A DNA stretch of 39,826 nt, from assembly GCA_900696625.1 (NCBI GenBank), contig CAADGU010000343.1:1-39826 (forward strand). The letters run 5' to 3'. Both the position numbers and the translations under genes were made by a program. Below the pieces are notes generated by a model that did not search any database, had not been told where the DNA came from, and saw only the letters and a program-made list of their open reading frames with translations. The stretch's first letter is position 1; each line of letters starts with the position of its first letter. This DNA comes from an uncultured Chloroflexota bacterium (GTDB taxonomy: Bacteria; Chloroflexota; Anaerolineae; Promineifilales; Promineifilaceae). Shown here piece by piece: positions 1 to 39,826 of this stretch.

Positions 1-1
1 A

Positions 2-193
2 ACGTTGATGATCCATACCGGGCAGGTATTGACGAGCGAGGGGTTGATCACGGCCGTGTGGGGCAGCGACGGCGGCGATAAAACGATGCTCAAACAGTTG
101 GTCTACCGGCTGCGCGCCAAACTGGAAGAGGTAGGCACGGCCGTGCAGATTGAAACCATTCCTGGCGTGGGTTACAGCTTGCGGCAGGCATGA
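2..193 (+). pseudogene. Copy 1: 3' end of an OmpR/PhoB-type winged-helix regulator gene (partial at window edge)
   Basis: The reading frame is open at the left edge and encodes the C-terminal part of a winged-helix DNA-binding domain: the GQVLTSEGL turn, AVWG, a recognition-helix-like segment ([12 protein letters not shown]) and the hairpin motif GVGYSLR that ends this family. The receiver domain and the first strands would lie outside the window. This copy may therefore be the true end of an intact response regulator, whereas copies 2 and 3 downstream are certainly fragments. It contains two ACGGCCGT sites (50 and 137). The stop codon is followed at once by a hairpin shared with the convergent antitoxin gene. 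Confidence 0.75.
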
Positions 194-215
194 AGCAGAA
201 ATCTTTCTGCTTCAT
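190..215. terminator. Bidirectional hairpin between copy 1 and the antitoxin gene
   Basis: Perfect 12-bp arms, ATGAAGCAGAAA and TTTCTGCTTCAT, separated by two bases. It lies between two convergent stop codons (191-193 on + and 217-219 on -), so it probably ends transcription from both sides. It has no long T-run, so efficiency is uncertain. Confidence 0.6.
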
Positions 216-216
216 C

Positions 217-477
217 TTAACTGGAGACAAAACCGTGTACCAGGCGAATGATGAGTGTTTCGGTTGAAACCCCGGCCTCACGTGCTTTTGCCTTGAGCAG
301 GTTCAAATCTTTTTGGGGCAGCGTAATCGTGACTTCTTGCTGCCCACCGGATGCCTCTACTGCATACTGCTGGTAACGACTGATAGCCTCTTGTACCTGG
401 GCAACTGGCTGCCATTCGCCATTCTCAACCGATTTGAGGAGTTCTTCTTCCTCTGGATCAAGGGAGACATCGTGCAT
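217..477 (-). CDS. Antitoxin-like protein, ribbon-helix-helix/CopG type
   Basis: This 86-residue acidic protein has a C-terminal segment (ITLPQKDLNLLKAKAREAGV) resembling a ribbon-helix-helix DNA-binding domain: a short strand followed by two helices. The N-terminal half is acidic and probably contacts the toxin. It starts 2 bp after the stop of the upstream 90-residue gene, so the two are co-transcribed with the toxin first, the order seen in BrnTA modules. Its likely role is to neutralise the toxin and repress the pair. The gene contains no ACGGCCGT and is wedged between two copies of a regulator gene end, which suggests acquisition. The family call is by pattern only. Confidence 0.6.
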   Translation of the reverse strand: MHDVSLDPEEEELLKSVENGEWQPVAQVQEAISRYQQYAVEASGGQQEVTITLPQKDLNLLKAKAREAGVSTETLIIRLVHGFVSS

Positions 478-479
478 AG

Positions 480-752
480 CTATTTCCTCAAGTATTGCCT
501 GGTCATTTTTCGGCTGGGTATAGCAGTTTTGAGAAATATCTCCGCATTCGATTCGACAAATGGGATGATCCAGGCATAGTTGTTAATAGAGATGATAAAG
601 ATTTTCTGATTCGGATATTGCTGCTTATTCGGGTGTTCCATCACGGCCAACACCTGACCATTTCGGATGTGCGTGACAATATCTTCAAACGCAATGCGGC
701 GGGTTGCTTTCAGTTGTTCATTCTTCTCGTTGTTCCAGGCAAACCGTTTCAT
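480..752 (-). CDS. BrnT-like toxin (putative RNase)
   Basis: This 90-residue protein begins with an F-x-W-x-x-E-K-N motif typical of BrnT-like toxins. It continues with AFEDIVTHI, a glycine turn, a strand-rich centre with IFIISI, and a C-terminal IPSRKMTRQYL tail. BrnT proteins are small RelE-fold ribonucleases inhibited by a downstream DNA-binding antitoxin; here the next gene, 2 bp away, is a ribbon-helix-helix-like protein. DUF4258 is a related alternative label. No catalytic residue can be assigned confidently by eye. The module lies between copies 1 and 2 of the winged-helix fragment, in the opposite orientation. Confidence 0.6.
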   Translation of the reverse strand: MKRFAWNNEKNEQLKATRRIAFEDIVTHIRNGQVLAVMEHPNKQQYPNQKIFIISINNYAWIIPFVESNAEIFLKTAIPSRKMTRQYLRK

Positions 753-803
753 CCATCGGATTATACCCGGCGCACAGTTGTTTGAGAAGCAGCCCCAATA
801 CCG

Positions 804-1013
804 TTGGAAACCAGATTGTTAGAGACATTGATGATCAATGTCGGGCAGGTATTGACGAGCGAGGGGTTGATCACGGCCGTGTGGGGCAGCGACGGCGGCG
901 ACAAAACGATGCTCAAGCAGTTGGTCTACCGCCTGCGCGCCAAACTGGAAACGGGCGGCGCCGCCCCGATTGAAACCGTTCCCGGCGTAGGCTACAGCCT
1001 ACGGCAGGAATGA
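804..1013 (+). pseudogene. Copy 2: winged-helix regulator 3'-end fragment
   Basis: The fragment encodes [18 protein letters not shown] and then the same winged-helix sequence as copy 1 to GVGYSLRQE and a stop. An in-frame TGA lies about seven codons upstream of the TTG that opens the frame, so no receiver domain can be joined to it. Compared with copy 1 it extends a little further upstream but differs after KLE, where it reads [12 protein letters not shown]. It has one ACGGCCGT (873). A truncated DNA-binding domain of about 69 residues is unlikely to be a functional regulator. Confidence 0.7.
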
Positions 1014-1021
1014 AATCTCCC

Positions 1022-1471
1022 CTATCCCGATATACCTCTTCTAGCCAGTTCCTCTCTTAGCTCAAACAAAAACGCCAAAGTGTCACAAACCCTGAACGTA
1101 TAAAAGCGACCAATATCTTCAAAATGCGGATCATAACTTATGATGTGTGTGGCCTGTCCATTCGTTGCACAGAGAAGAAAGGCAATATCATCCGGATCGG
1201 ATGGGTATACAGGTAGGTGATAGAATTCAATGCTCACGTGCCTGCCCAATGCAAGTAGCGCGCGAAGCAGCTTTTTGATGGTTTCTTCTGGTACGCTAAA
1301 CGCGCGCATCTTTTCAATGTATTCGAGGAGCGTATCATCTGAATGAAGTAGCTCAAACTCCTCGTTTCGCCAGCGAGCAAAAAGCTCCTTGTTAGGGCTA
1401 GATTCTGACCGGCTTTTTTGCGAGGCGATGAGAACGTTGGTATCTGGCACGATGCTAAAAGAAGTTTTCAT
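1022..1471 (-). CDS. PIN-domain protein, putative TA toxin (COG1569-like)
   Basis: The N-terminus carries the PIN hallmark strand and aspartate, VPDTNVLIAS. A middle acidic position is followed by SDPDDIAFLLCA, the acidic cluster that co-ordinates metal in PIN nucleases, and then ISYDPHF. PIN toxins cleave RNA using Mg or Mn. The ORF track starts at a TTG (1480); I prefer the ATG at 1471 (MKTSFS). The gene directly follows the 95-residue partner gene and both precede copy 2 of the winged-helix fragment in convergent orientation. No ACGGCCGT is present. Length (149 residues) is normal for this subgroup of PIN toxins. Confidence 0.75.
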   Translation of the reverse strand: MKTSFSIVPDTNVLIASQKSRSESSPNKELFARWRNEEFELLHSDDTLLEYIEKMRAFSVPEETIKKLLRALLALGRHVSIEFYHLPVYPSDPDDIAFLLCATNGQATHIISYDPHFEDIGRFYTFRVCDTLAFLFELREELARRGISG

Positions 1472-1482
1472 GGTGGGCAAAT

Positions 1483-1770
1483 TCAGACGGTATCGCCAAT
1501 TTCTTGCCGGGCTTCTTCAAATTCCTTGAACGCTTGCTCACGGGTATAGCCTTCTTTGCTAAGCTGCTCATGCTCTGCTTTCGCTTCTTGCAGGATTCTT
1601 ATACTTTCCTCGTCGTGGGGTTTGAGATAAGCGTAACGAACCTGGTCGCCCCGTTTTTCAAAAATCAGAGAGACATTCCGTTCCTGCAAAAGCAGCCGGG
1701 TAAGTAATTCGGGATCTTTTTTGATCACTTCAATTGAGAGAGTTTGTGATTGCTGGCCTATTTGTGCCAT
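1483..1770 (-). CDS. Probable antitoxin partner of the PIN protein
   Basis: This 95-residue protein is very rich in Glu, Lys and Gln. An N-terminal strand-helix ([18 protein letters not shown]) and a helical acidic C-terminus ([20 protein letters not shown]) are visible. I recognise no named DNA-binding motif. Its assignment as antitoxin rests on its size, its charge and its position immediately upstream of, and essentially abutting, a PIN toxin gene. Antitoxin-first order is usual for PIN modules. There is no ACGGCCGT in it. Confidence 0.55.
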
Positions 1771-1872
1771 ATCTTCACCTGCTTAAACCAGAAGAATGAT
1801 TGCTTATATCAGGAGGCTATTGTAACACAGAGTGTTTGTTCTCAAGTGCAGCAACCAGATATTCAGTGGGGC

Positions 1873-2031
1873 TTGATCAGCGAGGGGGAGGCCGTGTGGG
1901 GCAGCGACGGCGGCGACAAAACGATGCTCAAGCAGTTGGTCTACCGCCTGCGGGCTAAACTGGAAGAGGTAGGCACGGCCGTGCAGATTGAAACCATTCC
2001 TGGCGTGGGTTACAGCTTGCGGCAAGAGTAA
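1873..2031 (+). pseudogene. Copy 3: degenerate winged-helix regulator 3'-end fragment
   Basis: The fragment reads [15 protein letters not shown] and then follows copies 1 and 2 to GVGYSLRQE and TAA. The segment before the AVWG motif has lost several bases, destroying the first ACGGCCGT site. It is a mosaic. Up to about 1950 it carries the copy-2 variants (GACAAAACG, CTCAAGCAG, TACCGCCTG), and after TGGAAGAG it is identical to copy 1. This points to recombination among the copies. It is certainly non-functional as a regulator. Confidence 0.7.
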
Positions 2032-2048
2032 ATGAATGTGGGAGGTGG

Positions 2049-2549
2049 TCACGGCCGTGCGCGTGCCAATATCGCCGCCACAACTTCGCTCTTTGCATCT
2101 GCATAATTCTGGACATACTTCCAGGTTCGTGCCGCCAGGTCACGCTTTGTCGCCTCGTAAAGCAACCGATCCTCCGGGTGATTCCGCAACCAATCGCGGA
2201 ACAACACCATCCGCTCAATCTCCGGGCACCCGGCCGAGAAAACATGCAGATTGCCCTGTACATCGGGTGGTATGAGCAGCCGATGCTCATACCATTCAGG
2301 CTCACGAATCCTGAGTGTATATCCCCATTCCTCCAACGGCCTCACGTAAGCTGCCTCATCGCACGAATCGGCCACCGCCATCACCCAGTCAATAATTGGC
2401 TTTGCTGACAAACCTGGCACCGAGGTTGATCCCACGTGTTCAAGCAGTTGTATCTTGTCGCCTAACACTTCCTCTAGCTGTTTTTTCAGTTGCGCAAATA
2501 CAGAGGGCCAGGCCGGATCATAGGGAGCCAGGTAAATCGTACTGTTCAG
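2049..2549 (-). CDS. GrpB-family (UPF0157) nucleotidyltransferase-like protein
   Basis: The translation contains the GrpB signature: LAPYDPAWPSVF at the start, then LLEHVGSTSVPGLSAKPIID, a nucleotidyltransferase-fold core with G-S-T-(A/S)-V-P-G-L, and a C-terminal R-D-L-A-x-x-T-x-x-Y helix. The biochemical role of GrpB proteins is unknown; the fold belongs to the polymerase-beta-like superfamily. No ATG, GTG or TTG lies near the domain start. The best candidate is a CTG whose last two bases and next base form the TGA stop of the upstream SRPBCC frame (CTGA). The gene may have lost its own start through a deletion. Its stop codon runs into an ACGGCCGT site at 2051. Confidence 0.75.
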   Translation of the reverse strand: MNSTIYLAPYDPAWPSVFAQLKKQLEEVLGDKIQLLEHVGSTSVPGLSAKPIIDWVMAVADSCDEAAYVRPLEEWGYTLRIREPEWYEHRLLIPPDVQGNLHVFSAGCPEIERMVLFRDWLRNHPEDRLLYEATKRDLAARTWKYVQNYADAKSEVVAAILARARP

Positions 2550-2881
2550 CGGCTGCCGCGGGCCAACGGTCGCAGCCGGTCGCGCACGGCGCTCCACATG
2601 CCCTCGCCGACGATCTCGCGCTCGAAGTGAACGACGCTCCCTTTCGGGATCCCCCGTAGGTCTGCCGGTTCCCGGCGCGTGATGGTCTCGGTGCCCTCGA
2701 ACTTCTGCTGCCCCATCTGCATCACGACCCGCGACGTGGTACCGACTTGCCCGTGTGCCCCACTCACCGGCTCGTGCAGCACCAGACCCCGCAGCCACTT
2801 CGGCAGGTGTGCAGGGTCGGCGAGCAGTTGGGCCACCTCCTCTCGCGGCATGGTGATCTCAATCGTTACGGTGTACTTCAT
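2546..2881 (-). pseudogene. SRPBCC-family protein, truncated at the C-terminus
   Basis: The start (ATG 2881) and N-terminal strands (MKYTVTIEITMPREEVAQLL) followed by DPAHLPKWLRG are typical of START/SRPBCC ligand-binding proteins. The frame ends after about 111 residues at REIVGEGMWSAVRD plus a short unrelated Arg-rich tail. Family members usually have about 145-150 residues and end in a long C-terminal helix that closes the pocket, which is absent here. The break coincides with the start of the GrpB-like sequence, so a deletion joining two neighbouring genes is likely. The ORF-track start at 2932 adds an unlikely N-terminal extension. Confidence 0.65.
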
Positions 2882-2928
2882 GGCGGAGCGCTCCAGGGTT
2901 CTTGAGTGAGAAACGGGATCTATCGTTC

Positions 2929-3270
2929 TCACGACTCTGGATCAAACCCGAATACTCGAAGCTCCTGATCACAGCGACACGCTTTGGCGATACGTGCGGC
3001 CCAGGCGATGGCCTCCTTGCTTGAAGGCAGCTCAAGTACAGTGAATCCACCATTGAGCGGAGGCGCCCACGGGTAGCCTCCCTCAGCGACTGAGCCATTG
3101 GCCGAAACGAGAACGGGCGGTACTGTTTCATCAATACCACCGCCGAAAACGTAGACGCCCGCTTCCTTCGCCTCGCGTATCACGGCATGAGAGTCTCGCC
3201 CCACCGCCTCCCACTCACTGTCGGGTACATTCATTGCCGCACTGGGGAATGAAATTAGATACTTTGCCAT
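2929..3270 (-). CDS. YCII/DGPF-like domain protein
   Basis: This 113-residue protein starts MAKYLISFPSAAM, with a clear ribosome-binding site (GGAGAAAG). It has the small alpha/beta layout of YCII-related proteins: an N-terminal strand, a helix around the VGRDSHAVIREAKEAG segment, VYVFGGGID, and the substrate-loop-like GGFTVLELPSSKEAIAWAAR. YCII-related proteins occur near sigma-factor and small-molecule enzymes; their reaction is mostly unknown. It lies in the run of small minus-strand genes that lacks ACGGCCGT. Confidence 0.7.
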   Translation of the reverse strand: MAKYLISFPSAAMNVPDSEWEAVGRDSHAVIREAKEAGVYVFGGGIDETVPPVLVSANGSVAEGGYPWAPPLNGGFTVLELPSSKEAIAWAARIAKACRCDQELRVFGFDPES

Positions 3271-3332
3271 GATCTTCTTTCTCCAAGAATTTTATTGTGC
3301 TTATCGGTAGACAGTTGCCAGCATATCGTCTG

Positions 3333-3794
3333 CTATGCAGCATCATAGGCTTTCTCCAGTGCCGCCACATCGAGCTTCACCATTGTCATCATAGCTTCCA
3401 TTACAGCCTGTACCTTTCTCGGGTTCTTGTCGGCTATGAGTTCCATGAAACGGCTCGGCACAATTTGCCAGGTGACGCCAAATTGATCGGTAATCCATCC
3501 GCATTGCGATGGGGTTGCGCCAGCGCTGACGAGTTTGTTCCAGTATTCGTCAACCTCCCTCTGATCCTTGCAGTTAACAAAGAGCGAGAAGCCCTGAGAG
3601 AATGTGAAGTATGAGCCACCGTTATACCCCATGAAGAACTGACCACCGACGACAAACTCGGCAGAAGTGATGGGGCCGTCCTCACCAGTACGGGCAACAG
3701 TCTTGATCTCAGAGTCTGGGAACGTATCGGTATAGAACGCGATTGCAGCTTCGAGTTGGTCATCAAACATCAGGAAAGGTGTCACTTTGTTCAT
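3333..3794 (-). CDS. VOC-superfamily protein, PhnB-like (3-demethylubiquinone methyltransferase-like fold)
   Basis: The sequence NKVTPFLMFDDQLEAAIAFY, then NSEI-like IKTVART, GPITSAEFVVGGQFFMGYNGG and TPSQCGWITDQFGVTWQIVP is the classic PhnB-type VOC pattern with paired beta-alpha-beta-beta-beta modules. These proteins share the glyoxalase/bleomycin-resistance fold; most have no proven reaction and the 'methyltransferase' name is historical. A good Shine-Dalgarno (GAGGAGAC) precedes ATG 3794. The next gene upstream is a GNAT acetyltransferase, and the whole neighbourhood is a string of small, independently acquired-looking genes. Confidence 0.8.
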   Translation of the reverse strand: MNKVTPFLMFDDQLEAAIAFYTDTFPDSEIKTVARTGEDGPITSAEFVVGGQFFMGYNGGSYFTFSQGFSLFVNCKDQREVDEYWNKLVSAGATPSQCGWITDQFGVTWQIVPSRFMELIADKNPRKVQAVMEAMMTMVKLDVAALEKAYDAA

Positions 3795-3899
3795 CTGTTT
3801 GTCTCCTCTTTTCAGGTTGTCGCCTAACTATTTATTACCCTGCACCTATTGCCGGGTATTCTTTTTTCGGAATGATGCCCTGCAATCATAGGAGGGCAA

Positions 3900-4388
3900 T
3901 TAAACGAGCTTCTCCATGACCTTGACCTTAATCACATCCCCTTCCACCCGCTCTTCTTTACTTTCTGTTTCGCGAAAGCCGTGGGTATGATAAAAGGTGT
4001 ACGCGGAGTGATTATTTTCCTCAACTTCAAGCCGGATGGTGCGGGCGGTGGGAAATGCGGTAATGCCTGCCTGTAAGAGTTGACTCCCAATTCCTTGTCG
4101 TTGACAGTGAGGGTGAACATATAAGCGGGATAGCATAACCGTATCGTCACTGATTTGTCCCACTGTAGTTAGACCGAGGATCGTGCCCTTTTCGGTCTTG
4201 GCCACGCCAAAAAAGATGCGTGGATTCTGGATTTCCGCTGCTAACCGATCCAGACTGTGCCAGACGGATGTGACCGCGTTGATCGTTGCTGGAGACAGGA
4301 ACGAACTGTAGGTGGCTCGCCACGTCTCGCTAAGCACTTGCTTAATTTCTGTTACGCCCTCAACCTTCGCACGTTCGATACTCACCAT
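3900..4388 (-). CDS. GNAT-family N-acetyltransferase
   Basis: This 162-residue protein has the four GNAT motifs in order: an N-terminal ISSVL-type helix region (EGVTEIKQVLSETW), the strand GLTTVGQISDDTVMLSRLYVHP, motif A for acetyl-CoA (CQRQGIGSQLL, the Q/R-x-x-G-x-G/A loop), and motif B (NHSAYTFYHTHGFRETE). It transfers acetyl from acetyl-CoA to an amine; the substrate cannot be read from the sequence. The ATG at 4388 has only a weak upstream purine stretch. Confidence 0.85.
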   Translation of the reverse strand: MVSIERAKVEGVTEIKQVLSETWRATYSSFLSPATINAVTSVWHSLDRLAAEIQNPRIFFGVAKTEKGTILGLTTVGQISDDTVMLSRLYVHPHCQRQGIGSQLLQAGITAFPTARTIRLEVEENNHSAYTFYHTHGFRETESKEERVEGDVIKVKVMEKLV

Positions 4389-4439
4389 CTCGATTGCCCG
4401 CCTCCGACCTGGCGCCGGCCTGTCGCCGACCTGTCGCCC

Positions 4440-5126
4440 TCACGCTTCTTTGGCAGTCAGGTCCTTGTCTTCCATTTCCCAGGCATGGTCCAGGGTGTGA
4501 AAGGCGGTGTGCCGAATCAGGAACCGGAGCGGCCCATTCGCCCTCTTGCCGGCCAACTTGCCCTGTGCGTGGTACTCCCGGAATGCCTGGCAATAGGCAT
4601 CTCGATGCGTTTTCAGCCCCTCATCAGTCAGCATCGCACCGTCCGGGGTGAGCACACCGACCTGCTTCGCCCAATCCTGCTCCGCGGCAAACGTATGACG
4701 GACGATGCGGTCCCGGTCTCGTCCTCCCCCTCGCGGCCCCTTCTGCATCTCCGCTGACACCCGCCGGCGCACATCATCGAAAAACGCCCAGCACGCCTGC
4801 ATCAGCCTCAGCTCACGTTCCAATTCCTCACCCGACATGGCCTGTTTATCAATGCTCGAAAACGCGAACGAGATGCCCCAGAAGTCGGTTGAGCCTGTGC
4901 CTGGATACTGTTCGACCACATCAATGTCCTTGATGGTATCAAACTCCGCACTCATTTGAGCCAGCTTTGCTACTTGTGAATATCGCGGAATATAGGAACG
5001 TAGCCTTTCGATTGCTTCCTCCGCGGTCTTCGCCCCGCGCTCCAGTCCGGGCCAATCAGGGGCCACCGCCACCACCTTCTTGCCCTTCGGGCCAATTTCT
5101 AACGTCACTCGTGTATGTTTAGCCAT
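4440..5126 (-). CDS. HicB-like N-terminus plus DinB-like helical protein
   Basis: I chose ATG 5126 (MAKHTRV) because GGAGGAGAC directly precedes it; the track start at 5189 adds 21 residues without support. Residues 1-70 (TRVTLEIGPKGKKVVAVAPDWPGLERGAKTAEEAIERL) resemble a HicB-like partial RNase-H fold: strands, a P-G-L loop and an E-A helix. The rest is helical, with a conserved-looking RHTAFHTLDHAWEMEDK near the C-terminus, reminiscent of the third metal-ligand helix of DinB/YfiT proteins. The function is unknown; metal binding is inferred. It is the first of the ACGGCCGT-free minus-strand run. Confidence 0.55.
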   Translation of the reverse strand: MAKHTRVTLEIGPKGKKVVAVAPDWPGLERGAKTAEEAIERLRSYIPRYSQVAKLAQMSAEFDTIKDIDVVEQYPGTGSTDFWGISFAFSSIDKQAMSGEELERELRLMQACWAFFDDVRRRVSAEMQKGPRGGGRDRDRIVRHTFAAEQDWAKQVGVLTPDGAMLTDEGLKTHRDAYCQAFREYHAQGKLAGKRANGPLRFLIRHTAFHTLDHAWEMEDKDLTAKEA

Positions 5127-5548
5127 GTCTCCTCCGATCACAATAGTTCCTGCTATCTTGTACGGTTTGCTCATCATCAAGTGAAGCAATGTACTCTTCG
5201 ACTGGTTGGGTCATTTTACCCTTCTCCTTATGGGGGAATCACAACACGAGAATACTAGCTCACTTGTTCTAAAGTGTCAAGATATTCTCTGGCGAGGAGG
5301 TACGGCCGTATCATCCGCTGGCACAAACAAGAATATGCCTGACACCCTGGTGCAACCGACCGTGAGCCCTCGTCTTTTTGGAGGGATAACTCATGGGCGA
5401 CGGCCGTCCTGGAATACGCGGCGAGCTATAACACGTTCTTGGATGAGACACCGGATTCCATTGTTTATTTTTGTTACCAGATTGTTACTCCTTTTAAGAC
5501 CAATTTGTTACCGGCTCATTTTATGCTGGCGAGTAGAGGAGTGAAACC
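5127..5548. other. Spacer upstream of the sulfate-type transporter cluster
   Basis: About 420 bp lie between the divergent DinB-like and ABC genes. The 112-residue ORF (5206-5544) has no recognisable domain and I do not call it a gene. The spacer contains two ACGGCCGT octamers (5302, 5400), an AT-rich stretch from about 5460, and three direct TTGTTAC repeats before the ABC gene. It probably holds the promoter of the transport cluster, but I cannot place -10 and -35 boxes confidently. Confidence 0.5.
5471..5511 (+). promoter_or_regulatory. Three TTGTTAC direct repeats (possible operator)
   Basis: TTGTTAC occurs at 5471, 5482 and 5505. The start-to-start distances are 11 and 23 bp, about one and two helical turns, so the repeats face the same side of DNA. 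They lie 38-78 bp upstream of the ATPase start codon. A regulator-binding array for sulfate or stress control is plausible but unproven. Confidence 0.35.
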
Positions 5549-7486
5549 ATGTCCATTGTTCTTGAGCATTTAACGAAACGATATGACGGCCATCCGGTGG
5601 TGAACAATGTCTCGCTGGAAGTGGCCGATGGTGAGTTTTTTGTGCTGCTCGGCTCCAGCGGCAGCGGCAAGACAACGGTACTGAACATGGTCGCCGGCCT
5701 GATCCGCACCGACCAGGGACGCATTTTGCTGCACGGCCGTGACGTAACCCACCTGCCCACCCAACAGCGGCGCGTGGGCATGGTCTTCCAAAATTACGCC
5801 CTCTTCCAAAACATGACCCTTGCCGAAAACATCGAATTTGGCCTGCAAACGCGCAAAGTGCCTAAGGCCGAACGCCGCCACCGCCGCAATGAACTGCTGG
5901 AACTGGTGGGGTTGGCCGGGCTGGGCGGTCGCCTGCCCAAACAGATTTCCGGCGGGCAGCAGCAGCGCGTGGCCCTGGCACGCGCCCTGGCCTACAAACC
6001 AGACGTGCTGCTGTTGGACGAGCCATTGGGCGCGCTGGACGCCAAAATCCGGCTGGAACTGCGCCGCACCCTCAAAACCATCCAAAGGGAAACAGGCATC
6101 ACCACCATCCTGGTGACACATGACCAGGAAGAGGCGTTTGAACTGGCCGACCGGCTGGGAGTGATGAGTTTTGGCCGGCTGATGGAGGTGGGCTATCCCG
6201 AAGATTTATACAAACGGCCGCAGACCGAATTTGTGGCTACCTTCCTGGGCACGGCCAATTTGTTGGTAGGGCTGGCGCAGGGTGAGGGCGTGCAGTTGGG
6301 CGCGCTCACCTTCCCCCTGCAAGACGTTTCTAGCCTGCTGCACCATGATGACCGCGTCCAGGTCTTGTTCCGGCCTGAAGACGTCGTCCTGGCCGAATCA
6401 CCCGAACAGTTAGGCGCGCCTCGTCTTGGGTTGGGGGAAGTGGAGCAGGTAACATTTGGCGGTTCGTTTGAGCGGCTACGGCTGCGGCTGCCACCTCTGC
6501 CCGGTGTGCGCCCCATCGCCCCACCCGTCGCCTTCGGCGGCAATGCCATTCTGGTAGAGGCCACCCGCTCCCAGGATGAAGCGGAACAGTTGCCACTGCG
6601 CGCCGGGCATAACATCTGGGTGGGTGTGCGGCAGGTCCATGCCCTGGAACATCCCGGCCTGCGCTTTTTGCTGTTGAGCGATGGCTCGCCGTTGGCGCAG
6701 GCAGCCATTCAGACGGCCGGGCACATCGCCCGGCTGGCTCATGCACGGGTGACGCTGCTCGGCTATGGTCTGGACGGAGAAGCGATGCACCAACATTTGC
6801 AGGAGGCCAGAGAGCAGTTGGGCAGCGGGCTGGCGGCGCTGGACGCGCGTTCTAGCGCGGCCGCCCCGGCGGAGGCGGCGCGCCAAGAAGTGGAACGCCA
6901 ATCCTACGATCTGGTGGTCATGGGCTACAACGGGCAGAGCGAACAAATTGCCCTGGCCGAACACCTGCTGGCGGTGGGGGAACACCATCTGTTATTGATC
7001 CCGGCGGCCCAAGCCGCGCCTACCCGTATCCTGATTTGTGTGACCACCGGCGAGCCAGGCAAAGAGGACGTGCTGTTTAGCGGCCGTCTGACGCGCCATT
7101 TGGGGGCGACGGCCGTGCTGCTTTCGGTGGTGCCGCCCGAACAAGGCAATGGGCAGCAACCGGCGCGCGCCGAGCGCTTCTTGATGGGCGGCGAGCGCAC
7201 GTTGGAATTGTTAGGCGTCCCGGCGGAAACGGCCGTGCGCACCGGCAGCGCTCCCGACGAAATTGCTGCCGAACTCGCCGCTGGTGATTATGACATGCTT
7301 GTACTGGGCGCGCCCCTGCCCGACGCCGATGGAAATATCAATCTGACAGGCACGATTAGCCGGCTGCTGGCAACGGCCAAAGAGCGACCGGTGTTGGTTG
7401 TGCGCGCGGCCGTTTCCCGGCGCGGCCTGGATTTGCCGCTCATCCCCAGCAGCGCTCGTATTCACGATTTGAAAGAGGTTGTTTAA
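5549..7486 (+). CDS. cysA: Sulfate-type ABC transporter ATPase fused to two UspA-like domains
   Basis: GAGGAG precedes ATG 5549. Residues 1-235 are a CysA/ModC-like nucleotide-binding domain: Walker A GSSGSGKTT, Q-loop FQNYALF, signature ISGGQQQR, Walker B VLLLDEPLGALD and H-loop VTHDQEEA. Residues about 240-365 form the TOBE-like regulatory extension (VLFRPEDVVL). After that, where normal CysA ends, come two Rossmann-like modules (about 371-487 and 490-628) with the universal stress protein pattern: SDGSPLAQAAI at the start of the first, SYDLVVMGYNG, and then DYDMLVLGAP with GTISRLL and PVLVVRA. Only the second keeps something like the G-2x-G-9x-G-S/T ATP-binding motif. The total of 645 residues is nearly twice the CysA norm. 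The ATPase probably powers the CysT/CysW pair downstream, and the Usp part may sense nucleotide or energy state. Confidence 0.88.
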   Translation: MSIVLEHLTKRYDGHPVVNNVSLEVADGEFFVLLGSSGSGKTTVLNMVAGLIRTDQGRILLHGRDVTHLPTQQRRVGMVFQNYALFQNMTLAENIEFGLQTRKVPKAERRHRRNELLELVGLAGLGGRLPKQISGGQQQRVALARALAYKPDVLLLDEPLGALDAKIRLELRRTLKTIQRETGITTILVTHDQEEAFELADRLGVMSFGRLMEVGYPEDLYKRPQTEFVATFLGTANLLVGLAQGEGVQLGALTFPLQDVSSLLHHDDRVQVLFRPEDVVLAESPEQLGAPRLGLGEVEQVTFGGSFERLRLRLPPLPGVRPIAPPVAFGGNAILVEATRSQDEAEQLPLRAGHNIWVGVRQVHALEHPGLRFLLLSDGSPLAQAAIQTAGHIARLAHARVTLLGYGLDGEAMHQHLQEAREQLGSGLAALDARSSAAAPAEAARQEVERQSYDLVVMGYNGQSEQIALAEHLLAVGEHHLLLIPAAQAAPTRILICVTTGEPGKEDVLFSGRLTRHLGATAVLLSVVPPEQGNGQQPARAERFLMGGERTLELLGVPAETAVRTGSAPDEIAAELAAGDYDMLVLGAPLPDADGNINLTGTISRLLATAKERPVLVVRAAVSRRGLDLPLIPSSARIHDLKEVV

Positions 7487-7777
7487 GGGAATCTTTGTTT
7501 GTAGTGGCCGCTTGAGCGGGCTGCCGACTGGATGACCATTAACTTTTTATTTTGATAAACCCGGCGGTTGAAACCGCAGCTACAGAGAGCAAAGTCGGCC
7601 TACGCCGACTGTTGCCAGACCGCGCAGGCAGTCTTCACCATATGTAGCCGCAAATTTACTCGCCAGGCGCGGATTACCGAAACATTTTGTTAACTTTCAT
7701 AAGCGGGCTGCCGACTGGAAGTCGGCACTACGAACCGGCACTACGAACCGGCACTACAAACCAATGGAGTAATAAAA
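7487..7777. repeat. Spacer packed with short hairpin repeats
   Basis: The 291-bp gap between the ATPase and binding-protein genes holds several dispersed-repeat pieces. GCGGTT/AACCGC is a hairpin at 7564-7577 and AGTCGGC/GCCGACT one at 7593-7610. GCGGGCTGCCGACTGGA appears twice (about 7514 and 7703), the second time extended into another GCCGACT/AGTCGGC hairpin. Near the end, CACTACGAACCGG is repeated in tandem two to three times before the start of sbp. No gene is visible in this stretch. Confidence 0.6.
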
Positions 7778-8845
7778 ATGAGAAACGATACCAGACTAAT
7801 TGGGGCCAGAAACGGCCGTGCAGTCCTCCTATTGGCTACCCTGCTGCTGTTCTTGCTGGCAGCTTGTGGCGGCGCTGATACCGGCGGTGACAAACCTGTC
7901 ACTCTCATTCTGGCTGGCTACACCACCCCCCGCGAAGCGTACCGGGAAATCATCCCCCTCTTCCAGGCGCACTGGAAAGAGCAAACCGGGCAGGAGGTGG
8001 TATTTGAAGAGTCTTACCTGGCCTCCGGCGCACAATCACGCGCCGTGCTGGAAGGGTTTGAAGCCGACATCGTCGCCCTCTCGCTGGAAGCCGACGTCAC
8101 CCGCCTGGTTGACGCGGGCCTGATTACCCATGACTGGAAGAGCGTGGGCGGCGATGGCATGGTCAGTGATTCGGTGGTGGTTTTTGGCGTGCGGTCCGGC
8201 AACCCGTTGGGCGTCACCGACTGGCACGATCTGGCCCGGCCCGGCGTGGAAGTGCTAACGCCCAATCCCAAGACCAGCGGCGGCGCCATGTGGAACATCC
8301 TGGCCTTATACGGCGCGGCCAGACGTGGTTTTGTGGAAGGCGTTCCCGCCGATGACGAGGCGGCCGCGGCCGCTTTCATGCGCGACGTGCTTAAAAATGT
8401 TTCCGTCATGGACAAGGGGGCGCGCGAGAGCATCACCAACTATGAGCAGGGCGTGGGTGACGTTATCATCACCTACGAAAACGAAATCCTGGTGGGGCAG
8501 CAGGCCGGCCACGATTATGAGATGGTCATTCCCCGCTCCAGCATCCTCATTGAAAACCCGGTGGCAGTAGTGGATAACTACGTGGACAAACACGGCAGTA
8601 GGGAAGTGGCCGAAGCGTTTGTGCAATTTCTCTTCAGCAAAGAAGCGCAGGAAGTTTTTGCCCGGCATGGCTTACGGGCGGTGAATGACGAGGTAGCTGC
8701 GGCAACGGCGGCCCAATACCCCCCACTCGCCGACCTGTTTACCATAGACTACTTCGGCGGCTGGCGCGAAGCCACCCCCACCATCTTTGGCGACAACGGC
8801 GTGTATACCACCGTGTTTACCAATTTGAATGTGCCGACGCCGTGA
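7778..8845 (+). CDS. sbp: Sulfate-type ABC transporter substrate-binding lipoprotein
   Basis: The signal sequence ends in a lipobox (FLLAACGG), so the protein is tethered outside the membrane by Cys at about residue 30. The mature part matches the sulfate/thiosulfate-binding family: TLILAGYTTPREAYREIIP, FEESYLASGAQSRAVLEG, ADIVALSLEADV, NPLGVTDWHDLARPGVEV, PKTSGGAMWNILALYGA and a late VVDNYVDKHG hinge region. The length (355) is normal. Ligand residues resemble the sulfate group, but thiosulfate or molybdate cannot be excluded. It sits between the ATPase and the two permeases. Confidence 0.9.
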   Translation: MRNDTRLIGARNGRAVLLLATLLLFLLAACGGADTGGDKPVTLILAGYTTPREAYREIIPLFQAHWKEQTGQEVVFEESYLASGAQSRAVLEGFEADIVALSLEADVTRLVDAGLITHDWKSVGGDGMVSDSVVVFGVRSGNPLGVTDWHDLARPGVEVLTPNPKTSGGAMWNILALYGAARRGFVEGVPADDEAAAAAFMRDVLKNVSVMDKGARESITNYEQGVGDVIITYENEILVGQQAGHDYEMVIPRSSILIENPVAVVDNYVDKHGSREVAEAFVQFLFSKEAQEVFARHGLRAVNDEVAAATAAQYPPLADLFTIDYFGGWREATPTIFGDNGVYTTVFTNLNVPTP

Positions 8846-8847
8846 TG

Positions 8848-8914
8848 TGTGACGAGTGACAAGTGATTTCACTCGTCACTCATCACTCGTCACTCGTCAC
8901 TCGTCACGCATCAC
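8848..8914. repeat. Fold-back array, unit (G)TCACTCG
   Basis: A short run in one orientation (GTGACGAGTGAC AAGTGA) is followed by several copies in the other (TCACTCGTCACTCATCAC and onward), so the transcript can fold back. It lies between the sbp stop and the cysT start. Confidence 0.8.
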
Positions 8915-8929
8915 GTAAGGAAACAAGCT

Positions 8930-9766
8930 ATGGCATCTATGACCACACCGACCACTACCCCGCGTATTCCCTGGGCGCGGTTGGGCATACGGGGGATGGC
9001 GCTCTCCTATCTGTTTCTCATGCTTATCATTCCCATCAGCGTCATCTTTTGGGATGGTTTTAGCGAGGGCATGGTTACGCTGTGGCAAGAAGTCGCCAAA
9101 CCGATTGCCTGGAGCGCGCTCAAGTTGACGCTGTGGACTTCGGCGGTGATGGCCATCATCAATGGCGTCATGGGCTTGCTGACCGCCTTTGTGCTGGTGC
9201 GTTACACCTTCCCCGGCAAGACGACGCTGAACGCCATCATTGATTTGCCGCTGGCGATCCCTACGCTGGTGACGGGGCTGATGCTGGTGGCGTTGTATGG
9301 GCCGCAGCAGGTGGTGGGCGCCTGGGTTTTGGAGCATTTCGGCCAGCGTATCATTTTTGCGCCGCCGGGCATTGTGCTGGCGCTGCTGTTTGTCACCTTT
9401 CCCTTTGTGGTGCGCAGTGTGCAGCCGGTGTTGTTGGATCTTGACCAGGCGCAGGAGGATGCGGCAGCGACGCTGGCGGCCACCTCCTGGATGATTTTCC
9501 ACCGCATTACCTTCCCGGCCATCCGGCTGCCGCTGCTCAGCGGGATGCTGCTGAGTTTTGCCCGCGCCATTGGCGAATTTGGGGCAATTGTGATTGTCGC
9601 CGGGAATATCCCCTTTCGTTCACAAACGGCCGCGGTTTACGTCTATGGCGAAGTGGAATCGGAGAACCGGCTGGGGGCCAGCGCCATGTCGGTGGCAATG
9701 ATGCTGATTGCCTTTAGCGTGGTGGCGCTGGTGGGGTATTTGGAACGGCGGGGGAGAAGGGGTTGA
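8930..9766 (+). CDS. cysT: Sulfate ABC transporter permease CysT
   Basis: This 278-residue protein has six predicted membrane segments and the binding-protein-dependent transport inner-membrane domain. Recognisable points are LTLWTSAVMAIINGVMGLL, the TM block DLPLAIPTLVTGLML, and the EAA-like cytoplasmic loop QEDAAATLAATSWMIFHRI with SFARAIGEFGAIVIVAGNIP near the end, which is diagnostic for CysT/CysW. It pairs with CysW to form the channel driven by the upstream ATPase. An AAGGAAAC sequence precedes the ATG. Confidence 0.92.
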   Translation: MASMTTPTTTPRIPWARLGIRGMALSYLFLMLIIPISVIFWDGFSEGMVTLWQEVAKPIAWSALKLTLWTSAVMAIINGVMGLLTAFVLVRYTFPGKTTLNAIIDLPLAIPTLVTGLMLVALYGPQQVVGAWVLEHFGQRIIFAPPGIVLALLFVTFPFVVRSVQPVLLDLDQAQEDAAATLAATSWMIFHRITFPAIRLPLLSGMLLSFARAIGEFGAIVIVAGNIPFRSQTAAVYVYGEVESENRLGASAMSVAMMLIAFSVVALVGYLERRGRRG

Positions 9767-9829
9767 TTGAGTAATTGAGCAATTGGGTAACTGGGTAATT
9801 ACGCAATTACCCAATTACATAATTACACA
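9767..9829. repeat. Fold-back array, unit AATTGGGT/AATTACCC
   Basis: GTAATTGAG and GGTAACTGGGTAATTAC are followed by the reverse-complement units CAATTACCCAATTAC. The array fills the gap between cysT and cysW and is translated in the artefactual N-terminal extension of the ORF-track cysW call (MGNWVITQLPNY). Confidence 0.85.
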
Positions 9830-9839
9830 GGATCATGGC

Positions 9840-10679
9840 ATGACGACGATAACGACTGTGGTACGGGGACGGCCGTCTACGCGGAGCAGTGTGTGGCGGC
9901 GGCGATTATTGATTGGCGTGGTGGCGCTGTATGTGGGGCTGCTGATCGTGGCGCCGCTGGTGGCGCTGGTGCGCGGCGCGTTTCTGGAAGGGGCAGCGGC
10001 AATGTGGCAGGCAATCAACCAACCCGGCGTGTGGCGGGCCTTTTGGCAGACGCTGCAAATTGGGGTGGTGGTGGTGGTGGTGCATACGGTGTTTGGCACG
10101 GCCGTTGCCTGGGTCTTTGTGCGCGATGATTTCCGGGGCAAGTGGCTGCTCAACGCCATCATGGACCTGCCCTTTGCCGTGTCGCCGGTGGTGGTGGGGT
10201 ATATGCTCATCCTCATTTTCGGGCGGCGCGGCCTGTTAGCGCCGCTGCTGGCCGCCTGGGACATTCAGGTGGTGTTTGCCGTGCCCGGCATGGTGCTGGC
10301 CACACTGTTTGTAACCATGCCCTTCATGGTGCGGGTGCTGGTACCGGTGCTGGAAGCGTTTGACGTGCGCCAGGAGCAGGCGGCGGCCACGTTGGGCGCA
10401 GGTGGCTGGTTCACCTTTCGCCGGGTAACGTTTCCGGCCCTGCGTTGGGGGTTTGTCTACGGCATCACGCTGACGTTTGCCCGCGCCCTGGGGGAATTTG
10501 GCGCGGTGCTGGTGGTGGGTGGCGGCATCCAGGGACGCACGGAAACGGTTCCCATCTACATCTTCCGCGCCCTGGATGAACGGATGTACACGGGGGCTTA
10601 CAGCGCCGCCCTGCTGCTAGGGCTGTTTTCCATCCTGCTCATTTTAGGCACAGATTGGCTGCGGCGACGACAAGAGTGA
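9840..10679 (+). CDS. cysW: Sulfate ABC transporter permease CysW
   Basis: I use ATG 9840 (MTTITTVVRG) because the longer track version starts inside the fold-back repeat array. The 279 residues contain six membrane segments, the FGTAVAWVFVRDDFRGKWLLN and MDLPFAVSPVVVGYML segments, the EAA-like loop RQEQAAATLGAGGWFTFRRVTF, and ARALGEFGAVLVVGGGIQGRTE, typical of CysW. A YIFRALDERMYTGAY segment precedes the last helix. It forms the heterodimeric sulfate channel with CysT. Confidence 0.92.
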   Translation: MTTITTVVRGRPSTRSSVWRRRLLIGVVALYVGLLIVAPLVALVRGAFLEGAAAMWQAINQPGVWRAFWQTLQIGVVVVVVHTVFGTAVAWVFVRDDFRGKWLLNAIMDLPFAVSPVVVGYMLILIFGRRGLLAPLLAAWDIQVVFAVPGMVLATLFVTMPFMVRVLVPVLEAFDVRQEQAAATLGAGGWFTFRRVTFPALRWGFVYGITLTFARALGEFGAVLVVGGGIQGRTETVPIYIFRALDERMYTGAYSAALLLGLFSILLILGTDWLRRRQE

Positions 10680-10741
10680 ACCTCCTTTGCCTGATCCTGA
10701 CCAACACGGTAATCTTAGGCGCACAAAATGGAGGTGTTTGC

Positions 10742-11884
10742 ATGAATGAACCCAACAAGGTGGGGATTGAGGTTGGTCAGAGCGTGGAAGAAATAGAAAC
10801 GGCCGTGACCACCCCCCCCGCCCACCTGTCACGCCCCTTCTGGCAGCGCATTGCCTGGAAAAAGGTTGGCATCTTTTTTGCCAGCCTTTTTTTGTTCATC
10901 CTGGCCATTACGCTAATGAAAGAAGGCGCGCGTGATTTGGGGCCGCTGGTAAAAGATCGTTTTGCGGTGAACAACCCGGCCAACAGCCTGGGGTTTGGCT
11001 GGCTTTTTGCCTACGTGGTCATGAGCGGTTCCCCCGTTGCCGCCGCTGCTCTGGCTTTTTTTGACGCCGGCATTATTGACCAGATGAGTACCTTTACCAT
11101 GATTACCGGCAGCCGGTTGGGCGCCAGTTTTATTGTGCTGTTCATCGGTTTTATCTACGTGCTGCGTGGCCGCAGCCGAACCAACAGCCTGGGCATGGGT
11201 CTGCTTTCCCTCACCGTTACCGGCGTCACTTATACGGCGGCCTTGTTTGTGGGCATTGCCTTATTAAAGTCCGGCATATTTGACCATGTGCAACTGCGCT
11301 CCGGCACGGTTCTTACTTCCATTACAGATGTCATTTTTGACCCGATTGCCGCATTTCTGCTGACCTTTCTGCCACGCTGGTCATTGTTCCTGGTGGGGCT
11401 GGGTATCATTATGGTCAGCTTTAATTTGTTTGATAAATGCCTGCCCGAAATGGCGTTGAAAGAAAGCCAGGTAGGGCGCATGTCGCGGCTGGTGTATCGC
11501 CCCTGGGTCATGTTTTTATTGGGGGCCAGTATTACCATGATCTCTATGTCCGTCAGCCTCTCATTGAGCATCCTGGTACCATTGAGCCAACGCGGCTTTG
11601 TGCGCCGGGAAAACGCCATCCCGTACATCATGGGCGCCAACATCACCACATTTATAGACACGCTGCTGGCGGCCGTTTTGCTAAACAATCCGCCTGCTTT
11701 CACGGTGGTATTGGTTGAAATGACCAGTATCACGATTGTCTCGATTGTCATTCTGGCTTTCCTATACCGACGCTATGAAAGGGGCATGTTGGCGCTAGTG
11801 AACGGCATTATGAGCAGCAATCGCAATCTGGCGATTTTCATGTTTACTATCTTGATAGTACCTATTATCTTGTTGTTTTTATAG
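10742..11884 (+). CDS. Na/Pi-cotransporter-family-like membrane protein
   Basis: The ATG at 10742 follows GGAGGTG; the track start at 10655 lies inside cysW. The 380-residue protein has about eight to ten membrane helices and two inverted motifs resembling the QSS/GANIGTT repeats of the Na/Pi family: MSGSPVAAAALAFFDAG in the first half and MGANITTFIDTLLAAVLL in the second. The canonical QSSS serines are not preserved, so the transported ion may not be phosphate. Its place in a sulfate-type transport cluster, directly before a UspA gene, suggests a role in anion or Na balance tied to that system. Confidence 0.7.
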   Translation: MNEPNKVGIEVGQSVEEIETAVTTPPAHLSRPFWQRIAWKKVGIFFASLFLFILAITLMKEGARDLGPLVKDRFAVNNPANSLGFGWLFAYVVMSGSPVAAAALAFFDAGIIDQMSTFTMITGSRLGASFIVLFIGFIYVLRGRSRTNSLGMGLLSLTVTGVTYTAALFVGIALLKSGIFDHVQLRSGTVLTSITDVIFDPIAAFLLTFLPRWSLFLVGLGIIMVSFNLFDKCLPEMALKESQVGRMSRLVYRPWVMFLLGASITMISMSVSLSLSILVPLSQRGFVRRENAIPYIMGANITTFIDTLLAAVLLNNPPAFTVVLVEMTSITIVSIVILAFLYRRYERGMLALVNGIMSSNRNLAIFMFTILIVPIILLFL

Positions 11885-11895
11885 GAGAGTAGACG

Positions 11896-12711
11896 ATGCG
11901 CATTTTAGCAGGCACCGGGGGGGCGGCACATTCGGACACGGCCGTGCGCCAGGCCGCCTATCTGGCCCAAAAAACCAATGGTCAATTAACAATCCTAACG
12001 GTGATTCATGGAGAAGCCAACCGTCCCCAGGCTAAAGCGATTTTGACCCGCGCCACCACAATCACCGCACCTTATCAGATTGTGCCCCACACCCAGATTG
12101 GCCTGGGGCCGGTTGCCCCGGAAATTGTAAAAATCGCTAAAACAGGGCAGTATGATCTGGTGGTGTTGGGTGAACGCCCCGGGCACGGGCTGATCAAACG
12201 TCTGATTGGCCCCACTGCCGAACGGGTCATTACCCAGATGCCCTGCCCGGTGTTGATTGCCCGCAAAGAGGCCAGTCCCCTGGCGCGAATTTTACTATGT
12301 GAAGGGGGCCGTGAACCATCGCTGTTGGAACGGCTGCAAAAACGGTTAGCGCCGCTGTTGCAGGTGGCGGAAGAGTTAACCGTGCTGCATGTGATGTCCC
12401 AAATTGCGGCCGCGCCGGGTGTGGCCGGTTGGGAACTGCGCGCTGATGCTACCGAATTGATGGCTAAACACACACCAGAAGGGGAGTTGTTGACACATGA
12501 TACGGCCGTTTTGCAGCAGCTCCCTCTCCATTTGCAGGCCAAAATACGGCATGGGTTGGTGGTGGAGGAGGTGGTAGCCGAAGCCAGGGATAGTGGTTAT
12601 GACCTGGTAGTCATTGGCGCACACCAGGGCAGCGGTTGGGAACGTTATTTGCTGGATGATCTGGCCCACCAGATTGTAACCAAAATTGAACCGTCGGTAT
12701 TAGTGATTTAG
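11896..12711 (+). CDS. Tandem universal stress protein (two UspA domains)
   Basis: This 271-residue protein contains two UspA folds. Domain 1 (about 1-123) starts MRILAGTGGAAHSDTAVRQA and ends MPCPVLIARK, with DLVVLGERPGHG between. Domain 2 (about 128-271) starts RILLCEGGREPSLLERL and ends IEPSVLVI, with DLVVIGAHQGSGWERYLL. The nucleotide loop G-x-x-G is present but the terminal G-S/T is weak in both. It starts 11 bp after the membrane protein stop, with GGAGAG before it. The resemblance to the Usp tail of the ATPase suggests both parts belong to one regulatory theme. Confidence 0.85.
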   Translation: MRILAGTGGAAHSDTAVRQAAYLAQKTNGQLTILTVIHGEANRPQAKAILTRATTITAPYQIVPHTQIGLGPVAPEIVKIAKTGQYDLVVLGERPGHGLIKRLIGPTAERVITQMPCPVLIARKEASPLARILLCEGGREPSLLERLQKRLAPLLQVAEELTVLHVMSQIAAAPGVAGWELRADATELMAKHTPEGELLTHDTAVLQQLPLHLQAKIRHGLVVEEVVAEARDSGYDLVVIGAHQGSGWERYLLDDLAHQIVTKIEPSVLVI

Positions 12712-12714
12712 GGC

Positions 12715-12780
12715 GGCGCCAGGCAAGGGGCTGTTCAACTCTGGTTGACCAACACGGTTCTGCCCCTTGCCTGGCACTTA
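12715..12780. repeat. Palindromic element GCCAGGCAAGGGGC, copy A (likely terminator)
   Basis: Arms GCCAGGCAAGGGGC and GCCCCTTGCCTGGC face each other about 34 bp apart, between the convergent UspA and EamA genes. The same arm sequence recurs at 30936-30990 and 31984-32045, each time just beyond a stop codon. Confidence 0.75.
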
Positions 12781-12785
12781 TCGCA

Positions 12786-13706
12786 TCAATCACCCGCGCC
12801 AACTTGCTGCGGCACACGCCGGGCAAACACGGCGCTAAATAAACCATTCACAATCATCACGCCGAACAAGATCAAAGCGCCGCCCAAGATCATCTCGCCG
12901 GTCAACCGTTCATCAAGCAAGATGACGCTAAAGAAGATGCCAAAGACAGGAATCATATAGGCCACCATAGACAGATAGCTGGCCCCGGCGCGTTCCAGCA
13001 GCTTGTAATACACAATGAAGGCCAGGGCTGTGCCTAAGACTGCCAGCGCAAACATGGACAGGACAGAAGGCATCGAAGGAGCCGGTAATGTCCACGGCCG
13101 TTCCAGCAGCAGCACCAGCGGCAGCAGATAGAGCGAAGCCATCATCATCTGCCCGGTGGGGGCTACCAGAGACGGTAACCCACGCAGATGGTTACGGCCG
13201 TAAACGATAGCCACGCCATACAAAAAGGAAGCCAGCACCAACGCCAGCACACCCCAGGCCGTGGCCACCACGCCATCCTGGAAAGACGGGTAAACCAGAA
13301 CCAACATCCCGGCAAAACCCACCAACACACCGATGACTTTAGCCGGCGTCAGGTGGTCATCCTGGGTAAAAAAGTGTGCCAGCAGAATGGTGAATAAGGG
13401 GATGGTGCCATTCAAGATGGAGGCCAGGGCGCTGTCTACATATTGTTCGCCCCAGGCAAACAGGAAAAAGGGAATGGCGTTGTGAATCAGCGCCACCACC
13501 GCGATATGTTTCCAGACGGTGAGTGAGTCTGGCAAACGGCCGTGCTGCCAACGCAGCACCACATACAACAACACCGCCGCCAGCGCCACCCGGCCAAATA
13601 CCAGCGTCAACGGCGGAATCGTCTCCACGCCCACCTTAATGAACACAAACGATGGCCCCCACAGAGCCGCTAACAAGATCATCAGTAACAGATTTTTCCA
13701 ATTCAT
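12786..13706 (-). CDS. EamA/DMT-family exporter
   Basis: The ATG at 13706 has CAGGTG upstream; the track start at 13727 is less likely. This 306-residue protein has ten hydrophobic helices in two EamA repeats. Repeat 1 starts LLMILLAALWGPSFVFIKVG and contains P-L-T-L-V-F-G-R; repeat 2 contains ALVLASFLYGVAIVYGRNHL and ends with GEMILGGALILFGVMIVNG. DMT transporters of this kind export metabolites or amino acids. The Lrp/AsnC-type regulator just upstream on the same strand suggests amino-acid-linked control. Confidence 0.9.
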   Translation of the reverse strand: MNWKNLLLMILLAALWGPSFVFIKVGVETIPPLTLVFGRVALAAVLLYVVLRWQHGRLPDSLTVWKHIAVVALIHNAIPFFLFAWGEQYVDSALASILNGTIPLFTILLAHFFTQDDHLTPAKVIGVLVGFAGMLVLVYPSFQDGVVATAWGVLALVLASFLYGVAIVYGRNHLRGLPSLVAPTGQMMMASLYLLPLVLLLERPWTLPAPSMPSVLSMFALAVLGTALAFIVYYKLLERAGASYLSMVAYMIPVFGIFFSVILLDERLTGEMILGGALILFGVMIVNGLFSAVFARRVPQQVGAGD

Positions 13707-13721
13707 GTTGCACCTGAAAAA

Positions 13722-13799
13722 TGGCAATTTGGCAATTGGGTAAGTAGGTAATTACCCAATTACTCAATTACCCAATTACCAAGTTACTCAATTACTCAT
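13722..13799. repeat. Fold-back array, unit AATTGGG/AATTACCC
   Basis: GGCAATTTGGCAATTGGGTA in one sense is followed by AATTACCCAATTACTC repeats in the other. It lies between the Lrp-like and EamA genes. Confidence 0.85.
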
Positions 13800-13837
13800 A
13801 TATAACAACAACATCATACGGCCGTCGCCACCAACTC

Positions 13838-14323
13838 TCAATCCGAATCTTGCGCAAACGACACGGACACGGTTGTCTCTTCTTTGAAGGTGGACAGGAC
13901 AATGTTTGTGGTCGTTCGGGTGACCAGCGCCTGCGACCGCAGCCGCTCAATCAGTGATTCCAACTCACCTGTATGCGCCACCCGCACCTTTAATACATAA
14001 CAATCCTCACCGGCAACGGTGTGACATTCCAGCACATCCGGCTCAGCCTGGCACACCTCGGCAAAGCGCCGCTTGCTGGTCAGGTAATCCCCCTGGTCAT
14101 CTGCACCCACCACCAACCGCACAAAAGCGGTAATGGGTTTGCCTAGCGCCGCCGGGTCTACCACCGCCACATAACGCTGAATCACACCCCGTTTCTCCAA
14201 CCGTTTGATGCGGTCAAAGACAGTAGAAGTGGTCAACCCCACTTGTTCGGCAATAGCGGCATTGGCGAGACGGCCGTTTCCTTGCAAAAGCATCAAAATT
14301 TGGGCGTCTATTTCGTCAATCAT
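13838..14323 (-). CDS. Lrp/AsnC-family transcriptional regulator
   Basis: This 161-residue protein has an N-terminal helix-turn-helix (DAQILMLLQGNGRLANAAIA then GLTTSTVFDRIKRLEKRGVI, the AsnC pattern) and a C-terminal RAM/ligand-binding ferredoxin-like domain (VRLVVGADDQ, DVLECHTVAGEDCYVLKVRV, IVLSTFKEET). Such proteins bind DNA as dimers or octamers and respond to amino acids. It lies upstream of the EamA exporter on the same strand, so it is a likely local regulator of amino-acid export. The divergent spacer to 14457 has imperfect palindromes that may be its own operator. Confidence 0.9.
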   Translation of the reverse strand: MIDEIDAQILMLLQGNGRLANAAIAEQVGLTTSTVFDRIKRLEKRGVIQRYVAVVDPAALGKPITAFVRLVVGADDQGDYLTSKRRFAEVCQAEPDVLECHTVAGEDCYVLKVRVAHTGELESLIERLRSQALVTRTTTNIVLSTFKEETTVSVSFAQDSD

Positions 14324-14342
14324 TCCATACTACTCATCTTTT

Positions 14343-14392
14343 TCCGAATAAATTTCGGACAATCACCTATAATGTCGAAAATAATACGTATT
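14343..14392. promoter_or_regulatory. Palindromic motifs in the Lrp/M15 divergent spacer
   Basis: TCCGAAT and ATTTCGGA form an imperfect inverted repeat (14343-14359), and AATACGTATT is a perfect palindrome further on. This position suits an autoregulatory Lrp operator, but the match is by eye only. Confidence 0.3.
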
Positions 14393-14418
14393 TGCGATTG
14401 TGTTGTCAACCTGTACTT

Positions 14419-14447
14419 TTGGGCAAGTTCGCGGCTTGGGCTACAAT
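14419..14447 (+). promoter_or_regulatory. Possible sigma70-like promoter of the M15 gene
   Basis: TTGGGC and TACAAT are separated by 17 bp and lie just upstream of ATG 14457. The -35 box is weak, and the -10 box would leave almost no 5' leader. Confidence 0.35.
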
Positions 14448-14456
14448 TAAGCCTCT

Positions 14457-15398
14457 ATGAAACAGCCATTTTTTTATTTATTCAGCTTGATGCTATTGTT
14501 GTTCGTGGTGGGCTGCCAACCGGCGGTCACGGCCGTTATCCCCCCACCCATCACGCCATCACCTGCTCCCTCCAACACCATATCACCGGTTCCCCCCATC
14601 ACCCCATCACCCGATGTCCCCATCGGCCATCACCTGATCACCCCCTCACCGGCGTCCTCGCCAGCCACACCACAGCCACCGACGGCCGTGCCCACCAGCA
14701 CCCGCACCCCCACGCCCACAAACACCGCCACGCCGACCCAAACACCGACCGCCACGCCCGTCGGCCCCTGCGCCAACCGCATCCTGGCCGATGATGATTT
14801 GTGGGCCATTGTCACCCAAAATTATGGCCTCAGCCGGGATTACGCCCCCACCGACCTGGTTTCCCTGAATGACTATCTGGGAAACGACGTCACGCTTGGC
14901 TACCCGATTGAATTGCGGGCCATGGTGGTCGCGCCACTCGTGCAAATGATTACCGACATGCTGGCTGCCGGGCTGAAACCCCAGGTTTTATCCGGCTATC
15001 GCAGTTGGAGCGCCCAATCCATCGCCTATAACAAGTGGGCCAGTGAATTCCCCGGCCACGTCAACATCATCAGCGCCCCACCCGGTTACAGCGAACACCA
15101 ACTGGGCACCACCATTGATTTTGGCTCGCCGGAACTGCCGCTCTACACCGGCGATCCCAATTTGCAGTTTCACACTTACTTCTATAAAACCAACGAAGGC
15201 ATCTGGCTGCTGTCCAACGCGCACCGCTATGGCTTCACGCTCAGTTGGCCTCTGGAAACGTTTGAACTCACCGGTTTTTATTACGAACCCTGGCATTACC
15301 GCTACGTGGGCATGGAAATGGCAACCATGCTGCACGAACAGGGGCTTTCGCTGACCCAGTTCCAACTGGTTAACCAACCGGAGCCGTGTGTACCGTAA
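14457..15398 (+). CDS. M15-family D-Ala-D-Ala carboxypeptidase lipoprotein (VanY/DacB-like)
   Basis: A signal peptide ends in a lipobox (LLFVVGCQ), followed by a Pro/Thr/Ser-rich spacer to about residue 100 (TPTNTATPTQTPTATP). The catalytic domain has the M15B elements: VLSGYRSWSAQ near 180, SEHQLGTTIDF near 211-221 with the zinc-binding His and Asp, and YEPWHYRYVG near 277 with the catalytic Glu and last zinc His. It trims D-Ala from peptidoglycan stems outside the cell. The gene is followed by a fold-back array and another lipoprotein gene of similar build. Confidence 0.9.
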   Translation: MKQPFFYLFSLMLLLFVVGCQPAVTAVIPPPITPSPAPSNTISPVPPITPSPDVPIGHHLITPSPASSPATPQPPTAVPTSTRTPTPTNTATPTQTPTATPVGPCANRILADDDLWAIVTQNYGLSRDYAPTDLVSLNDYLGNDVTLGYPIELRAMVVAPLVQMITDMLAAGLKPQVLSGYRSWSAQSIAYNKWASEFPGHVNIISAPPGYSEHQLGTTIDFGSPELPLYTGDPNLQFHTYFYKTNEGIWLLSNAHRYGFTLSWPLETFELTGFYYEPWHYRYVGMEMATMLHEQGLSLTQFQLVNQPEPCVP

Positions 15399-15400
15399 AG

Positions 15401-15465
15401 AGATTGGGGATTAGGAGATTGGGCCAATCTCTCAATCTCCCAATCTCTCAATCTCTTCTCTTGTT
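15401..15465. repeat. Fold-back array, unit GAGATTGG/CCAATCTC
   Basis: GAGATTGGGGATTAGGAGAT is followed by the complementary units CCAATCTCTCAATCTCC and more. It fills the gap between the M15 and CapA-like genes. Confidence 0.85.
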
Positions 15466-15478
15466 AAGGGCTGATTGC

Positions 15479-17101
15479 ATGAAAAGACGATTTTTAGTTT
15501 TCCTGAGCATCTCCATTTTATTAGCCGCTTGCGCATCGTCGCCGGTGGAATCGGTGGAACTGGCTTCGGTGTTGGTCACGGCCGTTGCCGAACCTTCCCC
15601 CTCTCCCGCCATCGCCCCCTCACCGACCACTGCTGCATCATCTACCCCGCTGCCCACAGCCACCGCGACGGCTACGGCCACCCACACCCCCACACCCACA
15701 CCGACAGCAACACCCAACCCACCCATCATCGTCGCCGCCGCCCCGGAATGGGAAACGGCCATGACCACCGCCCTGAACACCCTTAGCACCGACCAGCAAC
15801 CCTGGCAGTACCAGCGCAGTGATGACCCCACCGCCGATTTAGCCGCCGGGCTGGCCCATTTAGCCGTGAGCGATGATCCCGCCGGCGTCCTTATTGTGCA
15901 GGAACCGCTGGTGCTGGCCATTCCTTTCACCACCCACTGGCAGTACATCAGCCTGGCGGACGCCCAGGCCGTGCTGGAAAACGGCCAGCAGATTGTGACA
16001 GTGCTGCCCTGGCACGAGATGACGCCAGATTTGAAGGCACTGCATGTAAACGGCATTCGCCCCAATCAACCGGAGTATCCCCTGCAAACCCAACTGACGC
16101 TCACGGCCGTACCGGGCATGGAAACGGCCGTGTCCCAGCTTCTCCCTCTACTGCAAGCAGAACTACAACCCGCCCCCATCGTTCATCTGACGGCCGTGGG
16201 CGACATCATGTTAGACCGCAGCCTGGGCTACAACTTGCAACAGGGCTACCTGACCTACCCCTTTGCCAAAGTCGCCCACCTGTTCCAGGCCGCCGACATC
16301 ACCGTCGGTAACGTGGAGTCGGCGCTGGGCACGGGCGGCGAGCCAATGCCCAAAAGTTACCCCTTCCGCGCCCCGCCAGAAGCCGCCGAAGCACTGGCAT
16401 TGGCCGGTTTTGACGTGGTTTCGCTGGCGAATAATCACGGCATGGATTATGGGGCCGAAACGCTGCTAGAAGGCATTGAACTGCTGAAAGCCGCCGGTGT
16501 GCAGCCGATTGGCGCCGGCGCCAACCGCGCCGAAGCCCGCGCCCCCTATATCACCGAAGTGAATGGATTGACGATGGCTTTCCTGGGCTATGTGAACGTG
16601 CCGGTGGAAGCACGCAGCGCGTTTGATGTGCGCACCTGGGACGCCACGGAAACAACCCCCGGTCTGGCCTGGGGTGAACCGGATGTGGTGACAGAAGATG
16701 TCACGGCCGTGCGTCCCCTGGCCGATCTGGTTGTCGTCGTGCTGCACAGCGGCTATGAGTATGTGGAAGAACCAAGCGAACCACAGGCGGCCATTGCCCG
16801 CGCCGCCATTGACGCCGGCGCAGATCTGGTTGTCGGCCATCACGCCCACATCCTGCAAGGTATTGAGTTTTACAACGGCGGCGTCATTGTCTACGGGTTA
16901 GGCAACTTTGCTTTTGAGATTGACGGCGACCCCAGCACCGCCATTTTGAATGTGTGGCTGGACGAAAACGGTGTGCGCGAACTGGAATTGATCCCGGCGA
17001 CCATCCAGTTTGGCGGCCAACCCCGCCTGTTGGAAGTCTGGGAACCGTTCCCGGCGCTGGAACGGGTATATTATCTGACGCGGATTTTGAACGGCCGTTA
17101 A
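15479..17101 (+). CDS. CapA-family (poly-gamma-glutamate synthesis-type) lipoprotein
   Basis: ATG 15479 gives a clean lipoprotein signal (ILLAACASS); the track start lies in the upstream repeat. A Thr/Pro spacer (THTPTPTPTATP) follows. Residues about 80-225 resemble a periplasmic binding-protein-like region (LIVQEPLVLAIPFTTHW). From about 235 the CapA metallophosphatase-type domain is clear: LTAVGDIMLDRSL, GNVESALG, VVSLANNHGMDYG, HSGYEYVEEPS, VGHHAHILQGIEFYNGG and YGLGNFAFE. CapA proteins act in surface polymer handling; the metal ligands are visible but the substrate is unknown. It carries at least five ACGGCCGT octamers. Confidence 0.88.
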   Translation: MKRRFLVFLSISILLAACASSPVESVELASVLVTAVAEPSPSPAIAPSPTTAASSTPLPTATATATATHTPTPTPTATPNPPIIVAAAPEWETAMTTALNTLSTDQQPWQYQRSDDPTADLAAGLAHLAVSDDPAGVLIVQEPLVLAIPFTTHWQYISLADAQAVLENGQQIVTVLPWHEMTPDLKALHVNGIRPNQPEYPLQTQLTLTAVPGMETAVSQLLPLLQAELQPAPIVHLTAVGDIMLDRSLGYNLQQGYLTYPFAKVAHLFQAADITVGNVESALGTGGEPMPKSYPFRAPPEAAEALALAGFDVVSLANNHGMDYGAETLLEGIELLKAAGVQPIGAGANRAEARAPYITEVNGLTMAFLGYVNVPVEARSAFDVRTWDATETTPGLAWGEPDVVTEDVTAVRPLADLVVVVLHSGYEYVEEPSEPQAAIARAAIDAGADLVVGHHAHILQGIEFYNGGVIVYGLGNFAFEIDGDPSTAILNVWLDENGVRELELIPATIQFGGQPRLLEVWEPFPALERVYYLTRILNGR

Positions 17102-17103
17102 CG

Positions 17104-17164
17104 AGGTAATTGGGTTATTAGGTAATTACCCAATTACCCAATTACCCAATTACCCAATTACCCA
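17104..17164. repeat. Fold-back array, unit AATTGGGT/AATTACCC
   Basis: GGTAATTGGGTTATTAGG precedes a run of AATTACCC units that ends three bases before ATG 17167, leaving no room for a normal ribosome-binding site. Confidence 0.85.
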
Positions 17165-17166
17165 CT

Positions 17167-17901
17167 ATGGACGAACCAGAAGAACAAAAACAAACCGGAT
17201 TATTCAAACAAGTCTTGCGCGGGCGCATTGCCGGGGAACGGGAAGTGGTGGGGGCCACCGGCCTGTCGCCGCAGATGGAAATTTTGCGGCAGTGGCAGGT
17301 AGAGCGGCTGGCGCAAACGCATGAAGATTTACTGCGCAATAAGCGGTACGGCCGTGCCTGCCAATTTTTCCTCAGCGACATTTACGGCGCGCAAGATTTC
17401 AGCCAACGCGACGCCGACGCCGAAAACGTCTACCGCACCATGCGCAAATACCTGCCCGACCGCCTGCTCACCACCATGGGCAAAACCATCGAACTCAATA
17501 AAATCACGCAGCAGCTAGACGCCCACCTGCTCGACGTGTTGGTAAACCGGCTGAGCATGACCGATACCCTCACCGCCGAAATGTATGCCGAAGCCTACCG
17601 CCTGTGCGACAACTATGAAACACGCCAGAAACAGCTAACCATGGTGCTGGATGTAGGCCGGGGTGTAGACAACCTCACCCGCATCCCCATGATCGGCATG
17701 GTGCTGCGCGCCGCCCGCCGTCCGGCTACCCGCAGCGGCTGGAGCGAACTGCAAGATTTCATGGAACGCGGTTTTGCCGCCTTTAAGGAAATGCGCGGGG
17801 CCGATCAATTTCTGGCCATCGTAGAACAACGCGAACGCCAGATTTTAGACCAGATATTTGCCAATACCCCCCACCCCTTCTCAATTGTCCGCCAAACTTA
17901 A
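17167..17901 (+). CDS. FFLEELY-like hypothetical protein
   Basis: This 244-residue, mostly helical, charged protein has no signal peptide or membrane segment. It has RACQFFLSDIYGAQDFSQRD near residues 60-80, which looks like the FFLEELY(G)-x-x-DF-x-x-RD motif of a conserved but uncharacterised bacterial family. A helical C-terminus ends LAIVEQRERQILDQIFANTP. The start codon lies immediately after the repeat array with no Shine-Dalgarno. I infer no function; the motif match is from memory of the family name. Confidence 0.6.
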   Translation: MDEPEEQKQTGLFKQVLRGRIAGEREVVGATGLSPQMEILRQWQVERLAQTHEDLLRNKRYGRACQFFLSDIYGAQDFSQRDADAENVYRTMRKYLPDRLLTTMGKTIELNKITQQLDAHLLDVLVNRLSMTDTLTAEMYAEAYRLCDNYETRQKQLTMVLDVGRGVDNLTRIPMIGMVLRAARRPATRSGWSELQDFMERGFAAFKEMRGADQFLAIVEQRERQILDQIFANTPHPFSIVRQT

Positions 17902-17902
17902 T

Positions 17903-18865
17903 TCAATTTGCAGATACTTCTCTTTGTAACTCCTCTACTTCAGCTATCGTCAATCCGGTGATCTCGCTAACGGTGATCACATCGTGAAGTTTCAGCAGTT
18001 GGCGAGCGATATTTTGCTTCTCTCTAAGCCTTCCCAATTCCAAACCCTGTTCCAAACCCTGTTCCAAACCTTGTTCCAAACCTTGCTTAATACCCTGTTT
18101 AATGCCTTCTTGAATAAACTCCTGGGCTATAGTTGCCATTGTCTGCTCTCCTTGCGCCCCATGGCGCAGTAATGCTCGCCGCAAATCTTCTCGCGTAACC
18201 TTTTCCGTCGCTCCACTCAAATAATACAAAACTGCGTAGATATATTCCAGTCCCGTATCCCGGTATTTCAATTCAAACAATAGTTCAATGAGATCATCCA
18301 ATTTACGGTGTAATTGAGGATTCAGTATCGCCCGCAGCACCGATAAGCTGACACGCAGCCAGATTTCTCCCTTAATTGTTTCGTCCGAGAGATGGGAAAA
18401 GTCGCTCAAATGGTAATGAAAAGAAGGCAGGTAAGGGTGCAACACTACCGGGACCTTCAATAGCGAATGAAAGTCAGTTGGAATGTTCCACGGCCGTTCA
18501 CCATGATAGACAACCAGGGGAATGATTGGCGCTAAAGGTAGACCATCCTTTAGCTGTTGCTCCCAAAAGCGCACCATGTAGCGTAATAGCTGCAAAATAA
18601 CCAGAGGATCAGGGTAACTTTTATGCTCAAACAGGAAATAGATGAAGGCCGCGTCGCCATTCGCCAACTGCACCTGGTAAAGAAGGTCGGTTTGATGTTC
18701 ACGCATTGTCTCGTCAACAAAGGAACCATCTTGTAAGTGCAATGTGTTCAGATCAAGCATGGCCAGGACTTCGGCCAGTAGATATTCTTCGAGATAATTG
18801 CGCGCAATTTCTGTGCGGCCAAAACTTTCGCGGAAAAATTTATCGTGTGGATTTTGCACAGCCAT
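17903..18865 (-). CDS. Rpn-family recombination-promoting nuclease (PF04754-type PD-(D/E)XK)
   Basis: The N-terminus HDKFFRESFGR, then EHQTDLLYQVQL and IYFLFEHKSYPD, give the D...ExK nuclease core of the Rpn/'transposase_31' family. The next segment, LQLLRYMVRFWEQQ...PLVVYHGERPW, is also diagnostic. Rpn proteins are DNA endonucleases that raise RecA-independent recombination. Near the C-terminus a 4-residue repeat (QGLE/QGIK) is encoded by a 12-bp tandem repeat. AGGTGG precedes ATG 18865. Confidence 0.88.
   Translation of the reverse strand: MAVQNPHDKFFRESFGRTEIARNYLEEYLLAEVLAMLDLNTLHLQDGSFVDETMREHQTDLLYQVQLANGDAAFIYFLFEHKSYPDPLVILQLLRYMVRFWEQQLKDGLPLAPIIPLVVYHGERPWNIPTDFHSLLKVPVVLHPYLPSFHYHLSDFSHLSDETIKGEIWLRVSLSVLRAILNPQLHRKLDDLIELLFELKYRDTGLEYIYAVLYYLSGATEKVTREDLRRALLRHGAQGEQTMATIAQEFIQEGIKQGIKQGLEQGLEQGLEQGLELGRLREKQNIARQLLKLHDVITVSEITGLTIAEVEELQREVSAN
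18036..18112 (-). repeat. 12-bp in-frame tandem repeat in the Rpn gene
   Basis: The + strand shows TTCCAAACCCTG units four times with near-perfect identity, then two degenerate units. In frame they encode the QGLE/QGIK repeats. Copy number may vary between strains without breaking the frame. Confidence 0.85.
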
Positions 18866-18893
18866 GGTTGTCCACCTGCTTCATATCTGGTTT

Positions 18894-20297
18894 TTAATCT
18901 TCGGGTCGTTCGCCGGCCGGGGCCATTTTGACCAGGCGCGGATCAAAGCGGGCCAGCACTTCCACCAGGTCTTGCTGCGCCGCCATCACCTCGTGAATGT
19001 CTTTGTAGGCCATCGGCACTTCGTCCAGCCCGGCGGAAATCAGGGTCACATCCCGTTCGCGCAAATACTTTTTTACGTCGTGCCAGGTAAAGGATTTGAT
19101 CGCCTGTTTGCGGCTCATGCGGCGGCCGGCGCCGTGCGCAGCCGATTGCAGCGACGCCTCATTCCCCTTGCCCCGCACCACAAAACCGGGCGCACCCATC
19201 GAGCCGGGAATGATGCCCAACACCCCCTTCCCCGCCGGCGTGGCTCCTTTGCGGTGGACAATCACCGTTTCACCATCATGCTCCTCCTTCCAGGCAAAGT
19301 TGTGGTGATTTTCTATGTCTAGCAGCACTTTGGCGCCCAGGTTTTTGGCGATGTGTTTGTGAATCAGGGCATGATTGGCGGCGGCATACAGACCCATCAA
19401 CTGCATCGCTGCCCAATACTCTCGACCAGCGTCGCTGTCCAAATCGAGCCAGGCCAGATGGCGCAGTTGTTTGGGCAGTTCCGGGTGCAAATCCATGGCC
19501 AGCTTGCTGTAATAGTCACAAACGGATGCCCCCGTACCCCGGCTGCCACTATGGCTGAGCAAGGCCACATACTGCCCTTTTGCCAGACCCACTGCCTCGT
19601 CCAGCACTTCCAAGATGCCAAACTCCACAAAGTGATTGCCGCTGCCGCTGGTGCCCAACTGCTCCCACGCCTTGTCGCGGTGGCGTTGGGTAATGGGGCT
19701 GACGCGCCAATCTTCCTCCATCACCGGATGGTCGCGCCGCAGTTGGCGGGGGAAATTCGCGCCAATGCCAAAACGGGTTTCGGCTTCAATAGCGTTGGCC
19801 AGCCGCTTTTGCTCGCCACGAATCATATTCGGGTGCATATCCAGCACCGTCAGTTTCATGCGACAGGCAATGTCCACGCCCACGGCGTAAGGAATGACGG
19901 CATTCCGCGTGGCTAATACGCCGCCAATGGGCAGCCCATACCCCACATGCGCATCGGGCATCAGCGCGCCGCGCACGGAAACGGGTAACTGCACCGCATT
20001 TTCAATTTGCTCGATGGAAGCGGTTTCCAGGTCTTCACCCCAGATGCGAAAAGGAGCGGGCTGGGAGCGTGGCTTAAAGGTGGGGGTTGGCGTGTGCTGG
20101 GCCAGGATGGCACTGGCTAACCCGCTAAACAGGTCATCGTTGGTGTAATCGGCCGGGTTTTCGACCACGGCCGTAATCAAATCCGGTATGTCTCGTTTGG
20201 GAATACCCAGGGCGCGGGCATCTCGCACGGCCGTGCCCGCCGCCTTCATCGCCTCCCCCGGTGGCACGCCTAAACGCGCCAGTTTGCTTGCATTCAT
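18894..20297 (-). CDS. rtcB: RtcB-family RNA ligase
   Basis: This 467-residue protein carries the RtcB landmarks in order: MPDAHVGYGLPIGGV, AVGVDIACRM (the metal-binding Asp and Cys, with Ala-Cys-Arg rather than the usual Gly-Cys-Gly), GSGNHFVEF, LLSHSGSRG, the HRKGATPAG region, GSMGAPGFVVRG, and the guanylylation-site AAHGAGRRMSRKQA. RtcB joins RNA 3'-phosphate or 2',3'-cyclic phosphate ends to 5'-OH using GTP and Mn. GAGGG before ATG 20297 supports the start. No archease gene is adjacent. Function in tRNA or mRNA repair is inferred from the family. Confidence 0.93.
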   Translation of the reverse strand: MNASKLARLGVPPGEAMKAAGTAVRDARALGIPKRDIPDLITAVVENPADYTNDDLFSGLASAILAQHTPTPTFKPRSQPAPFRIWGEDLETASIEQIENAVQLPVSVRGALMPDAHVGYGLPIGGVLATRNAVIPYAVGVDIACRMKLTVLDMHPNMIRGEQKRLANAIEAETRFGIGANFPRQLRRDHPVMEEDWRVSPITQRHRDKAWEQLGTSGSGNHFVEFGILEVLDEAVGLAKGQYVALLSHSGSRGTGASVCDYYSKLAMDLHPELPKQLRHLAWLDLDSDAGREYWAAMQLMGLYAAANHALIHKHIAKNLGAKVLLDIENHHNFAWKEEHDGETVIVHRKGATPAGKGVLGIIPGSMGAPGFVVRGKGNEASLQSAAHGAGRRMSRKQAIKSFTWHDVKKYLRERDVTLISAGLDEVPMAYKDIHEVMAAQQDLVEVLARFDPRLVKMAPAGERPED

Positions 20298-20311
20298 AGA
20301 CCCTCACAGGT

Positions 20312-20363
20312 TCGTAGTAGGCGATTTATCGCCAACAAAAGGCGATAAATCGCCTACTACGAA
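20312..20363. repeat. 23-bp perfect hairpin repeat (GTAGTAGGCGATTTATCGCC type)
   Basis: Two perfect 23-bp arms around the core GTAGGCGATTTATCGCC flank a 7-base loop, and a T-run follows on the + strand. It separates rtcB from the upstream two-barrel gene. On the - strand, the direction of both genes, no T-run follows, so it is more likely a dispersed repeat than a simple terminator. Confidence 0.8.
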
Positions 20364-20370
20364 CTTTTTT

Positions 20371-23094
20371 TCAGAATTTGCGGCTGCGAATGTTTTCAAA
20401 GGCGGCGTAGACCGACGATTTGCGCCGGCCGCTGCCGTCTACAATACCCGCATTACGCATCAGGTCAGACCAGGCAAACCAGATGACCACCGGAATCAGG
20501 TTCGTATATCGGGCGGCAATGGTACTGTACACATCCTGAACATACATGGCAATGTCCTGATAATACTGCGGCCCAATCTCGTTATCGGCGGCCACGCCAA
20601 TCTCCGTGATCCAGTATTTCAAGCCGGGCAGCTCTTTTTCATACTCGGCAAACGCCTGCCCCAACGTGCCAAACGTCTGGCCCCAATCGAACGGTGCTTT
20701 GGTTCCCCAACGGCCGTAAGGATGAATCCCAATCGCATCCACCGGCCAGGAGCCATTGAGCGCCTGTTTACACGCCTTCAAATACGGAATGCCCTTATTC
20801 GGTCCCGTCGCCAGCCCGCCAAAAATCAGCGGCGACTGCGGCGACTCCGCCCGGATCGCCTCCGCCACCCGTTTCAGCACGATAGCAAACTGCGCCGGCG
20901 GCACATAAACCGAAGCCGGATTATTTTCCAGGTCGCCCTCATTCCAGATTTCATACGCCACCGCCGCGCCATGCTTTTTATAGCGGGCGGCAATCTGGCG
21001 AGCCACGTCGGCCAACTGATTGGCGTAGGTGCTCCAATCATTGTTGCCCGACCAGGGCGCATTGCCCCACACCGTCTCCTGGTTCAGGATAATGAGCGAA
21101 CCAATGCCCTGATCCACATACCCTTGCACCAGCGGGTCAAACTGGCGGAAAGCGGCGTGAATGTCCTGGCGCTCAGCCGGATTGTGCCGCGCCGCCAGCT
21201 TAAACACCCATCGCACCCAATCCATGCCCTGTAGTTCACCTGTTTGCAGCGGGTTGCTGTGCGGCGCATCCGGGTTGATGTTCATGCCGGTTTGTAAAGG
21301 CGGCGTAACCGGAACGGGCAGAGGCTGGGCCGGTGGCTCACGGTGATGGGGCGGCGTGGGGGTAGGCGTCGGTGTAGGAGCCGGTGTGCCTGGCGTCACC
21401 TGAATTCGCAGATAAACCACTTCGCCGAATAAATTCCCCCTATCATCCTTCATACGCCAATCGCCAAAGTGGACACCCGGCGTAGTCGGCGCGGTCAGCC
21501 TGATGGAAACATCGCCCGTGGCGCCAGGGGCAATGGCGGGCAAAGGATAGCTGGTCTGGCTACTCATCGCTTCACCATTCACCAGGACAAGGCTGAAACC
21601 TGTACCCCATACCCGTGTGCCACTGTTCTTGACGCGCCAGGTTTTGACAAATTGCGCACCGGGGGCAATGGGCGTATCGTCAGGGATGGTGACATCGGTC
21701 ACGTAGGCGCTGTTGCTGGTACCCGGCTGGCTGGCAGGCGCTTCCGAAATAATGCGCAAAAATACAATATCTCCAAACTGGTTTCCCTGGGGATCCGCCA
21801 GTCGCCAGTCTCCGTAATACACACCGGGCGGCGAGGGCGCCACCATTTGTACCGTAACATCTACCACCTCACCCGGTTTGGCTGCCGGTATAGGCGCTTT
21901 GCCCCCAGACCCCATCGCGCTGCCACCCACCTGCACCATAGAATAACCCATGCTCCAGGTCGTTTCGCCGGTGTTGCGTATGCGCCACGTCTTGGCAAAC
22001 TTCTGCCCCGCCGTCAGGCGCGTATCATCGGGAATGGTCACATCGGCCACAAAGGCAGCGTTCGATTTTTGGGCTGCTGGCGGCACAGGTTTGGGCTGTG
22101 GTTCTACCACTACTGCCGGAGGCGGCGCTGGAGGCGGCGCCGGTGGCTCAGGCCGGGGCTGCACCGGCGGTGGCGCATCTGGTTTGCCTGTCGCCTTATC
22201 CAGCTCCACGTCAAAGTGACGCTGCAAAGTGAAATCTTTAACCGGAGCAATGAGCCGCTGTGCCTTATTGGCAATGCCGCCAAATTCCGGCCCTAAATAC
22301 CAGATAGCCGCGCCTTTGATTTCTGGATACCGGGCATACAGTTCGCCCACCTTTTGAATGTCTTTGATCGCTTTTTCCGGCGGCGGCACATCGTTGAGCG
22401 TCCAACCCCATTCGGTAATATGCACGGTGGGGCGGGCAATGCCGTGTTTGTCACACACATCAAACAACGCTTTGAAGCGGCCAATTTTATAGGGATAACC
22501 ATCCATGATGTTATCCACGATGTAGCTGTATTCGTGCAGGGCGACGGCGGCTTGAGACGGCCGTTTGGCGCACAATCGCAGATACGCCAACATGCCCGGC
22601 TCTTCCCAGCCGGCCGGTTCCGGCTCCCCGCTCGACCAGGCAAACAGGCTGACCTTATACCCTTCCGCCTGGGCCAGGTTGGCCATATGCACCGCAAAAC
22701 GGCCGAGCCAATCACAATAATCCTTGTCTACCTCGTTAATGGGTTCAATCCAAGTCAATTCTTTGTCAAATTCGGGGGGCAATTTATCACGGGTGCGCCG
22801 CCAGTGCAGTTCCGCGCCGCCTTCGGGGTCTTTGGCATATTTGGGGTCTTTGTACGGCGGCACGTCATAATCATATTGGTGCCCCTGCCCCACCGTGCTG
22901 ATCCGGTAAACCAGGGTGTGCGGCACACCGCTTTTGCGCGCCAGTTGGCCGGCCTCAAAAACCGGCCCGTAACTGTCTACCGACTTGATCATAAACGGAA
23001 TACGCGCCGCATCCAGCGCCTTAAAATAATCCCCAATCCCGGTAGCATTGCCACCCGGCCCGGTGTGAAAACCGATTTTGTTGTGAACTTTCAT
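20371..23094 (-). CDS. Two GH-A-like glycosidase barrels flanking two NBR1-type Ig domains
   Basis: AAAGGAGGACACC precedes ATG 23094; the track start at 23145 is not supported. In the 907-residue product, residues 1-310 form a TIM-barrel-like region with WIEPINEVD (acid/base Asn-Glu) and HITEWGW (nucleophile Glu). A Pro-rich linker follows. Two NBR1-Ig-like modules come next (each with V-T-I-P-D-D-T, K-T-W-R-(I/V)-(R/K)-N, T-T-P-G-V-H-F-G-D-W-R type motifs), then a TPTPTP linker and a second barrel with YEIWNEGDLENN and YWITEIGVA. Both barrels therefore show a clan GH-A catalytic pair. The protein has no signal peptide or membrane helix. Its substrate is unknown. Confidence 0.75.
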   Translation of the reverse strand: MKVHNKIGFHTGPGGNATGIGDYFKALDAARIPFMIKSVDSYGPVFEAGQLARKSGVPHTLVYRISTVGQGHQYDYDVPPYKDPKYAKDPEGGAELHWRRTRDKLPPEFDKELTWIEPINEVDKDYCDWLGRFAVHMANLAQAEGYKVSLFAWSSGEPEPAGWEEPGMLAYLRLCAKRPSQAAVALHEYSYIVDNIMDGYPYKIGRFKALFDVCDKHGIARPTVHITEWGWTLNDVPPPEKAIKDIQKVGELYARYPEIKGAAIWYLGPEFGGIANKAQRLIAPVKDFTLQRHFDVELDKATGKPDAPPPVQPRPEPPAPPPAPPPAVVVEPQPKPVPPAAQKSNAAFVADVTIPDDTRLTAGQKFAKTWRIRNTGETTWSMGYSMVQVGGSAMGSGGKAPIPAAKPGEVVDVTVQMVAPSPPGVYYGDWRLADPQGNQFGDIVFLRIISEAPASQPGTSNSAYVTDVTIPDDTPIAPGAQFVKTWRVKNSGTRVWGTGFSLVLVNGEAMSSQTSYPLPAIAPGATGDVSIRLTAPTTPGVHFGDWRMKDDRGNLFGEVVYLRIQVTPGTPAPTPTPTPTPPHHREPPAQPLPVPVTPPLQTGMNINPDAPHSNPLQTGELQGMDWVRWVFKLAARHNPAERQDIHAAFRQFDPLVQGYVDQGIGSLIILNQETVWGNAPWSGNNDWSTYANQLADVARQIAARYKKHGAAVAYEIWNEGDLENNPASVYVPPAQFAIVLKRVAEAIRAESPQSPLIFGGLATGPNKGIPYLKACKQALNGSWPVDAIGIHPYGRWGTKAPFDWGQTFGTLGQAFAEYEKELPGLKYWITEIGVAADNEIGPQYYQDIAMYVQDVYSTIAARYTNLIPVVIWFAWSDLMRNAGIVDGSGRRKSSVYAAFENIRSRKF

Positions 23095-23107
23095 GGTGTC
23101 CTCCTTT

Positions 23108-23152
23108 GGGTCGTGATGCGTGATGCGTAAGGGGTCACGCTTCACGCTTCAC
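23108..23152. repeat. Fold-back array, unit GTGATGC/TCACGC
   Basis: GTGATGCGTGATGCGTAA is followed by TCACGCTTCACGCTTCACG. It occupies the spacer between the two NBR1-domain genes and reaches the stop of the upstream one. Confidence 0.7.
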
Positions 23153-24297
23153 GAAATTCCGATCACCTGCCGGCCGCGCACATTCAACGTACCTTCCAGT
23201 TTCAGATTGCCCGCCTGGAGCAGTTTGCGATATTCCTGGACACGAAAGGTGGAGGTACGCAGGGCGTTGCCGGTGCCTTTGTCCCCTTTGGCGATGTACT
23301 GGTCGGCCAGGCGGTTGAGCCGCTCTTCGCGCAAGTCCAAAAAGGCGGCAATCCATTGCGCTTCGGTGATGCCCTTTTCACCAATTTTGCCACCCAATCG
23401 TTCGGTAACGCGGGGCAGGACGATGTGCAGCCCTCCCTGGATGTTGGTGTCGTAAAGGGCGGCCAACCCCAGTGGCGAGCGCACATTGTATTGGCGGGCA
23501 GCGGTCACGGCCGGTTTGTAGAAGCTCTCTTCAAAAACAGTATCCTGGGCCTCGGCCATAGCCTGTTCCTGGGCCGCTTCCAACAGGAGTTGCTTGATAC
23601 GGCCGTCGTGCCTTAAACTGGCATCCATCTGGGCCACCCGCGCCGCATATTCATTGCGTAGTGCCTGGGCCGTACTGCTGCTGCTGCGCGCCAGGTAGCC
23701 TTGCAGTACCCGATTTAGCGTGCCGGAAGCCAGTGTGGCCTGGTGCTTGCCAAAGCTAATGACGCCGGCGTCGTAGGTCTGGTAAGCAGCCGGGTTGCCC
23801 TCCGGGCTGCCAGACTCAAAGATGCTGGTGATGGCCCAAATCGTTTGGCGCCATTTGGCCGGTTCAAACTCCCCCTCAAACGCCACCGGCAGCGGCGCCG
23901 GCTTTTTTTCCGACTCTGCCGGTTTTTCTTCTACTTTGACCGGCTTCTCTTCTATTGGGGCGTTATAAGGTACCAGGATGCGCAAGTAAATGAGTTCGCC
24001 AAAGAACTGCCCCTGGGCATTACGCAGCCGCCAATCCCCAAAATGTTTCCCGGCGGTAGCGGGAGCGATCTGGTTGATGGAAACGTCTACCCGTTGGCCG
24101 GGGGTGGCGGGGGGTAGGGGCACGGCCGTGGGGCTGCCCATGGCGTTCCCATTCACAAATACCAGTTCATAGCCCGGCCCCCAGTTGGTACTGCCATTGT
24201 TTTGCACCCGCCAGGTTTTCACAAACGATTTACCCGGTTCTATTTGTACATCATCGGGAATGGTTATATCGGCAATGTAACGGCCGTTGTCGCTCAT
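23149..24297 (-). CDS. NBR1-type Ig domain plus lysozyme-like (GH46/chitosanase-like) domain protein
   Basis: GAGGAGGT precedes ATG 24297. Residues 1-110 are one NBR1-Ig-like module (ADITIPDDVQIEPGKSFVKT, NWGPGYELVFVNG, AGKHFGDWRL). A Glu/Lys/Pro linker (EEKPVKVEEKPAESEKKP) leads to a helical domain from about residue 145 that starts WAITSIFESGSPEGNPAAYQ and continues DAGVISFGKHQATLASG. An early Glu in a Phe-Glu-Ser-Gly context followed by a glycine-rich hairpin is the lysozyme/GH46-type arrangement. The target may be peptidoglycan or chitosan-like polymer. No signal peptide is visible. It shares its linker-plus-NBR1 build with the gene downstream, so the two likely act together. Confidence 0.65.
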   Translation of the reverse strand: MSDNGRYIADITIPDDVQIEPGKSFVKTWRVQNNGSTNWGPGYELVFVNGNAMGSPTAVPLPPATPGQRVDVSINQIAPATAGKHFGDWRLRNAQGQFFGELIYLRILVPYNAPIEEKPVKVEEKPAESEKKPAPLPVAFEGEFEPAKWRQTIWAITSIFESGSPEGNPAAYQTYDAGVISFGKHQATLASGTLNRVLQGYLARSSSSTAQALRNEYAARVAQMDASLRHDGRIKQLLLEAAQEQAMAEAQDTVFEESFYKPAVTAARQYNVRSPLGLAALYDTNIQGGLHIVLPRVTERLGGKIGEKGITEAQWIAAFLDLREERLNRLADQYIAKGDKGTGNALRTSTFRVQEYRKLLQAGNLKLEGTLNVRGRQVIGIS

Positions 24298-24315
24298 ACT
24301 ACCTCCTCATAAAAT

Positions 24316-24361
24316 GTCAGTCACCTAAGTGTCAGGTGACGGGTTACTTGACACCTGACTC
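24316..24361. repeat. Fold-back array, unit GTCAGGTG/CACCTGAC
   Basis: AGTGTCAGGTGAC and CTTGACACCTGACTC face each other across GGGTTA. The array lies between the kinase stop and the NBR1 gene start. Confidence 0.65.
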
Positions 24362-24376
24362 AAAACTCGCCACCCA

Positions 24377-26410
24377 TCACCGCAATCCCTGCCCCAACAA
24401 ATCAGCCAGTTTAGATAGCTCCAGCGGCTTTCTCAGCCAGCCATATAACCCCAATGCCCGCAAATTCTCCATGTCCTTTTCTACCGCATTTCCCGTGACA
24501 ATCACAAACGGAATCGTCAGTCCCTGTTCTCGCAGGGCATGAAATAAGGCCACCCCTCCCATTTCCGGCATCACCGCATCACTAAGCACCAGGGCAATTT
24601 CGTGACTGTGTTGGGCCAGAATAGTCAAGGCTTCACGGCCGTTACGCGCTTCCCTGACGCTGTAATTCAACAAAGCCAGGCTCTCCACCAACGCCTGCCG
24701 CATAGCATCCTCGTCCTCTACCACCAGGACAACCTGCCTTTGACCTTGAGATAACGCAGCCGCGGACGGTTTCGCGGCCTCGGGGCAATCCACCGCAAAC
24801 GCCGGAAAATAAAGCTGAAAAGTCGTCCCCCGTCCCACCTCGGTCGTCACCCCAATAAAACCGTCATGCTGCTGGACAATGCCGTACACTTGCGCCAACC
24901 CCAAACCCGTCCCCTGACCCCGCTCTTTGGTGGTGAAAAAAGGTTCAAAAATATGAACGACCACCTCGGCCGGTATCCCCGTGCCACTATCCGCGATACT
25001 AACCCGTATCCATTCCCCTGGCCCCATTCCCGGCACCGGCGGCAAGGCTCCCGGCTCCAGCCGGACACTGTTTAAGCCAATGAGGAGATGTCCGCCTTCC
25101 CCCATCGCATCCCGCGCATTCACCGCTAGATTCATGACCGCCTGCTGAATACGCGACGGATCGGCATGGATGACATACGCATCTTGGGCATAATCAAGTT
25201 CAATGTCAATACTCTCTGGCAACGTGCGCCGGAGCAGTCGAATCAACTCTTTCAAAAAGGGCAACAGGTTGAGAGGTTGTCTTTCCATCACCGATTGGTG
25301 ACTAAAATCCAGGATTTGCTGAATCAGGTCGCTGGCTCGTTGCGTCTGCTGTTCCAAAATATGCAAACGTTCTTCGGCCCGCGGTGGCAACTCCAGGGTG
25401 CGTAAAAGAAGCTCCGTATATAGTTTAATGACCGTCAGGGTGTTATTAAAATCATGGGCGATCCCGGCCGCCAACTGACCCACCGCCGCCAGGCGCTCAT
25501 GCGCCTGCAAATGCTGCTGAATCTCTCGTTCCCGTGTCACATCACGGATAACAAAGACCCAACCTTCATTGGTCGGGCCATTCTCGACCGGACGGGCAAT
25601 GACCTCAAAAAGTCGCTCCCCCATCACCACATCATGCCACAAACCTTTGGGTGGGGATGTCATCAGGTCAACCAGAGGGGATTGACCCAGGCGGGTGAGC
25701 GGGGCGGTTTCCCAGCCCGGGGCCAGAAGGGCCAGGTATTGTTCGGCAATCGCATTCGCCAACCTGATATGACCATTCTCGCTAAGCAGAAACATTCCCT
25801 CAGGAACCGTGTCAATAATGAATTGCACTTCCTTAGCCTGTTGCCGTATCTGGTGCAACAACTGTTCACGCTCCTCCTCCGACTTTTTACGCACGGCGAT
25901 TTCTTCTTTCAATCTGATGTTGGCCTGAGCTAACGCCGAGGTGCGCTCCTCTACGCGCAGTTCCAGGCTCGCATTCGCCTCTTCAAGCTTTTGCGTCAGT
26001 TCTCGAATGCGCAGGTGCGTAGTGACCCGCGCCAGCACCTCCTCGTGCTGAAAGGGCTTGGTGATGTAATCCACGCCGCCTGCTTCAAACCCCCTGATCT
26101 TGTCTTCTGTTCTGGTCACAATCGTCATGAAAATGACAGGGATATCCCGTGTCTGCTCATCCGCTTTCAAGCGGCGGCAGGTCTCAAAGCCATTTATGCC
26201 CGGCAGAAGCACATCTAATAAGATCAGGTCTGGATGAGCTTTCTGAGCCAGGCTCAACCCCGTTTCACCACTCAGCGCCACCATGACCTGATAACCTTGT
26301 TGGGTCAGGTAATCGCCGACGACGGCCAGGTTGGCGGAGGTGTCATCCACCATCAAGATTGTCTGGTTTTGAGAAACAAGGGCTTCGTTTGGGTCTTCAA
26401 TGATGCTCAT
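24377..26410 (-). CDS. Hybrid histidine kinase: REC-coiled coil-PAS-HisKA-HATPase-REC
   Basis: I use ATG 26410, which overlaps the end of the upstream kinase gene by 14 bases, a sign of translational coupling. The 677-residue protein has a receiver at about 15-135 ([29 protein letters not shown], a Lys in [10 protein letters not shown]), a coiled coil, a PAS-like region ([20 protein letters not shown]), HisKA with [16 protein letters not shown] near 320, HATPase ([45 protein letters not shown]), and a C-terminal receiver ([27 protein letters not shown]). There is no membrane segment, so it is cytosolic and probably receives phosphate from the partner kinase. No ACGGCCGT lies inside the gene between 24643 and its start. 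Confidence 0.9.
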
Positions 26411-29400
26411 CCGGTTTTTCCTTGATGTACTGCTCAATAAAGGCCGCGATTTGATCAAGCTTAAACTCCTGGGCCATTTCTTGCAATGTGCTGGCAAACG
26501 AGATGTAGTCTGCGTCTTTTTGGGCCAGGCGGGTGGCATGTTTCTGAATATCCCAGACCCGCCCCGACTGAGCCAACTTGTACAACACCATCAATTCCTC
26601 TTGGGGCGGTGGAATCAACAGCGCGGCGACTGTATCGCCCTGCTCCTGCGGTTCAGCACGAAGCCAACTCAGTTCGAGATGCGCTTCCAGCAAATCCAAC
26701 AACTTCCCCATCATAACCGGCTTACGCAAAAAGGCATCACACCCAGCCACCCGACTCTTTTCTTCATCTACATCGAGTACACTGGCCGAGACGGCGATGA
26801 TGCGTACGCTCTCAAGTTCTGGGCGACTTCGAATCTCCTGGACTGCCTCGATGCCAGTTTTGACCGGCATCACCAGGTCCATCAGGATCACGTCAGGCCG
26901 CCATGCCTGCGCCTCATCCACTGCCCGTTGCCCATCCTCAACGGTACGCACCTCGAAACCTAGAGGCGCCAGCATATCCACCAGCAACATTCGGTTGTAG
27001 AGCTTATCATCGGCCACGAGTACGCGCCGCCTTGCCCCCTCGTAACCGACGATCTCGCGGACGAAAGTTGGCTGCTCCGGCTCGGCAATTCCTATCACCG
27101 GCAGAGTCACCTCAAACCAAAACGTGCTGCCGCGGCCCGGCTCACTCTTGACTTGCAGTTGGCTGTCCATCCGTTGCACGATTTGCTGGCTAATTGCCAG
27201 GCCCAGCCCGGTGCCTTCCACCCGCCGCTCGGCCTTACTCACCTGCTCAAAGGGTTGAAAAATGCGCTCCAACTCGTCGGGTGGGATGCCAATGCCAGTA
27301 TCCTCTACCTCGAAAGTAAGCAGGCAGGAGGCGGCTGGCTGCGCGTTTGCCTCGCGGGCAATAACGCGCAGCGTCACCTGCCCCTGGTCGGTAAACTTGA
27401 CGGCGTTACCCAGCAGGTTGAGCAAGACCTGGCGCAGACGTTTCTCATCGGCTTGCACGGTGTTGGGTAAAAGAGAGAGCGTTTCATAAGCAAGGGTGAT
27501 GTTTTTGGCTTCGGTCCGGGCACGGATGATGTCAATAATCTCATGCAAAAACGTGGGCAAGTGGAAAGGGGTGGGATTGAGTTCCAGCTTGCCAGCTTCG
27601 ACCTTGGCCAGGTCGAGTACATCGTTGATGAGGGTCAACAGGTGTTCGCCGCTGCGCTGGATGATGACCAGGCCATCGGCCAGAGAGCCGGTGGAATCGG
27701 CACGCCGTTTCAGGATGTCGGCGTAGCCCAAAATGGCGTTGAGCGGCGTGCGCAGTTCGTGGCTCATGTTGGCCAGGAAGGTGCTTTTGGCCTGGTTGGC
27801 TAACTCGGCCTTTTCTTTAGCGATCTGCAACTGATGGTTCGACTCGGCTAACTCGTAGGTTCGTTCGGTCACTTGCCGCTCAAGTTCCATGGTTCGCTGG
27901 CGCAGGCTCCTCACACGATAGCTGTACCCGGCAACGACCAGGCCCACGATCGCCAGCCCGACCAGAGTTCTGAGCCACCACGTTTCCCACCAGGGCGGTG
28001 TGATAGAAATGCTGAGTGACACACCTTCTTCATTCCATACACCATCTTTATTGGCCCCCTGCACACGAAAGTTATAATCACCCGGTGGCAAGCTGGTATA
28101 AGTGGCAAAGCGGCGTTTGGCATCCACCTCGTTCCATTCATCGTCAAACCCTTCCAGCTTGTAACGATACCGATTCTCTTCGGGGGCCGCATAGCTCAGG
28201 GCGGCAAACGCGAAGGAAAAAACGTCCTGATCGTAATTCAGCGTAATGTGTTCTGTATCCCAGATGGCCCTTTGCAGAATAGAATCTTTACCGATAGCGA
28301 CGGATTCGTTGAAAAGTTGAAAGTCGGTCAGGATGACCGGAGGACGATAGGGATTGTCGGTAATCTGTTCGAGGTAGAAAGCGTTCAAACCGTTAATTCC
28401 ACCAAAGAACATCTCCCCGCTGTTGCTTTGGAAAAAAGCATTTTGGTTGAACTCGTCACTTTGCAGACCGTCAAACACATTGTAGTTGTGAAAAGTTTCG
28501 GTGCGGGGATCGAATTTCGATACCCCTTTGTTGGTTGAAACCCACAAATTACCGGCTGCATCTTCCATGATGGCATAAATCACGCTGTTGGGCAGGCCAT
28601 CTTTTTCCGTGTAATGGCGAAAGGTTTCAGTCTCGCGGTCAAATCTATCCAGGCCACTACCCGTACCTATCCACAAAGCGCCCTCCTGGTCTTCATGGGC
28701 AACATACACCTCACCCCGGCCCAGACTTTGGGGGTTATCGGGGTCATGCCGGTAGTTCACAAACTTCTCTGTTTTGGGATCAAAGCGGGTCAACCCCTCT
28801 GTCCAACTGGTCAGCCATAAAAACCCGAAGCGATCTTCATAGATGCCTCTGACCGTACTGGGACGAGCATTATTCGGATCACCGGGATCAGGCAGGTAGT
28901 GATGAAACCCCCCGGTCTGACGGTCAAAGCGGTTAAGCCCGCCCCCATCTACGCCAATCCATAAAGTACCGGCGCTGTCCTCATAAATGGCCAGGATAAT
29001 GTCACTGGCTATGCTGTTGGCTTCGTCCGGGTTGTAAAGATACCGTTGAAATTGTTCTGTTTCTCGATCAAAAGTGTGCAATCCCCCGGCAAATGTGCCC
29101 ACCCAAAGCACACCCGTACTATCTTCATAAATGGCGCTGACAGACCAGCTTTCGTTAAGGGCGTAGGGGTTTTCCGCATCCGGTTCGTAACGGGTCACTT
29201 GATTGGTACTCCGGTCAAAACGGTTGAGCGCTCCATCATCACCGCCCACCCACAGGATACCGTCTTTATCTTCATAAATGGAATAGATGTAGCTGGTGCT
29301 CAAGCTGTTCGGATTGTCTGGCAGGTTTCTGTAATGCGTAAACTGTATTCTCCCCGGCTCAAGTTTATTGACCCCTCCGCCATTGGTTCCCAGCCAAAGG

Positions 29401-30515
29401 ACACCGCCGCGGTCTTCATCGAGGGTATCAATATTGTCATCAGACAAAGCATACGGATTGGTGGGGTCCTTCTGGTAGCGAATGAACTGTCCGGTTCGAG
29501 GATCAAACAGATTCAGCCCTTTCGCGGTAGCCACCCAATACGTACCCGTGCGGTCCTGGTAAACCTGGCGGGAAGTATTATCGCTGATGCTGTACGGATC
29601 ATCAGGGTCATACAGAAAACGGGTAAATTGCCCACTTTCACGATCCAGCAGATTAAGCCCGCCGCCTTCGGTGGAAATCCACAAGTTACCGGCTTCATCC
29701 TCGTATACATTTAAGACTTCACCAGGGCCAATTGTGGTGGCATCCGCTGGATCATTGAAGAAATAGGTAAATCGGCCTGTTTCCGGGTTAAAGCTAACCA
29801 GACCATCTTTGTCATTGCTCAGCCAGATGATCCCGGTTTTGTCCTGGTATAGCGCCTTGATATTTTGCCCGGTGGCAAGATTCGTTAGCTCAGGCGGGGC
29901 GAATTGATAATGGGTGAAGGTTTCACTTTGGGGGTCAAATTGGGTCAACCAACCTTCATCCATGTACAGCCATAAGATGCCGGCCTCGTTCTGCCAAATG
30001 TTCCAAACCCTATTATTTTTCAGGCTATTTGGGTCGCCAGGGTCATGCCGGTAGCGGGTAAAGGTATCTGTGTCTGGGTCATATTTGTTCAGCCCTCCTG
30101 CTTCCGTGCCAATCCAGAGCAGTCCTGACGCATCTTCTACGATAGCCCTGATCCGGTTGTCGCCCAGGCTGTTGAGGTCGTTGGGATCATTACGGTACAC
30201 CACAAAGTTGTAACCATCGTACCGGTTGAGGCCATCTTGCGTACCAAACCACATAAAACCACGACTGTCCTGAAGGATGGAAATTACTGTTGATTGGGAC
30301 AGCCCATCTTCAAGGGACAGGTGAGTGAATTTGAAGTCCGGCGCAATGGGGGGGGCGGTTAACGGGATATCTTCACCGGCAGCCACGGTCAGCATTACCG
30401 TCTCTGGAGTACTCCGGGCAAGCACAGACATTAGCAGTGAGCCAGGGAGCAACAGCATAACTGACACGGTAACGATTTTTAAGCGTACACGCCAAACGGT
30501 CCATTCGAGTGTCAT
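26397..30515 (-). CDS. Reg_prop hybrid sensor kinase with two seven-bladed propellers
   Basis: An N-terminal signal or anchor helix precedes about 14 propeller repeats of the type ...Y-E-D-x-x-G-x-L-W-I-G-T-x-x-G-G-L-x-x-F-D-P (residues about 60-745), enough for two seven-bladed propellers. A Y_Y_Y-like domain follows ([16 protein letters not shown]), then a TM helix near 845-867 ([16 protein letters not shown]), a coiled coil, HisKA with [19 protein letters not shown] near 916, HATPase with [11 protein letters not shown] and [10 protein letters not shown], and a receiver with [14 protein letters not shown] and ILMDLVMP near 1210. A helical C-terminal tail of about 80 residues lacks an obvious HPt histidine motif. 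It senses an extracellular ligand, probably a carbohydrate as in Bacteroides-type systems (inferred), and shares an operon with the second kinase. Confidence 0.9.
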
Positions 30516-30855
30516 TATTTTTGTACTCAGGGGTTATTCGATAATTTACAATACGGTTTCCTCAGAAACGACAACTTGTTTCTGCTTTGGGGTATGTACA
30601 CCCCGCGATCATGGGGCATTTGGTAAAGTGCAACACAGCTCTTGAACATCTTTGGGCCTCCAAAATGCAAGTGGGGTATTGTCTATTATCTTAATTCTAC
30701 TCGCTTTTGGTGGCCCTTTTTATGTCTGTTGAATTACCGAATACTCTCAATAATTATAGCTTCTTGATGGGATAATCGGTAGGGGTTAGTTGGTAAGTCA
30801 GGGCGATTCCAAAGTCGGGTGTTATTCGTGATAGCGGAGTTCGCACGCCCACGCG

Positions 30856-30889
30856 CGGAGAGCAGCACGTAGGCGTGCTGCTCTCCGCA
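30856..30889. terminator. 15-bp perfect hairpin
   Basis: Arms GCGGAGAGCAGCACG and CGTGCTGCTCTCCGC are separated by TAGG. An AAAAA run follows on the + strand, not a T-run, so it is not a classical terminator for the - strand genes; it may be a dispersed repeat or RNA-stability element. Confidence 0.6.
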
Positions 30890-30935
30890 GACAAAAAGCC
30901 TGGACTGTTGGAATTACCCTGAGGAAGTAGTGTGC

Positions 30936-30990
30936 AAGGGGCCTTGATCCCTGACCGTTTCAAGCAGTTCTGCCCCTTGCCTGGCACTTG
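30936..30990. repeat. Palindromic element GCCAGGCAAGGGGC, copy B
   Basis: The right arm CTGCCCCTTGCCTGGCACTT matches copies A and C exactly, while the left arm is shortened to GTGCAAGGGGC. It lies directly after the stop codon of the 289-residue LysM protein. Confidence 0.7.
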
Positions 30991-30993
30991 TGA

Positions 30994-31863
30994 TCAAGGG
31001 TAGGCTAATTCCAGCGAGTGGCAGAGGCCGCGCGTCAGCCAGCCGGCGGTGGTGTCTGGGGCGTGGTTGAGGATGCGCATTTCTACGGCCGTACCACCCC
31101 CATAACGTGGATAAAATAACACCCGCGCATGGACGGAGGCAAAAGTGACCGGTAAATCATAAATCCAGCCAGAAGCCATGGCCCCAGCCGGAGCCGACCA
31201 GACGGCAATCTGCCCGCCGGTGACATCGTGCAGCGCATAAACGCCCGCCTGGGCGCTGCGCCCCCCCTGGTGGAAACTAAATTGGGCGCAGGCATATTGG
31301 TCGGTAAGTGCGACCGCCGTCCGCCAATTGGACGGCGGAATCACCAACACCTGCCCCACGCTGACCGTGCTGTTGAGCTGGTTAATCTGCTCCAGCGCTT
31401 CCATGGTGGTGTTGTGGCGGCTGGCAATGCGGTAGAGGGTGTCATCCGGCTGCACAATATAAATGGCGCTGCCGGTGGCATAGATAGAAGGGGGCACGGC
31501 CACTTCGGCTTCGCTCAGCACGGCCGTGACCGGCATTTGGGGCGCGGCGGTGACGCTGTTCGCCGATGAAGCCACACGCATCCCGGCTGCCCGCTGCCGC
31601 AGCGCCGGTTCGCCATCATAGGCCATTGATACGGCGGCCATTGCCAACACCAGCAGCAGGGCGCAGCCAGCCGCCAGCCAGAGGGGCGACTGCCAATTCA
31701 GCGGCTGCCAGTGAACCTGACGCCAATAGGCGGCCCGCCAGCACCATTTTGTCCAAAAGGGAATGGGGTGGGAGGGGGTACGGCCGTGCCCCTTCTCTTG
31801 CCCCCTAACTCTAATAACTGTTTCTTTTTTGGGGAAAACAATGCTCCGTTCTTCGTTGTTCAT
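30994..31863 (-). CDS. Membrane-anchored LysM protein with a novel-looking C-terminal domain
   Basis: This 289-residue protein has AGGGGTG before ATG 31863. A basic cytosolic N-terminus of about 65 residues is followed by one membrane helix (LWLAAGCALLLVLAMAAVSM), a spacer, one LysM domain (YIVQPDDTLYRIASRHNTTM...VGQVLVIPPS) and a C-terminal domain of about 115 residues ([70 protein letters not shown]). That last domain recurs in the next gene and I do not know its name. LysM binds peptidoglycan or chitin-like glycans, so this is a single-pass protein with an outside glycan-binding part. Confidence 0.8.
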   Translation of the reverse strand: MNNEERSIVFPKKETVIRVRGQEKGHGRTPSHPIPFWTKWCWRAAYWRQVHWQPLNWQSPLWLAAGCALLLVLAMAAVSMAYDGEPALRQRAAGMRVASSANSVTAAPQMPVTAVLSEAEVAVPPSIYATGSAIYIVQPDDTLYRIASRHNTTMEALEQINQLNSTVSVGQVLVIPPSNWRTAVALTDQYACAQFSFHQGGRSAQAGVYALHDVTGGQIAVWSAPAGAMASGWIYDLPVTFASVHARVLFYPRYGGGTAVEMRILNHAPDTTAGWLTRGLCHSLELAYP

Positions 31864-31871
31864 TTCACCCC

Positions 31872-31912
31872 TATTTATCCGCGAAAACCCGCGTCCATCC
31901 GCGTTCCATTTA
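31872..31912. repeat. Short CCGCG-type dispersed repeat
   Basis: Three CCGCG words occur within ATCCGCGAAAACCCGCGTCC and ATCCGCGTTCC. Similar strings occur as dispersed repeats in several phyla (from memory, not checked). Confidence 0.4.
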
Positions 31913-31983
31913 CAGGTGGGGGCAGTATAACAATCGCGCTGCTAACAGTCGGCGAAAAAGGCGTGAAACTCAGGCAACAGAAA

Positions 31984-32045
31984 GTGCCAGGCAAGGGGCA
32001 GAACCATCTGGGCGAACCAAAGCCTTGCGCCCCTTGCCTGGCACT
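31984..32045. repeat. Palindromic element GCCAGGCAAGGGGC, copy C
   Basis: AGTGCCAGGCAAGGGGC and GCCCCTTGCCTGGCACT form perfect 17-bp arms around about 28 bases. It lies just downstream of the second LysM gene stop at 32060, like copies A and B after their genes. Confidence 0.75.
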
Positions 32046-32059
32046 ACGCAAACCACCGT

Positions 32060-33193
32060 CTAATAACCAGCAGGGTACTGAATTTCGATGGCGTGGCACC
32101 CCCCTTGTGTCAGCCAGCCGTAGGGCGTTCCCGGCGCGGGATTCACGATCTCCATCTGAATGGGCGAACCGCCGCCATAACGGGGATAAAAGACCACGCG
32201 CACATGCACCGAAGGATGAGACAGCGGCAGGCCATTGATCCAGCCAGAATCCACCGCCCCAGCGCGGGCCGTCCAGGAAGCAATCTGCCCACCGGTGACA
32301 TCAATCAGCACATAAATGCCGTCCATCGAGCCACGATACCGGTCCCGCCCTTGCATAAAGTTAAAGCGGGCGCAGCTCCGATCCACCTGCACCGTAGGAT
32401 TCGTCTCGGTGGTGGCGGGGGCGTTGGGCACGTCCGGCAGCGAGGATGGCACCTGTGACCAGTTGGCAGGTGGCGCACTGGGGGCCGGGGCAGCAGGAGC
32501 GACATAAGGATTCTGCACCCAGGGGGTGGTGGGGGCGGTATAGCTGCCGGCCGCCGGGATAATCAAAACCTGGCCGACGTAGATGGTATTGGCATTGGCG
32601 AGATTGTTGGCCTGGGCTACGGCCGTGACCGTCGTCCCATACCGTGTGGCAATGCGATACACTGTATCCCCCGGTCGCACCACATAGGTGACGCTACTGC
32701 CACTGGCCGCAGGCGCAATAGCGGAAGCGGCCGGGGCGGAAGTTATCGCCGCCGCTTCTGCGGCGGGTGCAGCGGCCACGACAGCAGCGGCGGCGTTAGC
32801 GGCATTGGCCTCGGCGCCGGGAATATTGAGCAACTGGCCTACCAAAATGAGATTGGGATTGGCAATCTGATTGGTCGCTACCAGGTCAGACACGGTGGTA
32901 TTGTAGCGCCGGGCAATGCTATACAACGTATCACCCGACTGCACCGTGTAGTCGTAGGCTGACGTGATGCCGACCAGGCCAACCACCAACGCCAGAGCTA
33001 CCAGCAGGGCGACCTTGTGCGCCGTCCTGACCTGGGAAATCTCCACCCTGGCATGACGCCAATAGGCGATCTTCCAGCGCAATCTGTTCCAAAACGGAAT
33101 GGTTGCGGCTGGTTTAGCCGATGAGTGGGGATCAGAAACTTTGATAATGGGGAGCGTTATGGGTGAGGAGTTCTCCTCTTGGACGCTGTTCAT
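32060..33193 (-). CDS. Membrane-anchored protein with two LysM domains, paralog of 30994-31863
   Basis: AGGAGGAAG precedes ATG 33193. The 377-residue protein has a basic N-terminus, a membrane helix ([20 protein letters not shown]) and LysM 1 ([20 protein letters not shown]). An Ala-rich spacer ([20 protein letters not shown]) leads to LysM 2 ([20 protein letters not shown]) and a second low-complexity spacer. The same C-terminal domain as the neighbour follows ([66 protein letters not shown]). The IPFW-x-K/R-x-x-W-x-A-Y-W-R motif before the helix is also shared, so a gene duplication with LysM loss or gain is likely. Confidence 0.85.
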
Positions 33194-33345
33194 CTCAGAC
33201 TTCCTCCTGGGGGCAAAAAATTGATTTGCCCACCGTATTCCTTCCTCTACGAATACTGCTGAGAGTTCAGACTGACATGAATAAAACGCTGCCAGTATAA
33301 CACCCGGTCAAGGAGCAATGGGGGAAAAAGTCGTGAAAGTTTGGT

Positions 33346-33395
33346 GAATGGAGATTGGAGAGTAGAGATTGGACAATCTCCAATCTCTACTCTCA
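33346..33395. repeat. Fold-back array, unit GAGATTGG/CCAATCTC, overlapping the methylase stop
   Basis: GGAGATTGGAGAGTAGAGAT is followed by CAATCTCCAATCTCTACTCT. The TGA stop of the DNA methylase gene (33393-33395) lies inside its last unit. Confidence 0.85.
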
Positions 33396-35429
33396 CTTTA
33401 TTGCCTGTTGCCAGGCAGCTTGCACTTCAGTTTCGGGCAAATTGGCCGCCAGCAGGTGGCCGAGCAGAGCGCCGCAGTCACGACAGAATTGTTCGCTGTC
33501 GGTAGTGGTGATGGGGGTAACAGGGGGCCGGCCGTACCTGCCGTCTACCGATGGCCCCTTTCCTACCGCCAGCACCAACACCACATCGTGCAGCAGCGCC
33601 TTCATCCCGGCCACATGCACATTCAAGTGGCTTTCCGAGTAAACCACATAGCGATTGACCAGCCGGAAATTGGCCCGCTGCAAGGCGATGGTCAACGCCG
33701 CCCACGCCTTAGGATTCCAGTGGTGAAAGGTGAAGATGAGGCGGCCGTCTCCGTCCTGACGGCCGTCTCCGTCCTGACGGCCGTCTGCCCCCAACACCCG
33801 CGCACACTCCCCAAAAATCTGGCTCAAAATCTCGGTATAACGGCTTTCCCGATCTAACCGGTGCGGGTCAACGGCCGAAAGCTGCGCATCATAGGCCCAA
33901 TCCACCGTGTCTGGCAGCAGTTGGCGCAGCCAGACGCGGAAAAAGGCAGCCAGATCGCTGTATTGAATGCTGTCAAAATAAGGCGGGTCTGTGACCACAA
34001 AATCCACACTGCCATCTGGCAAATCTAATCGGGCTGACGACCCTTGCCGCAGCCAGAATTTGCGCCGGTCATCCGGCCGAATCTGGTCAAATTCAGCCAC
34101 TTCCGTCCCGGCATCTCGCTCGCCCGAAATCTCCACAAAACCGTCTTGTTGTGGCCGCCTCTCAGTCCCAATGGGCTGCCTTCCAGAGGGTACCATCTGT
34201 CTTTCGCGCGGGGCTTGCGCCCAGACACGGCCGTTTACCAGCCGCGTATGAAACAGCCGTTGCAGCGTGCCGGAGGCTTTGTCCGGGTACAAGGGGTTGT
34301 TTTCGACGGCCGTGTGTGGAAACGAATAGGCATGATGGGAAAAGGTGTGCCGCACCGCGCCGGGCCGCCGCTGATTTTTGCCTTTGTAGCCGCACAACAT
34401 CGAATTAAATTCCAGCGACGTGGAAACCAGCAGCGCCAGATTTAGCCGCACGGCCGGGGCAAAATCCGGCAGCAGCCGGATGGCTTGCGCCAGGTAAAGC
34501 AACTGGCGGCTGGAAAACAAATCCAGGTAATTGTTCACCCCATGCACCGCCAATTGGCGCGATTTCCGCCCCGGTTCCACCGTAAAATCAGACCGGGTGA
34601 AGGCCAATCCCTCTCGCTGCCGATCCGCCGCCGCCAGCGTTTCGCGGTCGGCGGCGTCTGGCGTTTTGAAGAAGAGATCGCCACCGCCGCCGTTTTGCCC
34701 CACCACCACCAACGGCACGTACCGCCGCCAATAGGGAATCGTCAGGTCATCGCTCACCGGCGAGCGACGGCCGCGCCCCCAGGTATTGCCCTTTTCCAGC
34801 AGCGGCAAACCGTCGGCTGCCGGTTGGCAGTGGTGAGGTTCGTCCCCCCGCATCACCGCCTGGCACTCCGGGCACAGCCGGATGACTGAGCCATCATTGC
34901 CTATGCGCAAGGTTAGCGAATCTACGACGATGACGGCCGTGCCATTCACCCACCGCCGCGCCCCGTAAATGACAAAACGCAGCGGCGTCCGCTGACCCGT
35001 TTCAGGATGGGTGGTTAGAAAAAACGGCGCGAGTTTGGCCTGCATCGTCCCGTAAAATTGAGCAAATGCCTCTTCCAATTCCGCCAACGACACATCGGTC
35101 AACGTGGCCCGCGCTTGCAGCACCGGGATGGGGTCTAAATCCGCGCCCAACACATTCGCCCCCAGGCGGATCGCTTCGTGCAGGGTGGTCCCCCCGCCCA
35201 TCATGGGGTCGAGAATGACCCGCCCTTCCAGGCCGCCAGGTGCGTAGTAATCTTGCACGGCCGTGTCCGTCACCAGCCCCTTCAAAATCAGGCGAAAGGT
35301 GCTGCCACAGCGCCGCGCCCACCATTTGTGCAGATAGCTGTTGGGGCGGTAATAATGTTTGTTATACGCTTCCAATTTTGCCATCTGGCTGGCAAAGGTT
35401 TCGTCGAAGTGGGCGTCTATGGGGTACAT
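33393..35429 (-). CDS. Adenine-specific DNA methylase with Zn ribbon (COG1743/DUF1156-like)
   Basis: This 678-residue protein has the SAM motif I-like VILDPMMGGGTTLHEAIRLG near 71-90, an N-terminal HKWWARRCGSTFRLIL segment, a Zn-ribbon pattern (CPECQAVMRGDEPHHC) and the catalytic VVTDPPYFDSIQYSD near 477-491. Such proteins methylate adenine N6 in DNA; the recognised sequence is unknown. Full DUF1156 proteins are often longer and sit beside defence genes, but no nuclease or ATPase partner is present here. A 6-residue repeat (DGRQDG) comes from an 18-bp tandem repeat that contains ACGGCCGT. There is no clear Shine-Dalgarno before ATG 35429. Confidence 0.8.
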   Translation of the reverse strand: MYPIDAHFDETFASQMAKLEAYNKHYYRPNSYLHKWWARRCGSTFRLILKGLVTDTAVQDYYAPGGLEGRVILDPMMGGGTTLHEAIRLGANVLGADLDPIPVLQARATLTDVSLAELEEAFAQFYGTMQAKLAPFFLTTHPETGQRTPLRFVIYGARRWVNGTAVIVVDSLTLRIGNDGSVIRLCPECQAVMRGDEPHHCQPAADGLPLLEKGNTWGRGRRSPVSDDLTIPYWRRYVPLVVVGQNGGGGDLFFKTPDAADRETLAAADRQREGLAFTRSDFTVEPGRKSRQLAVHGVNNYLDLFSSRQLLYLAQAIRLLPDFAPAVRLNLALLVSTSLEFNSMLCGYKGKNQRRPGAVRHTFSHHAYSFPHTAVENNPLYPDKASGTLQRLFHTRLVNGRVWAQAPRERQMVPSGRQPIGTERRPQQDGFVEISGERDAGTEVAEFDQIRPDDRRKFWLRQGSSARLDLPDGSVDFVVTDPPYFDSIQYSDLAAFFRVWLRQLLPDTVDWAYDAQLSAVDPHRLDRESRYTEILSQIFGECARVLGADGRQDGDGRQDGDGRLIFTFHHWNPKAWAALTIALQRANFRLVNRYVVYSESHLNVHVAGMKALLHDVVLVLAVGKGPSVDGRYGRPPVTPITTTDSEQFCRDCGALLGHLLAANLPETEVQAAWQQAIK
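33741..33785 (-). repeat. 18-bp tandem repeat inside the methylase gene
   Basis: GGCCGTCTCCGTCCTGAC is repeated two and a half times, keeping the frame and giving DGRQDG repeats. Two of the three GGCCGT cores extend to full ACGGCCGT octamers (33759, 33777). Confidence 0.85.
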
Positions 35430-35432
35430 GGG

Positions 35433-35535
35433 GGGAGATTGAGTAATTGGGTAATTGGGTAATTGGGAGATTGGAGAATGGGAGATTAGAGATTAGCGGA
35501 CATACTCAATCTCTAATCTCCAATCTCTGATTCTC
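35433..35535. repeat. Fold-back array mixing AATTGGGT and GAGATT units
   Basis: GTAATTGGGTAATTGGGAGA and GAGATTAGAGATTAG are followed by CAATCTCTAATCTCCAATCT. It lies between dusB and the methylase and includes the last codons and stop of dusB (QRLEIRD). Confidence 0.85.
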
Positions 35536-36489
35536 TATTTCTGCGAGATATTGTTCAAATTCAGCCAACGCCGTAGCCGTTAATAAGGTGGGCAGCAGGG
35601 CTTCTAATTCGGGAAAACCGGCGGCGTATTGTTTGAGGTGTTTGCGGAATTGCCGCAAGCCATAGCTTTCGCCGTAGTAACGGGCCATTTCGTGGGCGTG
35701 GCGGCGCACGGCCGTGACCACATCCGCCAGCCCCACATCCTCCCGACTGCGGCGGGCAAATATCCAGGGGTTGCCAATGGCCGCCCGGCCAATCATCACC
35801 GCGTCACAGCCGGTGTGTGCCTTCATGCGGTCAATGTCCGCCGGGCTTTGCACGTCACCATTGCCGATGACGGGCACGGAAACCGTTTGCTTGAGGCGGG
35901 CAATGGCATCCCAATCGGCACGGCCGTCATACTTTTGGGATTTGGTACGGCCGTGCATGGCAATCAGCGCCGCGCCGTTTTCCGCCATAATCCGGGCAAT
36001 CTCCAGGTAATTTTGCTGCGTGGCATCCCAACCCAGCCGAATTTTGCCCGTCACCGGTACCGGCAAATGGGTAGAAAGCAAACGAAACGTCTCCGCCACC
36101 AGTGCTGGCTGCGGCATCATGCCCACACCCGCGCCACGCCCGCTCACCTTGCGCGTAGAGCAGCCCATGTTCACATCAATCACATCTGGCCCCCAGGCCA
36201 CAATGCGCTGCGCCGCCTGCAAAATAAGGCGGGCGTCATTGCCAAAAATCTGAAACACCATCGGCCGTTCGCCCGGCTGTTTATCTAACCTCATGCGGAA
36301 ACGCTCCGCCACCTGCCGCCCCAGCAGCACCTCCACCGGCACAAATTCAGTATAGTGCATGGCCGAACCATAAGCCCGGCACAACGCCCGGTAAGGCACA
36401 TCCGAATACCCGGCCATCGGCGACAGAATTACATCGCCATACACCGGCACATGGCCCACATGAAACAATGGTTTCGGCTCAACCATCAT
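35506..36489 (-). CDS. dusB: tRNA-dihydrouridine synthase (DusB-like)
   Basis: This 327-residue flavoprotein has VILSPMAGYSDVPYRALCR, FVPVEVLLG, FQIFGNDARLILQAAQ, DVIDVNMGCSTRKVSGRGAG with the catalytic Cys, ALIAMHGRTKSQKYDGRADW, VPVIGNGDVQSPAD and AVMIGRAAIGNPWIF. This is the Dus pattern for FMN binding and NADPH-dependent reduction of uridine in tRNA. ATG 36489 overlaps the DUF4013 stop by four bases (ATGA). The C-terminal residues run into a repeat array, so the natural C-terminus may have changed recently. Confidence 0.93.
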   Translation of the reverse strand: MMVEPKPLFHVGHVPVYGDVILSPMAGYSDVPYRALCRAYGSAMHYTEFVPVEVLLGRQVAERFRMRLDKQPGERPMVFQIFGNDARLILQAAQRIVAWGPDVIDVNMGCSTRKVSGRGAGVGMMPQPALVAETFRLLSTHLPVPVTGKIRLGWDATQQNYLEIARIMAENGAALIAMHGRTKSQKYDGRADWDAIARLKQTVSVPVIGNGDVQSPADIDRMKAHTGCDAVMIGRAAIGNPWIFARRSREDVGLADVVTAVRRHAHEMARYYGESYGLRQFRKHLKQYAAGFPELEALLPTLLTATALAEFEQYLAEIENQRLEIRD

Positions 36490-37247
36490 TCCAGCGCCGG
36501 CTCCAGCATCTCGTCGCCCGACCGCATCTGGTTATCGGCGGCAATAAACTGCCCCTGCAAATGGCCGGTGACCATCAACACCAACAGCAACGCGCCGGAC
36601 ACCAGACCAGCATAAATGAAGCCACCAATGCAAGGGATAAAAACCACAATCAGCGCCGGCAGCATCACCAGACTGACGCCCATATACAGGCCAAAGAAGA
36701 TGAGGACAATCAACAGATAATCAGTTGGTTGGGCGCGCACCAGCCGCCACATCTCGGCAAATTGCAGGCAAGAACCAACCGAACCACGCCGGGCAATCTG
36801 AATGCCAAACAGCGGCCAGACCGCATATAACAGCAAACTATACGGCATGACACAGGCAAACATCAGGCCAAACAGGGCGAAAAATTCCGGCGGCGGGGGA
36901 GCGGATGAGGAAGCAAAGGTCTCCGGCTGGCTGGCCGTCAGGGCGATCATCCCGGCAGCCATACAACCCATCAACACAAAAACAGGCAGCATAAAAATGA
37001 AAAAAGCAGCCATAAAACGCAACCCGTCTACAAACAGGCGACCAAAATCATTCCAGTCTGGCAAGAGTGAACCTGCATCGGCTTCGGGCCGGTCTAGGGC
37101 GGCGGCCACATTGCGGGCTACCTGTATCTGGTAGCCATAAATGGCAAAGTTAGCAATAGGAATCGCGCCGATCACGGCCCCTAACAGCAACTTCTTTGTC
37201 CACTCCTTATCTTCGCTGATGTAAGCAAATGCCTTGCCTATGTCCAT
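36486..37247 (-). CDS. DUF4013 membrane protein
   Basis: AAGGAGAACGGCG precedes ATG 37247; the track start at 37370 falls in a repeat region. The 253-residue protein begins MDIGKAFAYISEDKEWTKK, typical of DUF4013, followed by the first helix with GAIPIANFAIYGYQIQVARN and a LPDWNDFGRLFVDGLRF motif. There are about five to six hydrophobic segments (FFIFMLPVFVLMGCMAAGMI; YLLIVLIFFGLYMGVSLVML; GFIYAGLVSGALLLVLMV). The function is unknown. It overlaps dusB by 4 bp, so the two genes are translationally coupled. Confidence 0.85.
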   Translation of the reverse strand: MDIGKAFAYISEDKEWTKKLLLGAVIGAIPIANFAIYGYQIQVARNVAAALDRPEADAGSLLPDWNDFGRLFVDGLRFMAAFFIFMLPVFVLMGCMAAGMIALTASQPETFASSSAPPPPEFFALFGLMFACVMPYSLLLYAVWPLFGIQIARRGSVGSCLQFAEMWRLVRAQPTDYLLIVLIFFGLYMGVSLVMLPALIVVFIPCIGGFIYAGLVSGALLLVLMVTGHLQGQFIAADNQMRSGDEMLEPALE

Positions 37248-37254
37248 CGCCGTT

Positions 37255-37430
37255 CTCCTTCGAAAATGGAGCGCAAGCATCTTGCTCGCTGCGGACAAGG
37301 ATGTCCGCGCTCCAATTTCATTCATCGTGGTGGGCTGCCGCCCGTGTCGTCTCCTGTGTAAATCGGGCATCCTTGCCCGATGAACACCCGGGCAGGGATG
37401 TCCGGGCTACGATTTCCGCTACGAATCGAA
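37255..37430. repeat. Cluster of hairpin repeats with purine/pyrimidine tetraloops
   Basis: At least three hairpins lie in this gap: GCGGACA-AGGA-TGTCCGC inside a larger TGGAGCGC/GCGCTCCA pair, ATCGGGCA-TCCT-TGCCCGAT, and CCCGGGCA-GGGA-TGTCCGGG. All share a C-A stem end, four-base loop and T-G stem end. The region lies between DUF1294 and DUF4013 genes and has no ORF of note. Confidence 0.75.
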
Positions 37431-37503
37431 TCTCTAAACCACTACGTTTGTAATCGAAAATGGAAACGGCGGCAAATCAGGTAACATCTCTTCGCGGATA
37501 TTT

Positions 37504-37962
37504 TCAACCCTGGCCGCCCACCCATGCCCACAAGACGACGTTGGCCAGCATCATCACGGCCGTGACCACCTGATGCCCCACCCCTTCATTTTTGTGCGCC
37601 AGCAGATATTGGGCCGCAAACGCGCCGGCCCAACCACCCCAGAAGGACAACAAATAAAGCGCCCACTCAGCAATACCCGTCACCTTCACTGCCGCTGCCC
37701 GTTTGTCATAGCCGTAGACCACAAAACTGAGGGCGCTCACCCCCACCCAACTGGCAAAAATCCAATTGGCGCGCAGGCTGCCGATCAGCGGCGGCGGCCA
37801 ATTGTTCAGGGTGGCATACACGGCCGTGCCCCACACCAATACCCCCACCGCCAACGACCCCCACTGCAAAAGCCACGACCGCCCGGTAGACGGCCGTCCC
37901 ACAAAGAGAAAAAAGAACGCCAGAATAACCCAGCTTAAACAAAGCGCACTCCAAACGGTCAT
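37504..37962 (-). CDS. DUF1294 small membrane protein
   Basis: ATG 37962 follows GGAGATTGG; the longer track start at 37989 is inside the fold-back array. This 152-residue protein has about four membrane helices. The DUF1294 pattern appears as FVVYGYDKRAA, GIAEWALYLLSFWGGWAGAF and LLAHKNEGV. DUF1294 proteins are often linked to cold-shock domains, but none is present here. The function is unknown. It is transcribed away from the LacI-family gene. Confidence 0.85.
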   Translation of the reverse strand: MTVWSALCLSWVILAFFFLFVGRPSTGRSWLLQWGSLAVGVLVWGTAVYATLNNWPPPLIGSLRANWIFASWVGVSALSFVVYGYDKRAAAVKVTGIAEWALYLLSFWGGWAGAFAAQYLLAHKNEGVGHQVVTAVMMLANVVLWAWVGGQG

Positions 37963-37994
37963 CCAATCTCCAATTACCCAATTAACCAATTACG
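37963..37994. repeat. Short CCAATCTCC/AATTACCC array
   Basis: CCAATCTCCAATTACCCAAT with one further AATTA unit borders the DUF1294 start codon. It combines the two unit types seen in other arrays. Confidence 0.7.
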
Positions 37995-38019
37995 TTCTCC
38001 CCCAAGTTTACCAATTATC

Positions 38020-38071
38020 TTGACAATCCTTGACAATCACGGCCGTATCCCGGAAAATGTAATCGCTTACA
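38020..38071 (+). promoter_or_regulatory. LacI-type operator and likely promoter
   Basis: TGTAATCGCTTACA (38058-38071) is a near-perfect palindrome of the LacI/CcpA operator type (TGTAANCGNTTACA) and ends 15 bases before ATG 38087. Two direct TTGACAATC words (38020, 38030) lie upstream; the second gives a perfect -35 box, but the -10 region (GAAAAT) is weak. This suggests autoregulation by the adjacent regulator. Confidence 0.65.
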
Positions 38072-38086
38072 TTTGTGATAATCAAG

Positions 38087-39118
38087 ATGAATGCAACTAC
38101 CCACCCCACCATCGCCGACGTGGCCCAACGGGCCGGCGTCTCCACCGCCACCGTTAGCCGGGTCATCAACAAGAGCGGCAACGTGACGGCCGATACCATC
38201 GCCCGTGTACAGGCAGCCATTGCCGCCCTGGACTATGCGCCCCACAGCGGCGCCCGTATCCTGGCCAGCCGCCGCGCCCGCACCATTGGCCTGATCACGC
38301 CCACCATTAGCGACCTTTTTTTCACCGACCTGCTGCGTGGTATTGAGCAAACCGTCTACGAACATGAGTACACCCTTCTCATCCACGCCACGCACGGACG
38401 GCCGTATGACGACATCATCCCCATGCTGCCCCTCAACCACCACAACACGGACGGCCTCATCATCTTCACCAACAGCGTAGACGATGCCCGGCTGCAAAAG
38501 CTGCATGCGCGCCATTTCCCACTGGTACTCCTGCACCGCTCCCCACCCGCCGGGACGGCCATGCCCTGCGTGACCTTTGAAAACAAGGATGGCGCATTCC
38601 AGATGACGGCACATCTCATCGCTTGCGGCCACCGGCGCATCGCCTTTGTGTCCGGGCCGGCCGGGAATGAGGATGCCGGGTGGCGGGAGCAGGGCTACCG
38701 GGAGGCGCTGGCGGTGCATGGGCTGGCGGTGGACCCGGCCTTGATTGTACCGGGGGATTTTAACGCGGTGGTGGCGGCTACGGCCGTGACCCACCTCTTG
38801 CATACCCAGCCCAACATAGATGCCATTTTCGCCGCCGACGACGAATCGGCGCGGGGGGCGCTGGCGGCCATCCGGCAAAGTGGGCGGCGCGTACCCCAAG
38901 ATATTGCCCTGGCGGGTTTTGATGATTCGCTGCTCTCGCAATATCTCCACCCGCCGCTGACCACCGTGCGCGCCCCCATCGAAGCCGCCGGGCGCGCCGC
39001 CGCCGCCCAACTCATCCAGCTTATTCACACCGGCCACGCCGACCCCCTCACCTTACTGCCCACCGAACTGGTGATCCGGGAGTCGTGTGGCTGGGTTTTA
39101 GTAAACAGTGAGCAGTAG
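38087..39118 (+). CDS. LacI-family transcriptional regulator
   Basis: The N-terminal helix-turn-helix TIADVAQRAGVSTATVSRVI and hinge helix SGARILASRRARTIGLITP define a LacI-type repressor. The effector domain shows the DLLRGIEQTVYEHEYTLLIH, DGLIIFTNS, VLLHRSPPA, IDAIFAADDESARGALAAI and QDIALAGFDDSLLSQYLHPP segments, typical of sugar-responsive members. ATG 38087 is preferred to GTG 38075. The GH4 glycosidase just downstream makes a beta-glucoside or alpha-galactoside-type sugar the likely inducer. The final codons (VNSEQ) come from a 15-bp direct repeat. Confidence 0.92.
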   Translation: MNATTHPTIADVAQRAGVSTATVSRVINKSGNVTADTIARVQAAIAALDYAPHSGARILASRRARTIGLITPTISDLFFTDLLRGIEQTVYEHEYTLLIHATHGRPYDDIIPMLPLNHHNTDGLIIFTNSVDDARLQKLHARHFPLVLLHRSPPAGTAMPCVTFENKDGAFQMTAHLIACGHRRIAFVSGPAGNEDAGWREQGYREALAVHGLAVDPALIVPGDFNAVVAATAVTHLLHTQPNIDAIFAADDESARGALAAIRQSGRRVPQDIALAGFDDSLLSQYLHPPLTTVRAPIEAAGRAAAAQLIQLIHTGHADPLTLLPTELVIRESCGWVLVNSEQ

Positions 39119-39134
39119 GCAGTAAACAGTGAGC
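39102..39134 (+). repeat. 15-bp direct repeat AGTAAACAGTGAGCA
   Basis: Two copies are separated by GTAGGC or similar; the first contains the last codons and stop of the LacI gene. No fold-back partner is present. Confidence 0.7.
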
Positions 39135-39156
39135 AAACCAAACACGGAGTATAACC

Positions 39157-39826
39157 ATGAAAGTAACCGTCATCGGGGGTGGCAGCAGCTATACCCCGGA
39201 ACTCATTAACGGCTTTTTGGAACGATTAGACAGTTTTCCCCTGACCGAACTGTGGCTGATGGATACTCTGCCAGAGCGATTGGAAATTGTGGGCAAATTT
39301 GCGCAGCGCATGGTGGCAGCCCAGGGCGCGCCCTTTGCCGTGCATCTGACCACCGACCAGCGCGAAGCAGTCAAGAACGCCCAATACGTCACCACCCAAC
39401 TGCGCGTGGGCTGGATGGCCGCCCGCCGCGAGGATGAATATCTGGGACGGCGGCATGGCCTCATCGGCCAGGAGACCACGGGCGTAGGCGGCATGGCCAA
39501 GGCGCTGCGCACCATCCCCGTCATCCTCAACATCGCGCGCGATATGCGCGAACTGGCCGCGCCGGGCGCCCTGCTGGTGAACTTCACCAACCCCGCCGGG
39601 CTGGTGACGGAAGCGCTGGCCCGTTATGCGCCGGACATCACGGCCGTGGGCGTCTGCAACGCACCCATCGGCGCCCAATTAAGCATGCTCAAGAGCATCA
39701 ACGAGGCCGAACATCTGCCCCAGCCCATCACTGCCGACCGCACCCGGCTCAATACATTAGGGCTAAATCACCTCACCTGGCATCGCGGCTTCACCATTGA
39801 CGGCGAAGACGTCTGGCCACGCATCA
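39157..39826 (+). CDS. GH4-family glycosidase (6-phospho-beta-glucosidase/alpha-galactosidase type), partial
   Basis: The frame is open at the right window edge, so it is missing from the ORF track. GGAG precedes ATG 39157. The N-terminus MKVTVIGGGSSYTPELING is the Rossmann NAD-binding start of GH4. It continues ELWLMDTLPERLEIVGKFA, TTDQREAVKNAQYVTTQLRVG, GLIGQETTGVGGMAKALRTI, ALLVNFTNPAGLVTEAL and AVGVCNAPIG (metal-site Cys), then LNTLGLNHLTW. GH4 enzymes need NAD and Mn and use redox-assisted elimination. Which sugar (and whether phosphorylated) cannot be told from 223 residues. Confidence 0.9.
   Translation, partial: MKVTVIGGGSSYTPELINGFLERLDSFPLTELWLMDTLPERLEIVGKFAQRMVAAQGAPFAVHLTTDQREAVKNAQYVTTQLRVGWMAARREDEYLGRRHGLIGQETTGVGGMAKALRTIPVILNIARDMRELAAPGALLVNFTNPAGLVTEALARYAPDITAVGVCNAPIGAQLSMLKSINEAEHLPQPITADRTRLNTLGLNHLTWHRGFTIDGEDVWPRI

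What the first reader, a model, noticed from the sequence alone, without database searches (positions are those of the whole stretch)
20371..24297. NBR1-type Ig domains combined with glycosidase-like domains and no export signal
NBR1 Ig domains are best known from a eukaryotic autophagy receptor. Here three copies occur in two neighbouring genes next to two GH-A-type barrels and a lysozyme-like domain. The larger protein shows both catalytic glutamates in each barrel, so it could be a two-active-site enzyme. Neither protein has a signal peptide, which raises the question of whether they act inside the cell, on phage or cell wall during lysis, or leave by another route.
Basis: partly seen in the sequence, partly recalled or inferred. 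Interest (0 to 1): 0.7.

Follow-up and report, generated by a model that had tools for sequence, protein, structure and literature searches.

The report
Unexported phage-lysin-like gene pair
Two neighbouring genes in a Chloroflexota (Anaerolineae) genome make enzyme proteins that look built to cut cell-envelope sugars but carry no export signal; a key domain also occurs in phage cell-bursting enzymes, so the pair most likely works as a chromosomal endolysin-type kit rather than as autophagy-like proteins.

Summary
Gene A (23149-24297, minus) is FW/NBR1-Ig plus a GH46 chitosanase-type domain. Gene B (true start ATG 23094, end 20371, minus) is a GH-A barrel (B1), two FW domains and a PslG/GH39/GH5-like barrel (B2). 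Catalytic residues are present in all three enzyme domains. Strong ribosome sites fix both starts, and in-frame stops leave no room for a signal peptide. None of 34 distinct related FW-enzyme proteins and none of 18 distinct GH46 relatives has a hydrophobic N-terminus; B1-only proteins mostly do (15 of 20). Both genes are under purifying selection (dN/dS about 0.1), and the pair is adjacent in ten genomes. The new lead is B1. It is unknown to Pfam, but occurs in phage endolysins (B1-GH25; one directly behind a holin) and in a prophage tail/lysis module (B1-C39-GH-A). A supported tree places the window's B1 beside a phage B1. Best reading: a chromosomal, endolysin-type envelope-degrading pair, made in the cytoplasm and useful only once the membrane is breached. 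An eCIS route is not required. A cytosolic conflict role stays open: one relative is fused to EAD7 and an AAA ATPase. FW domains in bacteria, Chloroflexi included, were already known.

The parts
23149..24297 (-). Gene A, 382 aa: FW domain + proline/glutamate-rich linker + GH46 domain; no signal peptide
   Evidence: dN/dS 0.07-0.10 against genus relatives
23971..24264 (-). FW (NBR1-type Ig) domain of gene A
   Evidence: PF16158, 91 bits; place; structure matches 6vhi/4ole
23278..23856 (-). GH46 domain of gene A; catalytic Glu (SIFESG) and Asp (TYDAG) positions kept
   Evidence: PF01374, chitosanase structures, invariant residues
24302..24307 (-). AGGAGG ribosome-binding site of gene A; in-frame stop four codons upstream of the ATG
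   Evidence: sequence
20371..23094 (-). Gene B, 907 aa from ATG 23094: B1 - FW - FW - B2; no signal peptide
   Evidence: dN/dS 0.09-0.12
23100..23105 (-). AGGAGG ribosome-binding site of gene B; gene A's TGA stop lies in the same frame upstream
   Evidence: sequence
22204..23094 (-). B1: GH-A-type (beta/alpha)8 barrel with no Pfam family; E121 and E228
   Evidence: AlphaFold2 pLDDT 91, Foldseek, alignment; homologues in phage endolysins
21751..22038 (-). First FW domain of gene B
   Evidence: PF16158
21397..21690 (-). Second FW domain of gene B
   Evidence: PF16158
20377..21318 (-). B2: PslG/GH39/GH5-like GH-A barrel; NE and TE glutamates kept in 41 and 42 of 43 sequences
   Evidence: PF00150 34 bits, PslG profile match E 2.5e-9, counts

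Best explanation
The pair is a chromosomal, endolysin-type envelope-degrading kit. Both proteins are made in the cytoplasm without a signal (shown by start sites and conservation). Their enzyme domains, B1, B2 and GH46, are glycoside hydrolases with intact catalytic residues (shown by sequence and fold; activity not shown). Their substrates lie outside the membrane (inferred: the same B1 barrel occurs in Sec-exported paralogues and in phage endolysins, one of them next to a holin). The FW domains act as Ig-like spacers or binding modules (inferred). The enzymes would act once the membrane is opened, by a phage or prophage holin, another lysis event, or cell death, and then break down wall or sheath glycans of the producer or its neighbours (inferred). 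B1 was exchanged between host and phage genomes; the direction is not settled.
For: B1 in two phage groups from IMG/VR: L191 (portal and terminase on the contig) and L192/L193, as signal-less B1-GH25 proteins, endolysin by PHROGs; L193 directly downstream of a Holin_LLH gene. Prophage L078: B1-C39-GH-A behind tail genes and before small phage-type proteins. Tree: window B1 clade sister to phage L191 (98/95), and the larger clade with prophage L078 and other GH46-paired B1s 99/98, after removing long branches (similar with all rows). No hydrophobic segment upstream of the first domain in 44 FW-enzyme and 22 GH46 proteins (34 and 18 distinct), against 15 of 20 B1-only proteins with one. Pair adjacency in ten genomes. 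One relative fuses GH46, SH3 domains and B2 in one signal-less protein (L104). A GH46 relative is joined to VanY and SH3 with eCIS_core inside a contractile-injection operon (L085). Purifying selection.
Against: No holin or phage gene next to the pair in the window; neighbours are ordinary chromosomal genes. No viral match for the GH46 or B2 domain. A whole-genome search for Holin_LLH found none (but its controls did not ring). Peptidoglycan activity is untested; GH46 enzymes are known for chitosan and PslG for an exopolysaccharide. One B1-FW protein is fused to EAD7 and an AAA ATPase, which argues for a cytosolic role at least there (L080).
Confidence: 0.5

Rival explanations
1. The proteins act inside the cell, as effectors or regulators of an immunity or conflict system, or on an intracellular glycan; the FW domains mediate protein contacts as in NBR1.
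For: L080 (same family) joins B1 and three FW domains to TPR, EAD7 (52 bits) and AAA_5 (75 bits), with a weak EVE match and a weakly DUF2357-like gene next to it. EADs are recruitment domains of counter-invader systems (PMC7159879). No export signal anywhere.
Against: Only one such fusion was seen. B1 paralogues are Sec-exported and phage B1s sit in endolysins. PADLOC finds nothing in A or B. No conserved defence neighbours.
Confidence: 0.2
2. The proteins are exported by a signal-independent machine, such as an extracellular contractile injection system (eCIS), and attack other cells.
For: The window's genome has sheath and eCIS_core loci. A GH46 relative in another family is an eCIS-core cargo inside a sheath/tube operon (L085).
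Against: A and B have no eCIS_core domain. No sheath gene was found in G272, which has the A-B pair, or in G167, G244 and G214, which have B-type proteins; all are 93-100% complete. In the window's genome the pair is not on the contigs of the eCIS loci.
Confidence: 0.13
3. They are scavenging enzymes for environmental chitosan- or exopolysaccharide-like glycans, released passively when cells die.
For: Nearest characterised relatives are chitosanases and PslG. A Sec-exported B1 paralogue exists in the same genome (L087).
Against: B1-only relatives carry signals, whereas 34 distinct FW-enzyme relatives do not, which is hard to explain if secretion were useful.
Confidence: 0.15

Closest known systems
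Phage endolysins (holin-dependent, multi-domain, GH25 type)
   Same: Signal-less, modular; barrel B1 is shared with phage endolysins found here (L191, L193)
   Different: Window pair is chromosomal, without a holin, and carries FW domains and GH46/B2 instead of GH25
GH46 chitosanases (6lwu, 7c6c, 1chk)
   Same: Fold and catalytic Glu/Asp positions
   Different: No signal, fused to FW; one-residue gap near the catalytic Asp; substrate unknown
PslG (4zn2), GH39-related endoglycosidase
   Same: B2 profile match and catalytic glutamates
   Different: PslG belongs to an exopolysaccharide system; B2 is the tail of a four-domain protein
FW domain of NBR1 and ILRUN, and bacterial FW proteins (PMC3357945, PMC9233695)
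   Same: Ig fold, three of four tryptophans, about 31-34% identity
   Different: No autophagy-receptor partner domains; FW sits at the N-terminus or in the middle with enzyme domains, whereas the 2012 survey found bacterial FW near the C-terminus
Chromosomal phage-derived lysis, explosive cell lysis of Pseudomonas aeruginosa (PMC4834629)
   Same: Idea of a host-resident endolysin whose use depends on a membrane breach
   Different: From general knowledge that gene lies in a pyocin cluster with holins; the window pair does not

Membership tests
Phage endolysin | Made without signal peptide | tested here: met
Phage endolysin | Encoded in a phage lysis cassette with holin | tested here: not met
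   window neighbours are chromosomal; met only for relatives: L193 with a holin, L078 in a prophage tail region
Phage endolysin | Degrades peptidoglycan | not testable with these tools
   needs an assay
Phage endolysin | Domain shared with phage lysins | tested here: met
   B1 in L191, L193, L078 with tree support for L191 and L078
GH46 | Pfam family above cut-off and fold | tested here: met
GH46 | Catalytic Glu and Asp | tested here: met
   invariant in 14 sequences
Clan GH-A (B1) | (beta/alpha)8 barrel with Glu after strand 4 and Glu in strand 7 | tested here: met
   TM-scores near 0.47, so the kinship is distant
Clan GH-A, PslG/GH39/GH5-like (B2) | Family profile and both glutamates | tested here: met
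FW / NBR1-type Ig | PF16158 above cut-off | tested here: met
FW / NBR1-type Ig | All four signature tryptophans | tested here: not met
   three of four; the last is Y or F
NBR1 autophagy receptor | ZZ, UBA or PB1 domains beside FW | tested here: not met
   none found by Pfam
eCIS cargo | eCIS_core (DUF4157) domain | tested here: not met
   absent from A and B, present in L085

The most novel reading that the evidence does not exclude
Promineifilaceae-type Chloroflexota keep a family of signal-less FW-armed glycosidases, exchanged with their phages, as a dedicated programmed-lysis or conflict response in which glycosidase effectors are held in the cytoplasm (in L080 under an EAD7/AAA controller) and set free on infection.
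Probability: 0.15. Interest if true: 0.78.

Novelty: new variant of a known kind. Interest (0 to 1): 0.5.

Why it matters
It identifies a barrel domain (B1) that Pfam does not cover and that is shared by phage endolysins, Sec-exported host proteins and a conserved chromosomal pair, and it gives the poorly understood bacterial FW domain a testable context. If the lysis reading is right, these Chloroflexota carry their own endolysin kit; if the conflict reading is right, wall-type hydrolases serve as intracellular immune effectors.

Tried and rejected
Longer starts with signal peptides: none possible. Pair inside a prophage: no phage genes in the window. eCIS as obligatory route: sheath not found in several carriers. 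Direct phage matches with whole window proteins: none in GenBank phages or with single-sequence IMG/VR scans; only the B1 profile found them. B2 and GH46 profiles in viruses: none. PHROGs on window proteins: none. NCBIfam: none. B1 by sequence in PDB: nothing significant. Holin_LLH in own genome: none, but the search had no ringing control. Conserved operon partners beyond the genus: none.

Full report
What is there. The window is contig C343 of a 6.9 Mb draft genome; close relatives are Anaerolineae MAGs, some labelled Promineifilum or Ardenticatenaceae. Gene A (23149-24297, minus, 382 aa) has one FW/NBR1-Ig domain and a GH46 domain. Gene B has B1, FW, FW, B2. The ORF list gives B a GTG start at 23145, but AGGAGG sits before ATG 23094, and relatives start at the same residue, so B is 907 aa, 20371-23094. 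Gene A also has AGGAGG before its ATG and an in-frame stop four codons upstream; gene A's own stop lies in gene B's frame. No signal peptide can be added to either.

Domains. FW scores are far above cut-off, and human ILRUN and NBR1 are the nearest solved sequences and folds. Three of the four signature tryptophans are kept. GH46: Pfam above cut-off, PDB chitosanases by profile (E 4e-20) and fold (on a medium-confidence model, pLDDT 76), catalytic Glu and Asp invariant in 14 relatives. B2: PF00150 above cut-off, PslG best by profile, glutamates kept in 41 and 42 of 43 sequences; L125 (the same protein as L073) has lost both and L128 (the same as L074) the acid/base. B1: no Pfam hit, no PDB sequence match, but a confident barrel (pLDDT 91, pTM 0.91) whose best solved matches are GH-A enzymes at modest TM-scores. 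E121 follows strand 4 and E228 is in strand 7, the GH-A catalytic places; among the aligned members whose INE motif is clear E121 is lost in L072. B1 against B2 by profiles gave only 27% probability but aligned the two glutamate regions.

Two kinds of B1 protein. In 298 genomes of the class, B1 is nearly confined to the window's family and order. B1-only proteins mostly carry a signal or lipobox and a linker (15 of 20 with a hydrophobic segment; the other five include the phage-like L078 and contig-edge cases). B1-FW and other FW-enzyme proteins never do: 0 of 44 (34 distinct after removing genomes held under two names). GH46 relatives: 0 of 22 (18 distinct). Hydrophobicity was judged by a simple 12-residue average, not by a trained signal-peptide predictor. 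Most B-type proteins carry an extra C39-like peptidase domain; the window's genus lacks it. In the window's own genome most other FW proteins are exported or membrane-anchored, apart from L014, a signal-less FW-FW-C39-GH-A protein.

Pairing. In the family every GH46 hit lies next to a B1 gene: six of six genomes. With the named genomes, FW-GH46 beside B1-FW occurs in nine distinct genomes, and GH46 alone beside B1 alone in a tenth. L104 fuses GH46, SH3 domains and B2 in one signal-less protein. dN/dS is 0.07-0.10 for A and 0.09-0.12 for B. In the genus the pair sits in a conserved chromosomal neighbourhood, often behind two LysM genes.

Phage link. The B1 profile finds three IMG/VR contigs. 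L191 also encodes a portal and a terminase; its protein is B1-GH25 (PF01183 82 bits; endolysin PHROGs, matched through the GH25 part). L193 (and the near-identical L192) has B1-GH25 directly behind a Holin_LLH gene and near a tail tube gene. L078 in genome G181 has B1-C39-GH-A behind minor tail proteins. In the tree the window's B1 clade is sister to L191 (98/95), and the GH46-paired B1s, L191 and L078 form one clade (99/98) once long branches are left out (with all rows the window-L191 join stands at 99/96). The direction of transfer is not shown.

Other contexts. L085, in another family, is a GH46 protein with eCIS_core, VanY and SH3 domains inside a sheath/tube operon. The window's genome has sheath and eCIS_core loci, but no sheath was found in G272, which has the pair, nor in G167, G244 and G214, which have B-type proteins. 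L080 joins B1 and three FW domains to TPR, EAD7 and AAA_5, next to a gene with a weak DUF2357 match; EADs belong to counter-invader systems (PMC7159879), a paper in which a search for 'NBR1' finds nothing.

Reading. B1 is found either in Sec-exported host proteins or in phage endolysins, so its substrate very probably lies outside the membrane. A and B combine it with two more glycosidase domains, keep catalytic residues under selection, and never gain a signal. The simplest account is an endolysin-type kit that depends on a membrane breach. What is shown: domains, residues, starts, co-conservation, selection, phage kinship of B1. What is inferred: substrate, trigger, role of FW. The cytosolic conflict reading rests mainly on L080 and stays open.

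Known background. Bacterial FW domains, Chloroflexi included, with very diverse partners were reported by PMC3357945; PMC9233695 describes how a fungal FW domain binds a mannosidase. Host-resident endolysin lysis is known from Pseudomonas (PMC4834629). I found no description of the B1 family or of this pair, though the paper library is partial and only few searches were made.

Noticed in passing
window 20314-20360: Perfect inverted repeat GTAGTAGGCGATTTATCGCC with a 7-base loop between gene B and rtcB; 132 exact copies of the arm in the genome (69 forward, 63 reverse), many in facing pairs: a REP/MITE-like element, zero in the reversed control.
   Followed up: partly
L080:3883-10029 (minus), genome G290: 2049-aa protein B1-FW-FW-FW-(weak EVE)-TPR-EAD7-AAA_5 beside a weakly DUF2357-like gene: a possible new conflict-system architecture with a glycosidase-type barrel.
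   Followed up: partly
L085:2760-5951, genome G021: eCIS cargo-type protein with eCIS_core, VanY, GH46 and SH3.
   Followed up: partly
L191:8001-10571 and L193:8001-9815: Phage endolysins with a B1 barrel of no Pfam family ahead of GH25; B1 may merit its own family entry.
   Followed up: yes
window 24377-33193: In G234 and L114 the pair lies directly behind two LysM genes; in the window two large histidine kinase genes lie between them.
   Followed up: partly
L014:2216-4480 (minus), own genome: Second signal-less FW-enzyme protein locus of this genome: FW-FW-C39-GH-A.
   Followed up: no
window 23095-23148: The spacer between genes A and B contains short direct repeats and is open in gene A's frame after the TGA stop, so read-through would fuse A and B; not tested.
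   Followed up: no
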